From Polytrichum commune (taxonomy: Eukaryota; Streptophyta; Polytrichopsida; Polytrichales; Polytrichaceae), in contig OX485803.1 of NCBI GenBank assembly GCA_950295325.1, positions 44,221,554 to 44,285,553 on the forward strand: DNA of 64,000 bases, written 5' to 3'. The notes under the pieces are model-generated. The model saw only the letters and a program-made list of their open reading frames with translations. It was not told where the DNA came from and ran no database searches. Position 1 is the first letter of the stretch. Every line of letters begins with the position of its first letter. The translations under genes were made by a program, and so were the position numbers. This document shows, piece after piece, positions 1 through 64,000 of the stretch.

Positions 1-1587
1 AAGGTATTGACCCAAAGAAAATAAAAACAACATCAATGTTTTTGTACAATGATGTGTATATTGACCCAAACAATAAAGTCGAGTATCCAAAATTCCGCCT
101 ACTTTGTGATACCCATCAAGTACCAGCATTCAATTGGTGCTACATTTATGATACTCGTTGGATAAGTTCTCTGATACCATTATTGATATCGTGTATTGAT
201 ACCATGCACTTACTTATATATATCATTCCAACATCGCTTCACATGTTATAGATTTTTTTCATAAAGCGATTGAACACCAATATAATGGATGATTCATGCC
301 CACACAATTTTTATGCATATGACAATTGCAATACATTTTGTGGCAATCCCCACTACTACCACCTTGTGAAATGGTTTGGAAAACGAAGAATGATAAATTT
401 TGAACTCTATTACTTCAAAGGGAACATCTTGAGCAATATATTATATTATGGAAATTAGTGTGGACTTAGTGAGAATAAGAATTGGCATTCTCATCTAAGA
501 ATTCGTTGGTCAATCGTGAAGCCTCACGGGCCTATATATAGCACACAAGAAGTCACGCCCTTGTGTTGAAACTACAAGTTTCACTTTGTAGATGGTAAAT
601 TTGCATCTAAATGCAATTTAATGAAACTTGAATAAAACACGTGATTAATGTGAAATGAGTATTGAGTCCAAATTCAGGTTGTCGCCATTGTGAAGCTCAT
701 TTAAACACCTTAATTATCGTCAAGGTGAAAAATATTTTTCTTGTTACAATATCATATACCCCTCCCCCAAAATCATGTTGAATGTTGAACCTAGAAGTTC
801 TTATCATAATCTGAACATGTAGTCCAATTTATAAGTTTTCAAACAAGTGTCTTTATAGTGTGCTTTCTTAGGATGAGTTTCCATGTGGACTGCTCGCCCA
901 CTAGATTATAATGTGAATAAGAACAAACCCACCCAAATGTAGAGGGAATCTAGTCGGGTAGGTGCCAACTCTTGTCTTCTCATATCCGGACCCACCTACT
1001 AACCTCCTACTCCTAAAACCGGTCCTCAAAACCTTCGGTGACTGGCACTTTTAGGTTGAAGATTCTTTAGTGAACGTAGGGAAGTCTGGCGGTTTATGTC
1101 CACGGCCCTCCACATTCTAGCAAACCACCACAATGTGGTTGGATGGTGGCTTGCACTTCAGTACATGCGAACACCTCCAACCCATTATTTTCTAGAATCT
1201 AGTGGGCGGTTGGCCTACATAGACACACACCCTTAGATCCATATCCAATGACACACCACTCAAATGAGATATGTGGCCGATAGTTGGGCCCAATTACATA
1301 ATGTCCTTGGTCATTTCATGTTGGTGATCACATTCTCTTCTCAATGTTTTTTTTACCTCCCGTGAAACCGAATTCAATCGTTCGGAACATTTCGTTTCCT
1401 TCCTTTTTTTCATAAAGAACGTGATAACAAATTCCAAACATTTAATCAAGAATATTGGAAGATTTGTAGACTCCGGCTTCCATATCAGATACTTTGAAGC
1501 AACTTTTGTTTGAGATGCGTTAAACCTTCTTCAAGCCTAGTTAAATAAGCAAATACAAGGTAAAAGTAAATTTTTTTAAAAGGAAAA
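1..1587. other. Gene-free AT-rich spacer
   Basis: I see no coding region with splice logic or a recognisable protein motif here; the short open frames at 36-458 lack family features. Bases 1230-1265 resemble the dispersed repeat whose better copies lie at 20738-21060 and 50350-50662 (sharing the rule of a 'GGATC' block next to 'ACACACCACTCAAAT'), so the spacer is probably decayed repeat sequence. Confidence 0.5.
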
Positions 1588-2000
1588 CTACACCAAATAT
1601 GATATCTAGTGTCACCAATTCTCATTGTCTTGCTCAATACTAATTGTAAATTGGGGTGTAGCGTCACCAACACTAAATGGTACCCAACCATTATGTTCCA
1701 TTCCTTGTAATTTTTTGGGGGATTATAGGATTACAACGTTACTATTACTGTCACTTACCAAGTGATGTTTCATCCAAATTTCAATCATCCATGACAATAT
1801 TTTATCACATGTTGTTGATAAGAGAAGGTAGGACTTTGGCCAATGGATGAACTCATCCATCATCATCCACGACAATATTTGTTCACTTATTCATAAGAAG
1901 TGTCATCCGAAAAGTTACCATAAAATACCATATGCCACTAAATATCGTATTTCGTGCACTAAATTTAAGCTCTTGGGACATTCTAGGACATTCCAGCGTT
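1588..2000 (+). repeat. Degenerate copy of palindromic-terminus repeat (family G)
   Basis: The left end carries a CACTAAATAT/ATATTTAGTG-type palindrome in decayed form (1590-1612) and the right end a similar one (1934-1968). Internal landmarks such as 'GTCTTGCTCAATACTAATTG', a 'CATTCCTTGTAA' block and 'TCATAAGAAGTGTCAT' recur in the same order at 48352-48727 and, inverted, at 35208-35577. It is likely a non-autonomous inverted-repeat transposon (MITE) copy. Confidence 0.6.
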
Positions 2001-2079
2001 GGTTCCCTAAACGGAGAATACACTGTGCTCACAAAGCGCTGCATGAGCAATTCTTAACACTGCTCGGGAAGAACTGGCG

Positions 2080-2285
2080 GTTAGTTACCGATGAACCGGT
2101 TGAGTTTGAGAAATAACCGGTTGAAGTTCATCGAGACTTCAAAAGAATTACCAATCATTCTAGAGGAATTTATAGGAGGATATACCTCAAATGAATGTAA
2201 GCAAAACCAAAAGATGTCAACATGTAACTGGCTGGATTTAGAATCACTAGGATCTTGACCAACTATGTCCTAAAACTTCCCGGGC
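2080..2285 (+). repeat. Dispersed repeat with ACCGGTTG motifs (family F)
   Basis: The segment has several 'AACCGGTTGA' motifs followed by 'GGAATTTATAGGA' and 'AAAAGATGTCAAC'. The same order is found at 48900-49130 (same orientation) and on the minus strand at 15862-16055. At 1588-2285 and 48352-49130 it follows a family G copy, so the two parts may be pieces of one larger repeat. Confidence 0.6.
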
Positions 2286-2440
2286 ATTGATTCTTAACAA
2301 CCACTTTGACACCACAATGGTTGGTGAGGGTAATGGAAGCCCCGGACCAATGGAACTTGCACAATTTGTTGTCAAAACCCAATGCAATTCAAGCCTTTGC
2401 TTGTGCTATATGCTTGCACAACATAAACAAATAACCAACA

Positions 2441-3491
2441 TTGGGCAATTTGACGTGAATTTGAGCCCGTTAACCCTACCCTGCTTAAGAATCCTCTTGG
2501 TGCAAGGTGGGGTTTACTGCCCACCTTGCGGTGGGTGGGCTCTTGGCTTCCTACATGTTTTTATTATTATAGTTATTTTAAAATAGTATTAAAATAATTT
2601 GGTCAAGTAGAGAGAAGATTTCATAGCGGGAATCAAACTGCCCACCACTCCATTTAAAAATGGGTACCTCTCCAGTATCTCAATCAAACAACCAAACAAA
2701 CAAGCAAGCAAACAAGGAAGGGGAAGTACAAGACGCAAGCACACAAAGTGATGAAACAAAGGTTGTTATCGTAGCTTTGGAGCTGGTGAAAGTCCTTGCA
2801 TAATGCCAAGACCGAGATCGGTGGTGTGAAGGTTGAGATTAGGAGATCGATGTTTGCAAGGCAAGTGGTTGTATGCTTTTGCCCGTTGCCATGCTCCGAG
2901 CGTGTACGTTGGAGACACTGTCGTGAAGAACAATGCGATTTGCTCTTACGAAGACGAAAAGGTGCAAACTAAAAGATCGAATTAGACAAAGGAAACCCAC
3001 TATGAACCGATCGTAAAGAAATATACACACGAGGTTCCGAAAAGAGTAAATGAATGTATAGAATAATCACAAGGCGAGAGAGCTTTTGTGTGTGGCTCCG
3101 AATCACGGCTTGAGGCCGGTTAATCAATGAATTAACGGGGTGACAATATCGTGGAGAGGATTGACACCACCCCAATTATGATGTTGTTGTGAGGGTTGTG
3201 TGATTTTAACCTTCGATCGAATGTTTGCACCTAATGAGGTATGAGATGACCTTAAACTGCCGGGTGATAGTGGAGAGGTACTCGTTTACGAATGGAGTGG
3301 TTGGTGATTCTATTCCCGCTGTGAAATCTTCTCTCTACTTGATGGAAAAAAAACTGGTTAGGTAGGTAGGAAGCCAATAGTCCACACACCACAAGGTAGG
3401 CAATAAACCCCACCATGCATCAAGAGGATTTTTGAGCAGGGTAGGGCCAACATGCCCAAATTCACGTCGGATTGCCCGAGGTTGGCTATTT
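2441..3491. mobile_element. Element with long terminal inverted repeats (~225 bp arms)
   Basis: Bases 2441-2680 are matched in reverse complement by about 3262-3491: both arms carry 'GGGCAAT', 'GACGTGAATTTG', 'CCTACCCTGCT', 'AATCCTCTTG', 'GGTGGGGTTTA', 'TTGGCTTCCTAC', 'CAAGTAGAGAGAAGATTTCA' and 'CCACTCCATT' in order. Identity by eye is roughly 75-80%, with an indel in the right arm. The ~580 bp interior has no recognisable transposase. Long arms suit a non-autonomous Mutator-like or foldback element. I could not fix a target duplication, so the exact ends are uncertain. Confidence 0.7.
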
Positions 3492-4396
3492 TTTTATTGA
3501 TTTATTGCGCCTAACAACTTTATCTTGTGTAATCCCACTCTTCCATCGTTCATGAATGAGTTGAAGATGGACACCATGGCGAGTGCCATTCCAGATCCAA
3601 GATTCATGCCTAAACTCTTTATAACATTCAAATGAATATCGACCACTTTGCTCATGTGTTCAACTCAAACGACTTGACAACATGTTGCCGAAATATGAAC
3701 TACCAAAAACCCCAATAAATGGCCTGGTAAGGTAGGCAACCCGTTCTCAACCAATGAAGTAATTCAACATATCTACAATTTAGACATGACTAGAGAGAAA
3801 AATGCCTAATGTAAGAGAGATGGAAACATGAAGCAAATGTTTTTTAGAGTTGTTTTGCAATAACCAAATTGTTGTGAATTTTCTAATTGGATATTATCTT
3901 TGACCTAGACTTGTGCTATAGGCTACCCTCTTTATGATCACCGATCAATAACAAAACAAACGATGGTTGATTATCGGGAACAAAACTTGCTTGCAATCCA
4001 AACCAAGTGTCGCCTCAATCGCTGGCATCTGGCTAAGTTGGTCTCCGACCATAACACGTCATCACTAGTTACATATTGATGGTGGATGCACAAAAATAGG
4101 CTGGCCTAAGGTATGAAAACAAGGTGGTGGTTGGGGATTGGTCGGTTACTTGACCTCCCGGACCCATGAATGGACATGTAATGTTGTTTGTTGTTGTTTT
4201 ATTTTGTTGGGTGTTGTTGCTTTTGACATTGTTTGTTCTCAATTTAATTTAATTTTTCCTTCGACTTGGGCATGGAAATGTTTGGAAGGGGGGATGGGCC
4301 AAGTGGCGGAGGGGAGAAAGAAACTTGGGAGGAGGAGGCCCTAGTAGCTAGAGAAAATATCTGCTTTAGCAAGCACTAATTAAGTTACCCACACAG
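3492..4396. other. Spacer, nothing recognised
   Basis: No coding region, RNA gene or clear repeat could be supported. The 3' part leads into the GC-rich block upstream of the ROP gene. Confidence 0.4.
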
Positions 4397-7632
<3,236 letters not shown>

Positions 7633-9216
7633 TTATGACGCGACGTTCATGGCCTTACTCAGTTTTTGGAGTTGACCATGCATCCTGGCTTCCCGTCACC
7701 TCTCACTGCTTTCCTTACGCCTGAGCTGACATCCAGTAGTATAGGTTTCACTGGTGATCCTGTCGCAGCTTATCTGTGTCCACTGTTTTGTGGAAACAGG
7801 GATCACTTGAATTTGTAGTGTATTCTTTGCTCCTTTGAATTTGGTGATGGACATGGGGAGTGATTTTGTAGATGGTGCGTTGTGTGTCGTTGACCAGAGG
7901 GGCAACTGGATCACCCACAGTGGATTGGTCATCAGGTACCTAACGAACATCTTCTGGCAGCCAAAAGTGTGCTGCAGTAGGAAGCTTTGTAGACTCATCA
8001 GGCATTTACACTGGAAGCATCCCCATTTTAAAGCTTCTGCACCATCAGTTTTGTCTTCCATTCTTGGGGCCATTGTTTCTGTCTTCTTCCACAGTGGAAG
8101 TAGTTAGGTTATGAAAGTACTTGAAAACTTTCCTGGTGTGTATTGTTGGGTGTGCTTTACTACCTACCTACCTACTGGCTGCTGAAAGAGGCTCGCATTC
8201 TTTGTACACTTTGTATTCCTGTTCGTCTTTGCATTCTTGCCCCATAAACAAACGTATAGGTTTTGTTACTATCAATCACAAGCAAAGTGCGCATTGGTCT
8301 TGAATTTGGAAATCTCCACACTCAGTGGTTTTGCAACGTCTCTCCATTCCAGTGATTGCACTCATATACCAATGCAAGAAGTCTCTTGAGATGGCAAACA
8401 GTTATTATATCCTGAGCTTCGCATCTATTCTTGATCATTGATCTGACGACTTCCTGGTTCATCAGAAAGCGTTCATATTTTAGAGCATTCGTAAAGATTT
8501 GGCAAATCAGTAACTCGGGTACTACAGGCCGTCATAATTGTACATAGCCGTGATGTGCAATTCTCGTTTCTCTCATTCCTCTCGTTTATAAAACCCAATA
8601 GCGATGTTGGACTCAAAAGCTTCAATTTCAAAATATCCATGTTCTGCCGCCAATCCTCGCAGGTGCAAAGATTTCACGTGAGATGGGCAACGGTGGTGTG
8701 GAAAATGTTTCGAGAGGTCCATCGACATTTAATAAGCTATTCCGCATGTGCAGTATTTGAAAAGCTGTCAGGGCAGACAGAAGAGGGTAGGGACGTTGGG
8801 TGATAAAGCAAAAATTCTGGAGGGTCGTACCAGGGGCCTGGAGGTCAGGTTGTCCCATGAATACCACACATTCCTCTCTGCAAGGCCTCAAATGCATGGC
8901 TAGTACTAATGCGTAATTCACTGCATTCTGTTGCCCAATCCTTACTCAGCTCAGGCCATGTAAGCTGCTAAGGATTGAAGGGCTAATCTTCACCCCTCCT
9001 GTGTGTTACTTGGGTGCTCCTCTCTGTGCTCCCACTTCTCGTAGGTTATGAAACATGTGATTAGTGCGAGGTGATTAGCAAATCAAAATCGTGTCTGTGG
9101 CCGATGGCGTCATGAGTTTTGGAGGTCATATGAACGTTTTGTTCAATATCAAAGTGGACTTTCTTGTGCGCATTAAGTGGTTTTGTAGCTCCCCTCAATC
9201 AATTTGACTCTTGAGC
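7633..9216. other. 3' flank of the ROP gene; no further gene seen
   Basis: Bases after the stop probably include the 3' UTR; 'CCATAAAC' at 8242 is only a weak polyadenylation-like signal. Open frames at 7696-8107 (both strands) and 8555-8921 have no family features and are taken as chance. Confidence 0.4.
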
Positions 9217-9335
9217 CTAGAATGGTGAGCATATTTTGAGCACTTGGTCTAATCTCTTTCGAGCACATGTTTCTTTGGTGTCCGGTCTTGGATCCACACC
9301 TAACTACATACCCATCAAATATAGGTGTCTAGATT
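9217..9335 (-). repeat. Partial copy of dispersed repeat family E
   Basis: On the minus strand the order 'ACACCTATATTTGATGGGT', 'GTTAGGTGTGGATCCAAGA', 'GGACACCAAAGAAACATG', 'GACCAAGTGCTCAAAATA' matches the start of the better copies at 20738 and 50350. Only the first ~120 bp of the family are present. Confidence 0.6.
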
Positions 9336-9364
9336 ATTGCTATGTTTGAATTATGCACATCTAC

Positions 9365-10258
9365 CTTGCACTCGAGCTCGAACTTTGAACTTAATTTTTG
9401 GGAATTTCATACTCTTGGATTATTGAGAGCTTGACAAGTCTTCTAGCTGTCACTAGCTTGAGGAGGTGTAAAGTGGTTGATGTTCAAACTTTGCACATCA
9501 GCCACGGTGTCGAGTTGGGAACTTGAACTTGCAATTTCTGGGACTTGGGTACGTGAGTACTTGGGTACCTTCATCTCAAACTATTGAGAGCTTGACCAAT
9601 CTTCAAGCTCTCCATAGTTTGAACAAGTGTAATTGGCCATGTTCAAAGGGAGAGATCAAGGGGGGAATGATGCTAAACAAAGGATCAATCATGTGTCAAG
9701 TCAATGGAGCATTTATGACAAGCCAAAGAATTCTTGGGAAGTCCATTGGTATGGGGTCCACAAATTGTGAGCTTGAGCTCGAGACAATTCCTAAGCTAGC
9801 TTAGGGAGGTAGCTTAGGGTTTTGACCAAGAGCTTGTTGTAGTCATTGTCACATAGAATCCATCGAGACGCTAGCTAAGCGTTGTAGCCCAATCAAAAAA
9901 GTTCAAGCTCCCAAATTGAGACTTGTGTTTAAAGTGGAATTGGGTGAACAAGTATGTGTAGGGGGCTCCCCGCCAAAGAGAAGACTCTTTTCTTTGAGTT
10001 CTCAACTCGAGTTCTAGTATAAATGTTTGTATTTAATTTCATTACATTTTTCAAACTTGGGTATCATAGGGAAGCTAGGATGTTTAGGGTATGCATAAAC
10101 CCATGGACAGTAGGTTCAACCTTAATGCATATGGAATTGGACCTTTTATTCTTGTTGCAATGGTTTTTGATCCTCATCTAGGAATGGCCCTATAAACAAC
10201 TCAAGAATGTCACGTTGGGAAATGGTGCAGACTTGTCACTAATTTGTCATTACATTCA
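9365..10258 (+). repeat. Decayed repeat, possibly the 3' end of an LTR retrotransposon
   Basis: Two imperfect direct copies of a block (about 9365-9500 and 9500-9640, each with 'TATTGAGAGCTTGAC(A/C)A(A/G)TCTTC' style text) precede a purine-rich tract at 9649-9668 that runs straight into 'TGATG', the arrangement of a polypurine tract followed by a 3' LTR. No second LTR and no gag/pol frame was found, so this is a tentative call. Confidence 0.3.
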
Positions 10259-10467
10259 TGTCCTTCTATATTATTTCTGATGAACATATGTGGGTGGTTG
10301 CAGAGTTTGATGTTACTAATGTCCACGGGTTTTCACCAATAGCCATGCAAAGATATCTCCAACAACAATTCGTGGAAAAGGTTGTCAATAGAGGTTGTGT
10401 GAGTTGTTTCTCGTATTTGCTTGACCCAGAAGTATGTATCCATGCATAAATTATGTATTTGAGCTAC

Positions 10468-11200
10468 ATACTTCCATTTTGAGCTATTTGTATAAAAATC
10501 GACCCTCTATAAAATCTCCCCATTTTCTTGAAACACCTTCTTCTTCTTCCTTCCTTCCCTTTTTTTTTTTTTTTTTTTTTTTTTTTGGGATCAGTTGAAT
10601 ACCTTAGCCTTAGCTTCAAGTACAAAATTGTGGGCACCTTGGGATACAAAAAGAGAGAGTATGTTAATCATCAATGTGACACGTGAGTAATAGGTTTGTT
10701 TCTTCTTCATAAGAGATGTTGTACTAAATAAGTTTCAAACCCATAATTGATAAATATATTGATAAATAAGTCTTGGTGAGGCTCGTAGAAATTGTATATA
10801 CCTATAGGTTGTACATTGAGCCCCTTTGTCCTTTGAGGTTTACATGGAACGTTAAAGTGGCCCTATTTGAGACTTGACATGCACAAAAATGTTTGTTTGG
10901 ATTGAATGTTCCATTTTGAGCTAATTGTCTCTAAATCAATTCATCACACTTTTCCTAATTGGTTGAACACCTTAACATAATTAAAAATTCAAGTTCAAAG
11001 ACATGATATGGCTGCATTTATATGCATACATTAAGTGACTTAATATTTTATTTTATTTTATTTTTTGAGATAAGATATTGCACTAAGTAAAGTTTGAAAC
11101 CCACATATATAAATCACATGATTAGGACTTGTAGAAATGATGTTGTAGACTAGTCTTGCAATGTGCCTTTAGAATTTTAAGGAACCCTCAAACCACCATG
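10468..11200 (+). repeat. Direct duplication (~0.4 kb units)
   Basis: Unit 1 (about 10468-10830) and unit 2 (about 10905-11190) share, in order, 'CATTTTGAGCTA', 'GTTGAAcACCTTA', 'TGTTAATCAT/ACATTAAGTGAC', 'ACTAAATAAGTTTCAAACCCA' versus 'ACTAAGTAAAGTTTGAAACC' and a 'TTGTAGAAAT' type block. A poly(T) run of about 28 bases (10559-10586) lies in unit 1 only. Divergence is considerable, so the duplication is old. Confidence 0.5.
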
Positions 11201-12566
11201 AGGTCCCCCTTGGGACTTTATGTTTCTATAAGGTCAAAGCACCCAATTCCATTGACAACCCAATTCTGACATTTATCTTTTGTCCCAAAGTGAGGCCTAC
11301 GTATTTCAAAATGCATACCAATGATATTATTCTAAAGGTTAAAGTTGCAAATCTTGGTTGCGAGAGAGACACAAAACCACTTTTAGCAATGTCCATTTTG
11401 GAATGTTTTGGGTAGTCACTTTAGATCTCAAAGAAACCTTGACTTTGATCAACAACATCTAAATTACATGGTGTTGACGTTTTCATGTTTGGTCTTGGTG
11501 TGGGTCCTCCTCCTTGGCCCTCTCCTAATCTTGGAACATTAAGACTTGTTGAAGTTGTAGTTGTATTGAATTTTATCAAAGAGAAATCATCATTTCACTC
11601 AGAAGTAAGAATAAAAATGTCATGAACATAATTGCATTAACCTCATCACATATTTTCTATATTGTTGATTTGTTGATTTATTTATTATTTTTGAGAAGCT
11701 TCAAGCGGCTTAAAGGGTTTCATGTGGGCAAAGTGTTTATTATGAATGGTATTACTTACTCCATTTTTCATCACCTATAATGATCTTGCATCTCTTTAGA
11801 ACTTTCTACACATGAGATTGGCACTTTTGCATATGTTCGTGTTTTTAGAAGCTGATCTAGTTTTGGATTTTTACTTCCTATATACACATGACAAATAACA
11901 AGTTGCCCGCTTGGGAGAACAAAAGATATAAAATTATGTCAAAGAAGAAAACCTACAAAATTCCACCCAAAGTCCGCATTAAATTGACACCATATATGAA
12001 AAAAATCACCCCCACCTTTTCCAACTTCGGGGTAAAGCACTTCTCAAATGTATGCATCTATTTAAAGAATGACAATATTGTAGAAATATGTCCATTTTGA
12101 TATTATTTGATTGAAGTAAGTGGTGTTGAGAAGGTCAAAAAACTTATGAATTCAATACCAAATGTTAATACACCATTATAAAGTTTTGTTGATATTTTTG
12201 TTGATATCCTAAAATTATCAGAAAATTCAAATAAATATACTCTTTACTTTATTAATGAACAACTAGTTTGGATGAAGTATTTAAAAACTAAAAAACCTTG
12301 TTGAATGGTTTTACCTAACATTACTTGATTATTTAGCAAGAGTTAGTAGAAATGGAAAGGGGTCTACGGTTGACAACGCTTTCTAAGTTCCTATATTTTG
12401 ATGTGTAGTTTTGAGCCTAAAATTAATAGATACAACAATGGTTGTATATTATAAAACTTGACTCCCTTGTTTTTTCTTGCTTTAACTTTAACATTCTATT
12501 GAGGTAATACTTTTATATTACTTTTATGTTTTGAAGTACTTTTGCTTTTTTGTCGCATTTGGATCA
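11200..12566. other. Spacer, nothing recognised
   Basis: AT-rich sequence with TTTTA-type runs near 11045-11070 at its left edge. The only open frame of note (11888-12100, 70 codons, Lys-rich) has no recognisable motif. Confidence 0.4.
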
Positions 12567-12575
12567 TATATATAA
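12567..12575 (+). promoter_or_regulatory. Candidate TATA box of the cysteine protease gene
   Basis: TATATATAA stands 159 bases upstream of the protease ATG, a plausible distance for a plant TATA box plus leader. The surrounding DNA is AT-rich, so the match could be chance. Confidence 0.35.
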
Positions 12576-12733
12576 CTCAAACTGACCATACTTAGTTTCA
12601 ACCTGCTCTAGTCTTCATACTACAGTTTGTTAAATACTACAACACTCAAAATTAAACGTGAAATTAATCCAAGAAGAAATCCATGTCACTATAATATACA
12701 TATTGTGGACATGCATGCAATAAACTTGTTGTA

Positions 12734-14466
12734 ATGGGTAGAAGCAGTTTGATCCTAGTTTTGCTAGTGCTGACACTAAGTTTGTCGTTGGTGAGTTCCC
12801 ATGCTCCGCATTCTTCACATGTGGAGTTTGTTAATCCGATCGATCTTGAATCGGAAAAAGGTCTGTCAATGTTGTTTGGAGCATGGACGAAGGTCCACAA
12901 CAAGAACTACAGCAACCACGACGAGAAGTCATTGAAATATTCAACCTTCAAAGAGAATGTGCAATTCATCAATGCGCACAACAAGAAAAACCATTCATTG
13001 AAGCTGGGCCTCAACAAGTTCACCGATCTGTCGACTGAAGAATACCGTGCTCAGTATTTGCGACTCAAAAACCCCCAAGGTGGTGTGATTCATGTGTTAC
13101 TTAGATAATAACAATTGTCAAGTTGGAGATAATTCTGGACTCATAATATGCTATTATACACATCACTATTATACATAATGTTGGAGGAAAGAAGTGAGGG
13201 GATAGAGAGAAGCTAACCAGTACATTTGAATGCGTTACACACAATTTGTATTATAGTATCATAAATTAAGTAACATACTGTAAATATCAACAGAAATCCC
13301 AACCTTTAGTAGATTAGGAAGCCCACAGTCGTAAATTTTTGGGGTTAGTATACATCATACAGCTTCCATTGATTGATTTGTAAGGTTATTCTAGACTCAC
13401 AATTGCACCAATTTTCATACTGATGGATTTGTTTTGGTATTCTCTACCATAGATTGACATCGATAGTTTGGAGATGTTGTACTGGTAACTAAATCCAAAG
13501 ACATAATCGTGGTATCCGTGTGTTGTAATCGCAGCCGGAGTTGCCGTCTCAAGGGAACAACTTGACACAGTTTACCAACGGGGCCTTGACGGTGAATTCA
13601 TCTCAAACTACAATCGATACGAAAACGTGAATCCACCTCCCGCCGTCGACTGGCGACTTGCCGGAGTCGTGACCCCCGTGAAAGATCAAGGCGCTTGCGG
13701 AAGTTGTTGGGCGTTTTCCGCTGCGGCAAACATCGAATGCATCAACGCGATTATCACGGGAACGCTAGTTTCCGTTTCCGAGCAACAACTGGTAGATTGC
13801 GATCGGTCCCCGAATGTGAACCAAGGTTGTAACGGTGGAGTGCAAGATTTGGCGCTTTCGTATGTCCGCGACAACGGTGGAATTGCGAGGGAAGACGACT
13901 ACCCATACATTGGTGGCGATGGAATCTCCTCCTCCTCCTCCACCTCCTCCACCTCATGTGTGAATTTGAAACGGTCGGTGACAATTGATGGGGTTTTGCA
14001 TGTTCCACATGCAAATGAGACCGCGTTGCTACAATCCGTTGCGAGCCAACCGGTTGGTGTTTCCATCGACTTTTCGAGCAAGTACTTCCAGAATTATAGG
14101 GGCGGTGTGGTCACCCTCGATTTGTTGGGAGCCGATTGTGGGAAAGGGGATTTGAACCACGCCGTCACCGTAATTGGGTATGGGTCGTCCAAGGATCTGG
14201 ACTATTGGATCATCAAAAATTCTTGGGGCGATGGGTGGGGTGAAGGAGGCTATTTTCGCCTACAACGGAACACAGGCGTTGCTCATGGTGTTTGCGGAGT
14301 GAATAGGTTTGGCCAATACGCGGTGAAAAATTGGAGTGTGATACCTGACTACAATTCGATAATTGCTCAAAGGAGCTCCACTTCGGCATCCGTCCCGTCC
14401 AAAATGGTGATGGTATGGTGGATGGCTTGCAACATCCTCATGTCTATAATTCTGTTGCACTTTTGA
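12734..14466 (+). CDS. Papain-like cysteine protease (C1A) preproprotein, 2 exons
   Basis: Exons 12734-13079 and 13535-14466 join in frame (split GCC codon) to give 425 residues. Domains: signal peptide with a hydrophobic Leu/Val core (1-23); I29 pro-inhibitor (about 45-115; ends with the [13 protein letters not shown] signature that keeps the zymogen inactive); mature peptidase from about PAVDWR (151). The oxyanion Gln lies in [13 protein letters not shown] (Gln167), catalytic Cys173, His324 in [11 protein letters not shown] and Asn344 in [11 protein letters not shown], so the enzyme looks intact. It should enter the secretory pathway and act in vacuole or apoplast. There is no granulin domain and no KDEL tail. 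Oddities: a Ser/Thr run (247-256) coded by a TCC-rich microsatellite, and a hydrophobic C-terminal tail after a Ser-rich linker, resembling a GPI signal or membrane anchor. Confidence 0.95.
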
Positions 14467-14499
14467 ATGTTAATTATCCTGAATCAACAATGTTAGAGG

Positions 14500-15480
14500 A
14501 TTACTCTTATGAATCATTACAAGTGTGGGCAATGAAACCTGGGGTGGCAATAGTCCGTAGCACCCACAATGGCCAACGTCTTTAGAACATGGCTCGGAGA
14601 TGCTCAACCATCTCAAAAAGCACTACCTATTCTAAAATTGTCGTTTTTCCCACTGTATAGTAAGTATTGTAAATGTTAGAATTTATTTTCTAAATGGTAA
14701 ACTGTCTTACAAGTGAAATCAAACCTAAGGGTCTGGATATTGAGCTTTGCGTTGGAGAGATTGCTTCTAGGCAGTTTTAAAACCGATATTTGAAATTGAG
14801 AACCTATTCTAAATCAGACACAAAAGGTTCCAACGTGAGTACGACTTGTGACGAATTACTTTTTGTTTCGGACCACACACACCCTGCCGTAGGTGGGAGT
14901 GAATTTCCGGACTCAGTTCCCAGTCTGTGACCTGCTTCTAAGTGTTCGGATTATGTATGCTTGTTGAGCACTAATTCTTCTTCCTGCACCATTGTTGTTG
15001 AGTGGCTCATGCGGTGGCGATTTCATTTTCATGGTAGTCGACCCTTGAGAAACAAAAAACTTCTGGTTGTTTTGTAACGATCTGTGTATGAACGTACCGA
15101 ATTTCTTGCATGTTTTTTGAAGAAATAGATCTCATAGCAAAGGATAGTTGAAACAATTAATGGTTCAAACTGCGAGATTTCAACACCGATTGACACCTGG
15201 GTGGCACCTATCTGTAGCAACTGCACGGGGGTCAACGTCTTGAGAATTTGATCTAAACCATGTTGCTAAAACATTTAAACGACTTACTACCGGTTTGAGT
15301 CTCCTTTCATATTAGACTATATGTTTTTAGAGATATTTTAGAAATTGTTTTAGAAGAGAAAATGTATACCTAGGGTCTAGATTGTGATTCTTGGTTATCA
15401 AAAATTGCTTCCAAAACAATTTAAAAAAGGATATATGAATGTGCAAGCCTTGTCTAATAAGACAAAAAATTAGTACTTGC
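14500..15480 (+). repeat. Degenerate dispersed repeat flanking the protease gene
   Basis: Bases 14540-14830 and 15180-15480 are related to each other and to 18280-18480 plus 18600-18630: they share 'CACCTGGGTGGCA'-like text, a 'CCTA(A/G)GG(G/A)(T)CTGGA/TAGAT' block, 'TTGCTTCTA/TTGCTTCCA' and 'TTTTAAAA' before a 'GAA(T)...CC(T)TGTCTAATAAGACA'-like end. Matching is patchy, so family and boundaries are uncertain. No gene was recognised in this flank. Confidence 0.4.
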
Positions 15481-15861
15481 GAATTCCTCACTTTGCATGC
15501 AAGTGAGGGTGGATGTCATCTTGCTCTCACAACAAGACATTCAAACCGTTTATAAGATATAACCAATCTGCTCATGGACATGTAAACTGAAGGTTATGGA
15601 TTAGATTACCAACAAGAGGAGAGTGGCTGATGAGTTGGAGTGGCAAGTCATCCACCTATTCGAGTTGGTGTTTATTAATCACAAGCAATCAACTCAAGAA
15701 CAAAATCCTAAGAATTATGAATGATTAGTGACACCTCCATGGATGCAAAATTGGGACAAATTTGGATAACCCCTTAGCTCTTGGATGAACAATTGGTTGT
15801 GGATAGAATGTTTAGTGCGACATGGGTAAAAAAACACAAGATGAGAGCAGTGTCTGGGGAG

Positions 15862-16055
15862 GTTTTTGGGTGTGATTAATCAAATTCCTAGTGTTTCCAA
15901 GTCCAACTGGTTACTTGTTGTGATTCTTTTGATTTCTCTTTGTCAATTGGAGGTACATTCCATAGATTCCTCTAAAACGATCGTTATGTTTCCTGAACTC
16001 TTGAACTTCAACCGGTTATTTCTCAAACTCCACCGGCTCATCTGTAACTAGTGGC
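15862..16055 (-). repeat. Dispersed repeat family F, minus-strand copy
   Basis: Read on the minus strand it repeats the ACCGGTTG-bearing segment at 2080-2285 and 48900-49130, including 'AAATAACCGGTTGAAGTTCA' and 'AAGTAACCAGTTGGACTTGG' (compare TGTAACCGGTTGGACTTG at 49060). Here it is not preceded by a family G copy. Confidence 0.6.
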
Positions 16056-17140
16056 TGGTCCTCCCCGTTCATTGAATGAGGGTTGTTAAAACCGCTCTCC
16101 ATCCACTCAAATGAACAACCATGCAATAATGTGAAACAACAACAACAACAACATCTCAAACTCATCAGATCATTTAGAGTAGAGGCACCCACAACCGATC
16201 ACTTATGAGATTCTACGCTAGATCGGGAGAAGTCTAAGGTAGTGAAAATTTCCACCATGTAGGAAGATAGAAATGAGGAGGACTACAAAATTTAACAGTA
16301 CATTGAAATTATTATGAATTTTTGAAGCCAAAAGTCGGCCCAAACATATTACCAATGTCCAGAGTTTGCCATACCCACTCATTCCTCCTCACTTTAACAC
16401 TCCAAACCAGGACATGTGTCATGGCATCACTAATTCCAACATGATCGAAATCTGGTCCCAACCTCATCGAGATTCCGATACCCTCTAAATTGCCAATGGG
16501 GTCTTCATCAGGAATACTCTACTCTACTCTACTCTACTCTCCTCTACTCCTTTTTCCTTTCTCCTTTCTCTTCTCTTTCTCACTTTCTAAAAGGGAGAGT
16601 TACGAGCTGCCACCTCCGCGACGATTGACCGTGATCGATGAGATCAATATGGACGTCCCGGCGCACTTTCTTTTCACAGGTGTAAGCAATCAGAGGGTGA
16701 TTTGTGTGTCCGGGGATGAATCTTGTGACATAATCCCTGACTGTTGCATCATTGCCCCTCGATTCATAATCACTCGGGGGCGACAAAGTACCCCCATCTC
16801 CTCACAGGTGCAGTGTGAAGGCCGCGTGACATCAGTGCACCTTAATTATAAACACCATTTAGTACTCTTCCTGCAACCTTACTGAATGCCCCTGGAAACT
16901 GGGCCCTAAAGCTCACCAGTATCTAGGAACGGCGTACATCTGTCACTCCATCGCCGTGACTTCATCTACACCGCTCCTAGATACCGGACAGAGGAGAAGT
17001 GATGGAGGGCCCCCCTCCTCTTGTACCGCCGAACCCTGGCCTGCGGGAAGTCAGCGGACGTCGGTGCTGATCAGTGATGGAGTTTAATTGAGGATGTACC
17101 CACTCCTGCCCTGGTATCTAGGATACTGGTAGATGTGGCA
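16056..17140. other. Spacer with a CTCTA microsatellite and a hairpin
   Basis: A short tandem run of CTCTA (about 16516-16542) lies in a pyrimidine-rich stretch. At 16919-16983 the arms TATCTAGGAACGGCGTA and TACACCGCTCCTAGATA form an imperfect 17 bp stem (15 of 17 pair) around a 31-base loop. No protein-coding gene could be supported; the 131-codon frame at 16490 is largely the pyrimidine tract. Confidence 0.45.
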
Positions 17141-20082
17141 CTTTCACAGGCGGTGGAATCTACGGCACGTGTAGATAGTGGGGGGAGTTGTGGTGATGGA
17201 GTTTGGGGGAAGTATGTTGTTGTACCCTTGCTGAGAGCAGACAGTCATGACAAGAATGTGATAGTCCAGAGTACCACACACCCAGTAAGTAAATCGGTCG
17301 ATGGAAATGGGTATTATAGTCATCACAGAGTTTGTCATAGAAGTTGGGGCGGTCGGTCTCACTTTTGTCATCATTTTGAAAAGAAAAAAATTAAAAAAAA
17401 TCATGCTCGCTGCAATTTGATCACATGTTGCAGCAGTTGCGAATCGGTCGATGAGCAACTCTCCACATGTTGGTTCACATAGGTTAACATTTGAATGAAC
17501 CAATGAGGAAAATGGTTTCCCTCTTTGCTTTCATTTAGCTGTTGTTCCTTTTTTTTTAAAAGAAATCCAACGAATTCACATTATTATTTGTTGAGAGGAA
17601 GAGTGAATGCTCCATTGCATTCACTAACTGCAATTAGAAATTTGCACTTGCGCCACAACAACAAGGTTTTGCACAAGTTGAAGTTGTTAGAGAGGCCATT
17701 GTTGTTGTAAATTAATCAATTTTTTTGGTATTTTTTGTTGGTTTTGTCGTGATTTAATTGGTGTTGAAAATGAAAGGTGATCAATTGTTACAGTTGATGT
17801 TGTCGTTGCCAAGCGATCGACACGCGATTGTCCACATGTCAATTCAAGTTGATCATCGATCACAAAGTGTCGTGGATGTTGCCTCCCCGCCGTTTACATG
17901 GTTACTGGAACCTGACAAGCAATAGGAGATTGGCTATTTCCCCACTTCTTACCATCTCCTTCGAAGAAACCCCCATCTCATATCAATGTGTTCCTCTACT
18001 ATCAAGAAGACTTCTCCCGTGCACTAGTGCAATCACAATTTGGCATTTCTCTAAAGCAAGTTTCTAATGTGAGTCTGGAGGCACATGTTGTTTGTTCATT
18101 CATGGCCACACATGTTGGCAAATCCATGAACCTCCACCTAAAAAATGTGCAGTTTTTTTTTGTTTTATTTTCTCTTTTCTCTACTCCTAGTGAGGGACTT
18201 TGGTGTCATCTGGAGAGTGCACATGAGTTGGCATCTTTTAAACATGATTTGGACCTGCCAAAACATTTTTGAGATGTGTTACTTTGGATCTGCTTTTGTG
18301 TTAGAAGCGTCTGAAGATTATAAATATATACTAAGATTTTTTTAAATATTTCCTTAGAAGTGGAAATAAATACCTAAGGACTGGAATATGGTGACTGGAA
18401 TATGGTAAATTTGCTTTTAATCAGTTCTAACAACAACCTTTGATAATGTAAGCCTTTTCTGATTCACACACAAGTGGTATTGATGGCTTCCTCTCAACAC
18501 CCGGCTTTTCAAACGTGTGGCTCCTTCTCGGTGAAATAACAAATCATCAATCTATAAGAAGCAGTACACATGAGTACTTTAGAAACAACTGTTCTACAGA
18601 AGAGAGTTGCCACCTGGATGGGGATCTGTAGCCCTAAAATATCAAAAGAGTCTACCAAGTGACTAGTATGCACTAAGTGAAGAATAAAAAAAAGTAAAAA
18701 AAAGTATGGTTACAAATTGACGGTTCAGTTGCTTAAGAAATAAAAAACAACCACACAGGGGGAGTCCTAACCAGGACTGCAAGCGGAGTTTGACTTACAA
18801 TGCCCAAAGTTTCAATTGAGCTGGAAGAAAATGTGACTCAGCATATTTCACACTTTCTGTAAAACGCACGCAATGTTGTTTCAGTCGAAAAGCTTTGACA
18901 TAAATGATAATGTCAGGTCTCACTACTGGCACTATCTTTCCAGCTATGACCTATTTTATCATGCAGAAAGAGGAATACTGAGCATAGTTGGAGTGAGGAG
19001 AGTTTGATTCAAAAACATTTAACCCCTCCGAAAGTCTGTCAGCAAGTGCAAAAAGGAACGCTTGGGTTGTGTGTGGGGGTAAATGCAGAGTACAATTGTT
19101 ATGAAGGCATACAAATGGCAGGCTGTAGTGGCTGTCCTAGCTGTAAACGGAGATACTCTGGCTCAAAAAAGGAAAACCAAAAAGTTGGACCCAAGCAACA
19201 AGGAGAGTGGTAGTATGATTGTCATTATGCTGTTTGTCACAGATGAATTGAACTGTAAAAAACTGACAAAAAAATCTGTAATCACTATGTTTACAGGACT
19301 TGTGTTAGTTGGTATATAGAGATCCTTCCCACAAAAAAAGATTCCAGTACCTGTTTGGGACTAGATGGAGCAAAACATGTAATCATGAAATCACAATGTA
19401 CCGATAACTTAAGGAAACCCAGCACCTTGTAAAGAATCAATCACTCCTTTGCAGAACTTTAGTACTTGGATAAAGCATTTCTTAAAGGGAATTTTTGACA
19501 TGGTAGAACTCGAGGGGAAAAGATAATTTGCACCAGACTCCAGCAACCACGTCACAATAGAATAAATAAAAGTATATTCAGAAGACATCCAAACATGGCC
19601 TTTAAGATTCAACTGTGTCCAACAAAACAAAGCACTCCGATCCCAAACCTGGCCAACATATTTGTCGCAGAGAGTGAGCTAATCCATCTTAATTCGGATT
19701 GAAGAGTTGAACCATTGAGCCACCATTCTACCAAACCACCTCTATCATAACATGGTTGAAACAGCAATCAAAATACAGCTCTGTGTGCATCATTACCTCA
19801 TCTGGTAAGGTAGTGCAGACCAGATTTTAGTATATTTTATCTAAACTATGCAAATGAGCCTTCTGACAAGACCAGACATATCACATGAACCCTGTGATAC
19901 ACTTTCAGATGAGGACCTTCTCATATTATTCAATTCTAACACAGGCATAAAAGATACATAGGTATGTCTCTGTTACAAAGAAATAGCCCCCAAATGCATC
20001 CAATTTTTCAGATTTCCTATCTTTGTAGCCAAGTGTCTAGCAACCACCATGAGAACTCATAGTACACACTGTCAATACCTTT
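17141..20082. other. Spacer, mostly decayed repeats
   Basis: Both strands have medium open frames at 17135-17503, none with a recognisable motif. Bases 18280-18480 resemble the repeat at 14540-15480. Frames at 19004-19319 and 19409-19630 show no family features. Confidence 0.35.
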
Positions 20083-21190
20083 ACAATTATCTCACCCATT
20101 CTAAACCTGAACATGGAGGGAGCAAATCTGCCAACTGCTTTCACTGGCTTCTACAAAGTATTCTTGCAATTTAGTTTGCAGCAAATTCAATGGCAATGTA
20201 TCCGAGGTGCACAGATTGACAGCCTCTTCCATGGGGCAGAGAAATTTAGAAAAATGAAAGGCTACTTTGCCTTTAAAAATTAAGCTGCTCAAGAACTGAC
20301 AATACATACTTTCAATACCTTTACATTTTATCTCAACCATTCTAGAATAGAACATGTAGGGCACAAATCTGCCAACTGCTTTCACTAATTTCTACAGAGT
20401 GTTCTTGCAATTTATCTTGCACAGGAGCTGCAAATTCAGGGACAATAAACCCGAGGCCCACCGATAGATAGCCTCTTCCACGGGGCAGAGAAATTCAGAA
20501 TAAAGGAAGGCTACTATGCCTTCAAAATCAGGCTGCTCTGTGTAAGGATGTGCTTCCCCGAGTGATGGGTCAATCTTTTCGTCCAGAAGTATATGATGAC
20601 CAGAGCATGGAGGGAACAAATCCGCCAACTGCTTTCACCAAGTCTTTTTGAGATTCATCAGCAAAGTCAATGGTAAGATACCTAAGGTAGACTGGTGTTT
20701 ATCCAAAATCCCTGACCCAAAATGTGGACGCCTATGTTTCAATGGTGTGTGCTTAGGTGTGGATCTAAGAACAGACACCAAAAAGGCATCATGTGTTTGA
20801 AAGAATTTGGACTACATGCTCAAGATATAAGGTTATCCATTCTAGGCTGAATAGTTGCCATGATTGAGGGGGACCTGTGTTACCACTTAATGAGCACAAC
20901 AATCTTCACTTTAATGATGAATAAGATATATCATATGAGCTCCGAAAATAATAAGGAAAAGGGCTACAGGCACGATTTGGATTTGCTAATCATCACTTCA
21001 CAATAATTGCAATGTATTTCACATCCTACGAGAAGTGGGTGCAGAGAGAAGTGTCAAGTTAAGGATCACTCAGATTACCACCACGCAAATCAACAGCCTC
21101 CCACATGAGGCAGAGAAATTCAGAAAAATAGACAACTACTCTACTTTGCCTTCGAAAATCCATGCTGATCATCCTCACATATCTTCATCT
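20083..21190 (-). repeat. Degenerate tandem array with units of about 245 bp, including a copy of a gene end
   Basis: Units starting near 20083 and 20328 share 'CAAATCTGCCAACTGCTTTC', 'TTCTTGCAATTTA', 'AGCCTCTTCCA(T/C)GGGGCAG' and 'GGCTACT(T/A)TGCCTT'; a third begins near 20598 and a fragment with 'GGCAGAGAAATTCAGAAAA' lies at 21090-21160. Bases 20578-20602 nearly repeat 21818-21842, the last codons of the tail-anchored protein gene to the right (reading VIIYFWTKR on minus versus VIIYFWTRR). The array therefore looks like decayed duplications of that gene's 3' end and flank. A family E repeat (20738-21060) interrupts it. Confidence 0.6.
20738..21060 (+). repeat. Dispersed repeat family E, near full-length copy
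   Basis: Opens with 'TTAGGTGTGGATCTAAGAAC' and 'GACACCAAAAAGGCATCATG', continues with 'CATATGAGCTCCGAAAAT', 'GGGCTACAGGCACGATTTGG' and ends near 'CACATCCTACGAGAAGTGGG'. Copies with the same order lie at 21465-21760 and 50350-50662; partial ones at 47160-47390 and 55715-55860 on plus, and at 9217, 23545 and 49325 on minus. No coding frame or terminal inverted repeat was identified, so the class (SINE-like, MITE or solo-LTR fragment) is open. Confidence 0.7.
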
Positions 21191-21464
21191 TATGTCTGTG
21201 TAAGGATGGACTAGGTAACCCCCAAGGCCGGGAGTCTTGAGGCTGTTCCCAGAGATAACCGTTTGGAAACCATCTCCTTTAAGCCCTCCGATCATGTAGA
21301 TCTATGGCCTAGAATGATGGGGGGAGAACGAGGGTTTTGGTGCTCTAGGGAAGTCACCTCTTCCCTGATCGTATAACATCATCTCATGTGCCAAATAATT
21401 AAGGTAGTTGTGTCCAAATCCAGCATAGCAATACTCCGGACACCTATATGTAAGTAGTTTGTAG

Positions 21465-21760
21465 TTAGGTGAGGATCTAAGAACACAACCAAAAAGGCAT
21501 CATGTGTTTTGGAAGAAATTGGACTACGTGTTCCACATATTCTAACCATTCTAGGCTTAATATTCAACATCAGAATTGGGAGGGACCTGTATGCCCGCTT
21601 AATGAGAGCGAGGATCTTCACTTTGATAATGTACAAGATATTCATATGAGCTCCGGAAATTAAGAGGAAAATGGCTACGGGCATCACCAATTGGATTTGG
21701 TAAGTAATGATCTCGCAGTAATTGTGATGTCTTTCACATCCTACGAAAAGTGGGTGCTGA
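21465..21760 (+). repeat. Dispersed repeat family E, second near full-length copy
   Basis: It repeats 20738-21060 in the same orientation about 730 bases away ('AAAAAGGCATCATGTGTTTT', 'CATATGAGCTCCGGAAATTA', 'ATGGCTACGGGCA', 'TTTCACATCCTACGAAAAGT'). It ends about 45 bases from the stop codon of the minus-strand gene at 21806, so it probably lies in that gene's 3' UTR or just beyond. Confidence 0.7.
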
Positions 21761-21805
21761 GTGAAAAGTATCCAAATAACGGCCCTTACTTACGTGATAC
21801 CTAGC

Positions 21806-22252
21806 TCAAGCTCGTCTCGTCCAAAAGTATATGATGACCAAGGCAACGATGCATGCATTGACGAGTACAATGGGGCAGATATAATTCGAGTAGCATTTCA
21901 CCTCCGCCTTCACCCACTCCCAGTACTCTTCCCAAGACAGAATCCTTTCGCCATCCTCATCTCGCATGATGCCATGCTCCTCATCCCATTCCTTCTCCAC
22001 CAATGCTCGCTCTACGGATGGCGTAAAGTGCACATGTTTCGGACGGGCCGGCGGCATGTTATGTGATGGTGCTGATACTGATGCTGTGGTAACCACATCA
22101 TCATCCACGTCATCATCCTCTTTGTCTTCTTTCTTTTCTTCAACCCGCTCACCACTTTCTAGGTCATCGTCTTCTTCCTCTGGAGGTGGAAGCAAAGGTT
22201 TCTGGATATCATCGCTCTTCTTCTCAAACGGAGAGTCTTCCTTAAACGGCAT
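21806..22252 (-). CDS. Small acidic protein with one C-terminal membrane anchor, function unknown
   Basis: A single open frame of 148 residues with three parts. Residues 23-53 are almost entirely Glu/Asp with some Lys. Residues 70-120 form a more ordered, Trp-rich block (HVHFTPSVERALVEKEWDEE, then SWEEYWEWVKAEV). Residues about 124-144 are a hydrophobic helix followed only by WTRRA-type tail residues, the layout of a tail-anchored protein with a cytosolic N-terminus. I do not recognise the family. Biased but structured coding content, a clean ATG, and a decayed copy of its 3' end at 20578-20602 support a real gene. No intron was evident. The start ATG lies after an in-frame open stretch with no better candidate. 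Confidence 0.75.
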   Translation of the reverse strand: MPFKEDSPFEKKSDDIQKPLLPPPEEEDDDLESGERVEEKKEDKEDDDVDDDVVTTASVSAPSHNMPPARPKHVHFTPSVERALVEKEWDEEHGIMRDEDGERILSWEEYWEWVKAEVKCYSNYICPIVLVNACIVALVIIYFWTRRA

Positions 22253-23240
22253 TTCGAATTGACAAGAGTTTCACTAAAACCTAGATGATTTTGGATTATG
22301 TCTGTGCCTAAGGAATCCTCACTGGGTTTTCACCTTCGCTACGAAGCTTCAAACTCAGAGCTCAAAAGATGGACAGAAATACAACATCCATTGCATTCCG
22401 GCTCCACACAACAATTACGTGTGAGTGCAATTCGGCGAACCAGAAAGCTTCAATTTATTTTGAGTCATAGAATCCAAACCCTTTTGTCTCCTCTTGAGCT
22501 TTGAGCATCCACAGCATCTCCTCTCCTCTCCACTTGCTCAACTTTGAGCTTAACCCGACCACTCAACCTTTCTTCTCTTCCATCCTCAATCCAAAAGGTT
22601 TCAATTACAACAACGACAAAAGGAAACCATCGTCCTCCGAGCACCGATGAATTACAAAAGAACCAAGGGTTTCACATCCCCAAGTTTTCTCCCACTTGTA
22701 CAAAATATATTCACCTGTACGTCGCTGCCTCCACACTGAACTCCTCACCAAACAAATGCCTCCCAAATTCCGTCCCCGAGCTAATAAAGTACCCGAATTT
22801 ATTATTATTAAATAGGCAACTAGATGGCCAGCTCCTCAGTGCGCTCGCTTCAATTCACCTCCATTGCCTGGCGCTTCACATGCTCCCCACCGCCACAAAT
22901 TGCAGCCCCTCGTGTACCGCAACCCGTGAACAAAGTGGCCAAATGACGGTTGCAGAGGCAAGAAAAGTCCTCCGAATGAAATTGTGGCGATGTGTAAGGC
23001 CGGTGGAGTGCATGGTCAGCTGAATTTCTGGATCGAATGCGGACGCGGCAGGTTGCGGTTGAATCCAACAAGGGGAAATCCAAGGGCGAGAGAGAGAGAG
23101 AGATTTGGCTGTGGTGGCTGCTGCTGCGAAGGTGGCAACGATGCTCGCAGCCACGGCATTGGGCCTCCGGAGTCTTTCTCATCCTCTTCCGCGGATGGGA
23201 TGGATGAGTGAATAATTTATCATCCACCACCTACCATTTC
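22253..23240. promoter_or_regulatory. Probable promoter / leader of the minus-strand gene
   Basis: Relatively GC-rich DNA compared with the flanks, with a GA dinucleotide run at 23088-23103. Overlapping open frames on both strands (22544-23023 plus, 22850-23230 minus) lack motifs. Its position upstream of the gene ending at 21806 suggests regulatory DNA, but no defined element can be named. Confidence 0.35.
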
Positions 23241-24740
23241 CTTCCCTCTTCTTCTCTCCTTGATTTGCACCAAAGAGCAAGCAACTATGAATTGGCTAGA
23301 AACCAATAAGGGGGTCATGTTGTTATGTTGGATGGATGAGAGGTAGGGTTACATGAGATAATTCCCTCTTGCTCCCCTGCTTCTGTGGATGTATGAGGAA
23401 TATTTCATCTCCCACATTTCATCCCCTTTTCCTTCTCTTCTTGACTTGCTCCTAAAAGTTCGTTTACACTAGGGTGGTTGTGGTAGTGGTTGTAATTTAC
23501 TTCATTATAAAAGTGAAGATTTTCTTTCTTAGTTGATGATTAATATATAGATCCTCCCAATTACGTTGACTATCGAACCCATAATGGTTAACAAATATTG
23601 AGCACATAGTCCAATCAATTGTGGATACATGTTTTGTTTACTAACCATTATTGAATCCACACCTAACTACACACCACTCAAATATAGATGTCTGACTAAA
23701 ATAAATAACCTAATTAAGCTTGCTTACCTTGATGCATACATCATAGCAATTGCGAATCCCGCAAATTGTCATTATAAGTAGCCTTTGTAGTTGTAGTTGG
23801 AGAAATCCTTGGTGACCACATAATCCAATTTCTTTCTTATGACCTTCCAAGACTAGGCCAATATCCTATTGAGACTTGCTTTGAGGAGGGCTTGCATAAT
23901 AACTTTGACCAATCTTGCAACTATAAAAGTAATATCATGATTATAAACCCTCAAAAAACATGTATATATGTACTTGACACTTCTCTGTACTTAACAACAC
24001 TGAACAATTGTGGGCCATGAAATATAAAGTTGGGTTGGCAGGAGCTCAGACTGAATTTGAGTCTACCTTTGAAGTGTTGTTCATCCCAGCGTTATATTCT
24101 CAAGGCCCACAAAACAAAAGCATCTTGCTTAGTAGTTTTATGTACTTAATTTACCTTCCTCAACTTCTTTTTTTCAATCATGTCAAACTTACGATGTAAG
24201 CAAGAAGGTCCACTTTTAAGTTGTCAATGTTTGTTAAAAAAAAAACACAAAAAAAACAAGAAATACAGAATGAAAGAAAGAAAGAAATCTAAAGTACATG
24301 GGTAGATTTTTTAATAATGATAAAAAATATACGTAATAGTATCCCCATTAATATTAAGGATGAACGGCCTCATCAACTTGCTTTACTCATGTGAAATATC
24401 CTTGATAATATTATGGATTTAACCTTTTAGTGCAAGCTAATATTAGGAATGAAGTAAAAAAAAACTTTTACTTTACTTTATAGGCAACCTTTTGATTTTC
24501 TAAATCTCATCAACAAGTTACTCACAAATATATAGGGAGACACACATGTTGGGTAGCATAAAGTTCTTATATCAATTTGTTTATAGGGTGGTCATGAGGC
24601 GTGACTATTCGAAGGGCATCTATACATACTAAAGTTGTTTCTGAACATTCTGATGGTCCCAACACCGATCCACAATGACTATCATTTTATTTGACCACAT
24701 GCCATAATCATCACCATCATTTTTTTAATTCCATGTTTTG
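23241..24740. other. Spacer with a minus-strand family E fragment
   Basis: Bases 23545-23695 on the minus strand match the start of the family E repeat ('ATATTTGAGTGGTGTGTAGT', 'TTAGGTGTGGATTCAATAAT', 'GGACTATGTGCTCAATATTT'). The rest is AT-rich with poly(A)-like runs at 24235-24260. No gene seen. Confidence 0.45.
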
Positions 24741-24758
24741 AAATCACAATTAAGAAAC

Positions 24759-25778
24759 ATGCCTCAACTACCGGGTGACACATTTGTGTCACAAATTGCA
24801 AGCAATAGCATCCCAACAACCGATATGCACCAAACAGTCCCATCCGAAGGAGTTTCATATACCCAACAACTTACAAACGCTCATGATTCGCACGTCCACA
24901 ACAACAATGTAGTAGTCCAAGTTGGTGATCATCATCTCGTTGCGAATCCGCCGCCGCTAGTTGTTGCTCCTCACCGCGATTACAACACAAACAATTAGAG
25001 CGTTCACGAGATGCTTGTGTTGCAAGCCGCAAAGCTGGAGTTCGAGAGCAGCTTGAAAGCTCGAAACCATCGTCACCAGTGTCATAAGATTCGGGAGAAA
25101 GACGTCAAAATCTCATCAAAGGAGCGGTGGACGTGGATTGAGAACGCGTGCTGGAACGCCGGCGTTTTCCGGAGCCAAAAGCAGTGCCACGACAAGTGGG
25201 AGGGTGTCACTACCCAGTTCCGGAAGGTGGCGAGATTTAACGAGAAGATCAAGATCTTGAACAACAACAAGAACTCGGATTCATCGAACGTCGCGGAGGA
25301 TTATTGGAGCATGTCGCAGCTTGCTCGCAAGCAAAACAAGCTCCTTGCAGATTTCTCGAGAGAGGTGTTCAACGCGTTGCACAAAAACCATTTTGGAGGT
25401 GGTGGAGGAAGTGATCCGGCGTCGGATGATTCAACTTTGCGATTGAATTTCACGAGTAATCACCATGTCGATGGTGAAGATGACGCAGCCCGTGGTAGTA
25501 GTGCCCGTCCTCCCAACAAAAATAGGAAGTTGAAAACTAGAGACGAAGAAGGTCTCGAGGGTATCGCGGCTGCAATTGTAAGCGCCGTGGAAAGGGCGGA
25601 CGAGCGTCATAAAGAGCTCATGGAGTTTGAGCGAGCGAAGTTTGAGTTTGAGAAGGAGAAGCTCCATGGATTTGCGAACTTGGGGAATGGAGTCATGAAG
25701 GTGTTGATAAGCATCAACGAGGCGATCAGAGAGCGATTGCATAGCGATTGCGCAACGACCCACCATGGAAAGTCGTGA
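24759..25778 (+). pseudogene. Trihelix (GT-factor) DNA-binding protein with an in-frame TAG at codon 80
   Basis: One uninterrupted frame of 340 codons except for TAG at 24996-24998. Text before it is coding-like (Gln/Asn/His-rich, then PPPLVVAP); text after it is a trihelix domain: SVHEMLVLQAAKLE (helix 1), SSKERWTWIENACWNAGVFR (helix 2) and SQKQCHDKWEGVTTQFRKVA (helix 3), then a Trp-containing helix (DYWSMS), a basic NKNRKLK patch and a Glu/Lys-rich coiled coil (about 270-310). Trihelix proteins start helix 1 with a conserved Trp followed by Ser/Thr-x-x-Glu; here TAG occupies exactly that Trp position, one base from TGG. Either a recent nonsense mutation or base error, or a hidden intron ending at the TAG (TTAG|AGC). 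Initiation at the internal ATG (25011) would give a domain lacking its first turn. Confidence 0.75.
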
Positions 25779-25936
25779 GAACATTAGCTAGTCTGCTAAA
25801 GGTTTCGGTTGTCCTTTGAAGTGTCGTCAATCTCACGTGAAAGGAGTGTTCGTGTTTTTAAGCATGTCTACGAGAAAATGAAATCGGATCCAAAAACTTC
25901 TACATTTGTTTGTGGGTGACCACGGTGTGCAAATAA

Positions 25937-27059
25937 GGGCCGGTTTACACTATGGACCATGAAGTCGGACCATGGAAGATGGCCTTTGTTCAAGTTTATG
26001 ATCCGACTTCCATGGTCCGACTTCATTAAAAATTAGTTTTGAGAGCCTTGGGCCCCTCACTAGGTGTAAAGCGAATGTGGACCAAGAAGAATGACCATGC
26101 ACCAAAAAGTGAAGGTGCTAATTTTTTTAAGTGAAGGTGCTCAAAAAGGGCAATTTTGAAAAAAAATTAAGTTTGATCATTCCTTGTCTTCTCTTGGGCT
26201 TCACTTGTCTTCACTTCTTGTTAAATGTGTTGAAGATGTGGTTTGCAAATCTTCTCACAAAAATTTTTACAAAAAAAATGGAGCAATTTAATTTGTACAT
26301 GTTCAATGTAATTTACATGTGACATGTACCTTGTGTTGTCACTACACTAAATAGGATATTTAGTGTTTGATTATATTTAATGTTGTTACCACCCTACCTT
26401 GCTCAACACTAATTTTCAATTCTTTGATAATTAGTGTTAGAAGATTTCCCATTGCACTTCTTTTGACTACCCTGATCTACAGTCACTAAACCACTACAGA
26501 TTTTTCTTTTTCTTTTTTCAACTTCATTTTTAAAATTTTTGGGGTATGTAATATACCGTTGGAAAGGTATTTTCAAGACCTTCCCAACGGTATATTACAA
26601 GCCCCAAAATTCCAAACATTGCATTTGGTAGACCAAAAAAACAAATCTGCACTTGAATTCTTGAGTTCTAGATGTCCCACGTTGTTTGGTGAAACACGTG
26701 TGAGCCGGTTTAAGGGGTAGGGAAATGTAATGCTGGTATGTCTCATGGGCTATGGTATAATTAAGGCACTTAAAAGGTAGATTCATTAAGGATTTATTGA
26801 AATGGTGTTTCTTTGACATGGGCCTTTGCCTTTTCCTACCTTACCACCTCTCTTGCCTCTCTCACCGCAAAACCCGTTGGACCATGTCAGTGCATTTATT
26901 AGGCCTTAAAAATTATATTTTGGGGACGTCGACCTCCATGGTCCCTCTGCCATTTTTTCCTTAGTGTAAACCGAAGTTGTCCCGGGAGAACTTCAACAGC
27001 CAATCAGCTGCCTTGCAGAGCTTTGGTCCAACTTCATGGTCCATAGTGTAAACCGGCCC
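25937..27059. mobile_element. PIF/Harbinger-like (Tourist-type) non-autonomous element, 1,123 bp
   Basis: Left end GGGCCGGTTTACACTATGGA (continuing to 25972) is repeated in reverse complement at 27024-27059; about 35 of 36 bases agree, with one difference at position 30. TAA flanks both sides (25934-25936 and 27060-27062), the target duplication expected of PIF/Harbinger elements. The interior has no transposase frame, but contains a sub-terminal palindrome (GAAGTCGGACCATGG and its complement near 26010-26025), a fragment of the family G repeat (26341-26445) and a strong hairpin at 26541-26605. The near-identical ends argue for recent insertion. Confidence 0.85.
26541..26605. repeat. 28 bp perfect-like hairpin inside the Harbinger-like element
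   Basis: Arms 26541-26568 and 26578-26605 pair at about 25 of 28 positions around a 9-base loop; the core stem includes GTAATATACCGTTGG. The flanking AATTTTT/AAAATT can extend the stem. It could be a small nested MITE or a small-RNA precursor; nothing in the sequence proves transcription. Confidence 0.65.
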
Positions 27060-27062
27060 TAA

Positions 27063-28263
27063 GAAAGGGAGTCGATGTGGAAGGTGGTATCAAAGTAGCA
27101 CTTTGGATGGATTTTGATTCATTTGATCTTGAACCAAAAAATGAAATAAAATTAGTATTGTCAATGAAAGACAAGGTTTACAGGCTTTGTTTTGATGGGA
27201 TGTCGGATTATGTGATTAGGAAGGAATCAAATGAGGTTTATGACTTCAATGAACATTTTTCTTTATAAAAACATGCAATGATTTGTGTAATCTTAATGTC
27301 GTTATGCTCAAAGCGTAATTATTAATTTAAACAAGCAACTTTGTTACGAGAGGTTGTGTCCTATTCAAAGCCTCTATCCTCTAAACACTCTGGTCTACAT
27401 TTCACCTCCTCCTCATATACTATGTTTTACTCTACTATAATCTTTTGTATTCACCCTACATTTCATTATCTAGTCCCTAAACCTGCTCAAGTGATGTTCC
27501 TGCAATGCTTCTACTTCAAGTTTAAGAAGGTCCATTAATTGTTTTTTGTAGATTTATCCAAGTTAGATAAGGGACTATAGTGCTCAAAGTGGATGTGATA
27601 AGTTAGGTGCTGCTTACCTTAGGTAAGTGTGGGTGAAGTGAATTAGTGTGGCGATGGAGGCTTACATTTTCATCCTCCATGGTCATCCCAATCACCTTCC
27701 CAACTACCAATGAGGTCACGACACGCGTCTCCATAACGCAATCCCCCGTCATAGAAATGTCCCTTTTCTTTGCAGTCGCTAAAGATTATTTCAATACAAT
27801 AATAACTCAGCTCGCCCTTCCAATCTTTCAAACTGCGATGCCGCTAAATTTCACCCGAGTTTTGACCAAAAATCTCTCTTCCTTCAACTGGTGGCAACAA
27901 TTTTATCAGCATTTCAAGCTTTTGATGTCACGGTGGATGCCAGTGTAATCTTCAGTAAGCACCGAACTTCCATCTCTATCGATGATTGGGCCAAATTTGT
28001 TTTTGAGGTTTGTGGGAATTATCTTGTGGGTAGGGTTTACTGGATGCTTGCTTTCAAAGCGGTCATGCTTACTGGTGGGAGACTACTCAAGAAGGTTGGT
28101 TGTGCATTGAATGCCTGCGAATGAAACATAAGCAATCAGGTCTTTTGAATTCTGATTTCATGGCTGCTCAGCACGTGTGTTTGTTGGGTGACATTGATAG
28201 CATGAAGAAATTGAAGTTGTGGGTGCAGGAATTTAGGCATGCCTTTGCAATTTGGTGAGTACT
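27063..28263. other. Spacer / 5' flank of the RNA polymerase gene
   Basis: Open frames at 27077-27268 (63 codons), 27646-27948 and 27891-28124 have no recognisable motif and no continuity. The stretch just before 28264 is probably the 5' leader of the polymerase gene. Confidence 0.35.
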
Positions 28264-31200
28264 ATGTGGAGGGCTGCGGCACGACATCTTTCAAAGCAAT
28301 GGCTTGATTCAAGGACTCACCAACCTCTTTCAGTTGTTACAAAAACTTTTGGGCTCTTTCGGAGGTCGTCATCAAGTTCAGCTGCTGCAGTGGTGGTGCA
28401 CGCCGAAGACAAATTTGACGAATTCCTCTTACCCTTTGGAAGCTCTATCTTGTCACAGCTCCAAACACCTCTCGAAGAAGTTTTGGACGCGGCACTTCTT
28501 ACGTGGCTGCCACCACAATCACCTGAACATGCATTAAATCCAAGGTTTGAATTGAGGTATGATGATAGAGGGTTCAGCTCTTTGGATCATAGTTATGCAT
28601 TTGCAAGTTCTGGCACCGAAGCAATTGAGCATGGCGAATATGAACATGAAGAAATTGAACTACATGGAAGTAGTGTGGTGGAGTCAGTTATCGAGAACTG
28701 TGAAAACCGTGAAACAGAATCTGAGGAGAAGGAAAATCTTGAGAGAAGAAATGTGCAGAAGAAGCGAGCTGCATTGTATAAGAGGCAGATGAAAATTGAG
28801 ACCGAGGCGTGGACGAATGCTGAAGCCGAATATAGATCTCTCATGGAAGAAATGTGTCGGAAAAAATTAGCCCCGAATCTACCGGCCGTTCAAATGATGC
28901 TTCTCGGATGGTATGAGCCCCTGAGGTATGTTTTTCACTTCTAGTGAGAGATTCAATCAGCTGTTTTTATTTTATTTTAAAAGAAGATTTTCTGATGGCT
29001 GCCATTTCTACTGTGCGTGATTCAAGAGGGCTACACCTATGTCGCCATTGAAGGGGCACTTTACACCACAGCTTGAGGGCCCGTGACCTTTGAAAACTAA
29101 AATTCTTTACCGGTGGAAAATGCCGAGCCCGTCCCAGTGTACTTTGCACTGGAGTTTGAGGGCCTTAAGAGACCAAGGAAGTTTGAATGGATGAACAAAA
29201 TTTACCTTGAGTCCTACATGGCGTGCAATGGACAATGTTTCATAGTCTACTGGATTTTGTGTCAGGCTTACCTCAAAAAGGTGGGTCTAACACAAAATTG
29301 GGAGAGCATAACACTTCAAAATTTCACAACCCTCATAACTTATTGTGTAGAAGGGCCCACATGAATAGGGTGGTAATGAATTAGCATTCAGTTGAGAGCC
29401 TGGTCACGTATGTGTTTACAGACACTTGAAGACCTGTGACTACAAAAATTCAATCTCATAATTTTGTTAATATGGCCTTTGGATGAGTTTCAAGGGCCTT
29501 TGCACTTCCATGGTCATAGTGTAAAGCAGCCCTTAGTGGGTGCAGATTCTTAAGTAACTTGGAAACCACTGGCACTATTTGTTGTGAAGATTATGTATTT
29601 CCCGGACAATTGTTCGCCAATTGACATGTCGCTTCACCTCATTATTAAACTGATCACATTTTGAGGTGCAGGGATGCAATTGCAGAGGAACAAAATTCTT
29701 ACTCAAAGATGGAGTTTCGAGAGATTCGATCGAGATATGGTCCATTCCTCCGTCAATTACCAGCGTCACAGCTAGCAGTAATTACAATGCACTCCTTGAT
29801 GGTTTTGCTTATGAGCAAACCGGAAAGGGACTGGGTAAAAGTGACTCAGGCCGCTCTTCACATTGGAGAAGCGGTTGAGCAAGAGGTGAGATTTCTTCAG
29901 CAACACTGATTATGGTAAACTGTGGGCCATACTATTGAGCTTATTTCCACAGTGAAAAGACGTTGGGATAATATTGGGGGTGCACACTATTTATGAATCT
30001 ACAGTATTTAACATCAAAGGTCCACATTTAAGGTTACAACATTTCTATAGGATTGAAAATAGTGGGCAATTGAAAGACTTTCAACCAAGGGGGAGGAGGT
30101 GGGTATGTCATGAGGGTGTGACAAGTGTGACAAGTGCACACAAATTTCTTGTGTAATGGTGTATGTTGTGGGTCACATTATTGACCTTATTTTCATGCTC
30201 ACAAAGACCATTCTAATGAACATGGCACACCAATTTTGATGCTACACTAAATCAAATGTTATTGGTAGTTACTAACTTCCATAGTAGTCAACACAAAGGT
30301 CCATGTTCTAGGTTACAATATTTCTACTGGATGAAAATATGGGACACCAGTTGCTAGTGTAGCAAGCCATGGGCGATAAGGTCATATTTTCTGAATGCTA
30401 CATTGTCCAAGTTAACTAACATTTGTTCTGATGCATCCAGATACGAATCAATAAGCTGCTGTATAGTAAGAAGAAAAAGAAGAAGGGCCCTGAGGGCAAC
30501 ATTATAAGTAGCCTTAATAGCACAAATGTTCAAGGAGTAAACATTGGAACCAAAGAAGAGCCAATAGAGAGCACTGAAGATTCTTTCAAGGATGTGAGGA
30601 GTTTAGCGACTAAACTACTGAAGCATAGAAAGCTGCACGCTGTGAATAGAATTTTGCGACAGGCAAGTGGGGAAGACCCCTGGGGTCCCTCTACATATGT
30701 GCAGGTAAGAGGCTAACTAATCTCATAATTGTTTGTCATTTCACATAATGCAACAGCATTAGAGTTATTCTTGAACTGAATGAAACTTTTGATTTGGATT
30801 TGGTTGTTTTACATACAAAACCTTCCATGTTTGGGAAGTTTTTGGTGTATGCTCGGAGGTGGGGTGGAGGTTTGTACAAAGAATATTTTATACAGGTTCA
30901 TTGAGGGTCGAACTTATTTTGGCATGCCCAGAGGTGCTAAATGAGTTTGGCCCTCAATTAACTAAAATAGGTTGCTCTTCATTCAAATTAAACACTACCT
31001 TTGAGCATGCATCACAAGTGGAAAGAAATCATGAATTTGGTATGAAAAACAACCAATCAAAAATCATATGGGGACCAACTCTTGATGAAAAGTCCCATTG
31101 AGTCCAAGGATGACTCAGTTATAGCATAATTTTCTCTTACAGTTGATTGTAGTTGCATGTGATTGACAATCTTATTGCACACCAACCTTCTTTTTTATGT

Positions 31201-34200
31201 AATCATCAAGTAGAAACGAAACATTTCTACAGGACTATGGAGGACGCGGATAGTGAGTAATTGTTCTGCATTTATTAAAGTTTTCAAGTATAGAGGCTCA
31301 TACTATCATAGAATGTTCTGTTCAGGTGGGCAGCCGTTTGTTGGAACTTCTTATCGAAACTTCGACTGTGCGAGTCCCTCCGAATTTGAGTGATGATGAT
31401 ACACCTCATCTTCAACCTGCATTTAAGCATACAATGAAATATTTACAAATTAAGAAAAGGTTTGCATATATCTACCTGTATCGTTATTCAACTCAAACAC
31501 AGAATCTTGTGGTGGTGCTCTCTGCACTCATACATACTACTTTTGGGGGTACCTTGTTACTGGCTACTTACAGAATGCTTTGAACCTCTATTTGTGAAAT
31601 TTGGATCCTTGCCAAATTGATCCTCTTTTTGTTATGCAGGTCGCCAAGACATCGGACTGGTGTAATAGAATGCAATCCTTTTGTCCTTCAAGACTTAGAG
31701 GAGTCTGTGAAATACATTGTGATGCCTTACATGCCCATGCTTGTGAAGCCCAAGCGTTGGAAAGGGTAAGAAATTCTCACTTTCCTCTCTTAGGTATTTC
31801 ATCAAAAATTATGATTCGGGTTGTATGGAATGAAATTTGATTCTTGTCATGCAGGATCCATTCAGGAGGTCATTTAGTTCTGAAATCTTCTATTATGAGA
31901 ACAAGAGGTTCTGAAGAACAGCTCGATACATTAAACAGCACTCCGCAGAAGAGTATGAGTAATGTTTTTAAGGTACTTTACTTGGCCCCTTAGTTCCTTC
32001 TTTCAGCAGGGTACTAGCAATAATAGCACTGATAAATATTATGTGAGACTGGTGGGGATGCTTTGTAAAATTTGGTCTTCTACATCTCACTAACTCTTTT
32101 TTATCTGTTTTGTCCCAGGCACTTGATGCTTTAGGAGAAACTAGATGGCGACTGAATATGCCAGTATTTGATGTCATAGAGCAGCTTTGGGAAGAAGGCG
32201 GAGGCATCGCAAACCTGGTTGATGCAAGTGATGTGAGTAAATCTGAGGAACTCTAAAAGTTAGAGTTATCCTTCAATTCACTGGGAATTTTGCGTTGGGA
32301 GTTAGTCCCCTATGATTCTCCATTTTTTTGCATACAATATCCACAAATTTCTTTCATTTGTGGTGTATGCTTAGAGGTAGTGTTTGAATTTGAATGGGGA
32401 GCAACCTATTTCAGTTCATTGAGGGCGAAACTCATTTTAGCAACTCTTGGCATGCCAAAATGGGTTGACCCTCAATGAACTGATGTAGAATGTTTTTTGC
32501 TCAAACCTCCACACTACTGAAAACTTACCAAACCTGGAAGGCGGTGTTTGCAAAACAACCAACTCCTGACCAAAAGTCCCATTGAGTTGAAGGATAGTTC
32601 TATTGTCATTGAAGTATTTTATTTTCATATATGCAGTATGTCTATGCATGTCACAGCTAGTTTTGAGTTGTCTTGCAATCTGCATGTAGGGAGATATTTC
32701 TGGAATTTCTACAATCATTTTTTGTAGACAGTATCCTCAACCCAGGTTACCAAGCTGTTTGAGTGATAGTCAACAACACTTTTGCATTCTGATTTCAGCA
32801 CCAGCTTCATTTGAAAAGACTACATCTGTCAGTAATTTGCTGTCTGTGTTATTTGCAAAGGTCCCATTGCCAGAAGAACCTGAAAAAGAGAATGCAGATG
32901 TGTGGAAGAGTTGGAAAAGGGAATTAAGACTTGCTAGAGCCACCAACCATGAAAGGCACTCTTTGCGCTGTGATGTCAATCTCAAGCTTTCTGTAAGTCA
33001 ATTGTCTTCTCCTTTTGCTCATTTAGCCCTTAAAAAGGATCCGGTTGTGTTTATATGGAATACATGACAATTTATACGAACCTCCAACAAGTATTGAAAT
33101 GATATTTTATTTGGTCTATGGGATTGAATCCATATTTATTTGCACAACCTATCAAAACGAGGAAGTGAATTTAAAGTCATGTGTGACAACAGTGATTAGA
33201 CCTACATTGTAAGTATTTGAGTCTAGGTCATTTATACGAGCTCAAATCTATATATAATTCAATTTACATGTACATATTCTTTGATTGGAATAATGCATAT
33301 GATAAATGGAAGAACTCTAGATAGGGTCTCTTTTAACACATCTTGCTAAAAATATCAAGTAAACTTAAACCCCTCCGTATGACACCTTGAGGCCCACTAT
33401 GGGCCTTTTGGACCTTTAGGGCTTAACACAGCAATGTTAAATGGACATTCTAATTTGCTCCACTTCCAATTGATGCATCATTCAAAAATTGCAGACAGAT
33501 GACTGTAGGTGTACACCTTTGTGTAAGTTAAATTAGTTACTCCTAACAAAGTAATTGTGTGGTTTGGGGTTTGTGGATTGACTGTAGGTTGCACGAAAAC
33601 TAAGAGGTGAAGAATTTTTCTATCCTCACAATCTGGATTTTCGTGGAAGGGCTTATCCAATGCACCCAAACTTGAACCACTTGGGATCGGATTTGTGTCG
33701 AGGGATGCTCGAATTTGCCGAGGGCAGGCCACTGGGTCTGACCGGGCTCCGCTGGCTTAAAATACAGCTTGCAAATCTCTTTGGAGGTTCTATTAGTAAA
33801 TTGTCTTTTGATGGCCGAGTCGCGCATATCGACAATTGTATGGACCAAGTTTTTGAGTCGGCTGAGCGACCTTTGGACGGGAGCCGGTGGTGGATCAAGG
33901 CAGAGGATCCTTTCCAGTTCCTAGCTGCCTGCATGGAAGTTCGAAATGCGATAAAGTCAGGCAGCCCTGAAACCTACATTTCATTTTTACCAGTTCATCA
34001 GGTAACATCCCACTTCTCCAGATGTCTTAATTTTTCTTTGAAATTACACCAGTAGTGTATTGCATGATTATATTATGTAAAAATGTATCTTTTTTATACT
34101 ATATCTATGTTAAATGGTATGTGGCATAGTTTATGTATAATTATAATTATGTGGCATACAATAGATGAATATATGAAAATAATGTTATTATTATGACATC

Positions 34201-37200
34201 AATTGGAAAGCTATGATGTTATTTCAATATTTGATTGTTTTACTGTTAAATTTTGTGTCTGGAAATTTGTGATGTAAGGTGTGACTTCTCTTGTTTTCGC
34301 CACATCTGTGCCTTCTCGAGAGAGGATTGTCTATCTCCAGTAACTTGTGGCAATTGAATCTGAGTTTTTTTTGGTTACAACCGTTGTGTTAAATGTGCAG
34401 GATGGTTCCTGTAATGGTTTGCAGCACTATGCAGCCCTTGGACGAGATCAGGTAATTTTTTCTTCAAATTTCTTGTTTATACTTCTGCTTACATCTTATG
34501 TGTCACAAAAAACCTAGTCCTGACAGCATAGCTATGAAAGGATTTCATATTATCCCACATCCTTGGCTGGGTATTTTAGAATTGAAAAAATCATAATAAT
34601 GGGGATGTCATCTTAACTTCACAAATGGACCTCATAGATGAACCTGTCAAAAGTTACCTGTAAATCCTCTACTTTTACCATCAAGCCGCCATATCCAGAT
34701 GAAACTAGTCGTGAATTACAATTCGATAAACATTTCTTTTTCCTGCAGGTTGGTGGAGAGGCAGTCAACCTGATAGCAAGAGATAAACCTGCTGATGTCT
34801 ATACTAGTATTGCTGACAGGTAATTTTGTTGTACTTGTAACTTCCAATTGTAGAATTATCATATAAAATTAATATGATGTTCCAATAACATCATTAATTC
34901 TTAATTGAAGTCATAATAATTGGGTGATTTTTCAAAATTCGTCAAATATATGCCAAATTATGCCACCATGAAGCAAATTGTTGTATAAGAACGATACAGG
35001 CATTATTAAAAAATTACGTTTTACATTACTAGGTATAATTTTAGATCAAAATGACATTATACACCACTTCAAAATTTGTGATGTTCTCATTACCTACATC
35101 GAAGATTATAATGCTTGTGCCCGAGGGGGTTTGGATTATGATCAAAATCAAATGATCATCAACTTGGTTAATGTCTTGAACTGCAACAGAAGAGATTGCA
35201 AAAAATGCTACACTAAATATTGTATTTAGTGTCATATGGTATTTTGTGTCACTGGTAACTCTTCTAGTGAAACTTATGAGTAACTTTACAAGTACTGTCA
35301 TCCCAACTTACTTCTAGCTCATCCAAATGTCAATGATTGAAACATTTCTGTATATGAAATACTATCATGGATGATTGAACTTTGTATGTAAAATCACCTT
35401 AGTAAGTGACAACAATTGCAACATTGTAAATTTATAATGCCCAAAATTTTTTACAAGAATGACAAATAGTGTTAGGTTTACATTTAGTGTTGGTGACACC
35501 ACACAGGTGGTTTATAATTAGTATTGGGCAAGACAAATAGAATTGGTGACACTAAATACAATATTTAGTGTGGTTCATGTTTAAACAGAATATGATGTCA
35601 GAAAATTAAAATGTTATATACATTTGGAAGGGCAGGTTGTTTCCTTGTGAACCCTTTTATGTTCTAAAATGAACTTGAGTTCTCTGAAATTGCTTGTATT
35701 TGGGCAGAGTGCAAAAGTTGATGGCGAAGGAAGCCTCAAACAACCCTGAGACCAATAAAGATGCTGCTATTGCGAAGCTTCTACTTGGTCAGGTACATCA
35801 ATCTTCTGTTTGGAAGAGGGTTGAGGTGTTTGCAGAATCAGCTGCTTCCTTTCTTAATTCTTTTTAATGGGAAGTGTTTCTAGACAGCCGTAACTCCTCA
35901 CCAATTATTTGCGTCCAGGAATCAAAGGATTGAGTAATTTCGTAGTTATCATCACCCCTTAAGCTGGCTGTAGTTTTGTCCACTGAAGTAGGCAATACTA
36001 GCATAATACTGTCAAGAACGCAGCTACACCAATTGCCTGTGAACTGAGTGTGTAGAAAAAGGCTTTTTCTAGGAATTGCTAGTTGGGCTGGAATTGTTTC
36101 ACAATGGCACGAAGCAAAAAATCGTTGCTCTTATCAAAGGGTTTAAATGTCTCCAGATTGATCGGAAGCTTGTGAAGCAGACTGTAATGACATCAGTTTA
36201 TGGTGTCACATTTGTGGGCGCCCGGAGTCAAGTATGGAATAGACTCAAAGAGAGGGACATCATAGCGAGTGATGATGATAAAGATCTTTATAAAGCATCT
36301 TGTTATGCAGCAAAGGTAAACCTTTGGTGATGTGTATTGCATCTTTTTAAGGATGACATTTAATGCCACTTTACACTATGGCCAATGGCCGTGACCATGA
36401 AATTGTAAGGACCCTTGAAACTCATCTGAAGGCCGTACCATGGAACAACTGAATTGAATTGAATTTTGTGTGCCCATGTGCTGTCAAGTGTAGTGTAAAG
36501 ACATATGCAACTGGGCTCTTAATCGAATGCTATTTTATTACCATTCTATTCTTGTGGGCCCTTCTACACAATATGTTATAATAAATCAAGGGTTTTGAGA
36601 CTTTAAAGTGTCATAACCTCCGGTTTTGTGTTAGACCCACCTCTTTGAAGTGGGCTTGATGCAATGTCTGGTAAACCATGAAACAGTATCCATTGCTTGC
36701 CATGTAGGATTCCATGTAGGACTCCATGTAGGTTTTTCATCGACTTAAACTCCTTTGGTTACTTAGGCCTTCAAGCTCTAGGGTAAAGTGAAATGGGATG
36801 CTCTCGGCATTGTCCACCTATGAGAGATTTTAGATTTAATGGTCACGGCCCCTTAAGCTCTAGTGTGAAGTGGCCTTTTATATTCTTAATGGACGTGGCC
36901 TGTGCATCTGTCAAAGTGTGCTAAATTCCTGATGACGTGGCTGTACAGGTCACACTGAATGCATTAGGAGAAGGGTTTCAAGAGGCGCGACGTATTATGA
37001 CATGGCTTGGCAACTGTGCTGAGGTGGCATTGCTTTGTATTCTATTTGGTGGGTCTGTTCATAGTACTGGGTTTAAAGAAGGGACAAACAAAATTATTTC
37101 GTGTTGAACCATCCGCCACCTGAACCAGATACTTGTGACATCTGATTCTTAAATTATGAATTCAGATAGACATGTGTCCATATTGCACTTCTAATATTGG

Positions 37201-38483
37201 CCTTTGGGGTTCAGGTGATTGCGCAAAGTGGTAACTCTGTGAAATGGACAACTCCATTGGGCCTTCCAGTTGTCCAACCTTATCGAACTCCTGGCAGACA
37301 ACTGGTACAGATGTCACATGAACTTGATTTGAAGTGGCACCCTCATCACTGTGATTGGTTGATTTGATTTCGAATTCAATTCATGAGAGGTTTATTAGTT
37401 GGGATGTTGTGTTATTCGAAAAATATGAACTTTTTGCCCAACTTTACGGATATGAAATACACTGTGCAGGTGAAGACTTCCCTTCAGGATCTGCATCTCC
37501 GGGTATCAAATTCCAGTAGACCGGTACTGTTCCCTTGCAAAAGAGTTATTTTATTAACCAAAACATTTTTTCATTATATTATGTTGCTTAATGTCAACAA
37601 ATTGCAACTTGGAAATACCCTAGCAGGAAGGTCTTAGAACAATTGTGGGTGAATTTAACAAGTCAATATGTTTTCCTTGGTGCTGGAATTGGCAAATCGG
37701 TTTTGCAATAATTTGGTAAATGCATTTGGATCACTTACACTAGTTGTTGCAATTGCAGGTTATGAAATCAAGGCAAAAGAGTGCATTTCCTCCTAATTTT
37801 GTGCATTCTCTAGATAGCACACATATGATGATGACTGCACTGGCTTGTAAACGAGCCAGGATAACATTTGCCGGTAAGTTTTGTTTGTAGCACCCCACTT
37901 ACAGCTTATTAATCCTAGAATCTACAAGTGATAGGCATGTATATAATACACATGAATAACTTCTCTAATATTTCTTAACTACAATGCAAGTTTGAATCAA
38001 TGGTGTATGTAGCTTCATAGTTTTGTACTGTACTCAACAATATTCTGGAAATTAGCTAAGTTTCATCTTGTGATCATCCTATCTATTAATGGCCTATTGA
38101 GTATCATGGTTTTTGATAAGTTATGTCGGGAATCACAGGGGTACATGATTCATATTGGACACATGCTGGAGATGTGGATGGAATGAACAGATTCATTCGC
38201 AAGAAATTTGTGGAACTTTATAATCAGCCCATACTTGAAAATGTGAGTTGTCTTGGCATATGTCATTCATGAAGTTCTTCTCACTAAAACTTCCTTTTGC
38301 AGCTAAATTTGATGTACAGTGCAAAGTGTTAAACACCATCCTTAGGTTGGTTTCAATTTTTGTTGGGTGCAGTTATTGCAAGGATTTCAGGATCAGTTTC
38401 CAGACCTCATTTTTCCCAGCATTCCCAATCGTGGTGAATTGGACCTACGTGATGTGCTGAAGTCACCCTACTTCTTCAACTAG
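28264..38483 (+). CDS. RPOT: Phage-type (T7-like) organellar DNA-directed RNA polymerase, 19 exons
   Basis: Nuclear-encoded single-subunit polymerase transcribing mitochondrial and/or plastid genes. Exons: 28264-28925, 29672-29885, 30441-30704, 31326-31459, 31640-31765, 31855-31972, 32119-32232, 32861-32992, 33588-34001, 34401-34451, 34749-34819, 35708-35792, 36157-36315, 36949-37023, 37215-37304, 37470-37523, 37759-37873, 38139-38242, 38373-38483. All are in frame with GT-AG borders: 1,030 residues, near the plant RPOT norm. The N-terminus ([12 protein letters not shown], then Ser/Ala/Arg-rich to ~45) is a mitochondrial-type targeting peptide. Catalytic motifs: [33 protein letters not shown] (Asp727, T7 Asp537), Lys802 and Tyr810 in [10 protein letters not shown] (T7 Lys631, Tyr639), [18 protein letters not shown] and Asp963 in [11 protein letters not shown] (T7 Asp812). 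It ends SPYFFN, as family members do. Nothing essential is missing; targeting to mitochondria versus both organelles is undetermined. Confidence 0.96.
29053..29532 (+). mobile_element. MITE family B, copy 1 (RNA polymerase intron 1)
   Basis: Left end GGGCACTTTACACCACAG and right end complement GGGCTGCTTTACACTATGAC form imperfect terminal inverted repeats related to those of the larger element at 25937. Internal text ('GAGACCAAGGAAGTT', 'TCCTACATGGCGTGCAATGG', 'GTGTAGAAGGGCCCACA') recurs at 47448-47813 in the same orientation and inverted at 36365-36875. No clean target duplication remains. Confidence 0.75.
29930..30380 (+). repeat. Imperfect tandem duplication in RNA polymerase intron 2
   Basis: Two units (about 29930-30085 and 30160-30350) share 'TGTGGG(C/T)CA', 'TATTGA(G/C)CTTATTT', 'TCAA(A/C)ACAAAGGTCCA' style text and 'GGTTACAA(C/T)ATTTCTA'. 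The second unit is longer. The copies are clearly diverged; the element type is unknown. Confidence 0.5.
30758..31125 (+). mobile_element. Palindromic MITE family D, copy 1 (RNA polymerase intron 3)
   Basis: The ends are imperfect inverted repeats ('TTAGAGTTATTCTTGAACTG' and its decayed complement near 31075-31125). The centre has facing copies of 'TTCATTGAGGGTC' and 'GGCCCTCAATTAACT', so the transcript could fold. It matches 32259-32607 in reverse complement over nearly its whole length. Confidence 0.65.
32259..32607 (-). mobile_element. Palindromic MITE family D, copy 2 (RNA polymerase intron 7)
   Basis: Inverted relative to the copy at 30758. Terminal repeats: 'AGAGTTATCCTTCAATTCAC' on the left and complement 'AGAACTATCCTTCAACTCAA' on the right. 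The centre holds 'CAGTTCATTGAGGGCGAAAC' facing 'GACCCTCAATGAACTG', a strong internal stem. The two copies in opposite orientation within one pre-mRNA could also pair with each other. Confidence 0.7.
35208..35577 (-). mobile_element. Family G element with palindromic termini (RNA polymerase intron 11)
   Basis: Both ends carry near-identical 25-base inverted repeats (left ACTAAATATTGTATTTAGTG, right its complement), and each end is itself a palindrome (ACTAAATA-TTG-TATTTAGT). Interior blocks match the degenerate copies at 1588-2000 and 48352-48727 in the opposite orientation. With the ends still alike, this is the best-preserved copy in the window. No transposase and no clear target duplication. 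Confidence 0.75.
36365..36875 (-). mobile_element. MITE family B, copy 2 (RNA polymerase intron 13)
   Basis: Reverse-complement counterpart of 29053-29532: 'GTGGGCCCTTCTACACAATA', 'TTTTGTGTTAGACCCACC' and 'GCCATGTAGGA' correspond to blocks of copy 1. Ends 'GCCACTTTACACTATGGCC' and complement 'GGCCACTTCACACTAGAGC' are still recognisable as inverted repeats. Confidence 0.75.
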
Positions 38484-39420
38484 ACATGCTCTATTGGCAT
38501 TAGTCGCAATTTTAACATGTAAAGTACTCATTTCTCCTCAATCTATGTATCATAAGCAATGTACATTGCTAGAGTTGTAATTTGAAAGTGCAATCTCTCT
38601 CTCATTGCTCTTTGTCTCTATTCAGCTTCAAAGTGACCAACCACCTTTTCATGTGTTGGAAATGATTCCATTTGCTGACTTTTTATTTTTATTCGTACCT
38701 CTACTTAAGGATAATCTCCAAACTCCCTGTTGCATGCAAATTCTCTGAAAGTCCATCTTGTCATTAGATTCGTCATCTCGCCATCCTTGAGACACACCTC
38801 TCAAAACTTCCATTGTGCTTTAAGGTTGTTGCACTGATACCCAACACTGTGACAAGTTTGGGTGCTTCGAGTGATCCTATTTGTGTTTGCCTTGCAAAGT
38901 GGATTTGGAAGCCATGCAATCCAAATATTTGAATAAATCTCAATTTCTTACAAAAGTTGTAAATAGGGATATCCCAAAAGTCATTGGGTTTAACATTGGG
39001 CTATCTGTTTATGCTGCCCATCTAATTCATGTCTTGTATTTTGAGTGGGATAATGTGGTTTCTTGATTAACCTATCATGGCCTTGCCTAAACCTCATGAT
39101 TGTGAGAATGTGTGACCACAAGTGGTATGTTACATTTGTCAAGAATGCCTTACATATAGTTCATCTATTGCAAAACTGGCCAATTCATGATCCTACCTAC
39201 TTGGGAGCCTAACATGTCTCTATTGTGTTGTGATACATGTTGAGTGCACATAGATCACATTGTGCCTCCAATTGGTTTTTATTTTTCTTGACAATCATGT
39301 AACATAAGGCTATGTGTCCATTAAACCCATAATATGAGGTGTTTTAATAAGAGATATAATTGAAATTGGGTGCACCTACTTTACGTAGTAATCAAAACCA
39401 ACTCACAATGCCTCCTACAA
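38484..39420. other. 3' flank of the RNA polymerase gene
   Basis: No gene recognised. The first few hundred bases are probably 3' UTR; no canonical AATAAA stands out. The open frame at 38881-39066 has no motif. Confidence 0.4.
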
Positions 39421-39427
39421 GGGGTAG

Positions 39428-40510
39428 TTGAACACACTCGGACAAGAATTGAAGAACAAAGGAGGGAGTATAGAATCTATAATACTAAAGGTCTCTCTCC
39501 ACTTGATGCTAAATTGGATGTTATTAAGTCCAAGTCTTTTTAGGTACCTTGTCCTCCCACCTATACACTATCTAATTACCAATTGTAGTTGGTGGGTGAC
39601 AAGGCGGGTGATAAAACCGGTTGCCTTACATTACAATTGCCGAACCACTTGGCCTTAACACCCCCCTACCTTGGTATTTCATAGCTACAAATGAGCCACC
39701 GGAATCTCACATCAATGGTGTGGTATTAGTTACAAAGACCAAGGTTGGAGGCTATGCCAAGAGTTGGGTGTGGCTACAAACAATTTCGGTCAAGAGGGTC
39801 TTTAAACATTTGTGGTGTGTGAGAGTGACGTGAATTGATAGCCATATATTGGAGGTAGTAGAAAGAAATGTGTTGACTCTAGAAGGACTTGCAGAAGGTG
39901 ATGATAAGAATGCAATTACCGTCTTCCATGAATCTTGTGTTGGCTTTGTGAATCCAAGCATTTCGAGGTTTTTGACTATCCCTGCACTACCTCAAGCAAG
40001 CGGGAGGAGGAAAACTAGCGAACCCAAAATTGACTATAGCAAGTCTATCTTGTCGACATTGGACAAGTAATGTACATGCACAATTGGAGGAAAAAATATT
40101 GAAAAAGATGAAGGCGGAAGAGGCTAGGGTGAAGAAAGAGCAAATCGAAGCCAACATAAACAAAAGAAATGTGGAAAGGCTAATGAAGGAAGATGCTTAG
40201 AAAGCTCAAATTGCATGGGAGGAGTTCAAAAACGCACAACAAAACCCCTAGAAGATGTGAATGAATGCTTTGCGTGCTTTTAGGCTCCTAGTTATGATTT
40301 CCATAATCAATCTACCTATTGTTTTGTTCTACATTGACTTGTGGGGGGGAAATCACTTGTTGTGGGGCGAAAATCATTTGTTATGTGAATGGATTCATGC
40401 CTTTATGCTCAATGGTAGCCCCTACTATTTGCATTGGTGTGATGCCAAATTAAGATGCAATGCGTATTGCATTTTTTGCCAAGAGTTTGCCACAATTAAT
40501 GTTTAGAAAA
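39428..40510 (+). pseudogene. Broken reading frames, unidentified gene or transposon remnant
   Basis: Successive plus-strand frames (39428-39658, 39621-39833, 39849-40070) are followed in another frame by 40084-40251, which reads as a Lys/Glu-rich coiled coil (EEKILKKMKAEEARVKKEQ) interrupted by one TAG (40198-40200) and then WEEFKNAQQNP. The composition looks like protein coding that has suffered frameshifts and stops. Coiled-coil C-termini of this kind occur in transposon-associated Myb/NAM-like proteins, but no diagnostic domain is visible, so I leave the identity open. Confidence 0.35.
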
Positions 40511-41764
40511 TGATTTTTTTGCCAATGATCAGTGACTATTAAATTGGTTTATTTTAAATTGTGGTAAAAAATGATGTGCCTACATGTTAAGGATTGATAG
40601 GGCATGTAATTTGTGACACACGAGAGGATATGAAATTTGAGCCAAGATAAATTTTGGGGCACTTAAGAATTAGATTGATTAGGTTGATGGGTATTTGACA
40701 GTACTTCATTCATGTGTATATATCCTTAAGGTGGATATGAAGATGTAGTTATGCATGGCATAAATGGAGTCAGTGCGGATGTCACATGGATGTAATGATG
40801 TATCAACCTCCATCTTGGAAGGTTTCTATGAGAATTTGTTTTATTTTGTTTTTGTTGGTTTGGATGGCATTGCACGGGTCATTGTCATGATAAAACTATA
40901 ATTCAATGAACCAAATGACATTGGTGCTTGCGGTTGTTGGTGTGATGGACAAGGTGGGGTTTAATAAAGAGAATGTATCATGGTGTGAGACATGTGATGC
41001 ATGTAGCTAATTTCAAATGATTATGATATTAATTAGAAGAGGAAAATGTTTTCATTGGACACTTTACTTTATATGCCAACAAGGTTGCCACCCTAGGAGA
41101 AGAAGGTCTCCCATGTAACTTAGGGCCTAATCACATGACATAAGTCAGCAACTCCTAGCTAGAAAGGCCAATGAATATGTGAAGACCCTTATCTTTTTGG
41201 ACACCCAACAACACACAACCTAAAGGCTCTTCGTCTGTGTGGCTGCACTTTTTGAATTGCAGCCTTCTCTTTCAAGCACTTCCCCTTGGAAGCTACTGCA
41301 AGAGTCGTGGGTGCCACTTCAAATGACAATACATTCAACAATGACTTCAACTTTCAATTATATCGTGGTCGTCAAAAACCCTAAACCAATCAAGGCACAA
41401 AGGTGTGAGCCATTACTGCATGTGTGGTTAGGCCCTAATTCGGGCATCATTAGAATATAAGAATATAATATCCACTCAGCTTCCTGCGGCCACCTCAGCT
41501 CGCAGCGGGAATAGGGCATCGAGGTACAAGGGAGTGGAGCGTCGCGGGATAAGGGGGCCTATCCACGGATATGGGATCATCTTCTTCCTGTGGTTGAGAG
41601 CTCGGGGAGCTCCCACGGCTCGGCTATGGCGGACTTTAGGGTTTGAGGCTAGGGTTTGCGCGCTAAGGAAGCGGTAAAAGAGCGAGAAAGGGGATAGTGG
41701 CCTGCCTGGCCCCCGGCGGCTGTGGTCTACAATTCAAGCTCAAAAGCAACGGTGGCAGGCTGCA
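40511..41764. promoter_or_regulatory. Spacer leading into the GC-rich leader of the YEATS gene
   Basis: The left part is AT-rich with no gene. From about 41470 the base composition shifts to GC-rich up to the YEATS initiator at 41765, which I read as promoter and 5' UTR. No defined element can be named. Confidence 0.4.
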
Positions 41765-44700
41765 ATGGCCGCGCCGCCGTCGCCAGCGTCGTCCGCTCAA
41801 ATACCCTCTGGGTCCACCACTAGCGCTGGATCCAGCGGGGGAGCTACCGCTTCCTCCAAGCGGAAGCGCCGCCTCCATGATCTCTCCACCGATGAGGTAA
41901 TCATCAATCATCAGAAACGAACCTACAGAATCCGTCGCCAAAGCCCCCGGCCGAATTCGAGTCACAAATGGTCTCGTATCAGCGAAGTCGGTACTAGTAG
42001 GATGTGTCGAAATCGAAATCGAAACAGAAATGGACAGGAGTTCGATTCCGGGAATGAGTAGGATGTGTCATAACTCGCCGAGGATGCGTGAGGAATTGCT
42101 GATCGATGGTAGGTAATTATTTACAATTATTTACAATGGCATACGTGGTGGAAGTTCGACAATGCGATGATTGTTTAATAAGGGATTCATCATCATCAGG
42201 TAGAGGGAGCGGTTGATACTGCGGTTTCCTCTTGGCGGGGTCCAAGTATGTAGACATCTGGCATTTTATGGACTTTGTCGCTTTTAGGGGAAAAAAATAG
42301 GGTTGGAAGCCCTAAAGGTCAATGGTTTGGGAATGTTGTCGTCTTCTTCGGTATCTCCTCCCCCTGTTTCAACTTTTTCGTGCGGAGCAAGTTTATCCCT
42401 ACACCAACTCTGTGATCATCCATTCCTCCATCAAACACATGGGGAGGTAAACCTCACATGGTCATGGCATAGATTACAATATGACCAAAGTTGGGGGTAT
42501 CGTATGCACATGAGTTTTTCTCAGGGTGATGATGCGACCGACTTGTACTGATTCTCTGCATATTATTCTGTACCTTCTTCGCAAATCCTCGGGTCTACCA
42601 TCCTGCAATTCAATTGATATCACAGAATTAATGGTTCTATGACGAAGATGTCACTACACTGAGGTGGAGGAATTCTTCCTGTTTAGGGCATTCAGAAGCT
42701 TATGGTGCTTGCTTCCTTGGATCTAAGAAACTGGTCTATCACGGAGAACTTGTGTTCTCGATAAAGAGAACAGTGGAGTTCAATTCAGTTGACCAAGTAA
42801 AAGTAGAGTAAAGGTACTGGATGAACACACGGATACATATCAGTTGCAACTGCGTATGAGGTGATCAACTTCAATTGTGCAGGGACGACACTTTCAAGAG
42901 AATTCAATCAAACGTGGGAAGTCCATGTTGTGGCCAGTTCTCACGCAAAGATTATTTGGCATCAGAGTTAAAATTGGAGAGATATTTGCATTGGCACTGA
43001 AGATTATGTAGAGCGAACCTCGTACATGTTGTCTCTTACCCTAGCCCTGGATAGGAATTGGGGTATGAGTACTTTCATGATTCTAAGATGACCCGCAGCG
43101 TTGTAAAGTGATTCCAAACATGTGTTTGCGATTTTCTTCCATCGAATTGAAGATAGCCCACTTCACACAGGCTGTTATGAGTCACTCTATAGTCGAAGTT
43201 GCTAGTTTATGAAATCATAACTGACAGGATGATTTCTTGGGAATATGATGCAGATAGAAGAAATTGTCTCTTTGAGGGGGAAGATGGCCCAAGCAGTTGT
43301 CGGGAAAAAATTCGGAATTGAGCAAACTGAAGTGAGTGCAATTCAAAGGATGCAGCGAGTGAAGACCGCTCGCTTAGCGGATGAGAGTGACAAGAAGGTA
43401 CACCGCTGTGACCAAAGTTTGTATGGTAATCAACGAACAGAAAAGTGGAATTTGTGTGTTTCTCTATTGAAATTCTGGGTTGCGTAAATATTTAGGCTGC
43501 AGTTTTTGTGCTCTTGCATGTGCGAAATAGTGGATCAAGGTATAAGTGTGTCCTATTGGGATCTTCTGGTGTGAAGCCTGACATGGGTTTTTGTGTCATT
43601 AATTGTACCGAGAGCTTATTGTATGGATGCATTGTTTGCAGTCAGCGATTGGGAGATTGAGAGGGGTGGAGGTTACAGTCCCTATCGTTTATGGATCTAT
43701 CTCCTTTTGGCTTGGGAAGAAAGCAGCCGAGTATGTATTTCCACCTCTCAGCCGGTTCTACACTTCACATACATGTGCACTAGCACAGTTCAGGCCAATT
43801 TTGGAAATTGTTTGGCTTTGGGACTTGCTGAAATTAAGTAATAATGTGCGGAGTGAGATGGCACTGGTGTATGCCACCAGATGTAATTGGGTCCCTAACT
43901 GAGAATTCCCAAATCTGGGACTTTTGATGTGGTCCAATTATACATGATCACTTCTTTCCCAATTAGGGGCAAGGAGATTGTGTATTACAATGTGACCTTT
44001 CTGCACCCAATTTTGCTTTTGAGCAAGTTGATTGTGTATGGCCTTTGGGCCGACTGTAACCCTTGCTGGAGCACCACATGGGTATCCCCGGCAACATTTA
44101 TGAAGTCGTCAATGTATTGTTCCAAAATAGGGACCGAGTTACAATGTTATTCAGTTTATATATGGAGTAGCCTCTTGAACATAAAATTACCATCAGTATT
44201 AACAAGCACAAACTTCGCTGCAGAAGCCTTTCGCATAGGTGGACTACATACGTGCGTAGTGCCAATAATGAGGACCTCAGTGTTCTGGTCAAAAAGGTTG
44301 TCTTTCAGCTACATCCAAGTTTCAAGGACCCAGCAAGGACAATTGAGACAGCTCCATTTGAACTTACAGAGCAAGGATGGGGTGAATTTGAAATTGGCAT
44401 AACTCTCTTTTTCCATCCTGATGTTGCAGAGAAACCTCTAGAGCTGTAAGTCTTTACTGAATTCTAATTTTTTCTCTTCTGCCAGTGTCTACTTTTAGTC
44501 CAAACATTTGACATAAAAAACTGTTTCTGCCATAGCAATTTTGGTATACATCTAAGATAGACAGCAGCGCCTCTGAAGACCATCCTCATTGGTCCATCTG
44601 GAAGTGCAGTGCCACTTAGTTTGTGAGACTCTGTCAACAGCATGGTAAAAGAGACTCTTGGAAATGTGGAAAGTCTTAGTGAATCATGTTGTTTTTAATG

Positions 44701-45993
44701 TTTCTTATATTAGTCTCTGTAGCGTTCAATCTGCCTTTGTCTTGAGTGCAAAGAAATCCAACTGGTGCTACTGGTGCTACTGTTGCTATCAATCCAAATC
44801 TATTTTGGCACTGTTGATTTGTCAACATGCCTTCAATAATGGCATGTCAATAGTTCAGGAAGGAGTAGCTTGTCACCAAATCAAAGGAGTGAACACTTTG
44901 GTAGGTCAGGAGCCAGATTTTCTTGGGGTTTAAGTGGTGAGAAATTATTGGTGCAGGTTTCATCATCTAAAGCTTTACTCTGATGATGAGGCAGCTCAAC
45001 AGAGCACAAAGAAACCAGTGGTTGTGGAAGCCTATGACGAGATTGTTCTAACAGAACCCATGGAGGCATTGTTTGCTCGTATACGCAACCATCCTGTTGT
45101 TAGAGTGACGGGAACTCCATCTCCATCTGTTGTTCTTCCAGGTCAGTGCCTTGTTACAGTCTTGTCATTTATCTATGATGCTACTCAATGCACACTATAA
45201 GACTTCTCTCTGTGGTGATCTTTTAGAGAATGTTACTGTGTAAGAGTAAAGTTTTTGTTCTAATCATAGCAGGCAAGTCTGGAGTAGATGTAGGACAGTC
45301 CACTTGTATAGATCACTTGGTCAGAATGGCTTGACATGCCTCTGAGTTTTTGTTCAGGCTCTTAATTGTAGGAGTTTGAGTAGAGGTCATTGAGCTGATA
45401 TTTGTAAGGAATTTTGGATGGTGAACAGAGATAACTTAAACAATGATTTCTTGCTGCAACAGCTGCAGATACCTCAGTTGACAGGAAAGGAGGGGACACA
45501 AAGGAGCATGCGCTTGCACAGTGGTTCATGAAACACTCTGATACTGAGGAGTTGGCCAGTCTGGCAGTTGCTCGCCAGCAGGTAATGAGGATTGTGAAAA
45601 GAAGGCATCGCTCCATATTTTCAGCAATGTCTATCTCATTATAAATGGTTTCCATTTAATGATGCCTTTGACTGTTTTTAATAGGCATTCACCCCTGATT
45701 TGTATACTGTGTCATGAGCACTTGCTATGCATGGTCTAAACCAATATCATGTGAGATGATCTTGGCTGACGCCACCTACATGATCTGAAGACGCACTTTG
45801 ATTCCTATTTCGCTACTGTAGTTACCAATCAGTTATTGGAGAAATTTGTGTGGTGGGTGAATGCCCCATCTCTGGTGTTCTCATATCCAGTTGAATTTAA
45901 CTGCTGCAGATTCGAGCAGCTGCTGCAAAGTTGAAGAAAGATATCAATGCCTTGGAGGCTGAGGCACTGCGAGTCAAAGCCTCTGTACACTAG
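41765..45993 (+). CDS. GAS41: YEATS-domain chromatin reader, GAS41/YAF9/TAF14-type, 7 exons
   Basis: Shared subunit of SWR1/NuA4-type complexes (TFIID subunit 14 homologue) that binds acylated histone H3 lysines in the nucleus. Exons: 41765-41896, 43254-43397, 43642-43730, 44224-44445, 44957-45141, 45463-45581, 45910-45993; all in frame, 324 residues. The YEATS domain starts near residue 98 ([20 protein letters not shown]), with the acyl-lysine pocket region around LHPSF (His152, Ser154) and GWGEFEI (Trp174, Phe177), 22 residues apart as in human GAS41 (His71, Trp93). HHLKLY and [14 protein letters not shown] follow, then [11 protein letters not shown] and a C-terminal coiled coil (about 285-320), as in plant TAF14b. 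The Ser/Ala/Pro-rich start and the 48-residue exon 2 make the N-terminus longer than usual; exon 2 is the least certain part. Confidence 0.93.
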
Positions 45994-47155
45994 TATCTGT
46001 ATCCTTGGAGCACTGCCAATCACAACTGCTCACTTTCCTCAAACTGGACTGCAAAAGCATGTATGTTGTACCTTGCTTGGTCTTGATAATTTCTGCATCT
46101 TGTGTTTGTAGTGGTGAAATTGCTTATCCCTCTATGAATTGTTGTGGTGGGTACAACCGTGAAACTGAACATTGTTTTGACTAGCATAAATGGCTTTCTA
46201 GATGCCTTGATATCTATGTAGTTTTAGCTGTTTTGTTAAAATAGTTCATTATATCCTTAGTCCGTGAATATATAAGTTTAGTCACAGGTGATATCATTAT
46301 GTTATGTTGTAAGTTATTGCAGTTGATGACTGTCACGTTTTTGTGCAGTCTTTTGTCACTCTAGAGGCGCCTTGTCAATTGAGAACATGGCAATCTTTGA
46401 TTCAGGCTAGAGATCAGTGCTATGAATCACCAAAAGGAGTGCTGAAGCCACCCATTTTTAGGGGCATGACAGGGAACTAGTTAGTTGTATATTAGCCCTT
46501 TTCGTTAGATGGAAGGACAGGTATGTTTTAAATCATATTGAAGACAGGATTCTGTCATTGTGAAAATGCGTTGGCTCAATTAATGGAAACACAGTCGCTT
46601 AAAAGGTACCCACCGACCTTGTTTGGCTCTTACCTCCTCTCAATCCAGAAATCAGTTTCTGGTCCCACGTGCAGATCTGACACAGACCTGATTGCATTCT
46701 TTTGACTGTCACTTGACAAGAAGGGTTGCAGATGTATAATTTTTGCAGTTTGTAAGACAAATCTACATACTTGGTGTTTTAGCACAAAAGTCTACCTCTT
46801 TCAAAAGTTTCACCATATATTTCAAAACTTAATCTAGGTCAAAATAGATAGCCAGATCCCTAGTGTGTGTTTAAAAGGCATTTCAAACACATTTACAGCT
46901 ACCATGAGATTTGGTAGTTCCCTTTATACGTTTTATGTGTGAATCAAATTCAGAATAATGATAACAATGAACATATTCATGAGAATAAATCTTAAATTTT
47001 TTGAGGTTATGAGTATAAGAATCAAACACTGGACCCATAACTTTGGAGACCCTAAAGTATTAGGGGGAGGCCCACACCTAATGTGGAAGAAGGGTTTGAT
47101 GTGGGTAAAAAGAAGTTAAGGTAAGTGGTCCTATCTTGGTTACTTATCTCCATCA
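45994..47155. other. 3' flank of the YEATS gene
   Basis: No gene recognised. Bases 46000-46520 are probably 3' UTR. Confidence 0.4.
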
Positions 47156-47159
47156 AACA

Positions 47160-47395
47160 CCTATAACTTTAAATTGGTGTGTCATTTACGCGTGGATCCA
47201 AGAATGGATGCCGGAAAATGGATTCAAAACGAAGGTGTGCAAAAAATTTGGACTATGTGCTCAAAATTACGAAATCAATTCAATTGGGGGCTTCACTTTG
47301 ATGACAAACATGATGTTCATATGAGCTCCAATAAATTTCAGGACATAGGTTACAGTTTTGATTTGGCTGAGCTGATTATCTTGTACTACCCACAT
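47160..47395 (+). repeat. Partial copy of dispersed repeat family E
   Basis: Shares 'GTGGATCCAAGAATGGATGC', 'TTTGGACTATGTGCTCAAAA', 'TTCACTTTGATGACAAACAT', 'TTCATATGAGCTCC' and 'TTTGATTTGGCT' with the copies at 20738 and 50350, in the same order. Confidence 0.6.
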
Positions 47396-47447
47396 GTTTA
47401 TAGTATCCAAGGAGAAGTCGGTGCATAGCCAAAAGTGTCCGTTTTCA

Positions 47448-47813
47448 GGGGCGCTTACACTAGAGCTTGAGGGCCTATGGGACCAAGGAAGTTAGAATGG
47501 ATAACAACTTACATGAAATCCTACATGGCATGCCATGGATAATATTTCATAACTTATTGGATGTTTTGTCAAGCCTAACACCTCAAAGAGGTGGATCTAT
47601 CACGAATTCATGATACCATCTTCAAAATCGTACAACCCTTGATTTATTATGTGTTATTGTGTAGAAGGCCACAAGATAGAGATGAAATAACATTTGGTTC
47701 AAAGCCCAATCGCATATATCTACACTAGACCTAAGGGCTCTTGAGCACACAAAAGTCAATTTCAGTGTTTCCATGGCCTTTGGATATATATACATATTCA
47801 TGTAAAAACAGCC
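47448..47813 (+). mobile_element. MITE family B, copy 3
   Basis: Begins GGGGCGCTTACACTAGAGCT and contains 'GACCAAGGAAGTTAGAATGG', 'TCCTACATGGCATGCCATGG' and 'CACCTCAAAGAGGTGGATCT', paralleling copy 1 in RNA polymerase intron 1. The right end is truncated or decayed (TGTAAAAACAGCC). Confidence 0.7.
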
Positions 47814-48351
47814 ATTGTGCTAACATAGATTGTTCAATGTAACATTTGGACACATTCTGGATTTTAGGAAATATTTTGCATATATGTGGTTAGCAATATG
47901 ATACAGTTTATGTACTCCAAATGCAAGGTGGCTAGCCTATTGTAGTTTGCACATTTTGGATGAGAATTTATGGTGGTGCTTGTTCCTACCTAGTGGATCA
48001 CATAAGCATTCCACTCATTTTCTAAGTAAATTTGATTGATCAAAGGCCCTTTTGGGGGGATAAAACATGGCATTTTCTTGTGCATGCCTTCCTTCAATTA
48101 TAATCATCTAAAAATTTAAAGGGTTATTCATGCCCATTTTTCTCCTTAAAATAATGCATCTCCCATGTTTCAAGATCCTATAGATGAATCTCATTTCAAC
48201 TTCAGAATTCCATGAAACTTCCACAATCAACATAGAGTGAAATGCACTTATAAAGAACTCTTCCATAGGCTTGAGAAGTCAAGGGTTAATGAACCTAACT
48301 TCGGGATGCAAGATTGGACCCAAGGATGAATTGAATTCTCAAACTAGGAAG

Positions 48352-48727
48352 AGTACACTAAACATTGTATACATGTAGTGTCACCACTCCTATTTGTCTT
48401 GCTTAATACTAATTGTAAACAACCTGTGTAGATTATAAATGTAAACGCTAAATGTAAACCTAGCATTATATGTCATTCCTTGTAAAAACAAATTGGGCAT
48501 CATAGATCCACAATGTCGCAATTCCTGTCACTCACCAAGTGATTTTTTCATCCATGACAAAATTCATTACAAAATGTATGGATGTAGAATATACCAAGCT
48601 TTATTTCCATAATTGACATGCTTTTATCCGAATTTCAATCATTCATGACGGTACTTGTAAACTTATTCATAAGAAGTGTCATAAGGAAAGTAACCATAGT
48701 GACGTATGATACTAAGTACAATATTAT
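48352..48727 (+). repeat. Degenerate family G copy
   Basis: Left end 'ACACTAAACATTGTATACAT' and right end 'TACTAAGTACAATATT' are decayed versions of the palindromic termini at 35208-35577. Internal 'GTCTTGCTTAATACTAATTG' and 'CATAAGAAGTGTCATAAGG' also match 1588-2000. Confidence 0.65.
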
Positions 48728-48899
48728 TGGGACCAACAAGATTATGGGAAAGTGATGACACAATAACGCCCACTTCAATGTTCTCATACTTGGACTTGGT
48801 CCTAATGTAAATTAGTTGGATCCAAAGTTTTGCTTTTAATTAATTAAGGTCACTCAATGTTACAGTTTATTTGGTCTTGGACCCTAGTTTACTTTCACA

Positions 48900-49130
48900 A
48901 AGGCAAATGAATGGGGAGAACCGACTACTAGTTACAAATCAACCGGTTGAATTTGATGAACAAGTGGTTGAAGTTCAAGACTTTAGGATAATTACCCATC
49001 ATTTTAAAGGAATTTATAGGATATACCCAATTTAATATAGAAAACTGAAAGATGTCAACTTGTAACCGGTTGGACTTGAAAACACTACGATATCGACCAA
49101 TTTTGCCCAAAAATCTCTCTCCGGACACTA
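48900..49130 (+). repeat. Dispersed repeat family F, copy 2
   Basis: Carries 'AATCAACCGGTTGAATTTGA', 'AAGGAATTTATAGGATATAC' and 'AAAGATGTCAACTTGTAACC', matching 2080-2285. As there, a family G copy lies just upstream. Confidence 0.65.
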
Positions 49131-49324
49131 CACAAAAGCTAGACAAAATATTTCCATGTGTTCCCAAGGAAGATGGTGATGGACTGACAAGGCTTGTATC
49201 AATAGAAACTCGTGTTGCATTAGCAAATCTACGATGAAACATATGCAAAGACCGGATTGAAAATTGGACCTCATGTGTGTTAGTTATGATTATCGGAAGT
49301 GCATGTTTGTTGATTTTTTAATTA

Positions 49325-49480
49325 GATACATAGATCCTCCCAATGTTCACTATTGAGTGTAAGATAAGTTTTTAATATTTGAAGACGTAATCCAATATAT
49401 TTTTAAACATGTTTCTTTATGATGTTTTCTTTTTAATCCTCACTGAACCACATACCTAACAAATATAGGGGTCCAATTAA
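49325..49480 (-). repeat. Minus-strand fragment of dispersed repeat family E
   Basis: On the minus strand it reads 'ACCCCTATATTTGTTAGGTA', 'GTGGTTCAGTGAGGATTAAA' and 'ATATTGGATTACGTCTTCAA', a decayed version of the family's opening. Confidence 0.45.
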
Positions 49481-50349
49481 GAAACCGAGCCACTTAAGAG
49501 CCATCTAAGGTAGATATATAGAAAACGGTGAAAATAAGATGATTCAACCAAAAAGAATGCCTTGAAATTTGTGCAACATTTTTCAAAGATGGAGTAGAGG
49601 AAATGATGAGGAATGCAAGTTGTTTCATAATTTTATTCCCTATAGATAATTATTTACATTTTCCCAATGAGACAAGTAAGTCAAACCCCCTATTTGTACA
49701 CAAGCGTCGTTGTAATTTGAGCATCAAATTTTCCTACTTTGCATACAAATGCACACAAAAAAATTAACTTAATGACACCCAAAAGCGATCTCAAGTGCTG
49801 TAAAACAACATCTATCTATCCAGCCAACTAGTGCATCCCCTGCATCCTTTTATGGTCATCACTTCAATTAACCATTTTAGGTGCACTCAAGAATCATTCT
49901 ACCCCTCGTCTAGTGCACCAACACCGTTTTCAGTTTGTCTACCTTACCTTAAAGTAATTCTTAAGTATGCGCACTGCTTCCGATATGAGAAACGGAGAAG
50001 AGATCGGTCAAGCTTTCAAAGTCTACTAAGTTAATTACGGATGTGCACTGCTCTCTCTGGGAGGAATTTGAGCATGAAGATTCGGAAATCAGACTCCTCC
50101 TACATTTCTTAAATGAAGCATGTTGCCATCATAGACCTAAAGGTATTCTTTGCATATATAGATACATAGAGAGAGATAGAGAGGGAGATCATATGTTGTT
50201 GCTTGTAATTTTGCGCAGAGACAAACTTGCAAATCCTCACAAGCCTGCCTTCTTGCCACACGTGACGGTAGGTTTGCAAGCGTCCAGACAATCCCAGAGC
50301 TGAGCTGCCGATCGTAAGGTAAGCGGCCTTAATTCGGGTCCTTCTCTTT
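49481..50349. other. Spacer, nothing recognised
   Basis: No coding region with motifs; the 86- and 103-codon frames around 50043-50420 run over a GATAGAGA-type low-complexity stretch. Confidence 0.4.
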
Positions 50350-50662
50350 ATTGTGTGTTTAGGTGTGGATCTAAGAACGGACACCAAAAAGCCGTCATCA
50401 TCGTGTGTTTCAATTTTCACAGAGATTAGACTATGTGCTCAAAATTTGTTAATTATTCTAATTTCAATAGGCAACATCATATTTTTGATTGATCACTCCA
50501 TAAGAAAGAGAATCTTTTCTTTGACAATGAGTGAGACATTTGAGCTCCGCAAATTATGAGGAAAATGGCTACGGGCACGATTTGAACTTGCTAATCGGCT
50601 CATCATCTTGCAGGGATTCCGTGTTTCATATCCTACGAGACGTGGCTGCAGAGCTGAAAGTG
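50350..50662 (+). repeat. Dispersed repeat family E, copy next to the ATG5 promoter
   Basis: Reads 'TTAGGTGTGGATCTAAGAAC', 'GGACACCAAAAAGCCGTCAT', 'GACTATGTGCTCAAAATTTG', 'TTTGAGCTCCGCAAATTATG', 'AAAATGGCTACGGGCACGAT' and 'TTTCATATCCTACGAGACGT', close to 20738-21060. Its end lies about 150 bases before the ATG5 initiator, so it may supply part of that promoter or leader. Confidence 0.75.
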
Positions 50663-50812
50663 TTCGTACGTAGAGAGTGGCAATTCCAGAATCGATGGAG
50701 GAGGAGGTGGAGGATTGATTGTGCAATGGTGTTGGTGTGATAATTCGGAGGTTAGGGAACTGCGAAGGGAGGTATCTATCGGAGTTGCAGAATTTAGGAA
50801 TTAGGGTTTGGG

Positions 50813-53800
50813 ATGGCGACGGCGAGGCAGAGGAGGAGGAAGCAGCAGCAGCTGGAGGAGGTGGACTTCGGGGTGGTGACTGCGGAAGCCCGGAAGTACG
50901 TGTGGTCTGGAGCTGTCCCTGTGCAGATCCGTCCGCACCCTTCGGAGATTAGCACCACTGCTGCCTCTTCTTCTTCCTCCCTGGTAAGTAGATGGGTCTT
51001 GTTAGGTTACTTTTGCTGACTGTTACCTTATCCTACTCGGATTCGCAAGGTTGAGATTTCTGGGCGTAGGTTGACGTATTTGAAGTAAAACATAGAAGCT
51101 TTGAAGCTTCTCTCGAATCGATATGATTTATCAAAGTCCACTGACAGTGAGCCATAAGAAGGCCACATAGGTCCCCCAATATTATGTTGACTATTGCGCC
51201 TTCCTTGTGCTCCATCAGTTAATGGGTAGTGATTGAAGGGTCATTTACTCTACAAAGGTGGTTGTGGTTGATTATTGTGCCCTTGAAGCCTTAAACATCA
51301 GTCTGAGGAGAACTCAGTTGAGGGTACAACAAGGGTTGTTTAAGACCTAAACCAATTGTAGATTGCAATGATTTAGAAGATCGGCGCCCACCATGAACCA
51401 CCATGGATCCACACAAGACAAGTATAAATGAAAAAACCCATAGTTGTGGTTGATTATTGTGGTTAACCACAACCACCACCACTTTTGTAGTTTAAACCCT
51501 TGAGTAGGTTGAGAGGGGTGATTGGATAGAGAGTATGAGGAATTGATTGGGTGTTGTTGTGCAGGTGCTTCTGGCACCACGGAATGGCTACTTACCCTCG
51601 TTGGAGAGCGAAATTCGGCAGTATTTCAACAAGTCGTCGACGGCTGGTGATTCAGATACCATCTGGTTTGACTATCAAGGGTTGCCTCTGAAGTGGTTGG
51701 TTTCTTAGCCGAGACTCCAATTCTCTCTGGTGTGTAAGTTCAGTTGCATTTTAGATTACATCCAATTTTGTCGATTCTTTCTTCTGATGGCAAGCTTTGA
51801 ATTTGATCAGCCCATTCATATCCCATATCACTGCAGAATATCATGTCCTTTCTTCTCTTGACTTTTTCAGCACTTCTCACTTAGGGTTTCTGTGATCAAC
51901 AATTTTGGTCCAGGTTAATGTACTCATGGACTGTTACAATGGGCGAGTGATTGCAGGTATATTCCAACCGGTGTGCTCTATGATCTTCTGGTTGCAGAAC
52001 CTGAACGGCCATGGAATTTGACGGTTGGTGTGAATTGCTTCTTTTGGGATTATTATACAGATCCTAATATATTTAGCTTCTTGGATCAGTAACGATCTAT
52101 CAGGAGTTGAACTCTTAGACCTGGAAGTGAAAGAACTACATCTCATTCTTAGCTACACCTATTGCAGCAATGCTTGTATCATTTTGACATCCAAGAGATT
52201 GTGAGCTCCTTATTTGGTTGAAAAATTACCCTCTGCTTGGAAGTTGTGTCTGTAGACCTAGGTGCCTGTAGAATCCCGTACTGAACTAGTTCATGGCTAC
52301 AATGTGCAGGTGCATTTTAAAGCATATCCTGCAGAGGTGTTAACTCTGTGTGAGGACGAGTCAGTCAAATGGAATTATATCAACGCCTTGAAGGAGGTGT
52401 GGCTTAAACTTTGACTGTGCTTCTTGATTCTCTTCTATTGATCTTTGTTGGTGCGATCTCCAATTTAGTCACAAGGAGGCATATTGCATTCTCACTATTC
52501 GTCTTGATAATTAAATTGCATTGGTGTATGGGATATACTTTTTCAGTATTTACTGACCCCTCAGAGTCCTTGAAGTGGCTGTAAAGAGTACTATTAAATT
52601 TACATTACAACTTCTAGTGTGGGATTAATCATTATTGGTGGGTTTGACAGGCGTCATATGTCATGTATGGAACCACAAAGAGCATAATGAATATGTCCCA
52701 GTTAGACCAGGTGGAACTGTGGCGCTGTGTTGTTGCAGGTATATATCACCTCTACATTAAGTTTCTGCTAAAGAAGATCCAAAAGACAGGGGCAAGAGTT
52801 GGTTAGATTTTATTTATTGTTTATGAAGCTTCTCGTATTTAACAAAAAAATGCTAGTCACAATCTGCATAAAATATGTAAAAGGCTTTTACAGTGTTGAT
52901 GTTCTCCATTTTATCTTACAAGAGTAGAGTATTGGACTGTGAAGAGTAATTTTAACCTTCATGCCATATATGATGCTCTGCAGGGGATTTGGAAGGTTAT
53001 GATCGCATTGCAGCCCGCTTAAGACCTGCATTTGGTGGAGGGGGCCATTGGGTTCGTGACTTCTTACATAAGCATAATTCTGAGGATACTCAATCTGGAG
53101 GTACATTAAATAGAACAGGTGTGTTGCATTACTTGGCAAATTTAGCATGAAATCAGTTCGCAAGTTCCTCCAGTCTTGACATGCGTCCTAATATGCGCCA
53201 GGTAACTTAGATATGGCTATGGATTATAGTTCTCTTTGTCATTTAGTAGCTTTTGTTAGGAGACAATGAACTTGATGGGCAGGATATGTGCTTGTTGAAT
53301 GCGATGGTTGTGCAGTGGTGAGCACATTCACAAGTCCTTCTGTGCACCTTGTAGAACTAGGCAGTTGACCATCTTGTAGGGTGGCTGTTGTTTTGTCATC
53401 TGTCGACAGCTAAAGTAGACTTGACTCTCTGTTAATGTGCAATTGATAAGACTAGTTTTGTGCTCTTGCGATCAGGAGAGGCACATTTTTTACTAGCCTG
53501 ATTGTTGGACTGAGAAGAGCCCTAGGACTTTCATGCTATGGGTAAGTTTGCCAGATTGACAAGCCATTCCAACCACACTGAGGTTTGTACTGAAATTTTT
53601 GAAGGCCGCCCTTTTCTAAAGTTTGTTGTTTCTACTGCGCAGGTAGTGAAACTGGGAGGCCAGGGAGGATTCCTGTGAGGGTGTACGTGAGGACAGTTGA
53701 TTGTGACTTGGATGACCTCTTTGGTGCTGCACCTGTTACAAACTGGGACGAGGTGGCTTACACAACACGACCCATTGATCTCCGAGAAGGTATTTTCCTT

Positions 53801-54970
53801 TTCTTCAGGATGATTGTAACTACTTATACTTACCCTGACTTATTTTGTATTTTTTCCTTCAAATGGCTAAGACATTCTGGAGGATTATAACATTCATAAA
53901 ATATGGCAATATAGCCGAGGGGAAAATGATTAAAAAGTCATATTGTATGTCACATGCTGGCATTCGGCACATGTTAGCCAGGAAGAAGGATGTTGAAGGG
54001 CAATCTGGAAGGGAGAAAATACTGCAACAAAGATCAATTTACATAAACACTCTTAACACAGAATGTCACGAGTCTCATACTGTGAAGAACAATAGAATGG
54101 TGACAGAGGCAGCTGCTTACTATATTTCTCAGCAATTTGTGCTTAATGTTACCAACCAGGGGCCTGAGATCACTACAGTACACCAAATTTGTCCTATTAG
54201 TGTGGGCCACAGTAATTCTCTTGAAACCACATTAATTTTCAACCCATGCCAAACTCTAGTTTTAAATTAGTGTGGGCCATATTAATTGTCCTAGGAAATT
54301 GATGTGGGTCACTATTTTATCTTATGCTACTTTTGTCCTTGAGCTAATACTCAAAGGTGTTTGGGTGGAAGTCTCCAGGAAGACTTTGAGGAAGATCTGG
54401 GTCTTCAGCCCACAATTTCCACCTGACTAGACAATTAGTGTGGCCCACACTAATTTTTTCTCCCCACACTAATAGGGCTATTTGTTGTGCTCATTACTCC
54501 ATATGCATCTTCCATTTTGTTATCAGTTTTTCATTGACCCAACTGTGCAATCATGTCCAGGGAGCATCCTCACCATCCGAGATGTACTAATGAAGGCAGT
54601 TCCACACCTCTTCACTGCGGAGAACACCCAGGAAACATCACCAGGTCTGAAAGAAGGAATGCGTACCCTGGCAATAGATGAAGCAACAGCTGGGCCAGAA
54701 ATTGATGGAACAAGCAATGATAAAGTTGGGAGGTCAGATGCTGCAGAGATCTCTCAATGTATTTCAGAGGCAGACAAGAGTACAAACCCGAGGGTAGAGG
54801 ACACTGACAGTGCAGTTGGGGAATTGGATGATCCTAGTTTTGAGGGGATCATTCGGATACAGGGGATTGAGCCCAACCTTGATTTGCCTCTTGAGTGGGT
54901 TGCGAGAAACCTCTGTGGGCCAGAACATTTCATTCATGTAATTGTAATTTCAACATGCCCAACACATTAA
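50813..54970 (+). CDS. ATG5: Autophagy protein ATG5, 8 exons
   Basis: ATG5 is covalently joined to ATG12 and, with ATG16, acts as the E3-like complex that lipidates ATG8 on growing autophagosomes. Exons: 50813-50983, 51565-51695, 51957-52023, 52310-52396, 52651-52738, 52984-53118, 53643-53789, 54561-54970; all keep frame with GT-AG borders: 411 residues, longer than the ~337 of Arabidopsis. Diagnostic stretches: VWSGAVPVQIRPHPSE, LLAPRNGYLPSL, TIWFDYQGLPLKWYIPTGVL, LLVAEPERPWNLTVHF, the ATG12 acceptor lysine Lys151 in NALKEASYV, MNMSQLDQVELW, GRPGRIPVRVYVRTVD and the C-terminal IRIQGIEPNLDLPLEWVARN. The extra length lies in an N-terminal Arg/Gln-rich leader, an Ala/Ser loop and an acidic linker before the last ubiquitin-fold segment. 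The start is the first ATG after the leader. Confidence 0.96.
54187..54485. mobile_element. Small inverted-repeat element in ATG5 intron 7
   Basis: Begins CCTATTAGTGTGGGCCAC (54193) and ends with the complement of CCTATTAGTGTGGGG (about 54462-54476), 14 matching terminal bases. ATTTGT stands on both sides (54187-54192 and 54480-54485), a possible 6-base target duplication. 'TTAGTGTGGGCCA' recurs internally. About 285 bp, non-coding. Confidence 0.55.
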
Positions 54971-57420
54971 ACATCACTTCTTGGGTCTCATAAGTCCTCA
55001 TGATTTCACTAGGGTAGGTAGTCATGCACCACATATTTCTTCCTTGATCTAGTTACTACTGAATCCTTGTGTTAATATCAGGATTTGTCTTCTGCATTGA
55101 CATAGATTCTTATCTTCAGAGAATGTAGCTGGATTATCAGGTTCTTTTTTCCCCCAAGGTATGACATCAAGGTTACAAATTTGGCTTCTCCCACTTCTTT
55201 TTACAATTATTTGTTTCCGTAGATGGACATTGGTATGCAGATATCTATTGAGTCTCAACAACATCAACGTGGAGACTACATTTTGGAATCATTAGATCTG
55301 CTATTCATGGATGCTGGCATTCTCTGAGAAATGGGGTATCCTAACTTTGCAATTTGATTACAAAGACTTGTTGTTTTAAGAGTCTAGCTCACTACAGTAC
55401 TGTAGTAGTCCAAATTTCACCAATCAGTGAGGCAGATGTGTTACAAGCTCCAAAATCGGACATAGCTTTTCTACATTTACCATTCCTGGGGTTTCTAGTT
55501 TTGAACAGGAAATATTAGTGATGCCCTAAATTACCACTTACATAGGAGAGAGTTGGCCACACCCTATCAAGAAGAGGGGCAAGGCTGTACAAAATGCAAG
55601 TCACAGGGTTGCAACAAGCAATTTCGATTGTTGGGTTAAAACACATGTAAGTTGCAACACTTCCAGGTCGGCTATCACATATAAGGTATGCAGGTGTTAT
55701 TTGGTCGCCTTCTTAATTGAACACCTGTACTTGATTGGTGTGTGGTTAGATTAGGATCAAAGAATAAACATCATAAACACATGTTTTAAAGAGATTAGAG
55801 TATGTCTTCAAATTTTTATTAACTATGCCACACCCAATACTGAACACAATTGGGATGACGTATGTCTTTAACTAAGGAATCAAGAAGTCCCAAGGTAAGA
55901 ATTGCAGCCAATAGAGTTATTTTTAAAGTAAAGAAAATGAAACCATGGGTTTAGTCCCAAACCATGAGTTTATGAGGATTAACACAAAGTCACCTAGGTT
56001 TTATTAATGACTAAAAGTACCATACACAAAGAGTGGTTTCAGGTTATTAAAAACCGTTTTTTTAGCTTGTCCTACTAGGATGGATGGACCAAGCTAGCCT
56101 TGCATAGATTGATCCGGGGTTTAAGATAGCAGGTCCCATGCACATACCCTATTTTATTCTCTCAAAGACTTTGAGGTAAAAAGAGAAGGTCCAAGTAGTT
56201 TCACCCAACTTTCAAAATAGACTCCAATACACAACGAGTTAACGAGCTCTTAATTGAAAGTTTTCTCCAAAAAGGATCAAACCCACAGTTTTGTCCTTCT
56301 TTGAGGGACTTTATGGATAACTTTAATGTCGCAGCAGATTCCCTTTCATTCAAGAGTCATTTACAGAGGGAATCAGTTGCTCCTTGTGATGCTTTTGTGA
56401 ATCCAATGTGACCCATTCAAACATAAAGCTCATTTGTAAAATCACAGGTTATGAATTCATGAAGGATTTTGTCTTGCAGCTCCTTGTCGAATGGCATTTT
56501 GTCCCTTGCAAGTATGTTCGCCATTGATCACTGTTCATTGTTAAACCCTAAACCCTAAAACCATCAATCACCATTATACTTGTATTTTACAAACATCAAT
56601 GTGCTCTGTATGTGTTTGTATTCATATTTTTGATAACCAACGATGCGAATTGGAGTCGCGTTAACAAACTCAAAGTAGGATGAATTTAGAGCGCTTGATT
56701 TTCCAACAATGTATGGAATTAGGAAGAAACCAGCACAAACACACATTTATCGAATATTCCCACAATACTTTGGACATGTCACACTACTTTTAGTAGCCAT
56801 GATGGCCAGACCTCCCAAAATGAACTACAAAATGAACACACTGTACTACTAGAACCAAAATCGTTTGAAAGTTGTGAGCATTGGGTTGAACATGGTTGAC
56901 ATATTTTGAGCACACATTTTGTGTACTCTCATTGCAACACATGACTAGTTGGTGTTCATTCATAACCACAAGCCTTGCACTAGAAGAAAACTTGTCCATT
57001 GTAACCATCTGTAGCGACTTGACCATTGCCGACTCATGGCAGAATCTGCAGCCAAAAACTTCCAGTTGACAATCAAAATGATTTATTTGTGCATTTTCTT
57101 GCCATGAGTCGCAATGGCCAACTTGCAACAGATAGTTGTAATGGACAAGTTTTCCTCTGATGTTGGCATGTAGGTACCACTCAAACATAGGTGTCCAATT
57201 AAAAAGAGTGACCACATAAAGCCCACATACCTTGAGTTGACATAGTGTATTACTGGCATCACACGACATAAGTATGAAATAAGTATGTGTTTAGGGTGCC
57301 TAGGGGATTATTTTATCTCCATGCAAGGCTTCGACATGTACAAATTAAATATGTATATTATTTTGAAAATAATGTAAGATTTTAATGAGCACATAACATT
57401 AAGTAGCCATGCTACCGGTG
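54971..57420. other. Spacer downstream of ATG5
   Basis: The first part is ATG5 3' UTR/flank. Bases 55715-55860 resemble dispersed repeat family E ('TGTGTGGTTAGATTAGGATC', 'AGAGATTAGAGTATGTCTTC'). An imperfect inverted pair lies around 56985-57165, where 'CTTGTCCATTGTAACCATCTG' style text recurs inverted near 57125-57150. The 159-codon minus frame at 56790-57269 overlaps that inverted pair and has no motif. No gene recognised. Confidence 0.4.
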
Positions 57421-59100
57421 TACCCTTTGGGTCCATGAGCGAGTACAAGATAAATGTACATAAAATGAAAAATTTACTCCTTAATATATGTAAACACTAG
57501 GCTAGCAAAGGTGAAATGCAAAAATTTAGTGTCTTTCACAAAGTACAATCAATTAATAAAAAAAAATTTATAAATTTAGACTAGTACCCAACTTAAATCA
57601 ATACCCAATTTAGTCTTTTGTTCCCAAGAAGACGTTCTCAAGAAGGCTTTCAAGAAACTCCATGGAGAGCCCCTCTTTCTCTAACTCCCTCCTTTTGTCC
57701 ACAATGAACAAAATTGTCGTTTTGAACCTACGTCTAACCAATTTTGAAATAATATACAAATATCTCAAACATTCCTAAAATAAATCAAGTTACTTTAATA
57801 TTATGTCCAATTTAATTTTAAATATATCGTTACATTTCAAAATAAAATATCTAAATATGCATAAACTAATTTAAATTATGTTAATATCATATATAACAAA
57901 ACTATAAAGCTCACATAATATTAAGTATGATTAAAATATTGACTTCAAACATCTAATACTAGCTTATATTAGCTTTAATAAGTTTAACATACCTACTCAA
58001 AAAATTAAATATATCAAATTATCTTAAATATCAAAATATCAAAATATCTTGAACATACTAAGCATACTCTAAATTATTGCTTCAAAAAGAAAAATTAAAA
58101 TAGGTTAAAATATATTTATTATATGTAAAATAAATCAAATAGATTTAGTTATGCCTAAAATAAAGTCAAATATCTTAAACATCTTAAATGTGATGGTCTA
58201 ATGATGATTTTATTTTATTTTATATTATATACTTCAAAACGCTTTAACTCTACCTATACAAAGCATTAAATCATTCTTATATTAAAAAAAATTATACTAA
58301 CATTTCACTTAAGACTACATATACGTCCACATTACCAAAACAACTTTGTACAACAATAAAATTTGTTATATGGTCTTAACTTTATTAACCGATTCACTTA
58401 AACTTTGTACTTCCTAAACTTATGTTTTGAAATTAATCCATTAATTCAATGACTCAAATTCATCTTTTAGATTGTGGTTTATAATAAATTAGCATTAGTA
58501 CGTGGTGATTAAATATTATTGGTTGTACTAAATTTATAGATACCATTATGCTTGTAATAAGACAAAATAACCTAAACCTACTCGTTTCGTGGACAAAAGT
58601 CGTTTAAATTACCTTATAAAAAATTTGTGTCGTCTTGATATTTTGTTTTATATGAGGCGACCGATAGTGCCCGCTACCATATTTTATTTATTTATATTAG
58701 ATTAGATTTTCATTCTCTTAATTATTCCAAATCGTTCTCAATGGACGTTCCAAATTTTTTTTTGAAAAATAAAATCACTTTATTGACTTGTATTAAAAAA
58801 ATCCATTATTTTATTATATTCTAGATTTGTTTTGATTTTAACATATTGTAGGTGAATTTTTTTTGTCTTTTAGCGTTGATTTTGTCTTTGGAACCTTTTT
58901 ATATTAACTATTAAATAATGAAAGTAGGCTAATCGATCAATAATAAGTTGAGTAAAACTTTAAGTGTATTGTTACTTTAACTCTCAAAAGGACATCAAAC
59001 GAGTGCACATCGGTTTGATGCTCTTTTGATAAGGTCAATCTGGGAGTGTTAAATAATGTTATATATAAAATATTAAAATTAGCATGTTTTCTTGAAGATA
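57421..59100. other. Extremely AT-rich block
   Basis: Dominated by TAAAAT/AATATC/TTTAAT text, visibly poorer in G and C than any other part of the window and almost lacking CpG. No open frame of note. It looks like old repeat DNA worn down by C-to-T change, but no family could be named. Confidence 0.45.
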
Positions 59101-59679
59101 AGTGCACTTTCAACTGAAGTTCTTACTCGAGTGTGCTCAGTTAGACTATCCACAACATCTTTGTTGTCATCACCAACACGAGGCTCCTCAGTAACCCTCT
59201 TACCTTCATTATTTCATATTCTTAGCAGAGGTTACCACAAACTTTGAGCATTGCAATCACTTTCTTCTAGATCCCTCTCGAGTCTCAACATTTAGAAGAA
59301 TTGAAGTGTCATTGGAAATTCCCATCATCACGAACAATTCGTACTTTTAAACTCGTTTCATCTTTAAAGTACAATCTTCTGTTATAGTCATGAGGTTCGA
59401 AGGTCTAAATGCTTAATGGCGTTTACAATTTCTTGTATGTTTCATATCAATATCAAAATTTGCTTCAGTAACCATTGCATATTCCCTAAAATCTGTCGAC
59501 GAGGTCTTTGAGCATTGTAAAGTTGACTTTTGTGTTGGTTAAGCATCTCTTATAGAATATCGGAGGATGAATACAACGTAATGGTTGCAAGAGCATTACA
59601 GTTTGTCAATGACTACATGTGTTTGTTATTGTGTAGGAATTTGTTGAAGTATTTAATTTAGTTCCAGTGGAGAGCAACA

Positions 59680-62600
59680 ATGGAGGATGATACCTACAGC
59701 ATTTCATCATCTGTGATCGTGGTAGTACTCTTTCCATCAAAGTGTTTGATTATCTTCCTTTCAAAAAAAAAAAATCTCAAAACATATCGTAATTTGTAAC
59801 TTGTGTAACGAGTTTATTTCATGTTACCCCCTTTACAAATCGCATTCTAGATATTAAACATTTTTGCCACGAAAGAGGATTTGACTAATATTTTGATAAA
59901 TTTTGGTCACGGTTATGTGGGAGATCAGGGGCATTCAAGCAAGGTAAAAAACGTGGACGATTGGTTGCCCGTAACAGGAAACCGAAATGCTAGTTGGTGG
60001 TATGCAACGTTTCACAATGTTACGGCCATGGTGGGTGCTGGAGTTTTGGGCTTGCCGAATGCTATGGTGTACATGACTTGGTCGGTCTCTTTCTTTTCTC
60101 TTTCAACCACTTACTCTTGTGAATCAACTACAATCTCCGTACCTTCACAATCCATAACATCACTCAACATTCATTGCTTCTATAAACCTTCTAAATATAA
60201 TAATAAGATGCTCGAAAATCTGTAGAAAGAGACTCAAATTCAGACTGAGCTCCCAGCATCCCTTATTGCATCCCGAAGGCCCGCATCGATGGTTACTGAT
60301 ATGTTAGTTGTGCACGTAAACAGTATTCTTCAGACCTTTGATCACGTTTTCTCCTAGTGTTATGAGTATAATAAGTTTCGTGAATTGGTGTAATATGTAG
60401 GGGTCCGGGAGTGGTGGTGCTCATCCTATCGTGGTGTATCACGTTGTACACGCTTTGGCAAATGGTCGAAATGCACGAAATGATTCCCGGGAAAAGATTC
60501 GACCGGTACCATGAGCTTGGGCAAGAGGCCTTTGGTGAGAAATTGGGGTTGTGGATCGTCGTTCCTCAACAATTGCTTGTGGAAGTGAGTGTGGATATTG
60601 TGTATATGGTGACGGGTGGAAATAGCATCCAAAAATTGTACAATCTTTATTGCACACGTTCTTGTCCACTCGCCACACACAAATCAATATGGATAGCGAT
60701 TTTTGGTTCGGTGCACCTCTTTCTTTCACAACTCCCCAATTTCAACTCCATTTCAGGCATTTCTTTGGCTGCGGCGATTATGTCTCTAAGGTTTGTTCAA
60801 TGTTTTTACTTCAAGTTTTTTGTTGTATCGATGAGGTTTTCTCGCTATGTTTACTTACCCTTGATTATCGTTTGATTTGAGAATAATACGTTTCGTATTG
60901 ATTGATACCACGTGTATAACCGATGTAGAGATATCATGATGTCTATCTAGCGATATCAGTTTACTTTAAATGAAGAGTTATTGAAGTTTGGATGTTTGTC
61001 TGTGCAGTTACTCTACAATTGGATGGATGATTCCAGCGGTTCATGGTCACAGTTCGCCACCATTGTTACCCAATGAATATCCAGACTATCATCTACCGAA
61101 TACCACGACACCCAATCTTGTGTTTGGGCTGTTCAATGCCCTTGGTTCTGTGGCATTTGCGTACGCAGGGCATAATGTGGTGTTGGAGATTCAAGCAACC
61201 ATACCCTCGACAAAAGAACGACCTTCCAAGGTGCCTATGTGGCGAGGGGTGGTGTTGGCCTACATAATCGTTGCATTGTGTTACTTCCCGGTGGCTTTTG
61301 TGGGCTATTGGGCATACGGAAATCATGTGGGTGAAAACATTGTGATCTACGCGGCAAATCCTAAATGGGCCGTGTTTCTTGCCAACTTGATGGTGGTCAT
61401 TCACGTCATCGGAAGTTATCAAGTGAGACCCATCCCTTGTATTTTGATTCAAGGCGCCTTGCTTGTTGGCTATGATTTTCAATCATGAAATTGAGTACCA
61501 TGACCTCAAGTTATAATGTAAAGGTGTATTCTTTCGAATATCTAAATGGTTGTATCAATTGTGACAGATTTATGCAATGCCTGTATTTGATATGTTGGAG
61601 ACGTTGTTGGTAAAGAAATGCAAGTTCGAACCTTCATTAATGCTTCGCCTAGTCACTCGCTCCCTCTATGTTGGTACATATCCAATTTTTTTACCATATC
61701 GTGTATATAATTTATTAAATAAAAAATTTATGTTTTGTATGTATTATGTAAACTAGTGAATAGATAAAGCGGAGTTGAAGCATTCTTATATTTTTTAATA
61801 TTTGTTTACTACTTTAACAATTTATTTGATCATCGTAATTGCATAAGTTTTTTGTTTACTTCAACATGACCAAAACAAATTGCTTTATGAGAGTGTTGAA
61901 ATTGTACTCAAGCCTCAAAAATTATATGAAAGTTGCACGTCTTTCACAACTTTCATGTCCGTGATCTTGACAAGCTTGTGCAATTTAAATGCAGTTTTCA
62001 CAGCATTTGTTGGAATAACACTTCCATTTTGGGGAGCATTGCTTGGGTTCTTTGGAGGCTTTGCCTTTGCTCCTACAACCTACTTTGTAAGTACTTCTTA
62101 TTAAATATTATTGAATTTAGTTCAATGTGTACATTTAGTTTTAAAACATTGTTATTGTTTTCAAAAACTTATTACATTACGTTTTTGTATTATACAGTTA
62201 CCTTGTATCATGTGGCTATGCATCTGCAAACCAAAGCCATTTGGAAGGGAATGGTTACTAAATTGGGTACAAAACTCACCCTTTGTACATTTCTCTTTAT
62301 GTTTGATAATGTATTGATTTGCATGTGTTAGGCCATGCTTTGCTTTAAAAAAAATTAAAAGGAAAATCAACTACACTAGTTCAGTGTGGTGGACAACAAT
62401 CATCATCTATCCTTGACATAACATTACTTAGCTAATGAGCTGTGTTCAGCTACCTTGACTCCAGATTCAGTCTAAAGCACTAGGATTCCAACATCCGGAG
62501 GTTTTATTCTCGAATCTACTATAGGGTCCATGAACACAACTCATTAGTTGAGTAATGTTATGGACCTTAGAAAGTTGTTTTAAGAGGAAGAAAATAACTT

Positions 62601-62747
62601 ATATATACTAATATGCTTAAACTAACATTCTTTGGGTGCACCATGTAGATAATCATTATCATTGGGGTGATGCTCATGATTGTGTCATCCATTGGAGGAC
62701 TTCGATCCATTGTTGTTTCCGCATCAACTTTCAAGTTCTATCAGTGA
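59680..62747 (+). CDS. LHT: LHT-type amino acid/proton symporter (AAAP family), 5' end uncertain
   Basis: Lysine-histidine-transporter-like permease, importing amino acids across the plasma membrane with protons. Certain exons: (about 59929)-60080, 60401-60790, 61008-61422, 61568-61673, 61995-62086, 62198-62266, 62649-62747; all junctions keep frame. Family text is clear: DDWLPVTGNRNASWWY, FHNVTAMVGAGVLGLPNAM, ITLYTLWQMVEMHEMIPGKR, QLPNFNSISGISLAAAIMSL, FAYAGHNVVLEIQATIPST, FPVAFVGYWAYGNHV, IGSYQIYAMPVFDMLETLLV, FFGGFAFAPTTYFLPCIMWL; it ends at FKFYQ. About ten to eleven hydrophobic segments fit the family. The first certain exon has no ATG in frame after the stop at 59848-59850. A candidate first exon is 59680-59721 (MEDDTYSISSSVIV), spliced to GGG at 59929, giving 454 residues, close to LHT1; this join is my inference. 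Confidence 0.88.
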
Positions 62748-64000
62748 AGGACTCCTTCAAGTCAGGGTTTGAGATATATTTCTCAAAGTTTTGGAGATGA
62801 TGAATAATATAGATGAAACATATCCTTGAATATGTTTTCCTTCCATGTTCGTAGAAGTGTTTGTACATGTTCTCTTTGGTAGGACCACAATAGAAGCATT
62901 TGTAGAAACTTAATAAACATGCTGGATGGCATCCATTACATTAACACCTTGATACACATTCATAGATTGAAATGAAAGCATGCATTGTTCTTCTTTCCCA
63001 TTAGCCTTTTTGGCTTCCCAGGCTTTAAAATCAATTTCATACCATTTCATTGTGGTATTTTACACCATGATCTAAGACAAAGCATTGTTGCAAATGTAAC
63101 TTCAGGCCCTTCCTTCATCACTTGATTGTTACTTCAATCTGATGTGATGCACCAATACACTTTTGGGGGCTTTTGTGATTACCATAAAACTTCATTTGAG
63201 TGTATGAGGTTAAAGGTTAGGTCTGGCCTCTACAACTCCTTTAGTCTCTTGGTCACTTGTGCATTTCAAAGTTGAGTTTAGATCATGCATAAATTAATTA
63301 CACCACTGCTATTCTCAAACACCATAGAACTCAAAACAGATCGAAAAACATAGCTAATGTAGGATTCTATGTCCTCACATCTATTCACAACTGCAGTGCT
63401 TCCAGTTTTGGAGATTGCAGATCATAATCCTCATATACATAACCTGCGATTGCTGCTATCCTGAAGTTTGACTACATCTCCAGAATTGTTATTATGAGAA
63501 CCAGAACACACAAAAATTCACTGCATTGCTACAAACCATCATTTACACCTTCAGACAGAAAAACGGATCATCCAACCATGTCAAAAAGTCGCACAACATA
63601 TTGAAGAACCTTTGGAACTTAAAATTATACAACAAGAGAGACAGCAGTAACTGAAGTCTGGTTTTTGCGTAGTGTACAAATCTGTCCAACTCTGGATCCT
63701 GAAAGAATGCTTTCTTTTAATGTCAACCTCTGAGCCTAACCTGTGCCGGCATTTTCCATGACAAGAAAATAACTAAGATGTGGGACTACATTGAAGAACC
63801 TTCCTTTTGACAGCAAAAGAAACTGACACGATGATACAATTTCCATGTCATGCCACCGTACCTGCATAATATGTCTGCTAGACACCCAAAAAAATCTATG
63901 CTCAACCCCCAACATAAATAACATCATCAACAAGCAAGAAACATGAAGCCTGAATCTTCTGAAACTGTAAAACTTCCGTCACCATTTACAATTTTACGTC
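62748..64000. other. 3' flank, no gene recognised
   Basis: After the transporter stop the sequence shows no motif-bearing frame on either strand. It could contain the 3' UTR of a gene outside the window. Confidence 0.4.

Follow-up and report, generated by a model that had tools for sequence, protein, structure and literature searches.

The window analysed here, a stretch of 64,000 nucleotides (64 kb) of Polytrichum commune DNA, contains on its forward strand a reading frame of 339 codons (24759-25775) that has one internal stop codon and ends with a TGA at 25776-25778. The earlier note on this DNA described a single TAG with 79 open codons before it and 259 after it, and we confirmed this arrangement on the frame 24759-25778. 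The features of the frame are collected in Table 1. Dinucleotide shuffles of the same DNA have a mean of 12.6 stops, and not one of 2000 shuffles contained one stop or fewer; the remaining five frames of this DNA hold between 8 and 21 stops each. With one stop against 12.6 expected, a chance origin is unlikely and the frame is that of a gene or gene remnant.

Table 1. Features of the interrupted frame and of the domain that it carries.
Feature	Coordinates	Strand	Basis or remark
5' part of the frame, 79 codons from ATG 24759	24759..24995	+	Probable N-terminal part of the gene
PF13837 (trihelix domain) match with the stop read as Trp	24990..25238	+	Residues 78-160; profile positions 2-72 of 89
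In-frame TAG, residue 80, at the place of the first conserved trihelix Trp	24996..24998	+	Frame and Pfam profile
259 codons plus TGA: remaining trihelix domain and C-terminal part	24999..25778	+	ORF, Pfam
ATG in frame at the fifth codon past the stop, from which a truncated protein of 255 residues might start	25011..25013	+	ORF, Pfam (27.2 bits against a cut-off of 27)
Long fourth helix, predicted, residues 175-212	25281..25394	+	Low-confidence models
Long C-terminal helix, predicted, residues 263-335	25545..25763	+	Low-confidence model

Taken alone, the 5' part of the frame is weaker, with 153 of 2000 shuffles equally free of stops, and a Pfam scan of its 79 residues gave no match. Codon usage, scored after training on six other open exons within the window, did not set it apart either: among 3000 stretches presumed to be non-coding, a fraction of 0.355 reached as high a score, and the score also missed the correct frame of the downstream part. 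In our view the 79 upstream codons are the probable N-terminal coding part of the gene, although neither the shuffles nor the codon usage prove that they are coding. The G+C content is 46.4% before the stop (39.2% at third positions) and 50.6% in the downstream ORF (61.9% at third positions), compared with 31.4 and 38.7% in the two flanks that were measured and 39.9% in the window as a whole, which has no N.

Searching the window with the frame (tblastn) returned the self-match only, with no second copy or paralogue, and no Rfam family matched the window at its gathering score. Upstream of the gene there is a diverged direct duplication (20726-21765) consisting of five pieces with a spacing of 711-715 bases and 75-86% identity. 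Two inverted repeats lie downstream. The first, at 25959-26026 and about 180 bases past the final stop, is a perfect repeat of 20 bases with 28 bases between its arms; the second, at 26497-26649 and about 720 bases past the final stop, has arms of 75 bases that are 75% complementary around a 3-base spacer, and is possibly a mobile element of the small hairpin type. In a Pfam comparison of nine other ORFs from the window, seven had a match at an E-value of 0.001 or better. They include a papain-type cysteine protease (12695-14466), whose propeptide and catalytic domains are found in two adjacent open frames that are probably two exons of one gene, and a phage-type RNA polymerase in two open frames downstream of the trihelix gene (28237-34055), the N-terminal match of which, at 28.9 bits, falls slightly short of the 30.1-bit cut-off. 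The autophagy protein ATG5 is matched by one ORF (54476-54970), and an amino-acid transporter by two frames (60384-61488).

The trihelix domain named in the earlier note holds, as the downstream ORF alone matches PF13837 (Myb_DNA-bind_4, trihelix) with 27.1 bits, a borderline value against the curated cut-off of 27. The ORF that begins at ATG 25011 is likewise narrowly above it at 27.2 bits, and the full frame with the stop read as X falls just under it at 26.4 bits. A scan of NCBIfam matched no family. Further family characters were found in the second and third helices, where the Trp of helix 2 and the Cys and Trp of helix 3 are aligned with those of GT-1 in weak phmmer matches. Inspected by eye, residues 181-188 (DYWSMSQL) fit three of the four anchor positions of the fourth-helix motif (F/Y)-(F/Y)-x-x-(L/I/M)-x-x-(L/I/M) (PMC4195496). 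The helix-1 Trp is absent as sequenced, the stop standing where the profile fits a Trp. The gene is a trihelix relative by descent that, as sequenced, cannot encode a complete domain.

The closest comparison among solved structures is with the DNA-binding domain of GT-1 (PDB entries 2ebi and 2jmw), with which the protein aligns over helices 2 and 3, including the helix-2 Trp and the Cys and Asp-Lys-Trp of helix 3. The match is weak, however, and helix 1 is unaligned: phmmer gave E-values of 0.15 and 0.16 for the downstream ORF, for which an unrelated kinesin chain ranks higher (0.082), and 0.03 for a 107-residue piece. Two AlphaFold models built without an alignment were poor, with mean pLDDT values of 43.9 and 54.8, and both begin helix 1 at residue 82 with low confidence. 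A Foldseek search with the second model gave 377 matches at E-values of 10 or less, none of them at 0.001 or better, and GT-1 was absent from the best 50 of the 377. We therefore used the predicted structure for helix positions only. Scans of viral and of prokaryote genome contigs with the downstream ORF gave five stretches and ten matches, respectively, that fitted a pattern, of which none was confirmed; this is expected for a plant gene. Trihelix proteins have been described as plant-only (PMC5526864), on which ground the window is taken as plant DNA.

Perhaps the gene can be placed more closely, in the SH4 type. The residues flanking the stop may resemble the helix-1 region of Arabidopsis At1g31310, an intact gene, and we treat this likeness as a lead towards a putative SH4-like placement. 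At1g31310 is listed under SH4 in PMC5526864, and is called SH4-like2 in a legend of PMC4165759, the main text of which names the same locus as a hydroxyproline-rich glycoprotein family gene. SH4 itself is classed as a trihelix protein (PMC6358761).

The stop was also claimed to fall exactly on the first conserved Trp of the domain. This Trp of helix 1 is described as invariant in almost all of the family members compared (PMC7075366), and a Trp in each repeat is given as typical of trihelix proteins (PMC4195496, PMC6358761). TAG is indeed one base from TGG, as had been pointed out. We compared readings of the stop as X and as each of the seven amino acids that are one base from TAG (Gln, Lys, Glu, Ser, Leu, Tyr and Trp). 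With Trp the PF13837 match scores 28.3 bits and starts at profile position 2, while the seven other readings score 26.4-26.8 bits and start at position 24 or 26; Trp is thus the only one of the eight that extends the match to the start of the profile, for a modest gain. The same was seen with a 113-residue piece, in which Trp at the site gave 33.5 bits and an extended match, compared with 29.6 for X and 30.9 for Phe, neither of which gave an extension. When the Trp was shifted to seven nearby positions the scores were 28.9-29.8 bits and no match was extended, so that the Pfam profile fits a Trp at exactly the site of the stop. Comparison with solved chains did not repeat this effect: phmmer gave the same GT-1 alignment and near-identical E-values with X and with Trp. 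The claim is accordingly upheld by the Pfam profile (28.3 bits and the extension) but not by phmmer against GT-1. Mutational opportunity does not favour Trp either, its share of the TAG-making changes in the frame being 0.215, the same as that of Glu; the case for Trp rests on the profile for this reason.

In our view, the most consistent interpretation, to which we give a probability of about 60%, is that this is a naturally broken copy of a trihelix gene, either a segregating null allele or a young pseudogene, in a frame that is otherwise uninterrupted. We infer from the sequence that the ancestral codon was Trp; the gene would have been intact in an ancestor until one base change at the first conserved Trp produced TAG. 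Translation would then end after 79 residues, without the DNA-binding domain. At least 780 bases, up to the old stop, would be left untranslated and would expose the mRNA to nonsense-mediated decay, a long 3' untranslated region being among the features that are predicted to attract it (PMC11062462). In all likelihood no working protein can come from the present copy, and, as far as its sequence indicates, it most likely does nothing useful. The case looks ordinary, unless other individuals differ.

The main rival to a nonsense allele is a base-call or assembly error, in which event the real gene would be intact and would encode a normal trihelix protein. The remaining frame is undamaged, as it would be in a living gene, and we give this explanation an appreciable, though minor, chance. 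Few false nonsense changes would be expected, however: about 0.004 in the frame if one consensus base in 10,000 is wrong, and about 0.04 if one in 1,000 is. Furthermore, seven of the nine other ORFs scanned had domain matches without an internal stop, which is a weak control because these ORFs were chosen as open frames.

If the lesion is a genuine nonsense mutation, its age is less narrowly constrained than the earlier note proposed: 'very recent' is too strong, since under assumed rates a neutral frame stays clean for some 1-8 million years. Of the 3042 possible single changes in the frame, 126 create a stop. With rates, transition bias and indel ratios all assumed, the mean wait for the next nonsense or frameshift change in a neutral frame of 1017 bases is 0.96-1.78 million years at 7e-9 per site per year and 4.5-8.3 million years at 1.5e-9, and the 95% limits are threefold longer than these means. 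With so long a neutral wait, the clean state of the remaining frame is no proof of a very recent event.

A hidden intron ending at TTAG had also been put forward, which would splice the TAG out of the transcript. The frame offers 93 frame-keeping GT-AG pairs (among 14 donors and 14 acceptors, for introns of at least 60 bases), including a 78-base intron at 24921-24998, and soybean genes of the SH4 subfamily are reported with two to four exons (PMC7075366). The site scores speak against it, however. No pair exceeds a summed score of -3.2 bits; among the AGs in the window the acceptor at 24998 stands at the 30th percentile, and among the GTs the donor at 24921 stands at the 88th. Removal of 24921-24998 would also leave no Trp ahead of the Ser. 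Over about 8 kb upstream, 11 exons were found that end in TGG before GT or GC, of which three have an upstream in-frame ATG; two of the three lie inside a diverged repeat and the other has a GC donor, so that the exons able to supply the Trp are not credible. This test is rough: on the protease intron, the splice matrices picked out an acceptor (2.2), whereas no donor there scored above 2. With an acceptor this poor and no credible source of the Trp, the intron is weakly supported and we consider it very improbable.

Programmed readthrough of the UAG, the further suggestion, is disfavoured and strikes us as extremely improbable. The stop is flanked by T and A, and A or U at these places is enriched among the Arabidopsis cases in PMC11062462. 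Against this, the AGCGTT that follows the stop does not fit the CARYYA context and UGA is the codon preferred in Arabidopsis (both PMC11062462), and AGCGTT fits none of the three viral leaky types in PMC2754532. In the latter study, readthrough of UAG in the leaky TMV context inserted Tyr alone in planta, not Trp, and Tyr at the present stop gave no extension of the domain match.

Alternatively, ribosomes might start at ATG 25011, either directly or by re-initiating past the 79-codon frame, and make a protein that lacks the first Trp but still functions, for example by binding partners and not DNA. This ATG is in frame, has G at position -3 and opens an ORF that reaches the Pfam cut-off. Ribosomes do not usually re-initiate efficiently after so long a frame (79 codons), however, and a protein starting at residue 85 would lose the Trp together with the first residues of the predicted helix 1. 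In favour of a functional product, HRA1, another trihelix protein, could still repress RAP2.12 activity when its trihelix domain was missing (PMC4165759). On balance we think a functional product from 25011 improbable. More doubtful still is a form of this idea in which the stop is fixed in the species and the gene persists in two parts, the 79-codon frame acting as a control on translation and the ORF from 25011 encoding a shortened trihelix protein that lacks the helix-1 Trp and binds partners in place of DNA. We note that the ORF 25011-25778, in reaching the Pfam cut-off, is a trap for annotation, as it could be recorded as an intact trihelix gene.

As a nonsense allele or a young pseudogene, the present locus would be one more case of something common in plants, where broken alleles abound: 7546 genes with disruptive mutations are reported over 80 Arabidopsis accessions (PMC3521719), and 91,751 loss-of-function variants are given in PMC13089410. 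Among the papers surveyed on premature stops, nonsense mutations and pseudogenes of trihelix genes, we found no description that matches this locus. Two known cases resemble it. In maize sh2008, ZmThx20 is a trihelix gene with a natural premature stop, which differs in that the gene is of the GT-2 type, the lesion is a one-base deletion and a kernel phenotype has been shown (PMC8624104). In African rice, GL4, the SH4 orthologue, has a single-base premature stop in exon 1 (PMC7790969, PMC6211083) and is thus like the present locus in being a natural single-base stop, there in an SH4 gene; it differs in that the C/T change is linked to seed size and shattering and was selected in domestication, without being fixed. 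If the stop reported here is real, it adds to the natural loss-of-function alleles known from trihelix regulators. Should the putative SH4-type placement also hold, the allele could be tied to a trait by a population study, as in the case of GL4.
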